Of a DNA stretch of 64,000 bases, positions 1 to 64,000 are shown one piece after another (the stretch's first letter is position 1; the number at the start of each line of letters is the position of its first letter). Origin of the DNA: Aurantiochytrium sp. KH105 (lineage: Eukaryota; Sar; Bigyra; Thraustochytrida; Thraustochytriidae); NCBI GenBank assembly GCA_003116975.1, contig BGKB01000039.1, forward strand, positions 62,001 to 126,000, given 5' to 3'. The translations under genes were made by a program, and so were the position numbers. The notes below the pieces were generated by a model that was not told the origin of the DNA, did not search any database, and worked only from the letters and a program-made list of their open reading frames with translations.

Positions 1-1503
1 CCTGGCCGTTGCTGTGCGTGATGCTTGTTTCTTACTCGTTTTGGCAGTAGCCTTGGAAGATCGTCGCGCCACTGGAACCGAGACAGCGGTAGGGGGGCGG
101 CGACCTGGAATGCAGTGCATCGTTTTGCCCTCGAAGCCGTCTTCTGACTCATTGAAACGGTGCGTAGAGGTGTCGAGGTCACGCGTTTGGTCAAGGATGC
201 GTGATATATAGTCGCTGACGAGAGAGTTGTGCGCATCGTTGTTGTCATGATGATGATAATCATCATCATTATCATCAATATCAGACGTTGCAGCGACCGA
301 GGTACCTCCGGTGTTCCCAGATCGATGACGCCGAGGATTCAGATCAACTGCTTCGGAAATGTAAAAGCTAGATTGATCATTCTCCTGGGCGCGCATTGTG
401 GCTTTCGATGTAACATCGTGCCGCTTTTGACCGGACAAGGCCTTGTGAATAACGCGGTTGGTGACGTCGACATCACCGTCGGACGAAGTGCGATCATTGC
501 GGGCGTGGTCCCATTGATGACGATTTTCGAGCGTAGAAAGCTCCTCGGTAAGACGCAGTGTGTGTGCGCGTTGCTCGCGGAGCTGATCTTGAAAGGATGC
601 AATCTGCTCGGCGCGCAGACGCTCCGTCTGCTTGCACTGCTGCTGCAGACTGTCGACCTGGTGTCGCAAGAGGTCAATTTCCTGAAGGCGCGCATTTTCC
701 ATGCGAGTGGACTTTTCGCGCTCTGCGTGGACGGCGTCTTGCAAGGCGGTAATTTGTTTTTCACGAGTCTCATTGAGACGGAGCGCCGACTCGAGGCTAG
801 CCTTTGTGGAGTAAGCGCGCTCACGCTCTGCGAGTAGATCTTCCCGAGCCTTGTTTGCTTCGCCGGAAGCGACAGCAAGTCTGTGGTTTTCTGCGACGAG
901 GGTGGCGTTTTCGGAGATCTGGCGTTTTGTCTCGGCCTCTTGCTCGAGCTTAGCGCGCGCACTTTCGGCGAGCTGCGCGGAGAGCTGCGCGAGTTTGTCT
1001 CGAAGTTGAGTGATTTGGTCGGCCTGGCTCGCGGTGCGCCGCTCGAGTTCGGTGCGGAGGCGATCCTTTTCTTGAGCGTGCTTGCGGTCTGCCTGCGCGG
1101 CGACAATGCGAGAGTCTAGAGCGGCGGCTTGGGCCATGATGCGACCCTCGCTTTGACGAGCGGCATTGGCAGCGGCCTCTGCATCGGCTGCTCGTTTTTC
1201 GAGCTCAAGTCTCTCTTGCGCCCAGAGCGCGAGCTGGTGTTGCAGCTCTTCGCGAAATGTCTGTACCTGTTGCTCGGCGAGGTCTGCGCGCGCGCGGAGT
1301 TCTTGGCGGTCTTCACAGACGGCGAGAAGGTCCCTGTTTAACCGCTCGACCTCCTCCTGCTGGCTGGTTCTTTGGGCCTCGAGGCGCTGCACGGTGGCGC
1401 TCAGCTCGGACTCGAGCTGCACGATGAGTTTTTCGTGATGCCTTTGTCGCGCTTCGGGCCCTGCGCGTGGCGCCAGCGGAGGCCTGGCCCCTCCTGCCGA
1501 CAT
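1..1503 (-). CDS. Coiled-coil protein, 3' end outside window
   Basis: The minus frame is open from the ATG at 1503 to the first base of the window, giving 501 codons with no stop. The start is the first ATG after an in-frame stop (TGA read from 1578-1576). Residues about 20-335 are almost continuous heptad-rich helix full of Glu, Gln, Arg and Leu (for example AQLAESARAKLEQEAE), as in long parallel coiled coils. From about residue 345 the sequence becomes polar and disordered, with an Asp/His stretch near 240-290 encoded by GAT/CAT triplets. I recognise no catalytic motif. A structural, scaffold or cytoskeletal role is only inferred from the coiled coil. A 202-codon open frame on the opposite strand (229-837) is a shadow of this codon pattern. 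Confidence 0.75.
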   Translation of the reverse strand, partial: MSAGGARPPLAPRAGPEARQRHHEKLIVQLESELSATVQRLEAQRTSQQEEVERLNRDLLAVCEDRQELRARADLAEQQVQTFREELQHQLALWAQERLELEKRAADAEAAANAARQSEGRIMAQAAALDSRIVAAQADRKHAQEKDRLRTELERRTASQADQITQLRDKLAQLSAQLAESARAKLEQEAETKRQISENATLVAENHRLAVASGEANKAREDLLAERERAYSTKASLESALRLNETREKQITALQDAVHAEREKSTRMENARLQEIDLLRHQVDSLQQQCKQTERLRAEQIASFQDQLREQRAHTLRLTEELSTLENRHQWDHARNDRTSSDGDVDVTNRVIHKALSGQKRHDVTSKATMRAQENDQSSFYISEAVDLNPRRHRSGNTGGTSVAATSDIDDNDDDYHHHDNNDAHNSLVSDYISRILDQTRDLDTSTHRFNESEDGFEGKTMHCIPGRRPPTAVSVPVARRSSKATAKTSKKQASRTATAR

Positions 1504-2085
1504 TGGGCTCTCGTCGGTTTTGGTTTTTACCAAGGCAGCATGTTTATTTTTATTTTCTGTTTTCCCATCATCGGCTTGTCATCATTACACAGCAGTTTGT
1601 AGTACGACGAAGGCGCCTGCCGTAGGACACCAAGTAGATTGTGTGACGCAAAATTGTGAAGCAAGAGAGCAACCTATCATGGTTCGTATGTCGGGGTCAA
1701 AAAGCCCACGTGCGTATCGTTCGAATACTCGCCACCATCAATCTGTTTGCGGAATGTAGAAAAGTGACAAATAGACTCTGCAGTGCGCACACAGACAGGA
1801 CTGTGCCAAAGTCATGGGTTTGATGCGATGATCGTTTTTTTTAGCATTCCAAGCGATTCCAAGAGAAAAAAAATTAATGACACATACACACGTAGGTTTC
1901 ATGGATGATAGACAGACAGAGTCGGGCCGCAAAGGCTGCGGCACCCGAAAAAGCTCTCGTGCGCGAGCGAGCGTCAGAGAGAGACCACCCAAAAGGGGCT
2001 CACGAGCTCAGTTTTACAGATTGCAGACACGAGGAATCCAGGCTTTTCGCAACGCAGCTCGTCGTGCGCATCGCCCGATATGAAT
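1504..2085. other. Intergenic, no gene seen
   Basis: This spacer between two minus-strand genes holds the promoter side of the coiled-coil gene and the 3' flank of the next gene. It is less GC-rich than its surroundings, with short A and T runs around 1840-1880. I see no convincing open frame, repeat or RNA gene. Confidence 0.6.
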
Positions 2086-3210
2086 TTACAGCAAACCTTC
2101 AATGTTCGCTCTAGGCCTATGAAGGCTGCCATCGCTACTCCCCACGACGCTGAGCTCAGCGGGGACTTGATGATGAGGTTCTTGCTGATGAGGTTCTTGC
2201 TGAGAAGAAGAAGAAGAAGAAGAAGAAGAAGAAGAGTGAGCTCGAGAACCGCGTGGCGAAGGAGAGGAAGGTCCCGCGTGTGGGCCACGCTCTGGCCCAT
2301 TCGGGGTCAGCATGTTGCGAAAAAGACTCGCAAGTCCTGATCGCCGGGAGCCAGATGAAGATCTGGGTCGTGGACTGTCGCCCTCGGTATCGCTGTCGCC
2401 ATCAGTACTGCTGCTTTCACTCTCGTTTTGCTGGTCAAAAAGTGCATTGTCACCATGAGAGCTGGCGCTACGGCCTTGCACTGATCTTGCACGACGCGGC
2501 GCGAGGAGTTGTCTTCGGAGCCACAGCGCTCTGCTAACCTTTGGAATCTTGCCGGTTCCTTCGCCGGCATTGTCATCATTATCGTCGTCGTCGTCGTCAT
2601 CGTCATCGTCAGAGCTGCTGCTAATACTACTCGTGCTCGCGCTGCTGATGCTACCATTACTATTTTCACCCCGAGTCAGAGAGCGTCTTACGAGTCTGCG
2701 CGCCTCAATCTGATTATGCTCAAATTGCTCGAGCTCCTCGGGGCTGAGGTTCGCCGTGATAAGATTACGCAAATCCCGAGGCCTAATGCTCTCGGTGCGC
2801 TCGAGGGGGGTGAGTCCCGGACGGAGACCCCTGCGGCGCGGCTGAGCCACGGGGATATCTTCTGGTCGGAGACATGCGTCTTCACGCACGGTTTGTAGAC
2901 CAAAGCGCTCCTGTGTCGAGTCGCTTTCACTCCTGCGAAGCTGCCCGAGCTGGCGGCGCCGACGCCGGCGCGCCTGAAGCGCGCGACGTTCCTCCTCGCT
3001 CAGGAGCGTGGGCCCGCGCGCGCTCGCCGCCGCGTCGTCCTCTTCCGGGAACGCGCGCTCAGGCGTGCCGCCGCTGCCGTGGCTGCTGCCGGAGTCGCAC
3101 GAGCCGTGCGAGTCCGCGCTGCTGCTCCTGTGCCTGAGGAAGACTCTGCGCGAGCTCCTCAGCGCGCTGACAGCCGCCGCGTCGTCGGTGGCGACTTCCT
3201 GCAGGGCCAT
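2086..3210 (-). CDS. Disordered Ser/Asp-rich protein, unknown function
   Basis: This is a 374-residue protein. The frame stays open upstream to about 4122, but the ATG at 3210 is the only ATG in it; the upstream translation is Pro/Arg/Ala-rich and looks like leader. The N-terminal half is Arg/Ser-rich, with a basic RRRRRR run. A short, possibly structured stretch (around residues 115-170) contains LRNLITANLSPEELEQFE. A Ser run followed by an uninterrupted Asp tract lies near residues 185-205. The last 60 residues include a Ser homopolymer encoded by a TCT/TCC microsatellite at 2202-2234, then QQEPHQQEP-type repeats. I do not recognise the family. The composition suggests a nuclear or regulatory disordered protein, but nothing proves it. 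Confidence 0.6.
   Translation of the reverse strand: MALQEVATDDAAAVSALRSSRRVFLRHRSSSADSHGSCDSGSSHGSGGTPERAFPEEDDAAASARGPTLLSEEERRALQARRRRRRQLGQLRRSESDSTQERFGLQTVREDACLRPEDIPVAQPRRRGLRPGLTPLERTESIRPRDLRNLITANLSPEELEQFEHNQIEARRLVRRSLTRGENSNGSISSASTSSISSSSDDDDDDDDDDNDDNAGEGTGKIPKVSRALWLRRQLLAPRRARSVQGRSASSHGDNALFDQQNESESSSTDGDSDTEGDSPRPRSSSGSRRSGLASLFRNMLTPNGPERGPHAGPSSPSPRGSRAHSSSSSSSSSSSQQEPHQQEPHHQVPAELSVVGSSDGSLHRPRANIEGLL
2202..2234. repeat. GAA/TCT trinucleotide repeat inside CDS
   Basis: Eleven near-perfect AGA units on the plus strand encode a serine run near the C-terminus of the minus-strand protein at 2086-3210. Confidence 0.9.
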
Positions 3211-6200
3211 CGCGCCACCCCGCTCTCCCTCTCGCTCGCCGCTCACGCGCGAACGGCGGGCGGGTGGGCGGGCGACGCAAGAGGTTCTGCCCGCTTCGCC
3301 GCGCCAGCCTCGCTGCTGCTCTCCTGCTCTGCTCTGCGCCTGCTTTGCTCTGCTCCGCTCTTGAGTGTCCTCCGCCGTCGGAGTAGCACAGCACAGCGGC
3401 TGAAGTGCGTGCACGCTGGAGAAAGTGCGCTTCGCTCCAGCTGGCTCACGCTGCCTTTCTTTAGGGCGCTGCACGTGCCGCGCTGGCCGCTGGCCGCCGG
3501 CCCCGGAGGCCTTCTCCTTCTCCTTCTCCCTCTCCTCCTCCTTGTCCTTCTCCGCGCCCTTGTCCTCCTGCTGGCCCTCGCTCCCGAGCCCGGTCACGCC
3601 CGGCTCGCGCGCGTTGATGGACGCACCCGCGGGAGGGAGGGAGGGGAGGGAGGGGAGGAGGGGCGCGCGCCGCCCTCGCTCGCTGTCGCTGGCGTGAGAG
3701 CGAGCTGCGAAGGGGGGGGAAGGGGACCTTGGCACCCGCGCCCGGAAAGGAGAGGAAAGTGAGACAACCGGTTGATCAGTCGAACAGACGATGGATGGCG
3801 GCCGGTGAAGCAGTCGCAAGCTGGCCGCGCCAGCACGCAAGTAAGTTCTCGGCCACCTTCGCTCGCTCGCTCGCTGGCTGGCTGGCCGTGATCGCGACGC
3901 CCTCTGCAGCGCCGACGGCGTCCTGTCCTGGAGGAATGAATGCCTGCGTGCCTGGGCGCGTGAAAAAGAAGAAGAAGAAGGGACGCGGGCCTTCTTCTTG
4001 TGCGCGCAAGTTTCTTTCGCCTTGAGTGTCTGCTGCGGCACACAGAGCAGCGACGGATAGTGCGTATGTAGAGCAGCACCGCGTGCTGCTGTTGCTGCTG
4101 CTGCTGCTCTTGGCCGTGCCAACGTTGGTGCTTGATGCTATTGCGATTGTGGAGCCAGCAAGCACGCACGCAAGCAAGCCAGCAAAAGAAGAAGAAGCAG
4201 TCGGAAGAAGAAGAATGAAAGAAAGAAAGAAGACGCCCTGCCGGCAGTGACAGTGAGCGAGCGTGCGAGCTCTCGGTCCCAAGCTTCGCGCAAACGCTCC
4301 GGCTGTGCACAGCCAACCCGCCAGCAATCGGAATCGGTCGCAGACGTCGCTCCTCGCCGCCAGCCACCCGCCCAAGCGGTTCGCGCTGGCTGGCTGTTGA
4401 TGGTTCGCTAGTTCCGACGCCCTGGCTGGTGCTGGCTAGCTCGAGCTGCCGAAACTGTCGCCCGGAGATGACGGCTCGCTGTGCTGGCTGCGGCGGAGCC
4501 CACCGCGATGCACGTGCAGGGTGGTTGGGTAAATGGATGGTTGGATAAATGGATGGTGGATGGACGGATGTAGTATAAACCGCCGCGGCGAGAATGGCGT
4601 CCCCGCTCGCCGTGCTCGAGACGGTCTTTGTCGCACCGCGTTTGAATTCTGCCTCGTCGGGATTTGAAGGAACGAATGATCGATCGATCATTAGAAGATG
4701 AGTGAAGAATTTCGAAATTTGAGTCCCGCCATGCCCGCCGCCGCTGCAGGCTCGCCTCGCGCGCAGACCCGCCGCCGCTGCAGGCTCGTCGCTGCTCGCG
4801 CCGCGTCGCCGCACGTCGCCATCCATACAGCCCCGGCCTGCACCGCTCCGGGCGTCCTCGGCACGGGACGCCAGCCAGGCATGAGGCCAGAATCGCAAGA
4901 TTCCAGCCTCGCCGCAGGCTCTCTCCGCCGGGGCGCGAGGCGCGGCAGGCGAGGGGGAGGGAAAGGGGGGCGGCGAGGCCTGCGCGTACCCGGCGTGTAC
5001 ACGAAAGCGCACGCGCGCGCGCCGCAAGCCCGCGCCTGGAGAGCGGAGCGGCGCGAGGGGCCTCGAAGTCGCGTCGCCCACCGCGCTCTCTCTCTCTCCC
5101 CCGCACCCGAACTGGCTCGCCCTGTACTCGCACGGTGACCCCCCCGCCTCCAGCCTGGGCGCGGACCCCAGCCTCGGAGAGGGGGTCGCCGCAGAACTTT
5201 CCGCGCGCTGGTCTTCGCCGAATTTGGGTTGCGCAGAAGTGAAAGTGCGTTGCGGCGGCTGCACGTGCTGGCTTCGGGGTTCGTCTTCGTTGGCGAACGA
5301 ACGAGGCTGCTGACCCATGTCAAGTTCTTCGCGGCAGCTGCAGGCGGCTGCGCGGGGCTCCAGCCGCGCCAACCGCGCCAAGCCTGGACGCGCCAAGCCT
5401 GGACGCGCCCTCCCTCGCTCGCTCCGACTACCTTCAGTCTCGTCGCCCTGGGCGAGAACGATGGCTGAGTCGGGCGGGGGTCCTCGGCGGCCACGCTGGC
5501 CCGCTGGGCCGCGAAGCCACGACCAGCGAGCGAGCGAGTTGGGGACGCTGCCGCGCACGGCCCGTCAAGCGCCATCCGGGGAGCTCCGCGTCGACGCGGC
5601 TTGTTCAAGCCGTGTGTTTCTTTGTCGCGCGTGGCGGGGCGACTTCGTTTCGCAAGTCATGTCAGCACGCGTTGGATGGGACGCGCTGCACGCGAACGCG
5701 AGAGTTCGAAGAGGAAAGACCGCGCGTGCAGCGGCGTCCAGTCCAGCCAGCTTGCTGCGGCTCGCAGTCGCACGGAGGCTGCACTGCTTGCTGAGGGCTG
5801 CTGGCTCATGAAACCCGCCCCTCGGAGCCGGTGGACCGTCCGTCCGTCCGTCCGTCCGTCATCGCGATCCAGCGCCCAGCTGCAGCAGCTGCAGCTGCAG
5901 CTGCGACTGCGACTGCGGCAGCCTCGCGCTGGGTGCAGCTAGCAGGAGTGGAGCTGCCGCTGGCGGGGACGACAGCAGAATGACTGACTGACCGGCCGGC
6001 CATCTTCGGTCTTTCGTTTTGGTCATGAGAGCCCGGAAGGCGTCATGACCCGCGCATTGCGTTCCTGTGGGCGAGACCGTCAGAGAGATGGGGCATCTCG
6101 CGGGTGGAAGAAGCGCGACCATTGCGTAGCCCTCGACGCCAAGTGATCCGGCGACCCAGCGCGGAGAACGTGGGCGAGGCGAGGCCCGCAGATCGCGCGT

Positions 6201-6641
6201 CTAGGCAAGCGACTCGGGGAGTGTCCAGCCCGTCTTGCAGCTCGTCCTTCGCCGGGATCGGGAAACGACCTCGTGCTCTCCTCTGCAGCCTGGGTACGCA
6301 CTGGCAACCAAAAAACCAAAAAGCAAGTAAGACAAGACAGACCGAACGAACGAATGAACGAAAATCACGGGTATAGCTGGAATTTGGAATAAATTGATGG
6401 GGGGTTTAAAGGAAATATCCAGTTTCCCTCGGAGGAGAACTTGCGCCCACGGAGTCATACCATGCATGCACCCCCCCGAGACCGTTGCGAAACTGACGCG
6501 AAAAGAATGGCGCAAATTGCAAGGTCGGGCAAGCATACGTCTTTCCGCTCGCGGCTCGGTGAGCGTCAATAAGAATAATAATATTTTAACGTTGAATAGC
6601 GCGAGACCAGCAGCCTGTGCCTCGACCGTTTCCTATTCCAG
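3211..6641. other. 3.4 kb GC-rich gene-free stretch
   Basis: Long open frames exist here on both strands (for example minus 5558-3594), but they are rich in Arg, Ala, Pro and Ser. They also overlap one another in several frames, as expected from GC-rich non-coding DNA with few stops. The first 900 bases are the leader and promoter side of the gene at 2086-3210; the right part is the 3' flank of the gene at 6642-8192. Simple repeats include CTG units at 4083-4109, GTCC units at about 5837-5860 and a 21-bp direct repeat at 4734-4754 and 4768-4788. No RNA gene was recognised. Confidence 0.5.
4734..4788. repeat. Two copies of a 21-bp GC-rich direct repeat
   Basis: The same 21-base unit, ending in GCTGCAGGCTCG, occurs at 4734-4754 and 4768-4788, offset by 34 bases. 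It lies in the gene-free stretch; its role is unknown. Confidence 0.75.
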
Positions 6642-8025
6642 CTAGGGTTGATGAAGATGCAAGACCGCGACTTCCTTGCGCAAAAGTTGTCTGCAAAGCT
6701 TGGAAAAGTTCGAACGCGAGATGTGGTACCCCTGCAATAGCAGCGTTGCCTCCTTGTGCTTGACGCCACGAACATGTTCCGCAATACTTACGTCCGTGAA
6801 TCCACTGCGCTGTAAATGGTGCGCCACACGGTACATGAGCGATGACCAAATGCAGCTCTTTGCAGGCGCGTGCAAGAGGCTCTTTGCATACGCCAGCATC
6901 ACTGCCAAGGTTGCTTGCTGGATCAGGTACACGCGACTGTCGCTGCACGTGCTTTCTTGAAAGGCTTGAGCGTCAAAACGAAGCTTGTCCTCCCTACGAC
7001 GCAAAATAAAGTCCTCATCGTCCTCGAAGAGCACTGCGTTACGGTGTTTTGCTTTGTCCCGGAGGCTCAGACCCTCCAGATATCTGCGGTCCTCGGGTCC
7101 CAGACGTGACAGGTGATAGTCTTCGAGTGTGTCGAGAAACCAAAACGAGTCCTTCACGGACAACTTCATTCCCTTCGACAGCGAGGCAATGCCTTCGGCT
7201 TCATCTCGGTCACGCCAAACCTGCGAAGGATCGCCTTGGCTTGCGGCATTTTCTGCGGCGCGCGCCTGCGCGGAGATCCGCGACATTACGGCTTGCAACG
7301 CAATCGAATCCTCCTCACTGTCGTTGCGGACGTTTTCTCGCTCATAAGGTGCCTGCGGAGGCTCGACGTCTTCCCTTGGTTTTGCCGTTATGGACCCGAA
7401 CTGGATGAACTCGTCTTCCCCAAGACGTCGTTTTACTCGTGGCGTCCACGCTCCTGTGTCGAGGTCTTCCTCGACGGCGTCCAAGAGAAGACTCGAGTCC
7501 TTATCATCCGCAACGGCAGTTGTCTTGGTAACAGAGACCACGGCTTGCTCCACCGGCATTGACGAGGAGTACGAGGCTGCTACTGCTGTTGGTGCTGCTG
7601 CTTCTGTTGTTGACGTTGAAGACGACCTGGCAGTTGTTCTGATGGATTTCGCACTTTTGTGCATGTACGACGACATCTGTCGCGATGACCTCATTGGCTT
7701 GAACGAAGGAAATGCACTTTGTGCCGCCAATGTTGATGATGGAAATGGTGTATAGACTGGCATGATGGGTACAGGCGATGGTGATGACGCGTGAGGTGAT
7801 GGTGCACGAGGTGGTGGTGGCGGTATCGATGAGGATGTTGAGGACGAAAAGGGTGGCTTGAAGAACGAGGAACTGTTGGCTGACAAAGGTCCCGCTGGCC
7901 ATGCAAATGCGTCTGCATTCATTTGAGCACTTGCGCCTCGCCCATCATCTCCTTGCCAATGTAGTTGAAAGTGGTCGTCGCCATGACCATCATTGCCCAC
8001 ACCATTGCTGCTACTGCTGCTGCTG

Positions 8026-8057
<32 letters not shown>

Positions 8058-8192
8058 ACTACTACTACTGCTGCTACTGCTACTGCTACTGCTGCTACCT
8101 TTTGATCTACTCGGGTACCCTTGCCGACATGCACGAGGTCTTGGCTGCGGTTCTGCCCATGACAACGGAGACGGGGAGGACGAAGAGCACAT
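6642..8192 (-). CDS. Protein with Ser-rich N-terminus, unknown C-terminal domain
   Basis: This is a 516-residue protein whose first in-frame ATG is at 8192; the frame runs open further upstream but without an ATG. Residues about 25-65 are a long Ser tract encoded by an AGC/AGT microsatellite (plus-strand 8008-8098). The next 200 residues are Ser/Pro/Thr-rich and probably disordered. The C-terminal 200 residues have mixed hydrophobic composition and look folded, starting near DSFWFLDTLEDYHLSRL and including LMYRVAHHLQRSGF and ISRSNFSKLCRQLLRKEV, which read as amphipathic helices. The last segment, with a conserved-looking helix pair and basic surface, could be a protein-binding helical domain. 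I recognise no family. A perfect hairpin lies 60-99 bases upstream of the start. Confidence 0.7.
8008..8098. repeat. CTG/CTA trinucleotide tract inside CDS
   Basis: About thirty CTG units interspersed with CTA encode the poly-serine tract of the minus-strand gene at 6642-8192. The interruptions are synonymous (AGC and AGT on the coding strand). Confidence 0.95.
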
Positions 8193-10506
8193 ATCGTTTG
8201 CGCGATGGGTCAAACGGCCTCTGTTCAGTTTCGGGTCTACTTGCGCGCCCAGCGGTGGCCGGACTGCGTTGCGACGCAGTCCGGCCACCGCACCCAGGGT
8301 CAGACGCACGCAGCCACCACCCACGTTTGTGGCCGATCAGCGAACGTCCATTGCCGCGTGCACGACGCAAGTTGCAAGAAGCAAGCAAGTCGTCCCGGTG
8401 CTTGCGATTTCTGTTCCAGCTGCTACATTGCTCTGAGTGCTCGTTTCTGTCTGCGAACTAGTCACATGGAAAGAGAGGGAGAGACCTGTCCAGAGATGCA
8501 AGCAAGCAAGCAAGCAACAGCGAGGGAACAAGCGGCACGGGAATCTTGACACTGTGCCTCGCCGATACCCCAGCCCCAAGCAACAGAAAGCGTCCGCCCG
8601 CGCCTCGCGCTGCCGAGATCGTGCCGGCGCTCCCTCGGGAGCCGCGCGTGGTCAAAGACGCCGCCGAATTCCAGGGACTAACACAATGTGTCTCCTACAT
8701 GGCTCGCTGCGGGGCCCAGTGACGAGAGGCGATCGGCCTCATCCGAGTGGGCGCGCATAGTGTTGCTGGTAATACAATAGTGAAGGGACTACTTATCATT
8801 GAGTGATTGATGGTTGATGGTTAATGGTTGATGATGTTCATCGCCATGCCAAGCGTCCCTAAGCCTGGAGTCCTCGACATCCTCGTGCTCGCCAATGGCA
8901 GAAACGCAACGTTCCGGCTCGCACGCGCGTGTCGAAACGCCGAAGGGAGGGGAGAACCGAACGGCCAGAAATGCCGAGCGAAATGATGCGGGACCGGCCT
9001 ACTCCGGCACGTGAGTGGAAACGGCCAGAGACGTAGGAAACTGCTTTCGGGCTGTCATCGTGGGACGGAATGCTTGTTGCCTATGCAAGGGAAACAACAT
9101 ATCACAAATGAATAAGAACGATTGGCTTCTTGGGTTACGGAAAATAGAAGAATGCATATTGCCCGAGGGCCGGCCATCAAGCACGTACAACTTTTGTTCT
9201 CCTACTCTATAAAACCAAATCCTTGCTAAGAGAGGTGAAGTTTGAAGACCTAAAATCATCCTCCTTTCCTACATCGCCAGCCAACTCTTGAGGTCGACGA
9301 CAGAAGCGCTGTAATCATGGCGTCAACGTCTAATGTGAAGATAAGCTTCTTTTTGAATTTCCTTTTACACCCTTTGTCACAAATCTTCCGAGATGAGATC
9401 ACACTAACAACCGTCTGACGGCCTGGTGCGAACGCCACTCCCCTGGCTGTCGCGCGCCCCGATTGCTGATACAATACGTGCCGTAGTGAAAAAATGCGTG
9501 CAAAGCGCAAGCTGCTTCTCCTCTGTATACCCTCTTTTAAAAGGGGCCTTGTAGGGCAGGTACGGACGACTTCTCATCGATCAAGAATAGAGCTCTTGGC
9601 GCACTCGATTACGCTCGGCTCTGTTCGCTCGTTGGTCTGTCGCGAGTCCGTCCGAAGCGACCCAAGTTCCATCTGTTTTGAATTTTTCGACCACAAGCAA
9701 GCAACTTTCGTGCAAGCTCTTTTCAATTAATCGATCTCAATTTTAAAATACAAAATGAGGGTGCCAAAGGAAGAGTTGCATCACAATGGGAAAAAAAGGG
9801 TGTGAAGGAAAGAAATGAAGCAGAGTGCTGGGCGTTTCTTCACAAAGGGCAAAAAAAGTAGTCTCTGCGGACTCTTCCCAGCCATGTAGGAAATTCAGCT
9901 TTTGCTACTCTGCTGCAACAATGATAGCGCTGAAGCGAGAAAGAATGAAATGACAAGGTTTTCCCGAAACTCTTTCTCGAGCAAACGAACGTTTAGCAAA
10001 GAAAGTCAAAAGCAGACATTGAAGAGCAATCTACTTGGGAAGCTTTTACTCGCTTTCCCTCCTCTCCAAACTTTCATCATGCCACCTCGTCTCGCTTCAT
10101 CTCGCCATCGATATCCACGCATAAAGATAAAGACTGCAAAGGGTAAAACAAAAATCTGCAGTGCTAAGTGCACATGCACAAAGAACAGGCATCAACTTTA
10201 GATTCATCGTTACGATAAGCCCATCATTCAGCCAGGAGAACGCCCGTCTTTTGCAAAGCTTTTGCAAAGAGAATGAGTAGCGGAAAAAAGACGAACAAGA
10301 CAAGATCATTCATCACTTGCGCGCCTTGACGCGGCAACTAAGACGAGATCCGACGCCGCAGCGGTACGCTAAGGTAGCCAAGAGCAGCCCGTACGCTCCA
10401 ATAACAAGAGAGCGCTCGCTTTATCACGAGCGAGGCAGCTCCCAGTCGCAGAGGACCCCTTGCAATCAGAGTACGGAGAGAAGAAAGCATGAGTGTTGAT
10501 GATAGT
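8193..10506. other. 2.3 kb intergenic region, no gene recognised
   Basis: The first 100 bases hold the hairpin and leader of the gene at 6642-8192. Beyond that I find only short open frames without family resemblance on either strand. The part from 9000 to 10300 is clearly more A/T-rich than the coding neighbours, with A-runs near 9790 and 9855, as expected of non-coding DNA. A short TGATGGTTGATGG-like direct repeat lies at about 8803-8832. An unrecognised non-coding RNA or a multi-exon gene cannot be excluded. Confidence 0.45.
8252..8291. repeat. Perfect 18-bp inverted repeat with 4-nt loop
   Basis: Arm 8252-8269 (GCGGTGGCCGGACTGCGT) is exactly complementary to 8274-8291, with TGCG between them. 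In a minus-strand transcript it would form a very stable GC-rich hairpin in the leader of the gene starting at 8192. The arms show no mismatch. Confidence 0.9.
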
Positions 10507-10776
10507 TTACCGCCGCGCACCAATAAGTCGCGCGTACGAGTTCTGCATGGCGAGCATGCAGCCGCCGGCGAAGCCGATGCAGCCCGCGCCGAACATCATG
10601 AAGCCGCGGTTGTACTTGCCCACGGCGTAGCCCGCCGCCGCCGTGCCGACGGCGCTCGCCGCCCACACGCCAAGGTCCTCCGGCTTCATGTACGAGAACA
10701 CCTTGCCGAAGCTCGGGTCCTTGTCGATCACCGTGAACCGCGGGTTCCGCACGGGGGAGCGGTCGTCCTCCACCAT
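10507..10776 (-). CDS. Complex I 21-kDa-type (NUXM-like) subunit
   Basis: This is an 89-residue protein. The ATG at 10776 is chosen because the sequence upstream is a Gly/Arg/Gln low-complexity leader, while the family-like sequence begins directly after it. NPRFTVIDKDPSFGKVF is followed by a DLGVWAASAVGTAAAGYAVG membrane helix and a second Gly-rich helix (MFGAGCIGFAGGCMLAMQNS), ending SYARLIGARR. This order of an acidic 'DPSF' start, two short helices and a terminal Arg/Gly segment matches the N-terminal domain of the mitochondrial NADH-ubiquinone oxidoreductase 21-kDa subunit family known from fungi and plants. It would sit in the inner membrane as an accessory subunit of complex I. The assignment comes from pattern recognition, not a search. 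Confidence 0.65.
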   Translation of the reverse strand: MVEDDRSPVRNPRFTVIDKDPSFGKVFSYMKPEDLGVWAASAVGTAAAGYAVGKYNRGFMMFGAGCIGFAGGCMLAMQNSYARLIGARR

Positions 10777-11445
10777 CTTGCCTGCCCGCCTGCCTGCCTG
10801 CCTGCCGCCCTGCCTGCCTGCCGCCCTCCGCTCTGCGCTCGCGCGTCCGCTCCCGCTCGTCGCTGCAAGCAAGCTAGCGTTTGCTTGCTTGCGTGCTCGC
10901 TCTCCTCTCCTCGCCTCCCGTCTCGCGCAGCAGCCAGCGAGCCGCGGCGTGCAGGCCCAAACCTAACCCGCACCCTAACCCTCCAGTAAGGTACACACCT
11001 CGATTGGGAACACGCTAAGTAAAATTGAAAAAAGAACGGGCGCGAGAACGAAGGACTCGGACTCGGAGGTCGCGCTTCGTGCGACGAGCAACGAAGCAAG
11101 CAACGAAGCAAGCAATCGACAGAGCGGCCAAGCGACCAAGCTGTGAGCACGCGCTGATCGGCTGCCATAGGTCCACGTCAGGGCCTTTGATTCGGCCCCG
11201 GACTTGCAAACCAGAATCTAACGCATACTTTGGCGCCGCCCCTGCGCGAAGGCTATTGCTCTCGCTTGGCTACCTGATCGGCGTACTAATCACATCGATA
11301 TTCTAAAGCAGCTTTTCTGCTGACATGAGATCTTTGTAAAGGTCCACTTCTTTTTCGCCAGTCACGAAGACAATGGTGCAGAGCACTAAAAGTTGAGCTT
11401 ATAAACAATACTTCAAAAAATGATACGATACGTCGTGTTTTAGGA
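10777..11445. other. Intergenic, promoter side of complex I gene
   Basis: Bases 10777-10860 are a GCCT-rich repeat tract. A telomere-like motif lies at 10959-10982. Around 11090-11120 there is a short GAAGCAAGCAAC direct repeat. No open frame of note is present. Confidence 0.55.
10959..10982. promoter_or_regulatory. Telo-box-like motif upstream of complex I gene
   Basis: AACCTAACCC and CACCCTAACCCT occur within 24 bases, about 185 bases upstream of the minus-strand start at 10776. AAACCCTAA-type telo-boxes are known promoter elements of translation and housekeeping genes in plants. A regulatory role here is inferred only from sequence and position. Confidence 0.35.
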
Positions 11446-14400
11446 TCACGAAGGAAAGCTCTTTTGGAACTCGGCCCAAATGTCATTGTTCATTTCGTAC
11501 TCTGAGACACCTGCGGCACGAGCCTCGCGGATCGTCCGGTGTGGACGATATGAACGCAAATCTCCAGTGGACATTGTTCTTTTCGGTCTTTCCGCATCCA
11601 CAACGGCGTCTCCTGGCCAAGGAGGCAGTGGAGGCGGCACGGACGACCCACGTCCGCGCACCACACGCCGTGTCACAGCACTTGCCTGTGCCGACGCCGC
11701 ACGACCCCTCTTTTGACGCGACTTAGACCGATCTCGGCGCTGTGACCTGGACCGACCCCTCTGTGGTGACGAAGATGATCGATATCGAGCGCCTTTATCC
11801 GGCAACGTTGGAGGAATTGGCGCACTTGGCGCCGGAGTTCGAGGCGGAACCAGCGTCTGGTCAACTTGGCTTTCGCTCCGCACATGCCTCACCATCAGCG
11901 TCACCTCTGTCTCGTCTGCGACGTCGCTTTCGCTTGATTCATCTCCCTCGTCTCGAACATTCTCGAAAAATTCTTGCGAATCAGAGATCGCGCTCTCCGG
12001 GGGGCGACGTTGGTCCTCGAACATGTGCACCAAACATAAAAGTGTATCGACCCACTCTTTTGCCTCGGTCTGGTTTGCAGCAGCAAAGCGGAGACTTCGA
12101 AGCGGAGGCAAATCTATTCTCGGACGCTCTTCCACACAAAAAGTCTGTCCATCCAGCTTGACGTGCGTCATACTTCGCAGGTTGACCGTTTCGATGTAGT
12201 TCATGTGGATCTTGCCGAATCCGGAGGCAACCATGTCTCGATACAATAACAGCTCACCGACAGGCTTGAGAACTCCATATACGGCACTTTTGGCTCGCTT
12301 CAAGTTCGCCTGCTGCTTGGTCTTACCCACACGGCGGCGAGCCCATTTCGTATTCTTCGTGTTTGCCTTGTCCTTGCGCAGCCGCCGCTGCTGCTGCTCT
12401 TGGTCCTGTGCGACGTGATCCTCTTCATCCGTTGTTAGATCAGCGCAACTCTCGTCGTCGTCGGCGTCATCCCCGTCTTTTCTTTGCAAGCGATGGACTT
12501 GCCTTTTCTGTTTTGTGTCCCCTTTCATCGTTTCGATCCAGCCTTCCATAGCTATATCTTTGCTGAGAATCTCTTCGCGCTTCTGGAGTTCTGCAAGTCG
12601 TGCGTCAATTGAAGTTGCACCTTCAGGATGTTCTTCGGTGGCGCCGAAAGTCCTGTACGCCACGTCCAAAGGAACAGTTGAGGATTTGCGGCCAGACCAT
12701 TTGGTTGGCAAGGACTCATGCTCGCGTTGTGCCACAGAAGGTCCGTGCACCGGGTGTGCGTCCGGATCCACCTTTCGTTTAATTGCCTGCAATTTCTTTC
12801 GAAGGCGCTCATTGTGAAACTGTATCGCGGCAAAAACTCCACAAGCACACATTAAAAGAGCACCGAGACTCGAGACAACTGGGATCCATACACGCGGCGC
12901 AATTTGACCAGCTGCAGATTGTAGTGTCGGCTCTGGCGTAGGAAGCGTTGGAGATAGCGTGCCGTCACAAGCAAAGGGGCAAAACCCACCACAATCTACA
13001 CCACTTTCGCCTTCGTCGAGCTGGCCATTCGTGCAAAGCATCATCGTCAGTGCGGTATCTTGAATGCACCCTTTGGCCGTCCACGTGTGATCCGCAGCAC
13101 AACTACTCGCACCGACACAAGACTCGAATGGGTCAAAGGAGCTTCGTCCTGCTCCGCTATAGCAGTCACAGACGCCTTGCGCGAGCAGACATTTCCCTAG
13201 TCCGCCGCAAGGCCTCACCTCTGACCACCCGATTCCATATTCTGGGGAACAGTACGTGACCGGAAAGGGACAATCATCAGCGCAGCAATCATCGTTGATG
13301 TTATCGCAGGCCTCGCCTACTTCGCAAATGCCATTACCGCATTCCGCACTTGCATTGTGGAGCACTGTAGTTCCAGCACAGACACCGAGAACATCGGTCC
13401 CGTTCTCGCAGCAAAAACCCTCTGCGTCAATCTCGCTGCAGCACTTGCCACTCAAATCGACAAGGGTGCCATTTCCACCGCAAACTCCGCACGCGTCCAC
13501 AAAGCCAGAGGAACAACAGGCTCCAAACCTGTCGAGGACGTTGCCGAAAGGACAACAGCTTCCGCCAGGCGTCATGACATCACTGTTGGGACATCTACGT
13601 TCAAGTTCGTCAGAAATGACGCTCTCGGGTAGGTATGTCATGGAAAGCCTCCTTCTTCGTCCTGCAAGATCATCGCTTTCACTCTCCTCACGACTCGAGC
13701 TACCGCAAAACGAGTCGCAGGACACCACAGTGTCTGATTCATTGCACGGTACATCGTAAAAGTCGCCTGACACGCACACAGTAGCCCCCTCGGGGCTGTA
13801 AAGGGCCACGACCGGATCGCATCTTCTTACATTGCATGCCCTCGACTCCCCTTGAGAGGAAAACGTTTCACCTACTCCGCACGTTTGATTGCACAGACTC
13901 CAAGTCTCGCAATTCTCAGCGTCAAGAGAAGCTTGCAGCGACTGACACTCGCTCGACGCAAGAGCACGCCCCGACCACTTGTCCACGCAGCGCTCCAATG
14001 TGCAGCTATCGATTTGCGATGAAAGCACAACCGGTTCGCACAACAAGGAACAGTTTTGCTCAAGATCCAAAGACGCGAGCTCACCGCACACGGAAGTTGG
14101 ATCCTGCGTCACTTCACCGCTGGCATTCCAACAGCGCGCTCCCCGTGAGCGCACCCCTGTGGTCCCACAAGCAGAGGCAGAGCATGCTGACCATGTATTG
14201 TCCAAAGCCCAGCTTGCGGACAAGGCTTGTGGGCACGCGAAACAAAGGCGCTCTGCATCTGGCTCACTCAAGCCGGCACGCTCGCAAAAGGCGTTGGGCA
14301 CTGCAGTGTACGTGAGCGTTGCCGCGTCACTCAGTCTTTGACATTCCACTATTCGTGTCTCTTTCGGAAGATCGAGCGAGCAATCGCAAGGGGTCCATGT

Positions 14401-15444
14401 TGTCGTCGCCACAAATCGTAGATATTGGATGTCTGTCACAGTAGATGCTGCCTTTTCCAAAGACCACGCGACAGGATCGACCTCTGCGCCTTGACTCACG
14501 GAGAGCCAGATGCTGCGAGGAACGGGCTTAGCGTCCGCTCTTGTGGAGTCATGGTCGAGCCCAATGCCTGAAGACGGAATGGGCCAGGCAATGCGTCCAT
14601 TGCGTGAACTGCCAATCTCGTGGAGCAGCCCGGGGGCTCGTTCGAGGTAAACGTGTAAAACGGGCCACTCGGTGGAGTACAAGGTCCACTCCACAAAAAG
14701 CGTGCGATTTTCCACGATGGATGTAAGAGAAAAACCAAGAGGTACAACCGCCACGGAAACGCTGGCCTCGTCGCGCCACAGACACCCTGGTTCTGCGACG
14801 ATTTCCAGCGTGGCATTCTCCGTTGAGACAGGAACGGCAAGCTCGTCATCTTGCGTGAGCTCAACTGTTTTATTGACCTTGTTGGCTCCGTCGATAATAG
14901 TTACAGTTACAGTCGCGTTTGAAGCTTCGCCCGCTCCCGAAGAAATCGTAAAGAGATTGCCCAGACCGATGGGCTTGGTGGAAGACACGTTTTCGCCGAT
15001 CTCGTACAAATAAGGCAAGCGGATTACCGACGCCACAGTCTCCACGTAGACATCGTGGACACACGTGCAGTTCATTTGTCCATCTTCAAAGACGAGGCCC
15101 TTATCTTCAGGGCACACGCACGTCCTTGCATCCTCGCTCACTGAAGAAGGCCATGGGCACGGGGCGCATAGAGACTCATCGTTGCCGATTTCGTTTTTGT
15201 AATAACCTGCAGGACAACCCGTGCAAGCTGCCGAGGCGTCGTCAAAGTAGCTGCCTTTGTCACAAGCGCAGATTGATGTGTTGCCAGGTGCGAGTGTCGC
15301 ATTTTCGACGCAAGCACAAGTCCCTTGGTCCACGTCTAGAATGGCAAGTTCCTTGCACTTATATCGAACGAGGTCATCTGCGTCCACCTCGCCTGGTCCC
15401 AGCAGCAAAATGAGCGCAACCAGGGCGACACAGCTTGCGCGCAT
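11446..15444 (-). CDS. Type I membrane protein, TSP1-like repeats and cytoplasmic PH domain
   Basis: This is a 1332-residue protein. It starts with a clear signal peptide (residues 1-22, ending before ADDLVRY). The ectodomain (about 23-850) is rich in Cys and N-glycosylation sequons. It contains three thrombospondin type 1-like repeats near residues 349-369, 417-441 and 514-543 (for example ETWSLCNQTCGVGE). It also has short Cys repeats of the type CGNGICEVGEACD (about 700) and CTNGQLDEGESGVDCGG (about 802). A basic RRRRLS site near residue 593 could be cut by a furin-like protease. One transmembrane helix spans about 852-876. The cytoplasmic part carries a PH-like domain (about 964-1141, starting MEGWIETMKG and ending in the helix AKEWVDTLLCLVHM), split by a charged insertion, followed by an SR/P-rich tail. 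An adhesion or sensing receptor tied to membrane phosphoinositides is the likely role. Confidence 0.8.
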   Translation of the reverse strand: MRASCVALVALILLLGPGEVDADDLVRYKCKELAILDVDQGTCACVENATLAPGNTSICACDKGSYFDDASAACTGCPAGYYKNEIGNDESLCAPCPWPSSVSEDARTCVCPEDKGLVFEDGQMNCTCVHDVYVETVASVIRLPYLYEIGENVSSTKPIGLGNLFTISSGAGEASNATVTVTIIDGANKVNKTVELTQDDELAVPVSTENATLEIVAEPGCLWRDEASVSVAVVPLGFSLTSIVENRTLFVEWTLYSTEWPVLHVYLERAPGLLHEIGSSRNGRIAWPIPSSGIGLDHDSTRADAKPVPRSIWLSVSQGAEVDPVAWSLEKAASTVTDIQYLRFVATTTWTPCDCSLDLPKETRIVECQRLSDAATLTYTAVPNAFCERAGLSEPDAERLCFACPQALSASWALDNTWSACSASACGTTGVRSRGARCWNASGEVTQDPTSVCGELASLDLEQNCSLLCEPVVLSSQIDSCTLERCVDKWSGRALASSECQSLQASLDAENCETWSLCNQTCGVGETFSSQGESRACNVRRCDPVVALYSPEGATVCVSGDFYDVPCNESDTVVSCDSFCGSSSREESESDDLAGRRRRLSMTYLPESVISDELERRCPNSDVMTPGGSCCPFGNVLDRFGACCSSGFVDACGVCGGNGTLVDLSGKCCSEIDAEGFCCENGTDVLGVCAGTTVLHNASAECGNGICEVGEACDNINDDCCADDCPFPVTYCSPEYGIGWSEVRPCGGLGKCLLAQGVCDCYSGAGRSSFDPFESCVGASSCAADHTWTAKGCIQDTALTMMLCTNGQLDEGESGVDCGGFCPFACDGTLSPTLPTPEPTLQSAAGQIAPRVWIPVVSSLGALLMCACGVFAAIQFHNERLRKKLQAIKRKVDPDAHPVHGPSVAQREHESLPTKWSGRKSSTVPLDVAYRTFGATEEHPEGATSIDARLAELQKREEILSKDIAMEGWIETMKGDTKQKRQVHRLQRKDGDDADDDESCADLTTDEEDHVAQDQEQQQRRLRKDKANTKNTKWARRRVGKTKQQANLKRAKSAVYGVLKPVGELLLYRDMVASGFGKIHMNYIETVNLRSMTHVKLDGQTFCVEERPRIDLPPLRSLRFAAANQTEAKEWVDTLLCLVHMFEDQRRPPESAISDSQEFFENVRDEGDESSESDVADETEVTLMVRHVRSESQVDQTLVPPRTPAPSAPIPPTLPDKGARYRSSSSPQRGRSRSQRRDRSKSRQKRGRAASAQASAVTRRVVRGRGSSVPPPLPPWPGDAVVDAERPKRTMSTGDLRSYRPHRTIREARAAGVSEYEMNNDIWAEFQKSFPS

Positions 15445-16004
15445 GGCGCTGGCGCGTGTCTTTGTGAGTCCGGCGCTGGCTCCGCTCGGGCTCGCAGAAC
15501 CAAGCCTCGCCAGGGGCGAGTGATTTGGTAAGACTGACCAAGGCCCTCGGCCCCCCTCTCGGAGGACCTCAGGTCAGCAAAACCCTGGTCGGCCTGGATG
15601 GCTTGGCCGCGCGTAGCGTGGCCCCTTCCCCCCACCCCCCACGCTGGGGTTTTCGTGTCGCTGGGCACTTTCTCGGCGTCGCGGCGGCTAACCGTGCAGC
15701 GGTGGCAGCGGCGGCGCTCTCAGCTGCCAAACGGTCACATTGATATTTTATTTTATTTTATCACCCACAGAACGAATGAAGGAAGGAGCGAGCTTGACAC
15801 CCAAGGCATCCTCACTTCGAGCATGGCCTTCCGGCGCGCTCTTCATGTTGATTAATTTTTTAATCACCCGAACCGATGGACACGGGCGGTTCGTGAAGGT
15901 GCAAGCGCAAGCCATGGAAAATATCGTTTACAATTGGTTGGTGAGACTGTCGAGTAATCACTGCACGGGCTCAGCCTGTCAGACTCAGCTGCGACACGAT
16001 AGGA
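15445..16004. other. Intergenic, no gene seen
   Basis: The first 250 bases are G/C-rich and form the promoter side of the receptor gene. The remainder, to the stop of the CUE-domain gene, has A/T-rich patches (15740-15760, 15850). Nothing was recognised. Confidence 0.55.
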
Positions 16005-16754
16005 TCAGAGGTCATGAATAGGCTCCCAGCGGACACCCTGAATGCGAAAGAGCTGAAAGGGTCCGCCTTGATGCTGAAAATTGGGTGGGCGAAGGCGAAA
16101 GCTTCCGCCGGGGAGTCTGTCTCGACGCATTTTATCATCGCCAGCTTCGCTGCTGCTGCTGCGAGTTTGCGCTTCGGCAAGAGAGGTTGGTGGAGTTGAA
16201 GACGGCGCAAGCTTGTACTGACTTGCTAGAAGGTGCTCGTCGCGACTGAGAACGTCAAAGAACTCGTAGAAGCGGGCGCAAATGCCAAGTCGCGCGCATT
16301 GCGCACCCTTGTCAAGATCTTCGCGAATCGGCGCACAAATCTCGGGATCACAGTCCGCAGCACTTTGCACCTCGCTAGAAGTACGGTGCCGATAGTACAC
16401 GGGTGTACGAAGAATCAATGCCTTGCTCAGCGCGGAACCGACGGCAAGGAGCGCAGGCTCGTGGTGTGGGCATGGCACAATGGCGCAAATGCCACCTCGA
16501 CGGGCACGAGGCATGGCGCTGAGCGTGTCGAAAGACTCTTGAGAATCGTCCTGACCCGTGCCGCGGCACGAGCGGATCTCAAAGTACTCGCCAAATGGAC
16601 CACGAGTTGTAAGATGCGCGCTGCACATGGCCCGCCAAACTTCGTCGACGTCGTCGCTGTCAAAAAAGTGCGACCAGTAGCCCATGTGAAAAGGCTCTTC
16701 TGCGTCTTTGGGAATTGCCGTTGCTACAGTCCCGGCGTTGCTCGTGTCGGTCTT

Positions 16755-16786
<32 letters not shown>

Positions 16787-17621
16787 GTGCCTGGGCTGGA
16801 AACAAGCAAGTTCGAGGCCGCTCGCGGGTCGTTGCCGCTTTTGACCACCGCAGCAATCTTCGCGCTGCCTCGGTCTTTTCAATGAGATGCGAGCTCAGGT
16901 TAAGCACGCCAACACTGCGGTGAGCGCAGCCTTTCAGTGAGATGTTGAGTAACTCAAGATGGGATTTAAGCATGACCTTGTCGTCGAAGCGGACCCAGAA
17001 TCGAGGCTCATCCTGAGGACAATTTGCTGAAGGCGTTGGGGCGATGGTGCGGCGCGCGCGTTTTCTCGGTCTGAAAAAGAGAAAATCTCCGTTACGATCC
17101 TCGACCGTAAAAGTCCCTTCCTCCTCGTCAACTTCGTCGCCACTGTCCTCGACCTCCTCCTCTTCTTCTTCTTGTTCTTCCTGTTCTTCTCCTCCTCCTC
17201 CGACTTCTGCTCGTCCTTCTTGTTCTTGTTCTTCCTCCTCGTTGTCAACGTAGTTTAAATCCTGGCGCGTTTGCGTAGTGTTTTCTTCGTGGTCATGTTC
17301 AGGTCCGTGGCGCCCATCGTCCTGAGCTTGAGCAGCATCTCGTACGTTGTCGCTTTCGTGCTGCTGCAGGTCGGTTTCTTGCTGGTCACCTTGGACTTCG
17401 TCGATGACCAGATCATGCGACATTGTCTCATTCTCACGAGTCTCTGCAGACGCGACAGAGGCATTTGGATTCTCTTGCTCGACGAGCCATGCAGAGGCCG
17501 CCCGCACGCTGTGGTCGTGGCGTCCGTACACGCTGCGCAAGGTCGCATCTGGGACGTGCGGGAAGATGGTTGCGAGCAGCGCGAGGTCGCTCTCGGCCTG
17601 CACGGCCTCGTCCATGCTCAT
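16005..17621 (-). CDS. CUE-domain protein with Bles03-like (UPF0696) domain
   Basis: This is a 538-residue protein. The ATG at 17621 is preferred over the upstream open frame because that frame is a Leu/Ala/Trp low-complexity translation of AAGCC repeats. Residues 12-50 (LLATIFPHVPDATL, then AASAWLVEQ) match the CUE ubiquitin-binding fold, including a PHVP loop and a C-terminal di-hydrophobic helix. A Glu-rich tract fills residues 115-180, followed by a basic segment RPRKRARR that could be a nuclear localisation signal. A poly-Asn run (about 280-289) comes from AAC repeats. Residues 308-410 (GYWSHFFDSDDVDEVW, then ICAIVPCP and TPVYYRHR) resemble the C11orf68/Bles03 family of eIF4E-like fold. 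Linking ubiquitin recognition to that domain is inference. Confidence 0.6.
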
Positions 17622-18287
17622 GCTCGCTCGCGCGCTCCAACCGCCGGCCTGCAACGTCTGCCCAAGGGACCTTATCCAAGCCAAGGCCCAAGCCAAGCCC
17701 AAGCCAAGCCCAAGCCAAGCCGAGCCAAGCCAAGCTAGTCGGGCACCGGGTCCACGCGCAGTTCCTGGTTTGGAACGCCAACTGGCCAAAGGGAAAAAAA
17801 TGCCTAACCACGAGGCAAGGAGAGAGAGAGGGAGAGGGAGAGGAAGGGAGGGAGGGAGGGTCAAAGACGATTGTCGCGCCATGACACCGTGGCGATTGCC
17901 CTTGGCAAGCTTGCCAGCACGTTGCACACGTTGCACTTGGCTACTTGCGGCATCGATCCTCAAACGGCGTGGTTTTCAAGTTGTTGATGGAAACCAAAGA
18001 GGAATGGAAACACTTGTTGGTCGATGAACACTGGTCTCGCAAGTGCTTCAGACCCATTTGCAACACTGTGAAGAGGACATCGACAAAATCTCAGAAGGTA
18101 CTTTGGCAAAGAAAGAGATATGAGTGAATGAGTGAATGCGTGAGCGAACATAACATCATGTATGGGTGAGTTTGGCTTTTTAACTTTTAAAGTTGAGGTG
18201 GTCTACATTTTGGTATGCGCAGATTTACGCATGTGCACCCAAGCGACAGCATCCTTAGAGAGGGAGAGAAGTAAAGAGAATCTCCCG
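17622..18287. other. Intergenic with AAGCC-rich leader repeat
   Basis: The segment 17671-17735 is a run of imperfect GCCAA/AAGCCC units in the leader of the CUE gene. An A/G-rich GGGAGAGGGAGAGG tract lies at about 17820-17865. The rest is the 3' flank of the sterol dehydrogenase gene; no gene was seen. Confidence 0.55.
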
Positions 18288-19391
18288 CTACTTCATGGTC
18301 GCCTCTGCACGTGAAATCCACCAATCGTTATTGGCCTTGAACCAGTCCGTCGTTTGCTTCCAGCCATCCTCAAAGCTAATAACGGGCTTGTAGTCGAGGT
18401 CACGCTTGGCATTGGTAATGTTAAAGGCGCGATGGATGGTGAGCATCTTGACAGTAAAAGGGTTGACGCGGAACATGTGGCCCGTGGCCATGGTAATGCC
18501 CTTGAGGAAGTACGCGATGAACATGAGGAGAGAGTACGGCAGCTTCGTTTTGGCCCAGAGGGAGCCGTAGCCAAGCTCAACGCTGGCAGAGTCAAGAACG
18601 TCCCAGAATTTGAGGTATTCGTCATCAGTGACAACGTAGAACTTGCCACATGCGGGCGAGCCCTTGTAAAGCTTGTCGAGAGCGATGATGAGACCATGGC
18701 AATAGTTGTCGACATGCGTGAAGGACACCCGGTTCTGGCCATTGCCGAAGATCCGCAGCTTGCCAGCGCGGCAAGCGTACATGAGGTTCGGCAAGAAGAG
18801 CCCATCGCGAGGGCCGTAGACCTGATGGGGAGCCACGGCGACGGTGAAAAAGGTGTCGGAGCTCGCCTCGCGGATAGCCATCTCACCCATCGCCTTCGTT
18901 TCTGCGTAGGCTTGCATAAAGTGACCGGGTTCCTGGATCTTGAGCTGATCCTCGGTGAGATCGTAAATGTCGGATCCATCGAAGCGCGTGGACGGCGAGC
19001 TCGAAGCTACCAGGCGGGTGATACCGTGCTCCTTGCAGGCGTTGAGAACGTTCAGACTGCCCTCGTAGTTGACCTTGAGATACATTTCATGCTTGTGAAA
19101 GGGTCCCACAAGCGCAGCAATGTGCCAGACGGCGTCAGCGCCCTCGCAGGCCTTGCTCACGTCAGCAGGTTTGGTGAGATCGCCCTGAATGTACGTGACC
19201 TTGGCCTTTTCCTCCTCGCTGAGGAACTCCATGAGCGGATCCGGGTCCGGGTTGCGAATGTCGAACGAGACGACGTGCTTGGCGCCACGCTGCACGAGCA
19301 TCTCAACTAAGCGGCGCCCGACGAACCCGCTGCCGCCCGTGACCACGCAGCGCAGGCCTTCGACGCCCTTGGAGCCCTCTCCGGCCATCAT
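18288..19391 (-). CDS. Sterol-4-alpha-carboxylate 3-dehydrogenase (NSDHL/ERG26-like)
   Basis: This is a 367-residue short-chain dehydrogenase of the 3-beta-HSD type, and its length is typical of the family. The first ATG in frame is at 19391 (MMAGEG). The NAD-binding motif TGGSGFVGRRL lies near residues 18-28, followed by VVSFDIRN and GDLTKPADV. The catalytic YAETK motif (Tyr about 161, Lys about 165) follows an SSSPSTRFDG segment. PHQVYGPRDGLFLPN and SFTHVDNYCHG match the substrate-binding C-terminal half of NSDHL and Erg26. A hydrophobic stretch near residues 275-300 fits the usual ER-membrane association. The enzyme would oxidise and decarboxylate C4-carboxysterols during sterol C4 demethylation. 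A related 3-beta-HSD with another substrate is possible. Confidence 0.75.
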   Translation of the reverse strand: MMAGEGSKGVEGLRCVVTGGSGFVGRRLVEMLVQRGAKHVVSFDIRNPDPDPLMEFLSEEEKAKVTYIQGDLTKPADVSKACEGADAVWHIAALVGPFHKHEMYLKVNYEGSLNVLNACKEHGITRLVASSSPSTRFDGSDIYDLTEDQLKIQEPGHFMQAYAETKAMGEMAIREASSDTFFTVAVAPHQVYGPRDGLFLPNLMYACRAGKLRIFGNGQNRVSFTHVDNYCHGLIIALDKLYKGSPACGKFYVVTDDEYLKFWDVLDSASVELGYGSLWAKTKLPYSLLMFIAYFLKGITMATGHMFRVNPFTVKMLTIHRAFNITNAKRDLDYKPVISFEDGWKQTTDWFKANNDWWISRAEATMK

Positions 19392-20570
19392 GGTAAGGTT
19401 TTGTTTTTCTTTACTGTCGCGATACTCAGACAAAAGCCGACCCTACGTCAGTGATAAAGGTTTCCTTTGTTTTCCCTTGCTCTCCTTTCTGCTCCTCTAC
19501 TCCGTCCTGCTCTGCTTTCAGCTTAGCATTTGTTTTGCTTTGCTTTGCTTTGCTTTGCTTTGCTCTGCTCTGCTTGGTCGGACGCAGCGATGCGCATGAC
19601 GCGCGGGCGTAACAATGACGTGGGCAGCGCGCGCATCGCAGTCCTTCTCGCTCAACAAAAAACATAGCAAGCGCCGACTTCGTCTTCCCTGGCGCGTCCG
19701 GCTAGCCATTGCATCCCCACGCATGCACCTTCGCGACTCCTGCACCCCACGAGAGGCTTCTCCCGATTGTTGTTTACCTCCTCGCGACACACACGACGAC
19801 CTCGCGCCATAAGAGCTCGCACGCACCCTCAAGAACATCAAGAATGTCTCGTTGCGCGCGGCCTCCCCACGCCTTTCCCGCGCGCTGCAAGCACGGGAGG
19901 CCCCGCGCGCAGCCTCCGGGGCGCGCCTCTTACCTACCTCGCCGCGTCTCTCCGCGCGCTCCCTCGTGCCGGGCTCGCTGGCGTCGATCGCTCTTCGCTT
20001 TGCTTTGGTGTTTGCTCGCCCATGCGTCGCATCGATCGCACTTGCCGCAGATCGCGCGATCCGCCAGGCGAAACTGGGTTGCGCCAGGCGAAATTGGGTT
20101 GCGCAAATGTCATCTTCTTCCTCGCCTCGCGGAGCTCGTTGTGCTCGCTCGTTGCGCTTGGCCGAGGTGCCCTCGGAGCTCGCTCTTGCTGCGCACGCCA
20201 ACGAGGCTTGGGACGTTCGGAGAGGCGTCTGTGTGCTGGGTGGCGGCGTGAAGAGAGAAGAGAAAAGCGCTCTGCTGCCGCTGAGATGGAGCTACGTACT
20301 AGGCCCTAGTCTCTACTAATCCCAGTGTCCTCCATCGACCTGTGGCGCTTTGTTGGTTTTGGCGCGGCATTGATGATAGACAGTGTAAGGCCAGCGAGCG
20401 CGCGCTCGCGAGAGCACCCGCGAGCGTGGGCGCGGCAGGCTTTGCGGGTGGCTCGGCACGGACGAGGCAGCGCACGGACGAGCCCTCGGCCCCAGTCCAG
20501 CGGCCTCGAGGTTTGGAAGCGAAAGCGCGGTGCTGCAGAGGCAGGCAAGGCGAAGAAGGCATCGGTGGCC
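19392..20570. other. Divergent intergenic region with TTTGC repeat
   Basis: This lies between the divergent sterol dehydrogenase and WD40 genes, so it probably holds both promoters. A pentanucleotide TTTGC tract is at 19534-19574. GC-rich open frames on both strands (19518-20319) overlap in three frames and look non-coding. The WD40 frame is open upstream to 20325, with an alternative ATG at 20373. Confidence 0.5.
19534..19574. repeat. TTTGC pentanucleotide tandem repeat
   Basis: About eight consecutive TTTGC units, the last ones drifting to TCTGC. Intergenic, on the leader side of the sterol dehydrogenase gene. Confidence 0.9.
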
Positions 20571-21644
20571 ATGCTTGAGCGCGCAGGACCCGCGCTCGAC
20601 GGGTGGCGCGGCAAGAGGGCCGTCGAGGGCGCAGCTTTCTCTGGAGACGGAGCCTATCTCGTGAGCGTGAGCTCCAAGCTTCAGGGAAATGTATGGGACG
20701 GCCAATTGCGGCTCTTCGAGGTGGCTGACGAGAAAATGAATGTCACCTTGAAGACCGGATGCGCCACGGCACTCATGACGAGCCTTTCGGATGTGCAATG
20801 GGTCACCGAAGCCAAAACGGTTGCCACCGCGGCTGATGATGGCAATGTTTACGTTTACTCGATCGACGACGTAGGAGGACTCAAGGAGTTTTGCTTGCAG
20901 CGCACCCTCGCAGATCACGAAGACATTGTCACCTCTCTTGCCGTGAGCCGAGAAACGCGCCTTCTCACGTCCGGATCCTACGATGGATCCGTCAAGCGAT
21001 GGGACGTCGCGCGACCGGAAGCCCCCATCGTATCGCTGACGCCCGAAGATTGGTCTGGCGCCTGGAAACCTCCCATTGTTTGGGACGTTTCCGATTGCGG
21101 AGGCAAGGAAACCCACCTCTTGGCTTCGGCGCACCAAGACGGCCGCGTCCAGCTATGGGATGCGCGTGCACAGCAGCAGCCCATCGAATCATTTTCTGCC
21201 CCGTCGCCCCGCACCGGAGCCTGTTTGTCGCTCAGTTCGAGTGTTTTTGAGACCAGCTATCTTGCCGCTGGATTCGAGTCAGGGCTCGTGGGTATTCTCG
21301 ATCTTCGGGCGGGCTTTGTCGATAACGGCGGCGACACGCGCCACGGCGGCGCGGTGCACCGCGTCGAAACTTTTGTTACTGCCGAAAACGGCAAGACGTG
21401 CCTCGTGTCTGCCTCAGACGACGGCATGGTGCTTGCGGCACTCACTGCCACGGACGGCGACTCTTCCTCTGTGGCCTCAGCCTCGGCCTCGGTCCCAGAT
21501 GAGCGTAGCCATGGAGACTATGCCCGTGCGCTCGCAATTCGCCCACGTGGGGACCGGACAAACCAGCACATTGTCTCTGGGGGCTGGGATGGACTTTTGC
21601 AGCCCTACATGTGGGTCGAGAGCGACAAGGTTGTCACCATTTGA
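20571..21644 (+). CDS. Methylosome WD40 protein, MEP50/WDR77-like
   Basis: This is a 357-residue WD40 propeller, close to the 342 residues of human WDR77. The ATG at 20571 (context GGCCATGC) starts just before the first blade; an in-frame ATG at 20373 would add a 66-residue Arg/Ala-rich extension. The blades carry MEP50-like features. VSSKLQGNVWDGQLRLF parallels the unusual first blade of MEP50, and SLSDVQWV and HEDIVTSLAV follow in the same order. SGSYDGSVKRWD, ASAHQDGRVQLWD and a closing HGDYARALA and SGGWDGLL blade complete it. MEP50 binds PRMT5 and orients substrates such as Sm proteins and histones for symmetric Arg dimethylation. The gene for PRMT5 is not in this window. Another WD40 scaffold cannot be fully excluded. 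Confidence 0.65.
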   Translation: MLERAGPALDGWRGKRAVEGAAFSGDGAYLVSVSSKLQGNVWDGQLRLFEVADEKMNVTLKTGCATALMTSLSDVQWVTEAKTVATAADDGNVYVYSIDDVGGLKEFCLQRTLADHEDIVTSLAVSRETRLLTSGSYDGSVKRWDVARPEAPIVSLTPEDWSGAWKPPIVWDVSDCGGKETHLLASAHQDGRVQLWDARAQQQPIESFSAPSPRTGACLSLSSSVFETSYLAAGFESGLVGILDLRAGFVDNGGDTRHGGAVHRVETFVTAENGKTCLVSASDDGMVLAALTATDGDSSSVASASASVPDERSHGDYARALAIRPRGDRTNQHIVSGGWDGLLQPYMWVESDKVVTI

Positions 21645-22159
21645 GGACACTTGCGAGGAAACAGAGCAGCGAACCCATTGGTAATAACGGCAGGCTGTGC
21701 ACAGACGACAAACGTTACATTTCATCGATCGCTGAACAAAGGCTGATGAGGGAAGATATGTTGCGTTCACTGCTGCTGCCTGCAAGAAGTAGGCCTAAAT
21801 TGCTGCTGCGCGAAGAAGGTTAGCGCTGCGGGAGCTTGTGCGAGAAATCTTGCACACGAAAAGTATCTCGCACAAGTGACAATCTTGTACGGGAAAGGAT
21901 ATTTTTTGAATGAGAAAGCAATCTTGCACAAAAAATTCGGCTCACTCAAATGCATGCGTACAAGACACGACAACCTCCCCCCCCCCCTAGCCCCCCCCCC
22001 CCTTCCCGTGTTGATAAGAATGAAAAAAGCAAAAAGGAAAACATTTGAAAACGAAGCAAACGATGTCGAACCATGTCAAATCTAGTTTTTGCAATACTTC
22101 AACACTCGCCCATCAGAAACAACAAGTAGTAGGCCTAACGGGTTCTTGAATACTTACAA
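21645..22159. other. Convergent 3' flanks with poly-C runs
   Basis: This region separates the 3' ends of the WD40 and Mrd1 genes. It contains two C-runs (21977-21987 and 21991-22002), a set of CTTGCACA/CTTGTGCG-like short repeats around 21835-21930, and two TAGGCCTA palindromes (21790-21797 and 22130-22137). No gene was recognised. Confidence 0.55.
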
Positions 22160-24502
22160 TTAACCCTGAATAGCTTTGGCTGCCTTTTCTCGCATGGCGT
22201 CCATGCTCGTGTTGTCCTCAGCCCACTCGAGCACAAGGTGCCTTCCATAAAAGTGGGTATTGGTGAGCGCAGCAAAAGCAGTGCGCGCCTCCTGATGTGT
22301 GACGAAATCCACAAAAGCAAATCCGCGATGAGATCCATCCGGCTTCTTGGGAATACGAATCGAGTTGACCTGGCCATACGCCGAGACCAGCTGGCGCAAC
22401 TCTTTGCGGTTGGCCTCGAATGCCAAGTTGCGAACAATAATCTTGGTGGCCTCCTCCGCACTCTTGGCATCGGCGTGCACCAGCGTCGGCTTCGAAGACT
22501 GTTTACGTCCCGCGCCGCGAGGAGCAGCTGCTGCGCTCAAATCGACTGCGCGCTTGGAAATACTGATCTCGAGCTCGTGGTCGTCGAGACCCTGGCCACG
22601 TGCCTTGCGCAACGCCTTGCGACACGACTTGTCGTCCTTGAACTCGACGAAACCGAAGCCCATCGACAGCTCGTCGCGACCATTCTTGCGCGGAATCGAC
22701 ACATGGATGATGTTTCCTTTGCCAACAATCTTTTCAAAGAATTGCTGCAAGCTCGCCTCGCGCGTGTCAAAGTTCAAGTTCTTCACAAACAGCGTATGAC
22801 GATCCTCCACCTTTTGGTCGTCGCCAATGGGCACAATTCCACTTGGCTCTGCTCCTGCGTTCTCGCCAGCATCGGCCTCGGCCTCCTTGGCGGCCTTCTC
22901 GGCCGCGGCAGCAGACTTGATTGCCGCTTCGGCATCGGCTGCAGCAGCGCGTTTGCGAGCAAGACCTTCCTCATCGAGCACATTGGCAGGAGCCCATTCG
23001 AGATAAATGGGGACGCGCTTGTACCGCTTGTACGCCATTCCACTAAAGGCGCGCTTCGCGTTCTTGGGTTCAAAAAACTGAACCAGAGCCATAGTTTTCG
23101 AGGGAGGCAGAACAAACTTCTCTACATCTCCAAAGCGCGCAAACATCTGACGCAACTGAGACTTATCCGTCTCCGCAGGAAGGTTCTTGACCAAAAAGGT
23201 ATCCTTGCTGCGCTTCACGCTTGCCGGATCGCGCACTCCCTGCTCGAGCAAGTCGACGTCAACGCCCTCGTCCGCAAGAAAGGCCTTGGTTTCCGCAATG
23301 ACGCGCGTCTCACTCAGGGCCATGCGTACAGCGGCACTCGTCTTGTCACCCTCATCACCGCCCAAAAGAAGATCGCCCTTGCTCACACCGAGATCGTCTG
23401 CCACAGCGCCCACTGCAGCATCACCTCGCACGAAGAGAGCGTTCCAGCTGCGCGAGTCGGAAGCCTGCTCCTTGCGCTCCGCCTCCTTCTTCGCCTTAAA
23501 CGAAGTCGGCTTCCCGTTATCGCCGGCCCCATTTGCCTCACCGCTCTTTTCCTTTTCCTCCTTTTCCAGCGCGGGCATTACGTGCAAAAGACGGCCTTGG
23601 AAAATTTGCATGTCCATCTTTCCAATCGCTGTCACGGCGTTCTCGGGAATCATAAAGGTTACGTATCCGAAGCCGCGCGAGCGTCCGCTGTCATCTTTGG
23701 GAATGTGCGTTTCCGCAAGCTTGCCAAATCGCGAAAAGGCTGCATCCAGGTCCTCCTCAGTGGCATCAAAGCACAAGTTTCGCACAAAAAGGCGTCCGGA
23801 TTCTGCCGCAACAGCAACCGAAGGCGCCGCGCGTGCGCCATTGTCGTCCGAGGGCTTACCATTTTTAGAATTCTTGACGTCTTTGTCTTCGTCTTCGTTA
23901 TCCTTGCCGCTCTTTTGTTTCTCGGCAGAGACCTGATTGTCGCTGTTGCCCTTCGTCTCGTCGTCATCGTCATCGTCATCGTCATCCTCTTCCTCCTCCG
24001 CTGCCCCGGGGTTGTTGTTGTCCTCGTCGGCCCAGAACTGTTGCTGCCTTCGGGGCTGCATGAGTTTAAGGAATTCTGCGAGCTTCTTGTCCTCGGGCTG
24101 GCCGTTCCTCCGCTTCTTCTTGTTGCTGGTCGTGTCCGCGTCGGCGGCGCCGCCGGAATCGGCGCCACTCTCCGCGGCATCGCGGGCCCGCTTGCCGTGC
24201 TTGCGATCGAGGCGTTTGTCGCCGTATGGGAGAGCAAAGTCGATGGAGAGTCTGCACGTATCAAAGTATGACTTGTTGAAGTACTTGAGCGCCTCGCTGG
24301 CGTCATCGACCGTCCTGAACCCGACGAAGGCCACCTGCCGCGGCACGCCCGCGGCCGTCTTGAGCACCTTGGCGTCCGTCACCTCGGCGCCACGCGCCGC
24401 GAAGAACTCCTTCACGCGGCTCTCCGACACGTACTTGGGCACGTTCTTCACGCAGAGCCGCGAGCTCGGCTCCCGCGCCGCGCCGCCCTCCTGTCGCGCC
24501 AT
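22160..24502 (-). CDS. Mrd1/RBM19-like rRNA-processing protein with five RRMs
   Basis: This is a 780-residue protein whose ATG at 24502 lies ten residues before the first RRM. The RRMs are near residues 12-90 (RLCVKNVPK), 234-308 (RLFVRNLCF and RSRGFGYVTF), 432-505 (FLVKNLPAETDK), 569-650 (LFVKNLNFD and MGFGFVEF) and 685-762 (IIVRNLAFEA and RGFAFVDF). The RNP1 and RNP2 aromatic residues are visible in most of them. Acidic linkers (around 180-225) and a Lys/Ala-rich linker separate the domains. Five RRMs with this spacing match yeast Mrd1; animal RBM19 has six. Mrd1 binds pre-rRNA and U3-containing SSU processome particles and is needed for 18S rRNA cleavage in the nucleolus. The third RRM is degenerate in RNP1, as in the family. 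Confidence 0.85.
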   Translation of the reverse strand: MARQEGGAAREPSSRLCVKNVPKYVSESRVKEFFAARGAEVTDAKVLKTAAGVPRQVAFVGFRTVDDASEALKYFNKSYFDTCRLSIDFALPYGDKRLDRKHGKRARDAAESGADSGGAADADTTSNKKKRRNGQPEDKKLAEFLKLMQPRRQQQFWADEDNNNPGAAEEEEDDDDDDDDDETKGNSDNQVSAEKQKSGKDNEDEDKDVKNSKNGKPSDDNGARAAPSVAVAAESGRLFVRNLCFDATEEDLDAAFSRFGKLAETHIPKDDSGRSRGFGYVTFMIPENAVTAIGKMDMQIFQGRLLHVMPALEKEEKEKSGEANGAGDNGKPTSFKAKKEAERKEQASDSRSWNALFVRGDAAVGAVADDLGVSKGDLLLGGDEGDKTSAAVRMALSETRVIAETKAFLADEGVDVDLLEQGVRDPASVKRSKDTFLVKNLPAETDKSQLRQMFARFGDVEKFVLPPSKTMALVQFFEPKNAKRAFSGMAYKRYKRVPIYLEWAPANVLDEEGLARKRAAAADAEAAIKSAAAAEKAAKEAEADAGENAGAEPSGIVPIGDDQKVEDRHTLFVKNLNFDTREASLQQFFEKIVGKGNIIHVSIPRKNGRDELSMGFGFVEFKDDKSCRKALRKARGQGLDDHELEISISKRAVDLSAAAAPRGAGRKQSSKPTLVHADAKSAEEATKIIVRNLAFEANRKELRQLVSAYGQVNSIRIPKKPDGSHRGFAFVDFVTHQEARTAFAALTNTHFYGRHLVLEWAEDNTSMDAMREKAAKAIQG

Positions 24503-24909
24503 CGCGCTCGTGCAACGCAACGCAACGCGACGCAACGCAACGCAACGCGAGCTCGGGCGTCGTCTTCGTCGCCGCCGCCGCCACCAGAACTGGGTCTGTC
24601 TGGCCAGAGAGGAGTCCGGGCCTTTCATCCGCGTTCCTCCTCGTTCCTCTGCGCAACCTCTTTTCGCGCAACGCATTTTCCGGCCTCTTTTATTCTATTT
24701 TTTTATTCTTCTCCCGTTGAGGCCTACAACGGATCGTCGGCGCGGCTTGGCACTGACTGCACTGGGTTTGCGTGCATAATATGAGCGCTCGCGCGGAGCG
24801 AGGAAGCTTGGATTTTGGTGGCGAGCGTTGCGCTTGCCGGTGAAGAGGACGGACGACAGGTCCGACTTGATTTGCTTCTGCGATTCTGTATTACAATTGG
24901 GGCCAGACG
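24503..24909. other. Divergent promoter region with GCAAC repeats
   Basis: This spacer between the Mrd1 and acidic-protein genes contains GCAAC pentamers at 24512-24550 in the Mrd1 leader, a CGCCGCCGCC run near 24570 and a T-rich patch at 24690-24712. No gene was seen. Confidence 0.55.
24512..24550. repeat. GCAAC pentanucleotide repeat
   Basis: Seven to eight GCAAC/GCGAC units lie immediately upstream of the Mrd1 start codon, probably in its leader. Confidence 0.85.
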
Positions 24910-26532
24910 ATGGAGACGTACTGCGAGAACAACCTCGAGGCCGCTTTTGAGAAGTGGTCGCAAAAGAGCGACTATGTTTCGATCGAGGATCTCGAGTGCG
25001 TCCTTGCCGATCTCCCGAAAAATAAGAGGTTTCGTACCTGGCTTCCGATGGCAGCAACCATGGTCCAGGACGCTATCCAGCGGGGCGATGTGGATCCAAA
25101 AAAGGGCATTAAACGCGACGCCTTCTTCGCACTCATGACTCACTATTTCAAGTGCGCCAAAAACGATATGGCCGAATCCCAGCCCCCCACGCAGAGCTCA
25201 AAGTCATCAGAAAGTACACAATTCGATATGCACCTCGACCTTGACGCTGCTCAAAAGGAACTCGATGACGCGGCGGGTTCTCCGCGAAATGCAGAGACCG
25301 AAGAAGTAGATTCTTCACCCGTGCCAGCTGCAAGCAATTTCAGAGTCGGTATTGTGGAAGTTCTTTCATCCGATGACGATGGAGATGATGGAGATGAAGA
25401 GCATGACCAAGACGATCTTCCCTCCATCCACTCCACAAGTAGCGCAGTACATCACGATGTGCACGATCCATCATTCCAAGCCGAAAATCTTCAAGAGGTC
25501 GAGAATGATGGTAAGACGGAAAGCGCGGCCTCACATGACGCTAATCCAGCATCTCAACACGATAATATATCCGTCGAAAGCGAAAGTGCTGGTGTTCAGT
25601 GTGAAACCAAGTCGGTGATCGGTGACGAAAAAATCCGTGACATTGAAGCAACGGATGCCATCAAGAAAACGCAGGCAAGCAGCGAGAACATGTCGACTAA
25701 AGAGGAATTCCAAGAAGAAGAAGAAGGCGATGAGAGTAAGCTGATGATGCTTGAAGATGATGATGCACCAATAAAGAAAGAAACCACACCAGAGGAGGAG
25801 GAGGAGGAGGAGGAGGAGGCAGAGGACAACAATAAAAGTTTCGCCGATCAAAGTTATTGCTCCGAAGATACTGAAGTCGGCGATGAAAATCAAAAGATCT
25901 CGCGAGAGGACGAAGCACTTACCGAGTCTTCATCTTTGCAGACTGGAAACAAAGAGGAGCATAAACAGGAGGAAGAGAAGGAAGAAAAAACCAGCCGTAA
26001 AACGCGAAAAGACCTTCCTCCCTCCACGTCTGCCATGGCAATGCTCGAGCAAGGTGAGAACTGTGCACTTGCACAAGAGCCTAGCAAGGAAAGTTCTATG
26101 TCAGCAAGAAGTCCAAATGCACAAAACGATTCAGCTCTCTCCAAGAAAGACCAGGATGATTATGAAAGCAAGAAAGACAACAAGAAAGACGAAGCGACTC
26201 TCAAGTCTCTTGCCGACCAGCTGCAAGACGTGAAGCTTCGTCACGTGGAGGAAACTGAAAAGTCCGAAATAAAGAGAGATCTCGCGCCGCATCTGCGTGA
26301 TATTGAGGCGATGCAGGACAAGCAAGTCGAACAAGTAAAGGATGAGAAGAAGAAAAAGAAGAAGAAAGCTTGCAAGACCAAAGATAGGCCCACTGAACAC
26401 CTGATTGCGGAGAACCGTGAATTGCGAACAATGCTAGCTGTTGCGCGTCTCGATCTTTCCAAGGCTCTCGAAGAGATAGAATATTGGAGAATTCGCGCTG
26501 AAGCCCTTCAGCGTTGCTTGCAGTCGGACTGA
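24910..26532 (+). CDS. Acidic protein with N-terminal helical domain and C-terminal coiled coil
   Basis: This is a 540-residue protein. Residues 1-75 form a compact, mostly helical region (LEAAFEKWSQKSDYVSIEDL, then MVQDAIQRGDVDP) that resembles an EF-hand-like pair without a canonical calcium loop. Residues 75-480 are very acidic and probably disordered, with Glu runs near 295-310. They hold many Ser/Thr-Glu/Asp pairs that would suit casein kinase 2. A Lys run (KKKKKKK) near residue 485 precedes a C-terminal coiled coil starting ENRELRTMLAVARL and ending near the stop. The gene is convergent with the giant Tudor/EF-hand gene, 261 bases apart. I do not recognise a family. The layout (N-terminal module, acidic spacer, coiled coil) suggests a scaffold. 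Confidence 0.7.
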   Translation: METYCENNLEAAFEKWSQKSDYVSIEDLECVLADLPKNKRFRTWLPMAATMVQDAIQRGDVDPKKGIKRDAFFALMTHYFKCAKNDMAESQPPTQSSKSSESTQFDMHLDLDAAQKELDDAAGSPRNAETEEVDSSPVPAASNFRVGIVEVLSSDDDGDDGDEEHDQDDLPSIHSTSSAVHHDVHDPSFQAENLQEVENDGKTESAASHDANPASQHDNISVESESAGVQCETKSVIGDEKIRDIEATDAIKKTQASSENMSTKEEFQEEEEGDESKLMMLEDDDAPIKKETTPEEEEEEEEEAEDNNKSFADQSYCSEDTEVGDENQKISREDEALTESSSLQTGNKEEHKQEEEKEEKTSRKTRKDLPPSTSAMAMLEQGENCALAQEPSKESSMSARSPNAQNDSALSKKDQDDYESKKDNKKDEATLKSLADQLQDVKLRHVEETEKSEIKRDLAPHLRDIEAMQDKQVEQVKDEKKKKKKKACKTKDRPTEHLIAENRELRTMLAVARLDLSKALEEIEYWRIRAEALQRCLQSD

Positions 26533-26793
26533 CAACCGCCCCCACCCCCCACCCCCTCCCCACACACTCGCACACACAGGCAAAACAAATTGGCATTTAT
26601 TTTCCTTCAAAAAAGTTCAAGTGAACTTGAAATATATTTGCAGAAAATTGTATAAAGAAAGAAAGCCTGACCTTGCTACCAGGCTCGTTTTTTCGAGATT
26701 ACAAAAGACAAAAACGATGGTGAACGAAAATTGTTGTCCGTCCTCTCTCTTCTATAACAAAATGTGGATCATCAAAACACAGCAGAATAAAGT

Positions 26794-29700
26794 TTATGAA
26801 TTGAGGAATTTCATGCTGACCTTGAGTCGAGTCCCGAGCTGCAAAATGAGGTCGTCTCCACCAGCAGCCTTGTTTTCGGGCTCGGCCTGCTGCAGACCCA
26901 GCCTTTTTTCAAAGTTCGAAACAAGATGCAAAAAGGCAAAAAAGTTGCGCTTCTCAAGTGGGCTCGCCGTCTTCTCAAGCCACTCGCCCACAGAACCCTT
27001 GGGCGCAAGCGGAATCTTGCCGTCAGGGACAATCAATCCTTCGGTCCAATCCCCGAGGAATGCCGACTCGAGCCCCGAACTGTTCCGATCGAGTAGCTGC
27101 ATGTTCGAGTTGCGCTGCGCATTTTCGTCGCTTGATTCTTCCCCCAGGGCTGGCGCCCCTGCCAGCGGCTTGGGACCAAAAGCACGCGCAAACTCTACAA
27201 AGCTGATCTTCCCATCACGGTCAACATCCACGCGTCGGATGAGCTCTTGTGCTTCTTCCCGACTCACGGGAAAACCAATTTTGAGCATTGCGCTCACCAG
27301 CTCGACAGAAGTGATCTTGCCGTCCCCATTACGATCAAAGAGCTTAAAGCACTCGCGCATTCCAGCACCTTGCTCCGTCATTGACGCCACGAACTGCATA
27401 AGCCGTCGTTCAACGCCATACACTGCATCGTCTTCGAGCGAGAGGAAGGAAACGAACTGCTTGTACGCGAAGCGGTCCTCGCCCTTGAGATCAAATCGTG
27501 CGCACAAACAGGCCAGATCCTCGTGTGTAAGAGCCCAGCCCTGGTTCGATGCAACTTTACGAAGGCTGCGCTTGCTTACGTATCCCTTGCCATTCTTGTC
27601 AATGTTTTTGAAGGCCTTGAGGATCGTCGTGTACCCTGTACGCTTCTGCATCGCCATCTTTCGAATTTTGTGCCGAATATCGCTTTCCATCTGACCTGCT
27701 GATGTGGTCCCCACAAGCGCACCAGATGCACTTAGCGCCCACTGATCACGATCCGAACCACGTGTGACAAACATGAGAAAGTGTCTGTAGTCCATCTTGT
27801 GACCCTTGTGGTCGGTGTCGAGCTTGGCAAGTACCTTTGTGACTTCTTCGGGAGTCAAATCGAAGCCAAGACTCTCGAGAGCTCGGCTCATTTCCGCATG
27901 CGAAACAAATCCGTCCTTATCCGTGTCAAAGAGCTCAAACGCATCACTGTAGTCGGCGGCTGCGCCCGAGCTTAGCGCATCAGACACCACGTGTCCAAGC
28001 TTGCGCAGAACCTGGAAAACGAGTGGATCTATGCCCTCTTTTTCCATGCGCTCCCGTTCTGCGCGTAGCGCGGCAATACCCTTTTGAATGTCGACGTTCG
28101 AGATAGCACGTTTCCATCCAGGGGCGTCTGCCTCTGCATCATGATTTCGGCAAAACTCGACGACCTCCTCGAACTTGATCTTGCCGTTGTCTCCAAGAAA
28201 GTTGGCGAGAACTTCAAGCAACGCTGGTTTCTCTGCGCGCTTAATGGACGCAACCTGCGCCAGCATGTCTGCAAGCGCCTTGCGCTCCACGCATCCATCG
28301 CCGTCCTTATCCAGCTTTTCACGGATCTGGGCTTCGACATCATGCTCAACCATGGCTCGCTTCAAACGTGGTAGAAGCCTTCCCACGCGTGCTGCATGAC
28401 TCTCATCGTCTTGCGTTCCGCTTGCAGCCTCTTTGCATCCGGCGACCAGATCTCGGTAAAAGATCTTGGACCGCGTCCCGCGACCATATTTGCGAACGAG
28501 CTTGGCCTGAAGATTTCCAGAAATCCTCTTACGGATGCCCAACTTTCCGAGCACCCGCTGCACCTTGCTTGCTTCCAGGTACCCACGACCATGATTGTCT
28601 GCGCGCTCAAATACGGCCTTGAAGCGTTTGCGCGAGTCCTTGAGGAGGATCTTGCCGACATAGTTTTCGAAGTTGCGCACAACCACGCCTCCCGCCAAAG
28701 CATCTTCGGCATCCGAGTCCCACTCTTCGTCACCATCAACGTCACTCTCGGACCACTCGCTTGCACTTGGTGACGGGCTTCGCGACGGAAGACGTCTCCG
28801 CCTCGGACTGCGACGTCTGGAGCTTCGCCTCTCCTCGCCTCTTCGAGGCGAGCTGTGCCGGTTCCGAGAACGTCTCGAATCAGAAGCGCTGTCCGCCTCC
28901 GAGTCGTCCTCAGAATCATCCTCGGAGTCGTCGCGAGCTCCGCGTCGGCTCCCCCGGCTTCTGCCCCGCGAACCCGATTGATGGCGTTTGAGAAGCTGCA
29001 CGAATTCGCGATAGGACAATCGACCGTCCCCATTACGGTCCAGAAGTCTAACCATTGAACGGAGCTCCACCTTGGTGTACTGCAGACCGAGCTTGTCGAG
29101 CGCATGACCGAGCTCAATCCGACTAATGTACCCATCTCCATCCACGTCAAAGGAGTCAAAGACTTCTTGATAGTTGCGCATTGCACCCTTGCGAAAGCCC
29201 TTCTTAAAAATTCGTCCAAGCAGAGCGGCAAGTTCCTCGCCGCTCTCGCTTTCCTCGTCAGTTTCTGTTGCCCTCGCCCCGCGTCGAGGACTGCGGCCCC
29301 GCGCACCAGCGAGACGACGGATCAAACGCGCGTCAACATGCGTCTCCTTATCACCATCGTCATAGTCAATGTCAAATGTACCGTTGGCTCGAACGCGAAC
29401 AATCTTGCCCTTGTAGAACTTGGTTTTTCCTTTGAAGCGAGCTTCGACGCGCTCTCCTTGGCGAAATCCCCTTTCTTGGTCTTCGGATCCGGATGATGGA
29501 CTCTCTTGCGGAGACCGCCGCGCGCGGCTACGGGGCGAGCGAGACCTTGTTGGCGATCGACGCGAGGTTTTTGTTCGAATCATGTTCCTCTTGACGCGAA
29601 GCTCGCGATCGCCGTCGTCGTAAAGAATGGCGCACGATCCGTCGCGGTTCACGCGCGTGATCTTGCCAGGGTAGTACTTTTGGCCTCCTCGAAAACGCGC

Positions 29701-32700
29701 TTCAACACGATCCCCCTCGTGAAGAGCTTCTTCCCTTCTGTTGTCTTCGTCTTCGTCGTCATCATCCTCCGTCTCTGGCTCACGTGTGCGACGCGCTCGC
29801 GGGGATTGGGAACGACGGCTACCTTGGTCCAAAAACTTGATGCTTTCGGGCTTGACGCGACGCTCAAAGTCCCCGTCGTCATACTTGATATCGCAGGATC
29901 CGTCGGGATATGCCCGTTCTACGACACCCTTGTAAAATCGCTTGCCATTCTTGTACCTTGCTTCGACACGGTCACCGCGTTCGGCGGTACGATGTTTGGT
30001 ACGAGGAGAACGCGCTCCAAGCGTGCGAATATTGCGCTTGACGACATTGCGTTCTTTGTCGCCATCATCGTAGGAGATGTCATAGGTGCCATCCCCATTG
30101 ACACGAGTAATTTTACCCTTGTACATTTTGGCTCCTCCGCGGTATTTCGCCTCCACTCTGCTTCCCACTTGTAGCTCATCCTCCTCACTACTCGCATCGC
30201 CAGGGCTGTCAAGGCTTCGGATTTTCGATGATGGAACCATTCGTTCCACGTCCCCGTCGTCATATGCAATGTCCGCGGATCCGTTGCTATGGACACGTGT
30301 GATCTTGCCCTTGTAATACTTGGCCCCGCCTCGGAATTTGGCCTCTACACGAGATCCCACACGAAGTTTCGTCCCCGCGCTAGCCTCGCCAGACTCGTCA
30401 ACGAGTTTGCGAACATTTTCAGGACTGATACCCTGCTCGCGGTCACCATCATCAAAGTTAATGTCAAAGCTTCCATTGCGGTTCACGCGCGCGACCTTGC
30501 CCTTGTAAAATTTCCTTCCCCCTCGGAACCTCGCCTCTACACGATCACCTCGTTGAATGTCGCTCGCTTGATCTTCGTCCGCGCTATCAAAGCCCGCACG
30601 GTTTCGGGACGGAGAATGTCGAGCGCCGCCGCCTCCATCAAGCGGACGGATTTTGCTTCTTTCAACGTGCGTTTCGCGATCACCATCGTCGTAGTGGATG
30701 GCATAGGTGCCGTCCGGGTTTTTCCGAACAATTTTCCCCTTGTAGTAGCGTCTCCCGCCCTTGAAGAGCGCCTCGACTCTATCTCCGCGCGCCAATTCTG
30801 GTGACCCTCCGTCCTCCAGATCTGTCTCCGCGCTGGTCGGAGCGTCTTCCAGACTGCGAACGAGGCTCGCCGGCACTCGAGTCTCCCGATCGCCGTCAAC
30901 GTAGTGGATGTCATAGGTTTCGTCTGCATGCGCACGAGTAATCTTACCCTTGTACCATTTCCTTCCGCGGCGGAATCGAGCTTCCACCGCAGTACCAACG
31001 CGCAAGAGGCTGGGTGCCGTGGATCCAGCCGTTAATTTTCGAATATCTTCAGGACGAACGCCTTGCTCGCGGTTGCCGTCGGTGTAGGCTATGTTGTACG
31101 TGCCATTGGGGTTGACGCGCATGATCTTTCCTTGAACAAACCTTCTGCCGCCTTTGTACCTTGCTTCGACTTGGTCGCCTCGTTGAAAGCCGGCATCGGC
31201 CTCGCTTTCCTCGCCGCTAATCATGCCATCATTGTCAAGAGCTCGAATAAGTGAAGCGTCAACCGAACGCTCGCGGTCGCCATCGGCGTAGTCAATGGCA
31301 AAAGTGCCATCGCGATTGTCACGAACGATTTTTCCAGCATAGAACTTGCGTCCCTTGCGGAATTTTGCCTCCACATTTTGCCCGACGCGAAAAGAAGCGC
31401 GAGCGCTTGATCTGCCACCTCCTCGAGGGCTTGCCCCGCCATCATCTGGCTCAAGAGACCGGACCATGTGGGCCGGGACCTTGAGTTCGCGATCTCCGTC
31501 ATCATAGCTGATGGCAAAGGAGCCATCGGGATTTGCCCGCATGACTTTGCCCTTGTACCACTTTGATCCGCCCCGAAAGCGTGCTTCAACCCGGGATCCT
31601 CGCTGAAGCTCTTTTTCATCCCCTCGGTTACGACCGAAACGGCCTCTGGTGTGAGGATTCGCATCATCGTCGTCCGTGTCGTCCGCATCAAAGGTGGCCC
31701 GCCCACGAGGCTGCCTGCCTCCCGTGCGATTTGACGAGGCCGGAGCACGTCGCACAAAGCGAGCCGCAACACGAGTCTCGCGATCGCCGTCATCGTAAGC
31801 AATGTCGCAAGCCCCACTTGCGTACACCTTTTCTACGGTGCCAGCGTACCATTTTTTGCCGCGTTTGTAAAGAGCTTCGACACGGTCACCGCGACGCAAT
31901 GGTCCTTGATCTTCGCTGATCGCCCCTGCATCGTCGCCATCAAGATCGCTGTCAGCTTGACTGTCGAAGCGCGTTCCGCGACGCGAAGGCGAGCGAGATT
32001 TGCGTCCAGCGCCGCCCTCGCTGGCTCCAAGGACGCGAATGCTGGCAGGCGCAACGCGGCGCTCAAAATCTCCATCCGCATAGGCGATATCGCACGATCC
32101 ATCAGGATGAACGCGCTCAACAGTGCCTTTGTAATACTTGCGACCTCCCTTGTAGCGCGCCTCAACTTTGTCGCCTTCGCGTGGGCCGTCCTGACTATCG
32201 AATCGATCATCATCATGATCGTGATCTGCGGCGCCCGAGCTAAGTGCATCGACGGTGGGCAAGGCAGCCCGAACAAGCGACGCAGAGACGCGTGTTTCGG
32301 TGTCACCGTCGTCGTACATAATGTCGTAGGTGCCATCAGGTCGTTTACGCTCGATGACTCCAGGAACGTACCTGCGTCCGCGACGCATGCGCGCCTCGAT
32401 GCGCTGGCCGGGCCGAAAACTCGCCTCTCCATCGCCGACGAGATCTTCTGTAAACTTGCCTCGACCGCCGCCGGAACGTTTCTTTTGCGGTGAGTTTCTG
32501 CCACTTTGCCCGCTGGCAATTCGGATCGCCTTGACAAAGATGCCGTAGCGCACCTTACCTTGTGCTCCGCCGAGTGACCTCGAGACATCTTTGAGCACAG
32601 AGAACGGAATACCAAAACGTGCGCGCTCAACATTTCGTTCAAATTCGCGTGCTGAGATTTTCCCCGTCGCGTCTTGATCGAGCATTTCAAAGTTGTCTTG

Positions 32701-33627
32701 CAGGTCCGTGATCGTCTTTTCGGTAGTGTTGATAATTCCGAGCATGTCAGCAATCTGAGCTGCTTCTTGATCTTTGCTGCTGCCGGATGGCCCAGCCGTT
32801 CTGCCACCAGAACCCGTATCGCTGCGCCTACGAACAAAGGATGCTTGAACGCGCGGCTCTGTGTCGCCATCGTCGTAGGCGATATCGTACGTCCCGTCGC
32901 GATTTACACGTTCGATCCTCCCCGCAAAGTAGCGTTGCCCGTTTTTGTAACGCGCTTCTACGAGGTCTCCGCGACGCAAGGGCTCTTGCGCATCTTCGCC
33001 GTCCGTGGTAAGGTATTCGTCGTCTTCAGTAGCGAAACCATCTCCTCCCCTTCCGCCAGCTCCCCTTATACCGCCTCCAGATCCGACCTGGGCCAAGAGC
33101 TGTTGATAGTCGACGGTCGTGCGGCCGTCACCAAAAGTCTGCATGGCTTCTCGGAGGTCGCCCGGATTAAAGTCGATCTTGAGACCCTTGAGAACGCGAC
33201 CAAGGTCGCGAGCATGGATAGTACCATTCGCTTTTCGATCAGCAGCTTCAAAGGCTTGAAGGAAGCGGTCCTTATCTCGCTGGGAGTTCATTTTAGCCTC
33301 GAGCTTGTCGATGAGCTCGATGCGCGAGCCCGCACCCGCTTTAGGCTTTCGGACAGATCCTCCGCGCGGCGAGATTTGCATGTCATCTCCGGCGCTCACA
33401 GCCTCGCCCTTGACACGGATGGAGCGCTCTGCGACGCCGCTTTCAAAGTCGCCATCGTCGTAGTCGATGTCGTACGTGCCGTCCCTGTTGGCGCGTGCAA
33501 TTTTACCAGCATACCAGCGTGGGCCTCCCTTGAACTTGGCCTCGACGCGTGTACCTTGGCGCAAAGCGCGGCCGACACCGCCGCCGCCGCCGCCGCCACC
33601 ACCACTGCTTCTTCTTGCGGGCGGCAT
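26794..33627 (-). CDS. Giant protein: sixteen Tudor-like repeats plus EF-hand arrays
   Basis: This 2277-residue single-exon protein starts at the ATG at 33627, next to a Gly run. Sixteen copies of an approximately 50-residue unit occur, typified by GDRVEARFRGGRKFYKGK followed by DGTYDIxYDDGDxExxV and ending in I/V-R. This is a Tudor-like five-strand barrel signature. Copy 1 is near residues 23-72 and copy 16 near 1389-1438. EF-hand-like segments sit between copies 1 and 2 and between copies 2 and 3. After copy 16 the C-terminal 850 residues hold EF-hands with loops such as DVDGDGYISRIE, DRNGDGRLSYRE, DKDGDGCVERKA, DTDKDGFVSHAE, DRNGDGKITSVE and DVDRDGKISFVE, plus degenerate ones. Linkers are Arg/Ser-rich and acidic. 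Calcium binding is likely. The Tudor-like ligand, and whether it acts in nucleus, cilium or cytoplasm, is unknown. Confidence 0.85.
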   Translation of the reverse strand: MPPARRSSGGGGGGGGGVGRALRQGTRVEAKFKGGPRWYAGKIARANRDGTYDIDYDDGDFESGVAERSIRVKGEAVSAGDDMQISPRGGSVRKPKAGAGSRIELIDKLEAKMNSQRDKDRFLQAFEAADRKANGTIHARDLGRVLKGLKIDFNPGDLREAMQTFGDGRTTVDYQQLLAQVGSGGGIRGAGGRGGDGFATEDDEYLTTDGEDAQEPLRRGDLVEARYKNGQRYFAGRIERVNRDGTYDIAYDDGDTEPRVQASFVRRRSDTGSGGRTAGPSGSSKDQEAAQIADMLGIINTTEKTITDLQDNFEMLDQDATGKISAREFERNVERARFGIPFSVLKDVSRSLGGAQGKVRYGIFVKAIRIASGQSGRNSPQKKRSGGGRGKFTEDLVGDGEASFRPGQRIEARMRRGRRYVPGVIERKRPDGTYDIMYDDGDTETRVSASLVRAALPTVDALSSGAADHDHDDDRFDSQDGPREGDKVEARYKGGRKYYKGTVERVHPDGSCDIAYADGDFERRVAPASIRVLGASEGGAGRKSRSPSRRGTRFDSQADSDLDGDDAGAISEDQGPLRRGDRVEALYKRGKKWYAGTVEKVYASGACDIAYDDGDRETRVAARFVRRAPASSNRTGGRQPRGRATFDADDTDDDDANPHTRGRFGRNRGDEKELQRGSRVEARFRGGSKWYKGKVMRANPDGSFAISYDDGDRELKVPAHMVRSLEPDDGGASPRGGGRSSARASFRVGQNVEAKFRKGRKFYAGKIVRDNRDGTFAIDYADGDRERSVDASLIRALDNDGMISGEESEADAGFQRGDQVEARYKGGRRFVQGKIMRVNPNGTYNIAYTDGNREQGVRPEDIRKLTAGSTAPSLLRVGTAVEARFRRGRKWYKGKITRAHADETYDIHYVDGDRETRVPASLVRSLEDAPTSAETDLEDGGSPELARGDRVEALFKGGRRYYKGKIVRKNPDGTYAIHYDDGDRETHVERSKIRPLDGGGGARHSPSRNRAGFDSADEDQASDIQRGDRVEARFRGGRKFYKGKVARVNRNGSFDINFDDGDREQGISPENVRKLVDESGEASAGTKLRVGSRVEAKFRGGAKYYKGKITRVHSNGSADIAYDDGDVERMVPSSKIRSLDSPGDASSEEDELQVGSRVEAKYRGGAKMYKGKITRVNGDGTYDISYDDGDKERNVVKRNIRTLGARSPRTKHRTAERGDRVEARYKNGKRFYKGVVERAYPDGSCDIKYDDGDFERRVKPESIKFLDQGSRRSQSPRARRTREPETEDDDDEDEDNRREEALHEGDRVEARFRGGQKYYPGKITRVNRDGSCAILYDDGDRELRVKRNMIRTKTSRRSPTRSRSPRSRARRSPQESPSSGSEDQERGFRQGERVEARFKGKTKFYKGKIVRVRANGTFDIDYDDGDKETHVDARLIRRLAGARGRSPRRGARATETDEESESGEELAALLGRIFKKGFRKGAMRNYQEVFDSFDVDGDGYISRIELGHALDKLGLQYTKVELRSMVRLLDRNGDGRLSYREFVQLLKRHQSGSRGRSRGSRRGARDDSEDDSEDDSEADSASDSRRSRNRHSSPRRGEERRSSRRRSPRRRRLPSRSPSPSASEWSESDVDGDEEWDSDAEDALAGGVVVRNFENYVGKILLKDSRKRFKAVFERADNHGRGYLEASKVQRVLGKLGIRKRISGNLQAKLVRKYGRGTRSKIFYRDLVAGCKEAASGTQDDESHAARVGRLLPRLKRAMVEHDVEAQIREKLDKDGDGCVERKALADMLAQVASIKRAEKPALLEVLANFLGDNGKIKFEEVVEFCRNHDAEADAPGWKRAISNVDIQKGIAALRAERERMEKEGIDPLVFQVLRKLGHVVSDALSSGAAADYSDAFELFDTDKDGFVSHAEMSRALESLGFDLTPEEVTKVLAKLDTDHKGHKMDYRHFLMFVTRGSDRDQWALSASGALVGTTSAGQMESDIRHKIRKMAMQKRTGYTTILKAFKNIDKNGKGYVSKRSLRKVASNQGWALTHEDLACLCARFDLKGEDRFAYKQFVSFLSLEDDAVYGVERRLMQFVASMTEQGAGMRECFKLFDRNGDGKITSVELVSAMLKIGFPVSREEAQELIRRVDVDRDGKISFVEFARAFGPKPLAGAPALGEESSDENAQRNSNMQLLDRNSSGLESAFLGDWTEGLIVPDGKIPLAPKGSVGEWLEKTASPLEKRNFFAFLHLVSNFEKRLGLQQAEPENKAAGGDDLILQLGTRLKVSMKFLNS

Positions 33628-35589
33628 CGAAGGACTGACCTTGATTCAAGACCTGAGTTTGTTCTGTTTCTCTCTCGAGTCGAGTCCACCTCGGCCGCTA
33701 GGTGGTCCTCGACTTTTTACTGGCCAACCTTCTCGCCTGCCGGGGTCATCCACGGCGTAAGACAGTCAGCGAGCAAGCGACAGAGGGCAGGAGCCCAGTA
33801 TTATCAACATAAACATCATCATCATCTTGGGCATCGTCGTCGTCGGGTAAAAAGGGGCTCGAGAAACCCACTTGTGAAGTGACCCAAATAGAGGCCCAAC
33901 GGCTCTGCACTGCTTCCGTGCGCGTTGCGCGCGACGCTTACGGACGTTACATGTGGAGGTCAGCGCCGGCGCAGGCCGGCCAAGCCGGCCAAGCCGTGCC
34001 GCACGCTGACTGGCTGATTTGCTCGCTCGCCATACTGGCTGCGGACAAGTTCGTCGCTGCGACTGTCGAGTGATTGTGTATGGGATCGACGGATCATCAC
34101 GAAGAGGGCTCCCTATCTTTCAGGAGCGCAAAAAACGGCGTCGTTTCGGTCCCAGCCCAAAAGTAGCCAGGCTACTGCTTCGACTCGTAGTAAGCCCAGA
34201 GAGACCGATTCTTCAATCAGCGTTGTCGGTGCAGCAGCCAGAAGGATCGATATCGATCAAGATCGATCGAGGTCATCGGTACACATTTACCCGACTCCTC
34301 TCCCACTGGCAGCCAGCGAGACGAAAACGAAAGATAGTAGAAGACAAAGATGAGAACGCGAGCAAGCTACACGACTCCGCCGTCTTTCCGGCAAAGCTCA
34401 GGACACCTAGCAGCTGCCACTGCTGCCAACTAAGCCGTCTTCCTTTCTCCGAGAGCGCCGCGTTGCGGGAGCGCTCTCGCCTCACTTCGAGTTGAGAGCG
34501 AGCCCAGCGCACCCAGTTTGTTCCGTGTCTCATATTATCCACAAAATGATCATTGAGGTTGGTTTACACAACAGGACCCCGCGCATGCTTTGAAATTTGC
34601 ACTTGGAGCTAACGACCGGCCAGCCCGAAAGGCACGTTCGCGGTACTCTCGCCCGAGCCCGCGCTCCGGAACCGTCGTGCCGCGGCGCCTCTCCATTTCC
34701 TCCTGTCTGCCCGCCTCTGCGCTCCCGCTCTCCCCTCGCTCCCTCGCCTCCCTCCGCACGTTACTTGCGCGCTCCGCCTCTTCATTCTCCAAGATCAGCG
34801 GCATAAGCCCAAAAAAAAGAAAGAAAAAAAAAGAGCCCCGGGGCGAGGAAACCGTCTGGAGGGGCATGCCGCACGTCTTCCTTTCTCGGCTCGCCCTCCT
34901 CGCCCTCAGTCCGGTACGGCCTTTGCACCTGAACAATAACACGATGCGCGGACGGGACGCGGCGGCGGGCGGGCGCGTTGAGGCGCTCGACTCCGGAGCG
35001 GCCCCCGCGGCGGGCGAAGGGAAAAAAGCAGGGCGGCGGGGAGGCCGCAGCAAACAGGCAAAAAGCAGGCGGCCACGAGACCGCGGCGAGCCCCGCGCCT
35101 CGCTCCCTCCCTGCCTGCCTCCGCGGCCCCGCTCCCGCCCGCGCTCCCGCCCGCGCCCGCCCGCCCGCGCGCACGCTCGCCCGCGGCGCGGACGCCGGGC
35201 CCGCGCGCGGAGACGGCGCGCACGCCCGCCCGCGAGGAGACGCGGCGCGCGCCGGCGGTCGCGGCGCGGCGCCATCGCGCATCGATCGCGAGGTCCGGGC
35301 AGAGGCAGGAGCCCGCGGTTTTTGAAAACTGGCGAAACGCGAGGGCGAACATAGAGGCAACGCGCGCGGCGACGGCGACGCGGACGGCGACGCGGACGGC
35401 GAGGAGCACGTGGTGCGAAGCGTGCACCTAGGCCTGCCCTCTCGCTCCCCCCCGTGCGGCCTCTCCCTGGACGAAAGAAGCCGAGCGGGGCAGCAGAGCA
35501 GATCCGTCTTGCGAAACGCGGCGAAGACGACGACGACGACAAAGACGACGACAAAGACGAGGCTAGCAGGAGCCGTGCGCGAGGTCGCA
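33628..35589. other. GC-rich divergent region upstream of Wee1-like gene
   Basis: This lies between two divergent genes. The right half (34600-35560) is extremely CpG-rich and open in several frames on both strands; the translations are Arg/Ala/Pro-rich and unlike any family. The frame of the kinase gene is open upstream to about 35410 but has no ATG before 35590. A/T-richer DNA at 34050-34360 may contain the promoter of the giant gene. No RNA gene was seen. Confidence 0.5.
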
Positions 35590-38193
35590 ATGCCCGGAGG
35601 CGTGGTCAAGGCGAACGCCAGCAATGGCAGCAGACTGCTGGACTCGCCGAGCGGTCGCGCGCAATCGCCCGCGTGGAAACGTCGCAAGATGCATACGCCG
35701 GTGCGGTTCCGTCGATCCTCGACGCCTCGCCTCGATGACCTGGACACGATGGCGCTAAACGATGGCGAGGAGTCCAGAGTGGAGCGACCCGACAGCACGC
35801 GAAAAGCGCTCTTCGACACACCAGACTCCAAGGAAAACTCACGCATGCGCAGAAACGTAGACTTTGGCACGCCCGAGAGGGACTCGGACGGCGTGCTGGA
35901 CGGTATGCGGCCGTCTAACGTGAATCCGTTTTACACAAACTTGAACGATTCATCCATTTCGAACGGGAGCGCGGCCAGCGCCTGTCCCTCGCAGGCGCCG
36001 GGACAGAGCTTTGCTCGAGACGACTCCCCCGACGCGACCATGCTCTTTGCCAGCCCCGGTACGGCTCACCGCCGAAGGCGTACACGCAAAGGCCTCATGA
36101 CCCATTCCTCGAGCGCAGGCTCGATACTTAGCGACGAACAAGAAACCCATCGCGATACCTTCCGCAACAAGAGCAGACACAGGGTCGAGAGGGAGAGCGA
36201 CAGCGACGACGACAACGACGATGACGATGACGATATCGATGACCAAGTCAACGGCAAGGCGCCCCTAAACTTTTCCTCAATCTCGCTGCTTCCAGGCCAA
36301 AGTGGCGACCAGACAGCACGCAAGCCATTGAGGAGACGACGTGGGGGCAGCGGCCTGACCGAGGACGAAGGAGGCAGGTTCGGGTCTTTGTTCTTTGACG
36401 CCGGCGAGTCGCCAGTCCCCGTAATGCCGAGCACCGCCAAGAAACCCGCCGCATCACGCGAAGCACCTTCGACGCCAGTTCTCCCGCAAAGCCCGGCATC
36501 TCCATGCTCAAATCAGAGCATGTCGCCTTCTGACCTTTGCAACCAAATGAAGCGCACGTGCAGCGTCTCCGGGGTCAAGGGATTTGCCGCGCGTGAAATG
36601 AGCAGTGGCGGCTCACGAAGCGCCAGTAGCTATGGCAGCCGGAGCATCGACTCGCCAGCGCAAACGGACAACAACCAGCACGACGACTTGATTGACGAAG
36701 AGGAAGAGATCGCCTCGAGCGTCCCGCGGCGCTTTTTGCGCGACCACGCGACGGCAAGTCCTCTACCCCCCCAACATTCCCCGCTACCCGCTCGAACACC
36801 TTGTCCAGCATCGACAATGCGAGGCAGGGCCGCACGTCGCGCAAGAGGCATATCCGAGTGCTCCTCGGGCGGCCCGGTCGTGCGGTCGCGATTCAAGGAA
36901 GAGTTCGAAGAAGTTGGAATTCTTGGCACGGGTACCTTTGGAACAGTCTTCAAGTGCCGCAACAGGCTCGATGGCTGTCTGTATGCCGTCAAGGTGACCA
37001 AACAGCGATTTAAAGGCCGCGCCGATCGCGAGCGCGTGCTCAAGGAAGTCTTTGCGCTCTCGGCTCTGTGTAATGAAGAGGATAGTCCACACATTGTGCG
37101 CTACTTTGGCGCCTTTGTGGAGGATGGCCGTCTGTTCATCCAGACAGAACTCTGCGACAAGAGCCTTCAGGACATGATTCGCAGCGAGACGTACCCCAAT
37201 GGACTCGAAGCTGCGGCTCGAACGCTCGCGCGTCAGGTCCTCGAGGGGCTTTCGAGTCTTCACAAGCACAACCTTGTGCATCTCGACATCAAGCCAGCCA
37301 ACATTTTTGTGAAAAATGGCGTCTTCAAGGTCGGTGACCTTGGTCACGCCTGCCTGGCGCGCATCCAGGGTTCAGAAGAGGAGAACCCAGTCGGCGGCGC
37401 AACGCCTGCGTCGGGCGCTGGCATTAGCAGGACAAGCCCTGCGCTTGATTTCGCTGCAACGGCTTCGCAGTCGCCTCTCCGTGCGGACTCGCGGCTCCCT
37501 CGTCCGCCGCCCCTCGGCACCTGCTCGCCTGACAAGAGTCGTCGCCCGACTTCAATTTGCGATGCGAGCCGAACCCCTCTTCGACGAATGGGATCGCTGC
37601 TCTCTGTGGACGCCTCTTCCCCGTCGATGCTTATGTTCGATTCGGACAAAAAAGCGCCGCGTCGTGGCCAGCAGCAAGAACAGCCGGCGTACGTGCAAGA
37701 CGTGGAGGAAGGTGACTCGCGGTACATGGCGATGGAGATTTTGAACGAGGACTACAGGCAGCTGACCAAGGGCGATATTTTTTCGCTGGGCGCGTCGCTT
37801 TACGAAATGTGCCTTGGTCACGAGCTTCCTGCAAATGGCCCCGAATGGCATGATATTCGGGCAGGTAAATTGAGCCAGGAGGCCCTCTCGCGCGTGTCGC
37901 CCGACATGCAGTCGCTCATCCGTTTGATGCTGGGGAAAGACCCGGTTGCGCGTCCGAGTGCTGAAGCCTTGCTCGTATCTGGTGGTCCCGGTGGTATTCT
38001 TCGCACGGCCTGGGAGAGCCAGCTTGCGCGCGAAAAGGCTGCTGCAGATGAATATCGCAAAGAGCTAGCCCGGATGAAGGCTGCGAGTGCATTTGCCAAT
38101 GCCGGCTACTTGCATCAGCAAGTAGCCGGTGGTTTTGATCCGGGTTCGTTCGAGGACGCCAAGTATCGAATGCGGAGGTCTAACACCATGTGA
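35590..38193 (+). CDS. Wee1-type protein kinase
   Basis: This is an 867-residue protein; the ATG at 35590 is the first in frame. Residues 1-430 are disordered, rich in SP/TP sites that would suit CDK feedback phosphorylation, with an Asp tract near 210. The kinase domain starts near residue 440. Its Gly loop is GTGTFGTVFK, the ATP-binding Lys lies in YAVKV, the catalytic loop is HLDIKPANIFV (about 564), and DLGH (about 582) replaces DFG as in Wee1 and Myt1. VEEGDSRYMAMEIL (about 705) is the Wee1 signature after the activation segment. Between DLGH and VEEGD about 115 Ser/Pro-rich residues are inserted, where human Wee1 has about ten. The enzyme would phosphorylate the inhibitory Tyr of CDK1 to hold cells before mitosis. 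Confidence 0.85.
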   Translation: MPGGVVKANASNGSRLLDSPSGRAQSPAWKRRKMHTPVRFRRSSTPRLDDLDTMALNDGEESRVERPDSTRKALFDTPDSKENSRMRRNVDFGTPERDSDGVLDGMRPSNVNPFYTNLNDSSISNGSAASACPSQAPGQSFARDDSPDATMLFASPGTAHRRRRTRKGLMTHSSSAGSILSDEQETHRDTFRNKSRHRVERESDSDDDNDDDDDDIDDQVNGKAPLNFSSISLLPGQSGDQTARKPLRRRRGGSGLTEDEGGRFGSLFFDAGESPVPVMPSTAKKPAASREAPSTPVLPQSPASPCSNQSMSPSDLCNQMKRTCSVSGVKGFAAREMSSGGSRSASSYGSRSIDSPAQTDNNQHDDLIDEEEEIASSVPRRFLRDHATASPLPPQHSPLPARTPCPASTMRGRAARRARGISECSSGGPVVRSRFKEEFEEVGILGTGTFGTVFKCRNRLDGCLYAVKVTKQRFKGRADRERVLKEVFALSALCNEEDSPHIVRYFGAFVEDGRLFIQTELCDKSLQDMIRSETYPNGLEAAARTLARQVLEGLSSLHKHNLVHLDIKPANIFVKNGVFKVGDLGHACLARIQGSEEENPVGGATPASGAGISRTSPALDFAATASQSPLRADSRLPRPPPLGTCSPDKSRRPTSICDASRTPLRRMGSLLSVDASSPSMLMFDSDKKAPRRGQQQEQPAYVQDVEEGDSRYMAMEILNEDYRQLTKGDIFSLGASLYEMCLGHELPANGPEWHDIRAGKLSQEALSRVSPDMQSLIRLMLGKDPVARPSAEALLVSGGPGGILRTAWESQLAREKAAADEYRKELARMKAASAFANAGYLHQQVAGGFDPGSFEDAKYRMRRSNTM

Positions 38194-38832
38194 TGAAACG
38201 AAGTTGATGATGACGCGCAATTTTTTTTTGCCGAATTTGAAGAAGTGCTGAAATCACCTTTGGTGATGATGATGAAGTAGTAAACAAAACCAACGACCAT
38301 GACGAAACAAAACCAACGAACAATTTTCCTGCATGTACTATTGCAATCCACGCATGTTTACGGTCATATTCCAGACTTACTTGCCGTATCTGCATTCTGC
38401 ATCTACAAACAGATACCCTTTGATTTACATGAAGAACAAGCGTCGGCTCTGCACATAGTCAAGTATTTACCAACAAGGGTGCAAAAAGCAAGATCAACTC
38501 CAGTTCGACGCTTCTGACATTACCCATTGGCATTGTGCGCTTGGTCCAAGCTCTGCTGCAGTGTGTTGTTGTGTAATGACTGCGCCGTACCACACGCGAG
38601 TCCACGAAAAATGAATCACTAGAAAAAGTGACGGGCACCGTTGATGCCAATTTGGCAATGAAGGCAGACTCTTCATGAGTCAGTCGTCTGAGTGTCACTG
38701 CTCTGACGGGCCCAATTCTACTCTGCTATTAGTCCCAGTCACCCAGTCACAGCACTGACCCGCTCCAACGGACATTTCCACATCAAAAGGATTTTTGCTT
38801 GTCAAACTTTATTCCAGCGGCATGCAAGCGGC
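38194..38832. other. Intergenic, no gene seen
   Basis: A/T-rich spacer with a T-run at 38221-38230 just after the Wee1-like stop. Only short unconvincing open frames are present. Confidence 0.6.
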
Positions 38833-40041
38833 ATGGCCGACTTGTTCGCACGATACGAAGATGATGACGTGCTCGAAAAGATGGAGCGACTTGCCGCTGA
38901 GGGCACATTTGGTAAGAATGCAAATACAGTAGAGAGCGTAGGCATTCGTCTCCTTTCGTTCCTTGCGCGCGGCGCCAAATGCTCGCCGCGAGGAAAACGA
39001 AGAGCAGCCGCACTTTGCGGGCGTCTGGCCCGAGAAAGCTGTGCTCTCAAGCAATATCCTCTAAGCTGCGAACTGGTCGACTGGCAGGCTAAACTCCTTC
39101 AGGAAAGTGGAAATGCAACGATGGCTTTAGTCAAATTAGAGCGTTTTTCATCTGCGCTTGCACTCGATGAGCTGTCGCCAGAAGTGCTCTTGAGACTCAC
39201 TTCTCTACTCGTTGCCAACAAGAGATTCTCTGACGCTTTTCCGTTTGCACGTGCGACCGTCAACGCTTGCGAGCAGCTCGAGCTCACCCAGCTGCTCCCT
39301 GTGGCCTTGCACACCTTTGCCATTGTCCTGGAAGGCAATCGGAATTACGAACGTGCGCATGACGTCTACAAAGAAGCGTTTCTTCTGGCTAGCGCAAGTG
39401 GTGACAAGCAACTTGCGACGAGCTTTCTTAGGAGCTGGAAAGCTTGCGCCGAGTCTATTTCTACTCGTCAACGACCAGGACGCAAGAGCGCCGAAAAGGC
39501 TCTGAAGCTTGCGCAAGCTCTCTTGAAGGCAAATGTAGGCGCAGAGAATGCGGCGCAAGCTCGAGATGGAAAGAGACAGTTGCGACGCGTCGATGACAAG
39601 CTTGAGAACAAAGAGGCTGAAATGTGGGTGTCTCGTCGGCACGAACGCGCTCGCCTATTCTCGGCGCGAGAAAAAGCGATGAAAAAACAGGGAAAAGCTG
39701 CGGAATCGTCGGTGAGGATGAAGACGGCGCGTCAAGCTTCTCCGCAGCACTTGCGCGTTGGATGTAGGAGAGACCGTCGAATCGAAGAGTCAAATCTTTC
39801 ACCACTGTCATCGTCATCGTCATCGTCATCGTCATCATCATCGTCGTCTTCGCCATCTTCTTCTTCTTCGTGCTTTGCACCCCCTCGCACCTCGTCGCCT
39901 CCACAACAAAATTCAGAGAGAGCCGGGTGCGTCCCTAACTTGCAGGTATTATCATCATCATCACAGTCTCCTGTATGCATTTTCCCGCGCTCGCGAAAGA
40001 CGCTCTGGGAGCCGGGTTCACGGCTTCGTCCACTACAATAA
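38833..40041 (+). CDS. Helical-repeat (TPR-like) protein with poly-Ser tail, unknown
   Basis: This is a 402-residue protein with an ATG in the context GGCATGGCC. Residues about 30-215 form consecutive amphipathic helix pairs with alternating Ala/Leu pattern, such as VLLRLTSLLVANKRFSDAF and NYERAHDVYKEAFLLA, as in TPR-like repeats. Residues 225-300 are basic and helical. A Ser run near 330-350, encoded by TCA/TCG triplets, is followed by a Ser/Pro/Cys-rich tail of uncertain reality that runs to within 60 bases of the convergent SYLF gene's stop. A missed 3' intron before the poly-Ser region could change the tail. I do not recognise the family; a protein-interaction scaffold is likely. Confidence 0.6.
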   Translation: MADLFARYEDDDVLEKMERLAAEGTFGKNANTVESVGIRLLSFLARGAKCSPRGKRRAAALCGRLARESCALKQYPLSCELVDWQAKLLQESGNATMALVKLERFSSALALDELSPEVLLRLTSLLVANKRFSDAFPFARATVNACEQLELTQLLPVALHTFAIVLEGNRNYERAHDVYKEAFLLASASGDKQLATSFLRSWKACAESISTRQRPGRKSAEKALKLAQALLKANVGAENAAQARDGKRQLRRVDDKLENKEAEMWVSRRHERARLFSAREKAMKKQGKAAESSVRMKTARQASPQHLRVGCRRDRRIEESNLSPLSSSSSSSSSSSSSSSPSSSSSCFAPPRTSSPPQQNSERAGCVPNLQVLSSSSQSPVCIFPRSRKTLWEPGSRLRPLQ

Positions 40042-40097
40042 CAGTATTTTATGAAAAAAAGAGAGCAGATTCCGTACATGTACTACTACACGAGTAT

Positions 40098-41417
40098 TTA
40101 GTCAGCTTTGAGGTAGTTTGATGGTGCCATACCAGATCTGCCATTAACGGAGCATTTCCACCAGTTCGCATCGCTCTTATCCAAAACCGTGATTCGGTCG
40201 TTGGCCTTGAAGGAAAGTTCGTCGGCCTGCGCAGCATTATAATCATACATGGCCAGCGCTGTGTCGTTGCGTGCGGGAGCAGGTGCTCGCGCAGGGCGAG
40301 GTGGCATAGTTGCCATTGATCGCGATGAGCTTGCGCTCTGGAAGGGATTTTGCGACGACTGCCCCGACACGCTTTGCGCAAGCGGAATGTGCTGCGAAGA
40401 GGGTTGCTCAATCTTGGCCACGGGCACCTGGCTTCCCTGTTGCTGCTGGTACTGAAATGGTGCTGCGTTAGAAAAGGGAGAAGCGCCCTGTCCGGCTTGA
40501 GAAGGATTGGACGAGGGGGGTGCCGGCACAGACGCAGGGGCGGGCATCTCCCATGAGGTCTCGTTGGTGGCGGTGTTGTGGTAGTAAGGCTTACCGTCCG
40601 CTGTAAAAACGCGTCGCCAATTGGGAGGGAGATCCGATACTGGAGCAGCGTTTTGCATGCTGGGCGGGTTGCTAGCAACGGAGGACGCGCCCGTGGGAAA
40701 GCTCGAGTTTGTAGATGACCCGCTCATGCGTTCGAGGGCAGCGTAGTCGCCCTTGCGGTCGTGGATTGCGTAGAGTTCACGATGCAGGGTGTCGACTTGA
40801 AGAGGTGGACGAATTTCGCCCATCAAAATGCGCTCAGCTGTGGCTGATTGGTCACTGTAGTACTTGATGTTGTCCTTGGATCGCGACACGAGCAGCGCGC
40901 CCTCGAGCGTGAAGCCGATGAAGAGGCCCTGCGCCTTGCTGTACGAGTAGGCCGCGACGACCTTTTTGTTGGCGGAGATGCCGGCGTGAGCCTCGATTTC
41001 GCGGCCAACAGGACCGGCTGCAAGAGCAACATTTCCGCCAAGCGTGACCTGACCCTTGCCCATGAAGGCGCGGACGGCCGTTTTGGTGTTGAGAATAATG
41101 AGGGAATCGATCTTCTCGGCGCCAAAGACGAAACCTCCGCCGAGACCACCGACGGTGACGGACGCCGGGCCACTCCAGCGCCATCCCCGGGGCGAGTTCG
41201 GGTCCTTGACCTTGGCGATAACGCAGCCTCCTCCAACGTTGCCGCCCAACATGAACATTCCGGCCTTGAAGATGGTGATGAAGGCAATGCCCTCGCAGTG
41301 CCGCAGGAGCGTCGCGGGGATCTGCTTATCCGCCTTGACGTACTTGGGGTTCACCATGTCATTGAGCATCCGGATGCATTTGTCCGTGTACCCTTCGAGC
41401 GAGAAACGCTTCGACAT
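40098..41417 (-). CDS. SYLF-WW-SH3 protein (Ysc84/SH3YL1-like)
   Basis: This is a 439-residue protein. Residues 1-210 are a SYLF (DUF500) lipid-binding domain, with MLGGNVGGGCVIAKV, VTVGGLGGGFVFGAE and TLGGNVALAAGPVGRE showing its Gly-rich strands. A WW domain lies at about 261-290 (LPPNWRR, then YYHNTATNETSWEMP) with both Trp and the Pro. A Pro/Ser/Gln-rich linker leads to a C-terminal SH3 domain at about 386-439 (ALAMYDYNAAQADELSF, then WWKCSVNGRSGMAPSNYL) with the ALYDY-like start, WW pair and PSNYL end intact. In yeast and animals SYLF-SH3 proteins bind phosphoinositides and actin regulators at endocytic sites. A WW domain between SYLF and SH3 is not the usual yeast or animal layout. Confidence 0.85.
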   Translation of the reverse strand: MSKRFSLEGYTDKCIRMLNDMVNPKYVKADKQIPATLLRHCEGIAFITIFKAGMFMLGGNVGGGCVIAKVKDPNSPRGWRWSGPASVTVGGLGGGFVFGAEKIDSLIILNTKTAVRAFMGKGQVTLGGNVALAAGPVGREIEAHAGISANKKVVAAYSYSKAQGLFIGFTLEGALLVSRSKDNIKYYSDQSATAERILMGEIRPPLQVDTLHRELYAIHDRKGDYAALERMSGSSTNSSFPTGASSVASNPPSMQNAAPVSDLPPNWRRVFTADGKPYYHNTATNETSWEMPAPASVPAPPSSNPSQAGQGASPFSNAAPFQYQQQQGSQVPVAKIEQPSSQHIPLAQSVSGQSSQNPFQSASSSRSMATMPPRPARAPAPARNDTALAMYDYNAAQADELSFKANDRITVLDKSDANWWKCSVNGRSGMAPSNYLKAD

Positions 41418-41935
41418 CTTGGCAGCTCCGGTTTGTACGCGTTCCCGGTCGTGGCTTCCTCGTCCGGCGGCGTGCGATTGGGATTTGCTTGCCCGCTTGC
41501 TTGCTGGCTCGCTCGCTGGCTGGCTGGCTGGCTGTCTGACTCGCCGAGAGCGCGCTGTCTTCTCGCCCGGAAAGAGTGGGAGCCGTAGCCGCCAGACACA
41601 CGGTCGGCCTCGCCTCGTTCGCTCTGCCTAAGAGAGAGTGTCGAGTCGCTGGCTTCTCGCTTCTCCCTTCTCCTCGCCGACTTCGGTCCGGGACCTCCAC
41701 TTGGCTCTGCTCGGCTGCTGCTCCGCCGCGTCGATCGGCGTCCGCAGAGGGGGCCTGCGTCTCCGCCTCCCCGCCCGCCCGCTCGCCGTCGCCCTCCGCG
41801 TCCGCGTCCTCGTCCTCGTCCTCGGAATGGACTCTGCTGGCGGCCGCGGGAGGCGAGGCAGGCCGCCTGAGGCCGCCGCTCAGCCCGGGCCGGTTCAGCC
41901 TCTCTCCGCCCGCGATGGAGGCGGCGGAGGCCGGG

Positions 41936-41973
<38 letters not shown>

Positions 41974-42725
41974 CGAGCGGGAAGGGCTCTGGCAGCGAGC
42001 TCGCCGTCGGCGCAGGCGTCCGCGCGGCCTTGCTCGGTTCTGCTGGGCGGCGGCCACTCGGGCTTCGTGCGACGACGCTCGGTGGGCCAGTCTCGTTGGG
42101 ATCTTTGCGCAGCTTCGATTTTATTTCGTTTTATTTTATTTTGTTTTCTTGCTGTTTTTTGTAGAAAGAGACCTATAGGAGAGGTTGGGGGAAGAAGAGA
42201 CTTATAATGGAGGCCTACGCAGCGGCCTCACGGGGGTTCGGGGCCAGTGGCGGGCTAATTTGCTACCTTACGTCGCCCGCATGCTGCCTTGGATGCCCCC
42301 CACGCGGGCAGGCGACGGAAGGCGGTAGGGGGGCGAATTACAATCTTTGGGGCGCGTGGAGAGATGCGGAGTACCCCCAAAATGGAGGATTTGCGAGGCT
42401 GCGAAAAGACGCGGAAAAATTGATACTGGGGGGCAGGCAGGAAGAGACGCGTGCAAGCGGGTCGAAGCTTGGCTGCAGAGCAAGTTTTCGCTGCACGAGG
42501 CGAGACACGGCCGCGCGCTCATCCGCCGCCCGCGCACGCGCACCGAGCCCGCCGGACGCTCGCGCGCCTTCGCCGCTCGCGCCGCCGCCGCTTCCCGCGC
42601 CCCTCCCTCCCTCGCTCGCCCCACCGCAAACGCCGCCCGTGGCTGCGGCGCGCGCGGAGAGAGGAAGCACCGCGACCAACTTGATACTTGAGGCTGCGCT
42701 TGTGCAGTGCAAGAGGTCGAAGAAG
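41418..42725. other. GC-rich divergent intergenic region with CTG repeat
   Basis: This lies between the divergent SYLF and 82-residue membrane-protein genes. It contains a CTG tract at 41938-41970 and a T-rich patch at 42116-42165. Long open frames on both strands overlap one another and are Ser/Arg/Ala-rich; I judge them non-coding. Confidence 0.5.
41938..41970. repeat. (CTG)11 microsatellite
   Basis: Eleven uninterrupted CTG units in the intergenic region upstream of the gene at 42726. Confidence 0.95.
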
Positions 42726-43081
42726 ATGGCGGGCCTGCTCTACTACACGCTCGGACTGAACGGCCGTAGGTACCTTCAGATCTGCCTGGTGATCTTCTTC
42801 ACCGTGCTCGCCTTCGCCGTGGCTGATTACATCATCCAGACTGCCTTTGTAAGTTTCGGGACATCTTCGCTTCATGTTTGGTCAAGAACGCTATTCAGAC
42901 TGACAATGACAACCGCATGCTTGCTCGCTTGTTTTCTTACGACCAAACAACACAGATCACGCTGGCCGGAATCTTTCTCATGCTTCTCATCGTCGACTAC
43001 ATGTTTCTCGATGAGCCGCAATTCAAGTTTGATCCTGACTATGCGAACTGGGCACGGCAAACGACGCCAGCTCATTTCTAA
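42726..43081 (+). CDS. Spliced 82-residue protein with two membrane helices
   Basis: Exons are 42726-42848 and 42956-43081. Joining them gives 82 residues in phase 0. Exon 1 ends GCCTTT before GTAAGT, and exon 2 starts after AACACAG. Residues 1-41 begin MAGLLYYTLGLNGRRY and carry a strong membrane helix (LQICLVIFFTVLAFAVADY). Exon 2 starts with a second helix (ITLAGIFLMLLIVDYMFL) and ends in an acidic, aromatic tail, FKFDPDYANWARQTTPAHF. Without splicing, the frame runs into a Cys/Ser/Thr-rich translation of the intron. I do not recognise the family. The size and two-helix layout would suit a small subunit of a mitochondrial or ER membrane complex, which remains a guess. Confidence 0.7.
42849..42955 (+). 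other. Spliceosomal intron, 107 nt
   Basis: Donor GTAAGT, a CTGAC motif at 42900-42904 and acceptor CACAG. Removing it joins two hydrophobic coding segments in frame. Confidence 0.75.
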
Positions 43082-43302
43082 TATGGCCCGCGTGCTGGGC
43101 ACACTTCATTTGTTTCCTGCTCATTGCATCGTGTAAACCATGATCATCATCTCATTCTTTGCACAACATTCCTACTATCTTTTTCGAACTTTTACTAAAG
43201 TCGTCACATCAACCGAGCTTGATCTCACCTGTTAAAGCTTGACGGCCTTGGCAAGCTTCTTGCTCTACATGCGCTTGCGTATGTGGGTGCGTGCGCATTC
43301 TC

Positions 43303-46300
43303 TCAGACCGAGTACTCGCCGTCATCGGGGGCATTGGGAGGCAGAGCACGAGGAGGCTGCGGCGGGATAAAGGGTTGCGTGTTCGAGGGCGGCGGCACGC
43401 TCGGCGGACGCGGAGCTGGCACACGAGGCTCTGTTGCCTGGGCATTTTCCACTTGCTTTGACGTGTTCTTGTTGTCATTATCCCCCCGAGTGTCTTCGTC
43501 GTCGTCATCATCGTCTTCGCTTTCGTCCTCATCTGCGCCATAGAGTGCCAGACCCGGGGGCGCCACGCGCGGTGGAAGCGGCACTGACGGTGTCCGCTCA
43601 GTCTTTTGCGAATCTTCAGGCGATCCTGTCTTTTCTTGCACCTGAGTTGGCGCCGGGGGCCGCGAGTTACGCCGACTCTGGCGCCGCGGTCGGTCCCCGG
43701 AGGGGGGTCGCAGGATCACCGTCGTTTTCGTCACCTCTGTGACTTGCATATCGAACCCTGGAGGCGGCACTGGCGGCGGAGGCGGATTCTCTGGTGGCGG
43801 CGCCGGTAATGAAGAAATGGAATCCAGACCAGGCGGGGGTGGTACCGATTCGCGACGAGCTCGAGAACCCAGCTGCGGTGATGCTGGCGGAGACCCGGCA
43901 GGAGATCCCGGTGGCGATGCTGCTGGAGATCCCGGTGGCGATGCTGCTGGAGATCCGGGCGGAGACCCTGGTGGCGAGGGCATTGGAGAGATGCCCCTTG
44001 GAGAACCCGGAGGGGACTCAGGTGGTGACGGCAGGCTCTCATCTGACACCGCACCAATATTCGATGCTGTTTTGCAACGCACCAGAAAGCGGCGAACGTG
44101 CGCCTGGATGAAAATAGCTGCAAACTCTTCTTCCATTTCGTCGAATGCACGGCGTGCAGCATAGCCGCGATACGCTGCTTGGATGCGCACTGCACCAACT
44201 TCACGTGCTTCCTCCTCCATTGCGGCGAGTTCTGCATCAATGCGGATGCGCTGCAGAACGCCACGTGCATGGGCTTGCAAGAGAATTGCTGCACGCTCCC
44301 GCAAAGACTCTTCGCTGTCGTCCGGACGCTCGCTCTCGCCATGCTCATCATTATTGTTGTCATCCGTAAGTTGGCTCCGGTCAGGATCTGCGTCTTGATC
44401 GTCTTTGTTCAACGCCTGTCCGTGGTCGGATGACTTCTCGTCATCTGAAATGAGTTCTTTGGAAGTAGTTCGATGTGATGTTGTGTCATCGGCCACGTTT
44501 CCAGAATCCGATGCGACTTCAGAACTCGCTTCTTCTTCTTCTTCTTTTCTCTCGGCTTCTTTTCTCTCGGCTTCTTTTCTCTCAGCTCCCTCTCGCAAAA
44601 GTCTTTCCTCTTCTTCTTTCCTCATTGCTTCCTCTCGCAAAAGTCTCTCCTCTTCTTCTTTCCTCATTGCTCCCTCTCGCAAAAGCCTTTCCTCTTCTTC
44701 TTTCCTCATTGCTTCCTCTCGCAAAAGTCTTTCCTCTTCTTCTTTCCTCATTGCTTCCTCTCGCAAAAGTCTTTCCTCTTCTTCTTTCCTCATTGCTTCT
44801 TCTTGCAAAAGTCTTTCCTCTTCTTCTTTCCTCATTGCTTCCTCTCGCAAAAGTCTCTCCTCTTCTTCTTTCCTCATTGCTTCTTCTCGCAAGAGTCTTG
44901 CTTCTTCATCCTTTCTCTTGGCTTCTTCTCGCAAACGTTTCGCTTCTTCCTCTTCTTCAGCCTGAATCCTGCGCTCTTCCTCGTAACGCTCTTTTTCTTC
45001 TTCAAAAAGGCGACGCTCTTCCGCGAAGCGGTGACGTTCCTCATCGAAACGAGCTTGTTCCAATTCCAGTTGACGACGTCTGCTATCGCTTTCTTTTTTC
45101 TCCACCGTATCATCAGCATCCTTGGAGCCCACATTCTCGATAGTATTGTTTTGAACAGATCTGTCAGTGCTCACGCCCAAAGCATGCTCACTGTGATCAT
45201 TGTTGAGCTGCTCAGCATGATCATCGACGCTTTGCTCGCCTTGATTATCGTTGTCTTGCCCGGCATGATTATCGACGCCTTGCTCGCCAAGATCATCGTC
45301 ACTTTGCTCGTCTTGATTATCATCGCTTTGCCCGCGATTGTCTTCATCATCGCTCTGCGTCGAGCGGTTCGCCGCAGACTTGAAAGAGGATCCAGGCTGG
45401 GCGCGAAGTGTAGATATTGAACCGTCAGATTCATACGACACGAGATTGCGTCTTTGGGCGGTGGGAGGACTCGCCACGTCCACGAGCGGCCGACTTGCAG
45501 AGGCGAGAACCTGCGCATATTTCCAGCAAACAATGGCCAAGTCGGTAGCATCCTCGTCTGTGCAGAGAAATTCGACCGAGCTCTCATTGTTGTCATTATC
45601 ATCACTTGGCCCATCGCCAGACGCGTCAGCCTCGGGGCGGAGAAGATCGAAATCAATCCATTGAGGATTGTTCGACTTCATGGACCATGATGCAATTTCA
45701 GTCCACTCCCACGACTCGTCAGTGGGTTCGAAAGAAATGCCGCGTCGGCTTGCAATGAGCGCACCATGAGCCCCACTTGGAGAATTGCCACGATCTGCGG
45801 AGAAACGGTGTTCACCGTAGCGTTTGAGGCCTTCCAGGAGATTGAGGAACTCGGCGGAAGGGTCGATACGACGGCCGCTGAGGCCTTCGTAAGCTGCAAA
45901 AATGTCAGACTCCCAGCGAGAGGGCTTGCGTAAAGGAAGGGCGCTTCGCGGCACGAGCTCGAGCATGTGATCCACCACGAAACCTGACTTATGTACGCTC
46001 TTGTTAAAAGGACCATATCGTTTCTGCAGCTGAAGCGCAGCAAGGTGCTCAACGAGATGTTCAGGTACCGACAGTCTGCCGGAGAGGACGTCATGCACGG
46101 CTTGTATGTATCGAAGATTCAAAATGCCAGGATCACGGGAATGCAACACGCCGTCAACAAAAGTAAGTATACGGAAAAAGAGTTTGTGGCATCGCGGGGC
46201 CCAATGCGATACAGAGTCCTGCTCTGGAATAATGATCTCGCGTCGTTTGCCGTCAACGTTTGCAACAATTGCAAAGTATTGCGCAACGCGCTCGCTGTCG

Positions 46301-46613
46301 ATTAGGCCAAGCGCCCTGGCCATGGCTTCGCAAGCATCCTGTGCGATACCCCGAAGTTTTATCCGTCAGTTGCTCATGATCTCGTCTGTGCGCTTGCTGG
46401 CTGTTTACTTGCAGTCACCTCGCGATCGTTTTACGGGCCTCACGAAGCTGTTCTCGCGCGCGCGAAGAGCTGAGCGATAGCAACCTGGCTGACGATGGTG
46501 GTATATTTTTTCTCTCCTGCCTCTCCTTTCGCCACACGTACCTTGGCTGAAGCGCCCTGCGCTAGGTCGAGCTGTCGGTGGGTCTGGTCCAGGAGATAGA
46601 TCGCCGTGGACAT
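43303..46613 (-). CDS. FERM-domain protein with 14-residue helical repeats and IQ motifs
   Basis: Exons are 46613-46542 and 46338-43303, giving 1035 residues. Exon 1 encodes MSTAIYLLDQTHRQLDLAQ, the first hairpin of a FERM F1 lobe, and splicing to DACEAMARALGL completes it. F2 and a PH-like F3 (GALIASRRGISFEP, then VEFLCTDEDATDLAIVCWKY) follow to about residue 290. Residues about 330-430 are acidic Asp/Asn/Gln repeats. Residues about 494-614 hold nine copies of LREEAMRKEEEERL, a charged single helix or coiled coil. Three IQ-like motifs lie near 704-780 (ILLQAHARGVLQRI, RIQAAYRGYAARRAF, IFIQAHVRRFL), followed by PPGSP repeats and a Pro-rich tail. The layout suggests a membrane-cytoskeleton linker regulated by calmodulin. 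No myosin motor is present. Confidence 0.8.
44570..44935. repeat. Nine 42-bp repeats inside FERM gene
   Basis: The 42-base unit encodes LREEAMRKEEEERL on the minus strand. The central seven units differ at only a few bases, several of them synonymous, so the array was recently duplicated or homogenised. The first and last units are degenerate. Confidence 0.9.
46339..46541 (-). other. Spliceosomal intron, 203 nt
   Basis: Read on the minus strand: donor GTACGT after GCCAAG, CTGAC at 46369-46365 and acceptor GCACAG. Removal restores a complete FERM F1 lobe in phase 0. An in-frame TGA (46368-46366) separates the two exons otherwise. Confidence 0.8.
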
Positions 46614-47592
46614 GCTCTGGCACCGGCCAGCGCGCTCGCCTTGCTTTCGCAAGCGAGCCGCCACTCGACTATGCGAGTCAATTACCTTTTTGGCGAGTTT
46701 TGGAGTTTTGGTTCTTTCGCCTTGTTCTCGCCTTGGCAAAAGGGGCTGAGAAGAATATACTTTGCTGGAGGCCTACGACGACTTTCGCGCGTCATGAATC
46801 GTGGTGGCTCCGCTCATCATCGTACGTACTGCAGATTGATCTTTGGGAACGGCAAGTTGCTGATGTGGTTGGTCGGTCAACCTCTACTGTTCGTATTGTT
46901 GGATAAGAAATGCTCGTAATACCTATTTACCTCTCCGTGATCATAGAGACCAATTTCTTCATTCTGATAGGCCTGGTCCCTCTGATTTGGTTTGATGTGC
47001 CCGTCGATATCTTAGAATCAACAAGCTTGAAGATAGCGAAGCGCCGTCCGTCTGACAGTCTGTTCCGCCTTCCTATTCTCTCCTTCAAAGACAATCAACC
47101 TTGTTCGCAGACTGCGCAACCCACAATTTATCCACTGAAAACCGTTTTTCTTCCCTTTTTTTCCTCTTAATTTACACTTATAATATTTTTTATTCCTACT
47201 CTACCACTGAGTCAAAGTCCTGCTACCTTGTGAGGAAGATTTCCGCGAGTCAGGCTTCGGCCATTAATTCAGCACTCTGCGCCACTGCAAACACCTCGTA
47301 TATATACCTTTTAAAAAGCCCAGTGGAGGCTCTCTGCATCCACTGGCAAGCTCACTGCGGCCGCCCATCGCGCTGCAGACAACCATTCTTCGCTAGTCTT
47401 CTTCTCCACGGTACGTTGCGGCCCCTACGCGGCGCGCGGCCTGCGCGGGCGTCTGCGTGCGACCGCTGTCGCGCCCTCCCTCCCCCGCGCGGAGGCTCTC
47501 TCCCTCCGGTGCGGCGGCGCAGCAGCAGCAGGATGGATGGAGCTGCCAAGCGTCCGGCGGACGCTTGCGTCCTTACGTGCGTGCGTGCGTCC

Positions 47593-47630
<38 letters not shown>

Positions 47631-47764
47631 CGGATAAGAGCGTGGCCAGCGCTGATATGAAGATGGGCGTACGCTCGCAGGCTAACACGATCGAATGACT
47701 GACTGACTGATCTGGACGTAAACGCAGCTTTCGTACTCGCACACGTGCACCTCCTCAAAGAACA
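46614..47764. other. Divergent intergenic region with CTG repeat
   Basis: This lies between the divergent FERM and COX6A genes. The middle (46900-47300) is A/T-rich with T-runs near 47150-47200. The COX6A side is GC-rich and has a (CTG)11 tract. No gene was recognised; an 86-codon hydrophobic frame at 46910-47170 shows no family resemblance. Confidence 0.5.
47594..47626. repeat. (CTG)11 microsatellite
   Basis: Eleven uninterrupted CTG units, about 140 bases upstream of the COX6A start, probably in its promoter or leader. Confidence 0.95.
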
Positions 47765-48234
47765 ATGTCGGCCGGTCTTTTCTCCGCGGCGACCCGCTCT
47801 GGCGTCGCCCGCAACGCCATGACCCGTGTTGCCCGCCGCAACTTCTCCGCCGAGTCGCACCAGGCGCACCACGAGGCCACCATGAAGCAGTGGGAGAAGG
47901 TCACCAAGATGGCCCTCCCCCTCATTGGTGTGCTTGCCGCCGCTAACTTCTTCCTGCACATGTCGCACGGCCACCACGAGGCCCCCGAGAAGAAGTACAC
48001 GTACCAGAGCATTGTCCACAAGAAGTTCCCGTGGAGCGAGTGCCCCCGTAAGTTTGCCTTCTTTTTCTCTCTCTGGTCTGGCCAAAGGTTTCTTTTGCCA
48101 TCCTCAGCAAACCTGCTTACTGACGAGATTAACGCTTTCCCCTTTTGCCCCTCCCGCCCCTATAATATCTTGCAATCACAGAGTGCGGCTTCTTCGAGAC
48201 CGAGTGCTGGGCCAAGTGCCGCGCTGAGAAGTAA
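47765..48234 (+). CDS. Cytochrome c oxidase subunit VIa-like (COX6A), spliced
   Basis: Exons are 47765-48047 and 48182-48234, giving 111 residues. The N-terminus (MSAGLFSAATRSGVARNAM, then RVARRNFSAES) is a typical mitochondrial presequence with an RNFSA-type cleavage region. The mature part has QWEKVTKMALPLIGVLAAAN, one inner-membrane helix, then HGHHEAPEKKYTYQSI and KKFPWSEC, which match the COX6A core including the FPW motif. The intron splits a Gln codon, and exon 2 adds QCGFFETECWAKCRAEK. The unspliced frame instead runs into a Phe/Ser-rich tail. COX6A sits on the intermembrane side of complex IV and influences its dimer and ATP/ADP response. The C-terminal tail holds four Cys, more than in animal or plant COX6A. 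Confidence 0.75.
48048..48181 (+). other. Spliceosomal intron, 134 nt
   Basis: Donor GTAAGT, CTGAC at 48120-48124, a pyrimidine-rich stretch, and acceptor TCACAG. It interrupts the COX6A-like gene in phase 1. Confidence 0.8.
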
Positions 48235-48381
48235 AAGCCTTTGCCCACCTTTCTTTCTCAAAGTTTACGAGCAAAATATCGATAAACAAATCTTGTAGGT
48301 CTTTGGCATTTCTCATCAGTCCTTTTTGTCTCAACGCAAGCAGTCGGATCAATCGTTCGATCATTCAAGGGATGATCATCA

Positions 48382-49227
48382 TTATATTTGTTGTTCTTCA
48401 GATACACAATATCGGGCGCACCCGCCCCCGCTCACAAGTCGGAGCGCACCGTTATACCGCAAGACCTGGAGCGCGCTCTTCATGACGTTCAGGTCCACGC
48501 CTTCGCGGCCTGCTTGCGCGAAAACGTCTTCTCGCGACACAAACTGGACTCCGCGCGTCTCTTCGAGCTCTTGGTCTCGCCACTGCAAAACTTGGTCTCG
48601 TACGCTCACGCTCTGCTTGCCGCGAGGAATAGCAAGTGTTTCTCGTTTGTAGGCAAAGGCAGCGTTGACCACGCTCACCGCGGCTTCTACCTTTTCCACA
48701 GTGAGCCTGCCGCGCATGTACTTGGGCACGGCAGCGAGCTGCTCCTTGGACGGCGCGGACACTTGCACTTCGCCAGTCTCTGCGTCCACGACCGTGCCGC
48801 ACATTTCTGGGCCCTTGGCATTTCCTTCCTCGTCTTCATTCTCGCTGTTGTCATCCTGCGGGTCCACGTCGTCGTCGGCCCCTTGGTGGTGGTCCTCGTC
48901 CCGGTCCCCCTCGTTTTCGCTGGCCGCAGGGTCGGGCTTGTACGTGCGCTTGAGCTCCTCTGCGCGCTCGGCCTGCGCTGCCAGTTCTGCTGCGAGCGCC
49001 TGGGCCTCTTCTGCAAGCTCCAGCTCCGCGTCTACGTTGTCCTCGAGCCTGGCCAGGCGCGCCTCGACGCCGTCCACCGCGCCCGCGAGGCGTTGCAGCG
49101 CCGCGGGTTGGGCGTCCGCCCCGGCCAGCAGGCACAGCGCCTGCAGCTCGCCGACCTCGCGCGCCAGCCGCGTCGCCACGGCCTCGAACGCCTCGCTGGC
49201 CACGCGCGCCTCGCCCAAAAGGCTCAT
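48382..49227 (-). CDS. SKA1-like spindle and kinetochore protein
   Basis: This is a 281-residue protein, close to the size of human SKA1 (255). Residues 1-90 are Ala/Leu/Glu-rich coiled coil, matching the part that assembles the SKA trimer. An acidic linker (about 95-140) follows. The C-terminal part, from about residue 155, has VPKYMRGRLTVEKVEAAVSV, which is the signature of the SKA1 microtubule-binding winged helix. RDQVLQWRDQELEETRGVQF and ALQVLRYNGALRLV complete it. SKA1 couples kinetochores to depolymerising microtubules. The gene converges with COX6A, 147 bases apart. Confidence 0.75.
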   Translation of the reverse strand: MSLLGEARVASEAFEAVATRLAREVGELQALCLLAGADAQPAALQRLAGAVDGVEARLARLEDNVDAELELAEEAQALAAELAAQAERAEELKRTYKPDPAASENEGDRDEDHHQGADDDVDPQDDNSENEDEEGNAKGPEMCGTVVDAETGEVQVSAPSKEQLAAVPKYMRGRLTVEKVEAAVSVVNAAFAYKRETLAIPRGKQSVSVRDQVLQWRDQELEETRGVQFVSREDVFAQAGREGVDLNVMKSALQVLRYNGALRLVSGGGCARYCVSEEQQI

Positions 49228-49926
49228 CCTCGCGCGCCCTCGCCTCGCGCGCCGGCGGTTATCGAGTTCTGCGACAAAGGTTAGTCGAGGTGATTCAATT
49301 CTGCCATGATGGTCACCTTCGACAAGTCCTCGCGAAAGCCAGACAAGAGTGCAGCAGCCCGCGCAAGCTATGAGGTCGCCGACCCCGATCGTGGCCGGGC
49401 GGGCAAGAACAGCCTCGATCGCCGCTCACAAACACGGTTACCGAGTTCTGCGACCCGGGTCGTCCGGGTGATTCACCTCTGCCATGGTGGTCACCTTCGA
49501 CGAGTCCTCGCGAAAGCAAGACAAGAGTGCAGCAGCCCACGCAAACTACAAGGTCGCCAATCCCAATCGTGACCGGGCGGGCAAAAAAAGCATCGACCGC
49601 CACCCAGATACTCGGTTTACCGAGTTCTGCGACCCGGGTCGTCGAGGTGCTTCATTCTGCCAATGGTCACCTTCGACGTCCTTGTGAAGACAGACAAGAG
49701 TATGGGCCTAGAGTATACGCGAGATCTATACTAGGTCACCAATCCCGATCGTCGCCGTCGCCGCGAGCAAAACCAGCATCGAGCGCCGCCCAGATCGCGC
49801 TTGCGACGCGACGCGACGCAGGGACCCGGTCCCCGCGCGCCAACGCGACTCGAGGCGAGGCGAGGCGAGGCGAGGCGAGACGTTCGCTGGTGAGGCTCCC
49901 TTGCTCACTTACCCTGGAGGAGAAAG
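49228..49926. other. Divergent intergenic region occupied by 179-bp repeats
   Basis: Nearly the whole spacer between SKA1 and the cytochrome b5-domain gene is filled by three tandem units (49263-49800), followed by a short GAGGC repeat at 49853-49878 next to the downstream start. Confidence 0.75.
49263..49800. repeat. Three tandem copies of a 179-bp unit
   Basis: CGAGTTCTGCGAC recurs at 49263, 49442 and 49621, exactly 179 bases apart. Copies 1 and 2 are very similar along their whole length (GGTCACCTTCGAC, ACAAGAGTGCAGCAGCC and CCGGGCGGGCAA are shared). Copy 3 has small deletions and diverges in its middle. 179 is not a multiple of three and no frame stays open across copies, so the repeat is non-coding. 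Confidence 0.9.
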
Positions 49927-51324
49927 ATGCCCTGGGTGGCGGCCAACAACAGGCACTCGACGCGGGCGCAGGTACAGCTGCGCGTGGTGAACGCGGAGCA
50001 AGCGCGCCTGCATGAGGATGACGCGCAAAATGCGGCCATGAGGCAGGCTGCCAAGGATACGCAGCTAGGATACATGGCCGAGAAGGCCTTTCGCGAGCTC
50101 GCCAAGACTGGCGCCGAGCCGAATCCGGAGGCGCCGTCCATCCTCGTCTTTGCCCGCACGCATCCGCAATTCGTACTTCGTGTAAAACCCAGTGCAGCAC
50201 TCCCAGAAGACTCCATCTGTCTCGATGATCCGCAGTGCAGAAACTTTGAGGTGGTCGTCGGCGAAGACCGCTTCCCATGGTCCAGATATGACGCCGCGGA
50301 CGAGGCCGAAGTTGCCCCGTTGCAGCAAGTTCTCGTCGAAGTGCGTCCGCGCAATGAGTCCACTGACGAGACAATCGTCCTTGAACGAGCAGACATCCGC
50401 ACTGTTCTCAGCAAAGCTCTCTTCCAGCAAATCATCACCAATCATGAGCGCATCCATCTCGCAGTGAAAGGCACGGAAATCTGGGTCTACATCAAGGAAG
50501 TTGTCATCGAAGAGGATCCTCAGGAAGACGAAGAAAAGGATCTCTTCTTGCCTGACATTGTACGTGGTCGCGTCGAAACGACCACGCAATGGCACATCGA
50601 GCAAGGACGATCCACACATTTCGAACTCGAGGGAGATTTTCGTCCCTTTGAAAGAAAACCGCCGACAAATATTGTCCATGTGACGTGCAGTGACGACGAG
50701 TATTTTCCGGTCAAGAAGCGTTTGCTACAGCCTTGCATTGCTCTCGCGCGAACTGTGCTCTCGCCGAACACCGAGTCAATTACGGTCGACCTCGACTGCT
50801 GTCTCTTTGACAAAGTTCTCATCTACCTCGAGGCAGAGGCCAAAGGTCTCGACTACGAGATCGATCTTCACGAGGCTGACGAGCTCTTGCCTGCTGCGAA
50901 AAAGCTTCGTCTGATTGGATTGCAACGGGTTTGCGAAAAGGTGCGCGATGACTTTTCCAACTCGCTCAGACTCGACGGCATCTCTTTCGAGGAGGTCAAG
51001 CGTCGCAACGCCGAGGGGGAGCTCCTCTTGATCATCGATAATCAAGTCTGCGACGTCACTGATTGGCTCGAGCTTCACCCTGGCGGCAACACCATTATTC
51101 CGGAGCAGGCCCTCAATGTCGATGCAACTGTCCTCTTCGAAGTCTATCACGCATCACGGGAGTCCTTTCTTTTTCTCAAACAGCTTTTCATCGGACCTTT
51201 GCTCGAGGAAGATCACGCCAAGGTCCCGCCGCCTCAGCACACAGAATACACCGAGCCTTCGGAGTCCTTCTTGGCGCAATTTCGCGAGTTCATGGGCCAA
51301 ATCAAGCAATTCAAAAGCTTTTAG
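49927..51324 (+). CDS. NSF-N-like, BTB/Skp1-like and cytochrome b5 domain protein
   Basis: This is a 465-residue protein. Residues 1-65 are a Gln/Ala-rich helix. Residues about 71-195 (SILVFARTHPQFVLRVKP, then ADIRTVLSKALFQQII) resemble the double-psi barrel and second half of the N-terminal domain of NSF/Sec18, without the ATPase rings. Residues about 252-345 (IVHVTCSDDEYFPVKKR, then PAAKKLRLIGLQRVCEKV) look like a BTB/Skp1 fold. Residues 352-430 are a cytochrome b5 domain (ISFEEVKRRN, HPGG, VYHASRESF). The two axial haem ligands His384 and His408 are 24 residues apart, as in true cytochrome b5. No membrane anchor is seen, so the haem domain is probably soluble. The combined function is unknown. 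Confidence 0.65.
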   Translation: MPWVAANNRHSTRAQVQLRVVNAEQARLHEDDAQNAAMRQAAKDTQLGYMAEKAFRELAKTGAEPNPEAPSILVFARTHPQFVLRVKPSAALPEDSICLDDPQCRNFEVVVGEDRFPWSRYDAADEAEVAPLQQVLVEVRPRNESTDETIVLERADIRTVLSKALFQQIITNHERIHLAVKGTEIWVYIKEVVIEEDPQEDEEKDLFLPDIVRGRVETTTQWHIEQGRSTHFELEGDFRPFERKPPTNIVHVTCSDDEYFPVKKRLLQPCIALARTVLSPNTESITVDLDCCLFDKVLIYLEAEAKGLDYEIDLHEADELLPAAKKLRLIGLQRVCEKVRDDFSNSLRLDGISFEEVKRRNAEGELLLIIDNQVCDVTDWLELHPGGNTIIPEQALNVDATVLFEVYHASRESFLFLKQLFIGPLLEEDHAKVPPPQHTEYTEPSESFLAQFREFMGQIKQFKSF

Positions 51325-51479
51325 CTTGACAAAAAAAAGCAAGGATCAAATCTGTTGCTGCCCATCACTCCTTTCCGTCTCTTTCGGAATCACATAAACT
51401 AGAGCCGGCACGGTGAGCGCACAACAACGACAACAACAACAACAACAAGATCATAATTTCCAAGGTTAATTCAAACCGT

Positions 51480-54400
51480 TCACTGCGCTAAGCTCACGAG
51501 CCCTGTGAGTGGGTTGGCACGCAGCCGTCCGACGGCGTGAAGAAGATATCGTCGAAGCTCGTCTCTAGACTTTGTCGTGTCGACCGCAATCGTTCCCCGT
51601 AACTCCTGAAAAGGCGGAATTGAATTCACCATTTTCACCTGCGCCCGACCGGGCTTCTTCTCACTCCAATGCAGCCAGCACACGTAGCCCCCAGGACACC
51701 CTTTGTACAGCACGAGGGATCCATCTACGTTCTCAATCAGACGCGATGCTGCGTGCAAACGTACCACGGTTTCGTCGACGGGGCGTGACCCCTCGCTTTC
51801 ATTCCCCTTCGAAGTGATATTGCAAAGCGTTCGCTCTCGCTTCCCTGCTCGCATGCGCTCAAGTCTCGAACGCAAGGTACCGGAGCTATGCGCGAGCCGG
51901 ATTGCGAGTCCACGTGCATCGAGAATGCGGTACACGGCATGATCTCCTCGAGGAACGGTGCGAACAAGAACTTGTCTCGAGCCGTAACGAAAGAGCGTGG
52001 TGCCCATGTCATCATCCATCGCGGTGGCACCTTGAAAGACGCGCAACTCACGCAAAGCAAAATGTATAATCATGTCTTCGCAGTCCCGATTCGACTTGTC
52101 CGAGAGGTTGACGTCAATTAGTTCTCGCAAGAGACTTGGCGTAGTGATTCCTGCGCTCGTCTCCACAAACGCTCGCACTGCTGCGGCGGCGGTGTTGTCA
52201 ATGAATCGCACTTGTGGCCACGATACGTTTTGATTGACAAACTCTGCGGTGGAACGATTTCTTTGCGTACGCTGCGGACCATTCGTAGATTTTTTACACG
52301 CACGCACAACGCCTGCCAAAAGGTTGGCTTCCTCACGAACGGGAGCTTGTTTATCATTCTTCCATTTCTCTGTGGGAACTAAATCATCTGCAGAATGCAA
52401 ATCTTCAGAAGGCAAGATTTGCGCAGTGGCATCCACGAGGGCTTGCATTGACGCTGTCGTAAGTGGCTCGCTCGAAGATTCCAGCACCAAGGCATTGGTG
52501 TGGCGAAGTGCGCCAAAGATCCAGCGCGCGTGCGGATCGCCATGCCGCCCACTATCGCCAAGGTAAATCACGAGTGGCCGTGGGCGTACTGTTTCGAGAG
52601 TGATGAGCAGAGCAGCGGCTATATCCTGTGTGAGGTTGTGCGGTAGTTCCCAATAGAGAGCAGCGGCGCGGTCGAGCCACCACTGCATGACTTCACCAAT
52701 ATTGGCCACGTCTGGGGCGTCCACAGGAGGAATGAATGCCCAGAAATTCCCAGGCATTGAGCGTCGCAAGAAGGATTCCACACTCTTGCCTCGGGAGCCA
52801 ACGCCCAGGACAAGAAGTGGCGTTGGCCGTTCAAGCAGTCTTTTCTCCCTCGCGTCGAATAGCTGAGATGAACGAATATCGCAAAGTGCTTCATCTGCGC
52901 TCTCTGCAAACCACGCAAGCCGTAAGCGGGCCTGCCACGATCGAAATGAGTTCGCAATCAGAGTCGCGGCGCTGTGCTCCTGACGCAATTTCTCTCTCAA
53001 GGCTTTTCTTCGAAGATCCCGTTGCTCAGTTCTGTACTTGGCTTCTTCGGCCTTGATGCGAGCGCGCTCTTCCGCGCGCTTACGTTTCGCCTCTTTGTTG
53101 CTCTTATCTCGCTCTCTCGTTTCCTGTCGAGCCATTTCGAGTTCCTCGCGCTGATTTTGCAAAATCTCTCGATTTCGCATGGCCTGCTCCTTGAGGACGC
53201 GCAGCGACGCGACTAATGCCAGCTCTTGTTCTCGCAGACACCCAATTGCTGAATCTGCTTCGCGAATGGAGTCTTTCAGACTTTGCAAAATTGCCTCATG
53301 GCGCTTTGCGTTTGATTCCGTGTACTCAAAATGGGCCGTCTTGGCCACGTGAGGACTGCTTGGCGTCTGTCCATAAAACGCCTTGAACTCAGTCTCAAGA
53401 TTAAGGCGATCATCGAGTAGCGTTTGTATTCGCCTTCGCGTTCGAGCAAGCTTTCGCGCAACACTATTGTACTCGGCAAGCCACGCGGGCTCGTCGCCTT
53501 GCTTTTCTTCCATACTTTCGTCTTGAAAAACGACTCCTTCATCGTTGTCCCTTTCGACCTTCTCTAGGACAACCTTTTCCGCGCCATTCTTTTGTTCTTC
53601 TGTCGTTGCAGGCGGCGGTTCACTCTCGTTGTTCGTCAGTCGACGCCAGCGAGTGCGTCGCTTGCTGTAACACTTACTCGCATTTTCGCACAGCATGTTA
53701 AAGGCCGTGTACGAAACGCATCCCGCGCGTTGCGGGTCGACTTGCTCAAGAATCCAGTTGACTTGTTCGTGCGAGTCGATAGAAAAAGGCAACAATAGAA
53801 GTTTGAGACCCCGCAAGAACTCCTTGTACGTCAGCAGACCATCGCCGTCTGCGTCTTGACGCCGAAAACAGTGCACATTGTGCTGACACACCGTTACCTT
53901 GGCAAGCTTGGGCATCATTTCGCGCGAGAGCATCTCGTCCTCTTGTTCTTTGTTCTTGACTTGTTCGCGAAGGTCTTCGAGCTCCTTCCATTTGACAAAA
54001 GGGCCTTTTACGCGTCGCACACCATGTCGGTGCTCCTCTTCAAGAATAGCGCGGCGAGCTCGCTGTATAGAGCTTTCTGACTCCATATTGAGGAGCGGGC
54101 GTAAGATTGCGCGTCCCTCTGCAGTATCCGGAAGCGGCAGACTTTTTCGCTCCAAGAAGGGATTTCGATGGAGTGAATCGACGTCTAGTATTTCTGCAAG
54201 GCGTGGAAGACGAGCGGCAAAGTCTAAATCGGAAGGTAATTCCAGCAAAATGTTGCGTCCATTCCACAAAAAGGGCTCGCGGCGCGATTTGCTGCTCCTT
54301 GAACCTTTTTCTAAATTTGCATCACAAATATTGTTCACCGCACACACCGTGACGTTGCGAAGCAAATCTGCAAGCTGCAATAGATTGTTCACGTCAACTT

Positions 54401-54833
54401 CGTCTTGATCTTGACTTGGACTCGAAGCAAGTGGGAGACTCATTTTGCGTAGCCGCGCAAGATAATCCTCGCGCAAAAGAAGCTGGGCCTTGATGTTCCA
54501 TTCGTCTTTATCGTCGAGACGATCCCAAGGTTCCCCCGCTGCACCTTCATATTTGAGCTTGATCGGATGATCGCTGTCCACAATCTTGAGCGGTGCTGCC
54601 ATTTGCACGAGTTCAAGATTGCGAGGCCTTCCACCCATGGATAATGGCAAGAAGACGCCCTCAAAGAGCTCACCGGTGCTCTTGGTAGCTGTACATGGCT
54701 TCGCATCCTTTGCGTCGCGAAGTCTACGTTTTCGCCTCGGCCTTTTTGTCGCAGCGGCTACGCTGCTCATGGTTTTTGAGGCTGATCTTGTGGTTTTCAC
54801 CAAACCAAGAGTCTTGTCTTTTCTGCTCGACAT
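51480..54833 (-). CDS. EF-hand, coiled-coil, IQ and P-loop-like protein, unknown
   Basis: This is a 1117-residue protein; the first ATG is at 54833, since the frame upstream has no ATG. The N-terminus is basic. An EF-hand pair lies at about residues 325-385 (DADGDGLLTYKE canonical, DPQRAGCVSYTA degenerate). A long coiled coil (about 450-625) leads into an IQ-like motif (ATLIANSFRSWQARLRL). Then LLVLGVGSRGKSVESFL has a Walker A-like GxxxxGKS with Lys683, and PRPLVIYLGD may be its Walker B strand. The last 300 residues are a mixed domain of unknown type, ending near FQELRGTIAV. This EF-hand/coil/IQ/P-loop order recalls cilium- or cytoskeleton-associated proteins. No family was recognised, and NTP binding is not proved. 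Confidence 0.65.
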   Translation of the reverse strand: MSSRKDKTLGLVKTTRSASKTMSSVAAATKRPRRKRRLRDAKDAKPCTATKSTGELFEGVFLPLSMGGRPRNLELVQMAAPLKIVDSDHPIKLKYEGAAGEPWDRLDDKDEWNIKAQLLLREDYLARLRKMSLPLASSPSQDQDEVDVNNLLQLADLLRNVTVCAVNNICDANLEKGSRSSKSRREPFLWNGRNILLELPSDLDFAARLPRLAEILDVDSLHRNPFLERKSLPLPDTAEGRAILRPLLNMESESSIQRARRAILEEEHRHGVRRVKGPFVKWKELEDLREQVKNKEQEDEMLSREMMPKLAKVTVCQHNVHCFRRQDADGDGLLTYKEFLRGLKLLLLPFSIDSHEQVNWILEQVDPQRAGCVSYTAFNMLCENASKCYSKRRTRWRRLTNNESEPPPATTEEQKNGAEKVVLEKVERDNDEGVVFQDESMEEKQGDEPAWLAEYNSVARKLARTRRRIQTLLDDRLNLETEFKAFYGQTPSSPHVAKTAHFEYTESNAKRHEAILQSLKDSIREADSAIGCLREQELALVASLRVLKEQAMRNREILQNQREELEMARQETRERDKSNKEAKRKRAEERARIKAEEAKYRTEQRDLRRKALREKLRQEHSAATLIANSFRSWQARLRLAWFAESADEALCDIRSSQLFDAREKRLLERPTPLLVLGVGSRGKSVESFLRRSMPGNFWAFIPPVDAPDVANIGEVMQWWLDRAAALYWELPHNLTQDIAAALLITLETVRPRPLVIYLGDSGRHGDPHARWIFGALRHTNALVLESSSEPLTTASMQALVDATAQILPSEDLHSADDLVPTEKWKNDKQAPVREEANLLAGVVRACKKSTNGPQRTQRNRSTAEFVNQNVSWPQVRFIDNTAAAAVRAFVETSAGITTPSLLRELIDVNLSDKSNRDCEDMIIHFALRELRVFQGATAMDDDMGTTLFRYGSRQVLVRTVPRGDHAVYRILDARGLAIRLAHSSGTLRSRLERMRAGKRERTLCNITSKGNESEGSRPVDETVVRLHAASRLIENVDGSLVLYKGCPGGYVCWLHWSEKKPGRAQVKMVNSIPPFQELRGTIAVDTTKSRDELRRYLLHAVGRLRANPLTGLVSLAQ

Positions 54834-55223
54834 CTTTCTGTCTGCGCAACCCAATTCTCAATAACGGATCATTTTGACTGATGTTTTGGGCTACGTGTGC
54901 GGCGCTCCCGGCTATGATTTGCAATTTATGAAGCCATGTAAAAGAAGAAAAGCATAGACAATGGCTTGCACTGCTTACGTGTGCTGTGCGGTAGCGCTTC
55001 ATCGTCGTCGTCATCATCATCATCATCATCATCATTAGGCCTCTCGATTTTTGGATTGCTGTTTTGCCAGTCACCCAAATTTTAGGTTACCCTTGCACAC
55101 GAAGATCAACGAGTATGACGACCATCATCAAACTTCAAGTTCGTTGTCGGGGCTAGGCCTAGCACAGCAAGGCACAGAAGAGGAGGCAGTAGAGCGCGCG
55201 CGAACTCCGCTCCACGTGCAAGA
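54834..55223. other. Divergent promoter region
   Basis: 390 bases between two divergent genes. Contains an ATC/CAT triplet run at 55004-55033 and the palindrome TAGGCCTA at 55155-55162. No gene was seen. Confidence 0.6.
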
Positions 55224-57317
55224 ATGATTTGCGTACTTCTAGTTGCCGGCGTAGGAAACTCACTCGAGGAGGAACTCTTGTCTGATGAGAAGCTCCGCAG
55301 CATCCCCAGGGCCTTGCTGCCTGTGGCCGGCAAGCCGATGCTCAGCTGGTGGTGGAGCTCCATCATGACCACGAGAGAGATTGATTCCGTTTACCTTGTG
55401 TGCAACGCTAGCAACTACAAGCCTTTCGAACGCTGGGCCACAGCAAACGGATTGCCAGCCTCGAACGTTGTCAACAATGGTGTCACCTCGGCGGAAAATG
55501 CTCTCGGCGCAGCACGCGACCTCGAGCTTGCTTTGCGCAGAGCCACATCTGACGGCATTTCGCCCAAGGAGGTCTGCGTCATTGCTGGAGATTCACTCTT
55601 TTTCAAGGAGTTCGACTTGCCCCAAGTCATCGCATGTTATCGTCGCTTGCAAAAACGTGAAGAATCCGAACAAAAACGGGCCGCTGACGAACGTTCTGAC
55701 AACGGCGCAGCAAGTAGCCCGCGTCCGCGCGCTTCATCTGGAGGCTCGCAGCTTTTTGCCTCGCGTGCGTCTCTTGTGCTCTACTACAAGCTTCCGCCTG
55801 GCGAAGAGGCCTCCAAAAGAGGTATTGTGTCCATCGATCCCGTCTCAAAGCGCGTCACAGACTTTGTTGAAAAGCCGTCGAGCGCCACGCAGAGAGACGC
55901 CGCGCAGTATGCGTGTCCCCTTTTCTACATTCTTGGGGGCGATGCCTTGACGCAGCTCAATGAGTTCTGCGCAGAATCGCAACATCGGCCTTCATACTCG
56001 TGCGGCTCCTTTCTCGAGTTTGCGCACTCTTCGTCGAATTTTTACGGTCTGCGCCTTCCTGGAGCTTTCAGTTTAGTCGGGGTCAGCGCGGGTCTCCGCG
56101 AGTATCGGGAGCTTGACCGCTGCTTCGGGGGCTCGGGAATTCCAAACGAGTCGTCTCTCCATCAAGATGCTGCTGCGCACGAGAAAAGAGACGCCCACGA
56201 GACTACAGAGGCTTCCACGCCTTCTTCGACGCACGATGTCTCAGACGCTGCGACAAGCGTCGGGTCAGCGCTTGGTTCAAGCTCATTGTCCCTGCCCGCG
56301 CGCAGCTATGGCATGGCATATGCGAGAACGGGGCTTCTCGGCAACCCGTCCGACGGATTTTTCGGAAAGACGTTGGCTTGCACAATAAAGAATTTCCGCG
56401 CCCAAGTCTGGCTGGTCGAATCAGAAAAACTGTGCATCAAACCACATCCCCTATTTGACCCAAGCGAGTTCGGCAGCATGAACGACCTGTACTCCATTGC
56501 CTTGCGCGAGGGCTACCACGGCGGTTTGCGCCTTCTCATGGCAACCTGCAAACGCTTCTTCCAACTTTGCATGGAGAATAGCATTGCGCTTCCTCGACGA
56601 AACTTTACAGTCTCCTATGACACCAATATTCCCCGACAAGTGGGCCTCAGTGGGTCATCGGCCATCGTCACGGCGCTGTTGCGAGCGCTCATGGTGTTCT
56701 ACGGCCTCACGGACGCGGATATTCCCAAGCCAATGCAACCTGCCTTTGTGCTAAGTGTAGAAATGGAGGAGATGGGTATTCAAGCAGGTCTCCAAGACCG
56801 CGTTGTGCAGTGCTACGAAGGCGTTGTCTATATGGACTTTAGCAAGGATCTCATGGATCGCGACGGTCATGGCATGTACGAAGTCGTTCCGCGCAGCTAC
56901 ATTCCTGATCGCTTTTTCATCGCGTACAGAGCCGACCCGTCCGACAGTGGCAAGATACATAGCAACGTCAAGCAGCGCTGGCTGGAAGGTGACACGCAAG
57001 TGATGGAGGCGATGGCCAAGTTTGCGAGCTTTGCTGAACGTGGCCGCGAAGCCCTTCTCTCTGGCGATCTTGATGTGTTTGGTGACCTCATGACACAAAA
57101 CTTTGAATTGCGACGCGCGCTCTACTCCGACGCCGTCGTTGGGCAGCCAAACATTGACATGGTCGAGATTGGCCGTCGTCACGGCTGCGCATGCAAGTTT
57201 CCTGGCAGTGGTGGCGCCATTCTTGGTCTCGCCCCCTCCCGCGATGTGTTCGCTGCGCTGCGCAAGGACTTTGAGGATAACGGCTGCGTCTTCACGGTTC
57301 TCGAACTGGCCCCTTGA
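55224..57317 (+). CDS. Nucleotidyltransferase-glucuronokinase fusion
   Basis: This is a 697-residue protein. The N-terminal 300 residues are a sugar-nucleotidyltransferase-like fold: MICVLLVAGVGNSLEEEL replaces the usual LAAGxGTR loop, then PRALLPVAGKPML, VCVIAGDSLFFKEFD and KRVTDFVEKPSS. The C-terminal half (from about residue 362) is a GHMP kinase of the plant glucuronokinase type. It has GLLGNPSDGFFGKTLA (motif 1), PRQVGLSGSSAIVTALLRAL (motif 2, about 470), QAGLQDRVVQCYEG and the C-terminal KFPGSGGAILGL (motif 3). Glucuronokinase makes glucuronate-1-phosphate from myo-inositol-derived glucuronate, and a pyrophosphorylase then makes UDP-glucuronate. One polypeptide may do both steps. The altered Gly-rich loop leaves the activity of the N-terminal domain uncertain. 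Confidence 0.75.
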   Translation: MICVLLVAGVGNSLEEELLSDEKLRSIPRALLPVAGKPMLSWWWSSIMTTREIDSVYLVCNASNYKPFERWATANGLPASNVVNNGVTSAENALGAARDLELALRRATSDGISPKEVCVIAGDSLFFKEFDLPQVIACYRRLQKREESEQKRAADERSDNGAASSPRPRASSGGSQLFASRASLVLYYKLPPGEEASKRGIVSIDPVSKRVTDFVEKPSSATQRDAAQYACPLFYILGGDALTQLNEFCAESQHRPSYSCGSFLEFAHSSSNFYGLRLPGAFSLVGVSAGLREYRELDRCFGGSGIPNESSLHQDAAAHEKRDAHETTEASTPSSTHDVSDAATSVGSALGSSSLSLPARSYGMAYARTGLLGNPSDGFFGKTLACTIKNFRAQVWLVESEKLCIKPHPLFDPSEFGSMNDLYSIALREGYHGGLRLLMATCKRFFQLCMENSIALPRRNFTVSYDTNIPRQVGLSGSSAIVTALLRALMVFYGLTDADIPKPMQPAFVLSVEMEEMGIQAGLQDRVVQCYEGVVYMDFSKDLMDRDGHGMYEVVPRSYIPDRFFIAYRADPSDSGKIHSNVKQRWLEGDTQVMEAMAKFASFAERGREALLSGDLDVFGDLMTQNFELRRALYSDAVVGQPNIDMVEIGRRHGCACKFPGSGGAILGLAPSRDVFAALRKDFEDNGCVFTVLELAP

Positions 57318-58253
57318 CCGCAGCCCTGCGCATCATTCATCCATTTCACCCGCGCCCCCACCCCCAAGAAAAGGAAAAACATTTTTGTAGTCGATCAGAA
57401 AGTAGGAGCGTGCTCAATTACTTGCTCAGCTGGCCCTTCGAGAGTAGTGTCTGCACTTCCGTGGCTTCCTCCCTTCTTCCTGTCTACGAGTAGGCCGAAC
57501 AGAAAAAATAAGAAGCCGGGGAGTGTTTATTCATCGCATCACGGATGACTGCGACGCTTGAAGACGCGCAGCCAGCCAGCCAAAGCCAAACCCACCACTG
57601 TTGGCGTCATGGAGTTCTCGGCTCGCCACCGTTGTCGAGGCTCAATTCTTTCCACCGATCGAGGCGCAGAAACTGTCCCACCCAGCCAGTCAGTCACAGT
57701 CAGTCGATGTCGGGCCTTTTTACAGTATGTACATGTCCGTTATAGGCGTTACGATTTCGATGAGTCCGAGGCCTTACTGCTAGAGTCCACTGACACATTG
57801 ACGCATGCACAAAGTCACTCACAGTCGATGAGCGAGACGGGCTGGCGGGCTCGCAGTGACGCGGAGCGATTGAGGAAATGAAGGAATAGGCTGGAGAGGA
57901 TGGGGCTCTTCCATTAGCTGAGCAAAGCTGAGCTAGCCGCTCAGCCTCTGCAGCAGCTGCTGCTGCTGCATTGCGACGTAAAAGCAACGCTCGGCCATAG
58001 TGGGCTTGCGGGTGTTCAGCCTCTCTGTAGGGTTCTGCGTGCCGACCGCCGTAGCAGTTGTTCTTTACTGTTAGGCTTACACTAGCAGCGCAACGCATCA
58101 GCCGTTGCTTTTGCTTGGCAAGAGGCCGGCGCGGACACAGCTCCGCTGGCTCGCTCTCTCTCATACGGCGGCTCCCCGATCCCTGAGGCCACCACGTAGA
58201 CCTTGATCGAGAACCAGATCAAGAGCGAGAGAATTGAGGCAGCGCTTAGCGCC
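57318..58253. other. Intergenic, no gene seen
   Basis: Spacer between two plus-strand genes. It contains a short CTG run at 57954-57970 and imperfect inverted GCTGAG/CTCAGC elements at 57918-57945. The channel gene's frame is open upstream to 58203 without an ATG before 58254. Confidence 0.55.
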
Positions 58254-61200
58254 ATGGGGGAATTGGGGCGAGACCGCGAGGGATCAGAGCAGGCCGGTGC
58301 GTGGACGAGCTGGCTCAAGGCCAAGAGGCTTAGATACCTGGAGGCCTCGCGTTGGGCCACGTCACGCGAGCTCGCCGCCTTCTTGGAGACCAAAGGCTGC
58401 GACCTTTCTACGTGGGGGCTTGACAAACGCACGAAAAGCGTGGAGGCCCTCTTTCGCGAACTCGCGTCGTCCCGCGGCAGTCTTTGCGAGGCGAGAAGCG
58501 GGAGCAGCGGTGGAGAAGACGATGCCTCGCAAATCGTACGATGCGTCGCAGTTCTTCGTGTCCGGATCGTCAATGATCAAGGCGAAACCCTTGTCCGCGA
58601 GCTCGTCAACATGCAGGGCGCCAGAATTCATATGCCGCTTTCCGCAAGGCTGCGAATCGGCGAGAGCCCATTCAAGGCGGCAGAACATTTGCTTCGCAAA
58701 CTCACAGGATTAAAGGTGCGACGGGTTTCGCGCCGCGGACTATTTCGGCATTCCTTTGCAAGTGACAGCGATGGCGGAAGTGGAGAGAATCCAGCCGCCA
58801 ATCAGGATGGCGACGGGACTAACGAGAACGATGACGACGACGACGATTCCAGTGACGATGGCGATGACGAAGATGATGCCAGTAGCACGGGCCAAACTCC
58901 TACCCTATCACGATCCTTGCTCCGAGATATCATCTATGAGCCACTTCAGTTCGAGAATCCCCTCGAATACGAAAGTCTTTCATCTTCCACATATCCAACG
59001 CTTTCAACCATGTATCGGGTCAATGTTTTGACGCTTCGCGTAAGTGAGGAGCGCGGCGCTAGCTCTCTTTTTCTTGTGGACGCAGCTGCAGAAAACGGAA
59101 AGGCGCTGCAGTGGATATCGCGGCAAAAGGCACGCCTAGTTTACGAGCATCTCGATCTGTATCCTCGTCGTCGGTCACGCACTCGCGCTAAACTGGGCTC
59201 GAGCACTTCATCGTCGTCAAGAGACCTATATCACGCCACAGCTAGCTCGAACGACCACATTCTCGTTGGCCTTGGGGACGCCGAGCTGGAAAGCGGCCAG
59301 GCTGAAGGTCTGCGCGAGTCGCTTCAGGATCTCTTGGAATCCACGCAAGCTACAATGCTCGTCGGCGGGCCAAGCAAACGGTTCCTTGGCCCCGCCTCTG
59401 CGACAATGCCTGAGACCTCGAATGCTCAAATGGCCTCCGTGCTCGTCGACCTTGTGGCTCAAGCGCAAACATACTGGAGCGCGCTCCGACTTCGTCGGGT
59501 TCTGGGCTTCTTGCAAAAGACTAGTTGGGCCGAGGATGTCAGTGCTCACGGCTGGGTCGATAGGTCCAGCTCGTTTCTGAGCTCTGCGCCACACGGAAGG
59601 GCGCATACGGCACATGCCTCAAGCGGAACCGCCCGTTGGCTCATGCATCGTTTGCAAGGGCCGCGTATTGACCTTGAGACCATTTTCAACACGGTCTCTT
59701 TCAACCGATTCGGTGGTCTCGCTCCTCTTCCGGACTGCAAATGGTTTAACACGATCAAAGAGCGGTGGGTCGACCAATGCCAGGCGGGCTTGAATCCCAA
59801 GCTTGGTTATAATTCCACCGAGATTTTTCGCATGTGGCTTGACGCCGCCAATCTCGACACCAGCAGCTACACGGACGAGATGGTGCGTCGGCTTTTGCAA
59901 GAAACACTCGAGGAGCGTTGCGACCTTGTCTTTCATGCAGAATCGCAACGGCTGCAGCGCGTTCTCCGGCTTGCCAAAGTGCTCATTTATGATGAACTTC
60001 CACGATCTGCTATTGATGACACACGGGGCCACTCAAAAGTGCAAAGAGGGGTGCTCACAGCGCGTCCGCAAGTCGCTCGACGCTTAGTCTATCAGGAGAT
60101 CAGCACCACATCTGGAAATGAGCGAAGCGTTCAGAACGGCCAAGTCTCATGGGACATGGACTTTCACATGGTCCTCAACCAAAAGGCGCCAGGCCAGGCA
60201 TACATGCTTGACGTCGTGGAAAATGTCATGCACAAATTCTTTGCCTCGGAAATAGTTGCGGATGGTACAAGCGCAAGCGAAGCCGGTCAACCAAGAATCC
60301 ACTCCGTCTATATGCTTGAGCCAACGCTCGAAACCAACGTCTCGCCATCTTTTCCTGGCCTCACAACCATTTACTATATACACCAGTTTTGGGTTCGTCT
60401 GGAAGGTATTCCTCTCGATCGCAATTTCTACACGCTACTTCCGTCGCGGAGACCTGGTGGCGCTGCACAGTATTGCTTCTGGATGTGGATCGATGTGGAA
60501 AAGCATGCGCTTGATGACCGCACGCGAATGCTCAAGTACTTTGCTGAACATCCGAGCTGTCTTGGGAATCTACGTAGAGTCATGCACGCCTCTCGGGCTG
60601 TCACGCTGAGCGAGCAGCACGAGGCTGACATTACCGAGACGACGTACGTTAAGCTATTCATCAATCAAGTGCAAGAAGCCTGCAAGTGGAACGATCCTCA
60701 TCTCGTTGACTTTGCTCTCCAGCAGCTGTGGGCAAGTCGAACCGGTCGCCAATGGAGTTTTGCGAGGAGGACCAAGATACTTCTTGATGCTCTCGCTGTG
60801 GCTCTCAACAGTAACGCAGTTGTAGCTTCCCACGCGCTGTTGGGTGCCTACGTGCGCATGGCAATCGGCTGCCCTGAAGCTGGCGTGCGCAATTCAAAGA
60901 CGCCGGCAAGCTCAGGGGTACACAGTCAAAAGCATGAATCCCATCGTGGCGGTGCAGACACGTACTTAACAAGCTTCAATACGGTGCTCATCATTGCATC
61001 GCTAATTAATGCCAGACCAACAGTCGAGCAAATGAAAGAGTCTCTCGTTGCCCACAATATCGAAAAGCTTTCGGCCGCGCCACTTTGCGTCATGGCCGCC
61101 GCCAAACTTGGGCACGACAAAATGCTCCGCACACTGCTCGAGATGACACCACACTTTGTTAATGGACCGTTTTTCCCGGGTCACGGATCCCGCTCCGCCT

Positions 61201-63948
61201 CCTTGCGTCCTCTTTGGGAAAACAGGAAGCGCATGCTAAAAAAGTTTGGCATTTCAGCAGAAGCAGAGGCGCTGCTTTTAAAGTGCGGCCACGGCCTTAG
61301 CATCTTCGTGCCTGGATTTGACGGTCTCGGGCAACACTCAGGCTCTGGCGAGGCTGTCGTACCGCAACGCCGTGTCATTTTAGTCCAGTCTCTGATTGCC
61401 TTCTTTCGAGGTGTAATGTCGCGATGCGGACACCGCAAGAGACGCCTTCGGGTCGGGCAGAGCCCTGTGCAACGGGTAGAGAACGAGGTCGATAAAGAGA
61501 GCCGAGGCCACTTTGAAGCGTACGGATGGGATCGACTTCTGGCGGAGATTTGCCCCATGGAGCGAGCGCGCCAACGCGTGCCCTTGGGAAGTGCGATGAC
61601 GCGGGTTCTAGGAACCGTACTTTCCTTTTGTCCGCCAGACCACGCACTCTTTCGGATCTATCTCGAAGTCTATTTGGTGTCGATCGTCAGCGTTTGCTGG
61701 AATGACGCGACCATTTTTGGATATGAGCTCGAGTCGCAGCGAATCATTGTCGAGTTTCTCGAGTCATGCAGGTATCCCTTTCATGTAGCTCTGCTAATGT
61801 CCCACAAGTTGCGCAAGCTTGCCACAAGTACCTCGTACTACAATGCCGAATTTAGCGTGCTTTACAAATGGGTCAGCGAGCAGTGCACGGCGATGCTTGA
61901 TACGTGCACCTCACAAGAAGAATCGAATGCCGTCTTGTACGAGCAAATTCGCGTAGAATTGGAAGAGACGACCTCACGTTGCTTCGAGCAAAGTTTGCCG
62001 CCACATAGGGCTGCAAGCATCATCGCTCGAACCAAAACGCAGGGCGGAGATGTGGCGACGGAATTTCTGCACCAAGTTATCGATCCACTTGAGCGAGCGT
62101 ATCAGCACATTCTTGTGACGATGCGCCCTCCTGCCGAGACCTCGGCTCTGTACATGGCCATCTCGCGGCGCATACAAGGTGTAGTGGCCTCGAAGTGGTT
62201 TCAAGGCACAAATGAGAATCAGGTGTGGTTTTATGAATGGTGGCGACCTGATCGGTTTCCTGCCGTCTATGAGCGCTACGCCTCGTCGTCCCTGGCTACT
62301 TTGGTCATCACGCTTGTCATTTTTATGGAGCTCGTCATCATGATGCCTGTTTGGTGTCTCGCCCCCTTTTCCGTCAAGCTTTCCATGTGGCGTGACCGAT
62401 TGGCCATCAACTCCGCCTACTTTAAGTTTCTGAGCGTTACCCTGCTACATTGCGGTTTTGTTGCTGTCATGTGCGCAAACGCGCTTTCTCCAAGTCCGAT
62501 CAGCGTCGAAATGACCGAAGTGCGTCCTTTTTCTCGTGTGGAACGCGTCATGTACACCTGGGCGCTTGGTCTTGTGGCCTCGGAGCTTCAAGCCATGTAT
62601 TTTAATTCGCGTGAATACTTTAAGAGCGCGGTGAACCTCATTGACTGTCTCTACCTGGTGTGCATCGTGGTTGCCTTTTGCTTTCGGGCCATGGCTCTCA
62701 CCATTCCGTTTGACAAGGAGTATGCGCAGACCATACGCTGGATCCAGGAAGACGGCTCGTGGAACTCGTTTGCGGCTGTAAGTTTTTCGGAAATGAGCCT
62801 CGCCGTTGGCACCTTGCTTGCGGTGTACCGCCTGGTGCATTTGAGCAGTTTTCACCAGCGTCTCGGTCCTCTCTACGAAAGCATTATCAAGATGGGCGGA
62901 GATCTCGCCTCGTACGCCTTTCTCTTGGTGATTTTGTTTTTGGGCAATGCTCTTTGTCTGGTGATTATGCTCCGACGCTACGACGGCGGAGGCGGCGTAT
63001 ATTTGGACTCCCTTGGTGCGGCCGAAGGCGATGGCGAAAGCGCAGTCTCGATGCGAACGGGATTGCAGGGTGCCATGATCATTCTCGGGGAGAGTCTGTT
63101 TTCGGGGGAGATCCCTGGCGACGACTCGGTGGTCTCGATGACAACTGTTGATACTGTGGCCTTCTACACGCTCGTTGTTCTCCATTTACTTGTGGTCGTT
63201 ATTGTGGGCCAAAATCTGGTACGTTTACAGCTTCTTGCGAGGGCACCTGCGACGATGGATGACGACGAAGAACGACACTAACTGACCGTATTGTTATTTG
63301 GTTCACTTGCAGCTTGTGGCCATGCTAAATCTCTCCTTTCAAAAAACGCAAGACGCCGCCAATGTGGTGTATCTGAATGGGCGAATGCAGCTTATCAACG
63401 ACTACGCTGGCCTTCCTGTCGTCCCCCCGCCTTTGAATCTTGTCACGATCCCTTTTGAGATTTTGGCCTTGGCTGTGAACCACCTTCGATACGGAAATTC
63501 TCGCCATGTCGTACATCAGGTGGCGATGCAAGCTCGCGCGCAGCGAACCATGGGCCTCTCGCTGTCTCGAATTAAGTTTGCCAGCCCGGACGCAGTCAGT
63601 TCGGATGTAAGACTTGATGACCTTTCATCCAAGCGACTGTACAGTATCAACAACTCAATGCGTAAAGTTCGTGTTGCTGTTCTGCGTTCCTATTTTGACA
63701 ATGCCCGAGCCAATCTGCGCATGCCACCAACTTCGACAGCGTCAGCACCATCGTCAATCATTCCAGCATCCTCTCCTTCAACGAAATCGAGGAATGAAAA
63801 GCTCTCGATCAATCGGTCTACGGATGAGAGAGTCAGTACCCAGGAGAGCGCAGTTTTGCGTTCGCTTCGCGCTGTAGTACGGCCGGATGCTCCGTCGCTT
63901 TCTCCGGCTGTTGCTGCTTATTTGGCGCGCGAGACGGCCGAGGACTGA
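58254..63948 (+). CDS. TRP-like cation channel, spliced, with Nudix-like N-terminal motif
   Basis: Exons are 58254-63218 and 63313-63948, giving 1866 residues. The ATG at 58254 (GCCATGGGG) is the first in frame. Residues about 105-160 have a degenerate Nudix-box-like motif (RLRIGESPFKAAEHLLRKL), followed by an Asp-rich tract near 185-205. A large cytoplasmic N-terminal region with helical repeats runs to about 1340. Six or more membrane helices follow from residue 1345 (TLVITLVIFMELVIMMPVW) onward, with a pore-like segment LQGAMIILGESLFSGEIPG before the last helix. Splicing joins LVVVIVGQNL to LVAMLNLSFQKTQDAANV, recreating the NLLxAM S6 and TRP-helix region with the later VPPPLNL. A Ser-rich tail ends the protein. 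Calcium-permeable channel activity is inferred; the TRP subfamily is unresolved. Confidence 0.75.
63219..63312 (+). other. Spliceosomal intron, 94 nt
   Basis: Donor GTACGT, CTGAC at 63282-63286, acceptor CTTGCAG. It falls exactly at the S6/TRP-helix boundary of the channel. Unspliced reading would end at the stop at 63279-63281. Confidence 0.8.
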
Positions 63949-64000
63949 TTATAGAAAGGTAACGTAGAAACGCCTCAGCGAATTTTTGTCCGTCCATCAT
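63949..64000. other. 3' flank of channel gene
   Basis: 52 bases after the channel stop codon to the window edge; nothing recognised. Confidence 0.5.

Follow-up and report, generated by a model that had tools for sequence, protein, structure and literature searches.

We report here that a single gene of Aurantiochytrium sp. KH105 encodes a protein of 2,277 aa in which sixteen Tudor-like units are followed, in the same reading frame, by an EF-hand array. The gene occupies positions 26794..33627 (-) of the window (the whole stretch of 64,000 nucleotides that was analysed). The combination fairly suggests a multivalent, Ca2+-linked scaffold.

RESULTS

One gene encodes both the Tudor-like units and the EF-hands

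The ORF has no internal stop and lies in a stop-free frame of 2,283 codons. The genome (76 Mb, 367 contigs) looks diploid, the unit matches falling as contig pairs, and the second haplotype (G000:C29) has an allele in the same frame (2,325 codons without a stop) with sixteen units and six EF matches at corresponding positions. Over 2,274 aligned codons, dS between the haplotypes was 0.08-0.11. The dN/dS was lowest in the Tudor units (0.046; 816 codons), followed by the C-terminal EF part (0.120; 824 codons) and the remainder (0.190; 634 codons, with the linkers, the N-terminus and the interspersed EF segments pooled). All eight gap columns between the haplotypes also fell within this remainder class. 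The low dN/dS in both the Tudor and the EF halves indicates that both are under purifying selection in one frame. That the architecture is an artefact, made of two adjoining genes or a mispredicted fusion, is most improbable, because the frame is open in both haplotypes, dN/dS is low in both halves and EF segments are present within the Tudor half as well. Two separate genes were rejected on the open frame, the allele and the dN/dS values. We concluded that the two halves form one protein-coding gene selected in a single frame, in agreement with an earlier reading made from this sequence alone (the sequence-only reading), which had assigned both parts to one protein.

The features of the protein are as follows (unit positions give the first residue).
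33409..33564 (-) Tudor-like unit 1, aa 27 (unit HMM, alignment)
33073..33300 (-) degenerate EF-hand pair between units 1 and 2, aa 110-185 (EF-hand_6 18.3 bits vs 25)
32824..32979 (-) Tudor-like unit 2, aa 222 (unit HMM, alignment)
32503..32721 (-) EF-hand pair between units 2 and 3, aa 303-375 (EF-hand_6 18.4 vs 25; first loop canonical, aa 317)
32263..32418 (-) Tudor-like unit 3, aa 409 (cage positions M and V)
32029..32184 (-) Tudor-like unit 4, aa 487 (alignment)
31744..31899 (-) Tudor-like unit 5, aa 582 (alignment)
31453..31608 (-) Tudor-like unit 6, aa 679 (alignment)
31237..31392 (-) Tudor-like unit 7, aa 751 (alignment)
31033..31188 (-) Tudor-like unit 8, aa 819 (V at one cage position)
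30850..31005 (-) Tudor-like unit 9, aa 880 (alignment)
30640..30795 (-) Tudor-like unit 10, aa 950 (alignment)
30403..30558 (-) Tudor-like unit 11, aa 1029 (alignment)
30211..30366 (-) Tudor-like unit 12, aa 1093 (alignment; modelled with unit 13)
30019..30174 (-) Tudor-like unit 13, aa 1157 (alignment; modelled with unit 12)
29830..29985 (-) Tudor-like unit 14, aa 1220 (alignment)
29569..29724 (-) Tudor-like unit 15, aa 1307 (alignment)
29311..29466 (-) Tudor-like unit 16, aa 1393 (alignment)
28984..29178 (-) C-terminal EF pair 1, aa 1484-1548 (both loops canonical; Pfam)
28738..28980 (-) RS/SP-rich linker, aa 1550-1630
28423..28644 (-) EF-like pair 2, aa 1662-1735 (inspection only)
28144..28365 (-) EF-like pair 3, aa 1755-1828 (inspection; loop at aa 1773 non-canonical)
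27763..27966 (-) EF pair 4, aa 1888-1955 (loop at aa 1901 canonical; Pfam)
27430..27642 (-) EF-like pair 5, aa 1996-2066 (Pfam EF-hand_11 29.3 bits vs cut-off 21.7)
27172..27375 (-) EF pair 6, aa 2085-2152 (both loops canonical; Pfam)
26797..27084 (-) C-terminal tail, aa 2182-2277 (96 aa; its genome matches are this gene and its allele only)

Three neighbouring genes were noted in the window. Pfam RRM_1 matches five stretches (235 bits) of the protein encoded at 22160-24676 (-), which is presumably Mrd1-like. A 540-aa acidic-looking protein without a Pfam match (24910-26532, +) is convergent with the Tudor/EF gene, and a protein kinase (35410-38193, +; Pfam Pkinase, 147 bits), whose long N-terminus is of low complexity, is divergent from it. 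Scans of the window with Rfam and ARAGORN gave no Rfam match and no tRNA, respectively.

The units belong to the compact Tudor type

An HMM built from the sixteen units recovered 16 of 16 at i-E < 1e-3 in both haplotypes. Pfam Tudor_5, which is independent of this HMM, scored 254.5 bits over 14 stretches (cut-off 31). The sixteen units seen in one ORF by the sequence-only reading are upheld. A unit has about 50 residues, with the approximate consensus xRxGDRVEARFRGGxKxYKGKIxRVNxDGTxDIxYDDGDRExxVxxxxIRxL (some first residues read as M in the alignment). Pairwise identity among the sixteen was 40-69% (mean 53%), too low for an array that arose by recent tandem expansion. The units carry a net charge of +64 over 816 aa.

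Tudor, Agenet and DUF4537 profiles had been named as a check, and among the best 25 of 34 Pfam families taken for the window, Tudor_5, Agenet (139.9 bits) and DUF4537 (58.7 bits) all exceeded their cut-offs. SGF29_Tudor (123.4 bits), Tudor_3 (121.8 bits), 53-BP1_Tudor (93.2 bits) and PTM_DIR17_Tudor were likewise above cut-off; Tudor_2 was below it (24.3 vs 31.4 bits). The TUDOR family (PF00567) matched one stretch at 47.1 bits (cut-off 23) over half of its profile (53-106 of 121). Extended Tudor domains with an SN-like insertion were rejected on this half coverage and on the predicted units themselves, barrels of ~52 residues with linkers between them. Chance repeats were rejected on the Pfam and HMM scores.

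In a structure prediction of one pair, units 12-13, each unit has five strands (mean pLDDT 86.7, pTM 0.46). Alignment A2, made for the modelling, comprised 11 of the 13 unit pairs with spacing < 100, the longest spacings (95 and 97) being omitted. Fold comparison of this model returned 53BP1 over 50-51 residues with an rmsd of 1.1-1.2, and PHF1 was also matched. As judged from this adjacent pair, the Tudor units are predicted to be five-stranded SH3-like barrels. Model residues 1-52 superpose on residues 1485-1535 of 1xni, an offset consistent with the numbering that we assume for the 53BP1 cage (W1495, Y1502, F1519 and D1521). Fourteen of the 16 units retain all four cage-equivalent residues, and the position of the fifth, Y1523, is occupied by D in 15 units and by N in one. 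Of the barrel with an aromatic cage that had been named as a check for two adjacent units, the barrel is recovered in the prediction; the cage is a putative one, with four of the five 53BP1-equivalent positions conserved in the sequence of most units.

Sequence matches of the unit (52 positions) to solved structures included KDM4A (3-49), SGF29 (4-48) and 53BP1 (3-38). CPAP/Sas-4 was rejected as a true relative of the unit: the top five rows of this sequence search cover only positions 24-50, a hairpin pattern 'DGT..Y.DG.(E)', and among the families represented in the fold comparison the rows are Tudor-like.

EF-hands lie between the first units and in a C-terminal array

EF-hands were found where the sequence-only reading had placed them, between units 1-2 and 2-3 and in a C-terminal array, with the qualification that the interspersed pairs are degenerate: as isolated segments they score below the EF-hand_6 cut-off, and the canonical pattern is matched by one loop, in the second of them. 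About eight pairs can be recognised by eye (two interspersed and six C-terminal), and Pfam gives four C-terminal ones. EF-hand_7 scored 189.9 bits in the C-terminal 824 aa (cut-off 30; four stretches). Six loops fit the strict canonical pattern, at aa 317, 1494, 1530, 1901, 2098 and 2134. The protein also has RS/SP-rich linkers and NLS-like basic stretches.

The highest-scoring solved relative of the C-terminal part was EFCAB6 (104.7 bits, vs 87.6 for the best calmodulin fusion), a multi-EF-hand protein of axonemes. This score is the sum of ten weak pieces that re-use the same parts of the query (best stretch i-E 9e-5). EFCAB6 orthology was rejected for this reason, and the match may simply reflect the abundance of EF-hands in the protein. 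In the part read of another unit-bearing gene, C83, the best match was a calmodulin fusion (6e-4) and not EFCAB6, which tells against EFCAB6 similarity as a family trait.

The unit recurs on many proteins of the same genome

The unit query gave at least 131 matches in the genome, falling in 16 gene pairs (150 of 191 candidates scored). The Tudor_5 model added one more pair, C181/C70, and DNA was examined for 16 of these 17 unit-bearing genes (nine in part; C2/C194 was left out). Arrays of 16, 20, 13 and about 12 units occur in this genome alone, so the statement of the sequence-only reading that Tudor-like barrels usually come in one to a few copies is no rule.

Four further genes pair Tudor units with EF-hands above a Pfam cut-off. 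Paralogue B (C8/C218; L029:1434-9116 +, G000:C8) has 20 units, with a mean identity of 82%, and SAM; its EF-hand_6 match is barely over the cut-off (25.5 vs 25) and EF-hand_7 is below its own. An N-terminal cytidine-deaminase-like stretch was also seen in B (22.7 bits, cut-off 25). Paralogue C (C274/C70; G000:C274:167382-187349 (-) and G000:C70:8001-37800) has 13 units, EF pairs and three PUB stretches in frames of 6,656 and 8,945 codons. Paralogue D (C44/C108) has about 12 units, an EF pair and SAM; an aliphatic residue (V, L or I) takes the first cage position in every row aligned there, which in C44 means 12 of 14, and the other three positions are kept. The fourth gene, C6/C15, has EF, ankyrin, WW and a TRAF-type finger together with one unit below the Tudor_5 cut-off. 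In C83/C85 one unit is accompanied by EF-like stretches below cut-off. No EF-hand was found in the parts examined of ten other unit genes, namely the ARL13B-like GTPase, two TBCC genes (the second outside the Pfam scan), a HECT protein, an APC10/SPRY giant, a ubiquitin-like giant, C17, C95, C367 and C181, the last with two units in an acidic, lysine-rich, nuclear-looking protein. EF-hands are abundant in this genome (939 first-look candidates; 148 of the 150 scored were matches), which makes the pairing less improbable than it appears.

Two kinds of fusion point towards the cilium, where ARL13 (a GEF) and RP2 (a GAP) act on ARL3. An ARL13B-like GTPase (C196/C15; L032:2260-3813 (-), G000:C196; allele pieces at G000:C15:123947-124519 and 125171-125470) carries two C-terminal units. 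Its nearest solved structures were 4m9q_A (ARF-like GTPase, 107.6 bits) and 5di3_B (ARL13B, 107.3), then ARL3 (85.0), and the gene next most similar to it in the genome was only 36% identical. A TBCC protein with one unit is nearest to XRP2/RP2 (107.8 bits, vs 85.5 for TBCC). Its unit is without the first cage aromatic, which tells against methyl reading there, and scores 26.3 against a Pfam cut-off of 27.2. Among its paralogues, the one nearest to it in the TBCC domain, C33/C47 (46% identical), has units in frame directly after this domain (genome-wide E 2.6e-5 to 1e-3; three units by the window HMM). Between the RP2-like gene (L028:1504-2664 (+)) and this paralogue (L063:1-2499 (+)), the units lie upstream of TBCC in one and downstream in the other. 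The other three TBCC gene pairs showed no coincidence with unit matches in the genome search with the unit query. IFT57 is present above cut-off in the genome. A PfaA-type PUFA synthase match was also seen (930 bits, cut-off 1010), but 11 of 14 control genomes likewise match below cut-off, so that it is no more than a hint of a thraustochytrid-like stramenopile.

The Tudor/EF-hand pairing recurs in archaea

Relatives of the unit are encoded at nine bacterial and nine archaeal loci on GTDB contigs, 18 in all. The archaeal proteins (L043-L046, L048-L051 and L054; e.g. L043:3512-4567 (+)) form one family of 352-369 aa, 65-86% identical to the first, in which C9, C12, C23 and C26 are invariant and two confident Tudor units precede an EF-hand pair at the C-terminus. 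The EF model matched eight of the nine. In Pfam scans of three of them, one passed for both Tudor and EF-hand_6, one for Tudor only and one for neither, both domains being seen below cut-off; the zinc ribbon scored below cut-off each time. The title of one locus names Thalassarchaeaceae, which is a family of Poseidoniales. Among 292 Poseidoniales genomes (an even draw from a larger number), 99 have a match at E 1e-3, and in 83 the match reaches 1e-20 or better. Among the matches listed, at least ten are near full length and many more are in two pieces, one of which reaches the EF end. The pairing in Poseidoniales may reflect shared descent or convergence.

Three bacterial frames end in two Tudor-like units: L047:3605-4144 (+), L038:1271-4153 (+) and L037:1-324 (+). 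In L038 and L047 the units stand behind an apparent signal peptide (by eye), and L037 adjoins genes that resemble phage terminase and portal (by inspection). In the viral collection, two units were found at one locus, whose adjoining genes look phage-type by inspection. Neither a viral nor a bacterial origin is supported for the array, as the phage-type contig and the nine bacterial loci show one or two units in the stretches retrieved.

In the limited literature collection searched, no paper on a Tudor + EF-hand array was found for protists, thraustochytrids, stramenopiles or Poseidoniales, nor a description of a conserved Poseidoniales Tudor/EF-hand protein; in the available part of PMC9258230, EF-hand occurs in the reference list only. 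The sequence-only reading had called the architecture undescribed. This agrees with the literature searched, but the pairing as such recurs in four other genes of this genome and in Poseidoniales archaea.

DISCUSSION

We tentatively favour, at somewhat below an even chance, a Ca2+-responsive, multivalent and probably methyl-binding scaffold that would more likely belong to the flagellum or cytoskeleton than to chromatin. We infer that sixteen compact Tudor barrels, spaced by flexible, charged and phosphorylatable-looking linkers, would engage a probably methylated ligand in many copies, each contact being weak and the whole cooperative. Ca2+ would be sensed by the EF-hand array and by the EF pairs that lie between barrels 1-3, and would thereby alter the shape, partners or packing of the protein. 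The likeliest site would be a flagellar, basal-body or other microtubule compartment, in which methyl-arginine proteins are plausible ligands. The flagellar placement draws on the ARL13B-like and RP2-type fusions and on EFCAB6, the solved protein that scores highest with the EF array. The sequence-only reading had left chromatin and a cytoskeletal or ciliary structure side by side; the fusions tilt the choice to the cilium without settling it.

Several observations count against the flagellar placement. The unit is not a ciliary marker, since it is also carried by the HECT protein, the APC10/SPRY giant and the acidic lysine-rich, nuclear-looking protein. Ubiquitin-system domains on other unit genes, the weak pieces of the EFCAB6 match and the missing first cage aromatic of the RP2-like unit weigh in the same direction, as does the available part of PMC8358228, in which the gains of Tudor by Arl13 in two stramenopiles are called independent. 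The abundance of EF-hands in the genome and the D/N at the fifth 53BP1 cage position must also be counted against the explanation as a whole. The RS/SP-rich linkers, the NLS-like basic runs and the +64 charge would suit a nuclear scaffold, one that recognises methylated histones or methyl-arginine RNP proteins through its Tudor array and, with the RS/SP-rich linkers, forms a speckle- or chromatin-like condensate tuned by nuclear Ca2+. The conserved cage-equivalent residues agree with this, and so do the structure matches, which are to chromatin readers (KDM4A, SGF29 and 53BP1 over most of the unit; PHF1 and 53BP1 by fold). We consider the nuclear scaffold rather unlikely, because the best 25 of 34 Pfam families include no chromatin enzyme, PHD or histone-fold family, chromatin proteins seldom have EF-hand arrays, and ARL13B-like and RP2-like proteins are among the unit-bearing relatives. 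Were it nuclear, it would still be a compact-Tudor array that is, to our knowledge, unusually large. Lower still we place the possibility that the barrels have lost methyl binding and act as the beads of a long structural spacer, elastic or for packing, in the cytosol or cortex, with Ca2+ acting at the EF ends. The aliphatic first cage position of paralogue D and the very large arrays and frames of the family would fit such a spacer, but retention of the four cage-equivalent residues in 14 of 16 units at 53% mean identity, and the lowest dN/dS in the Tudor units, speak against it.

A broader proposal, which we put forward as speculative and regard as doubtful, is that thraustochytrid-type stramenopiles built a flagellar methyl-reader system. 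The Tudor module would have spread onto ARL13, RP2 and giant Tudor/EF-hand arrays. Methylation of arginine (or of tubulin lysine) would then be read jointly with Ca2+ in organising the axoneme, the basal body or ciliary traffic. We know of no dedicated ciliary reader of methyl-arginine proteins. Such proteins are reported at the flagellar base and tip in the available part of PMC6406257. A barrel family with conserved cage positions on ARL13- and RP2-type proteins and on giant Ca2+-binding arrays would supply candidate ciliary methyl readers.

The compact Tudor methyl readers (53BP1, KDM4A, PHF1/PHF20, SGF29 and SETDB1) share with this protein the five-stranded barrel, by prediction and Pfam, and 53BP1 in addition the aromatics equivalent to W1495, Y1502 and F1519 and the acid equivalent to D1521. 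The protein differs from these readers in its sixteen copies, its EF-hands, the D or N as fifth cage residue and, among the best 25 of 34 Pfam families, in having no chromatin enzyme or PHD finger. The multi-Tudor scaffolds Drosophila Tudor, with eleven copies, and the TDRD proteins are built of extended (SN-fused) Tudor domains. They resemble it in having many Tudor copies per protein and in the logic of a multivalent scaffold, whereas its own units are of the compact Tudor_5/Agenet type and are joined to EF-hands. With EFCAB6 it shares the long row of EF-hand pairs in its C-terminal part; the Tudor units set the two apart, and we know of none in EFCAB6. According to the available part of PMC8358228, Arl13 is a GEF and that of the thraustochytrid Aurantiochytrium limacinum bears a C-terminal Tudor domain. 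The equivalent GTPase gene of this genome, with two C-terminal units, is its counterpart; compared with the array described here, that GTPase has few units and no EF array. The Poseidoniales protein has the same order of Tudor-like barrels and then an EF-hand pair within one protein, but is of ~355 aa, with two confident Tudor units and N-terminal zinc-ribbon-like CxxC pairs. The recurrence of Tudor and EF-hand in Poseidoniales suggests that the pairing follows a reusable logic. Tudor with EF-hand is a recurring pairing, and the new part is the array of sixteen units with interspersed and terminal EF pairs.
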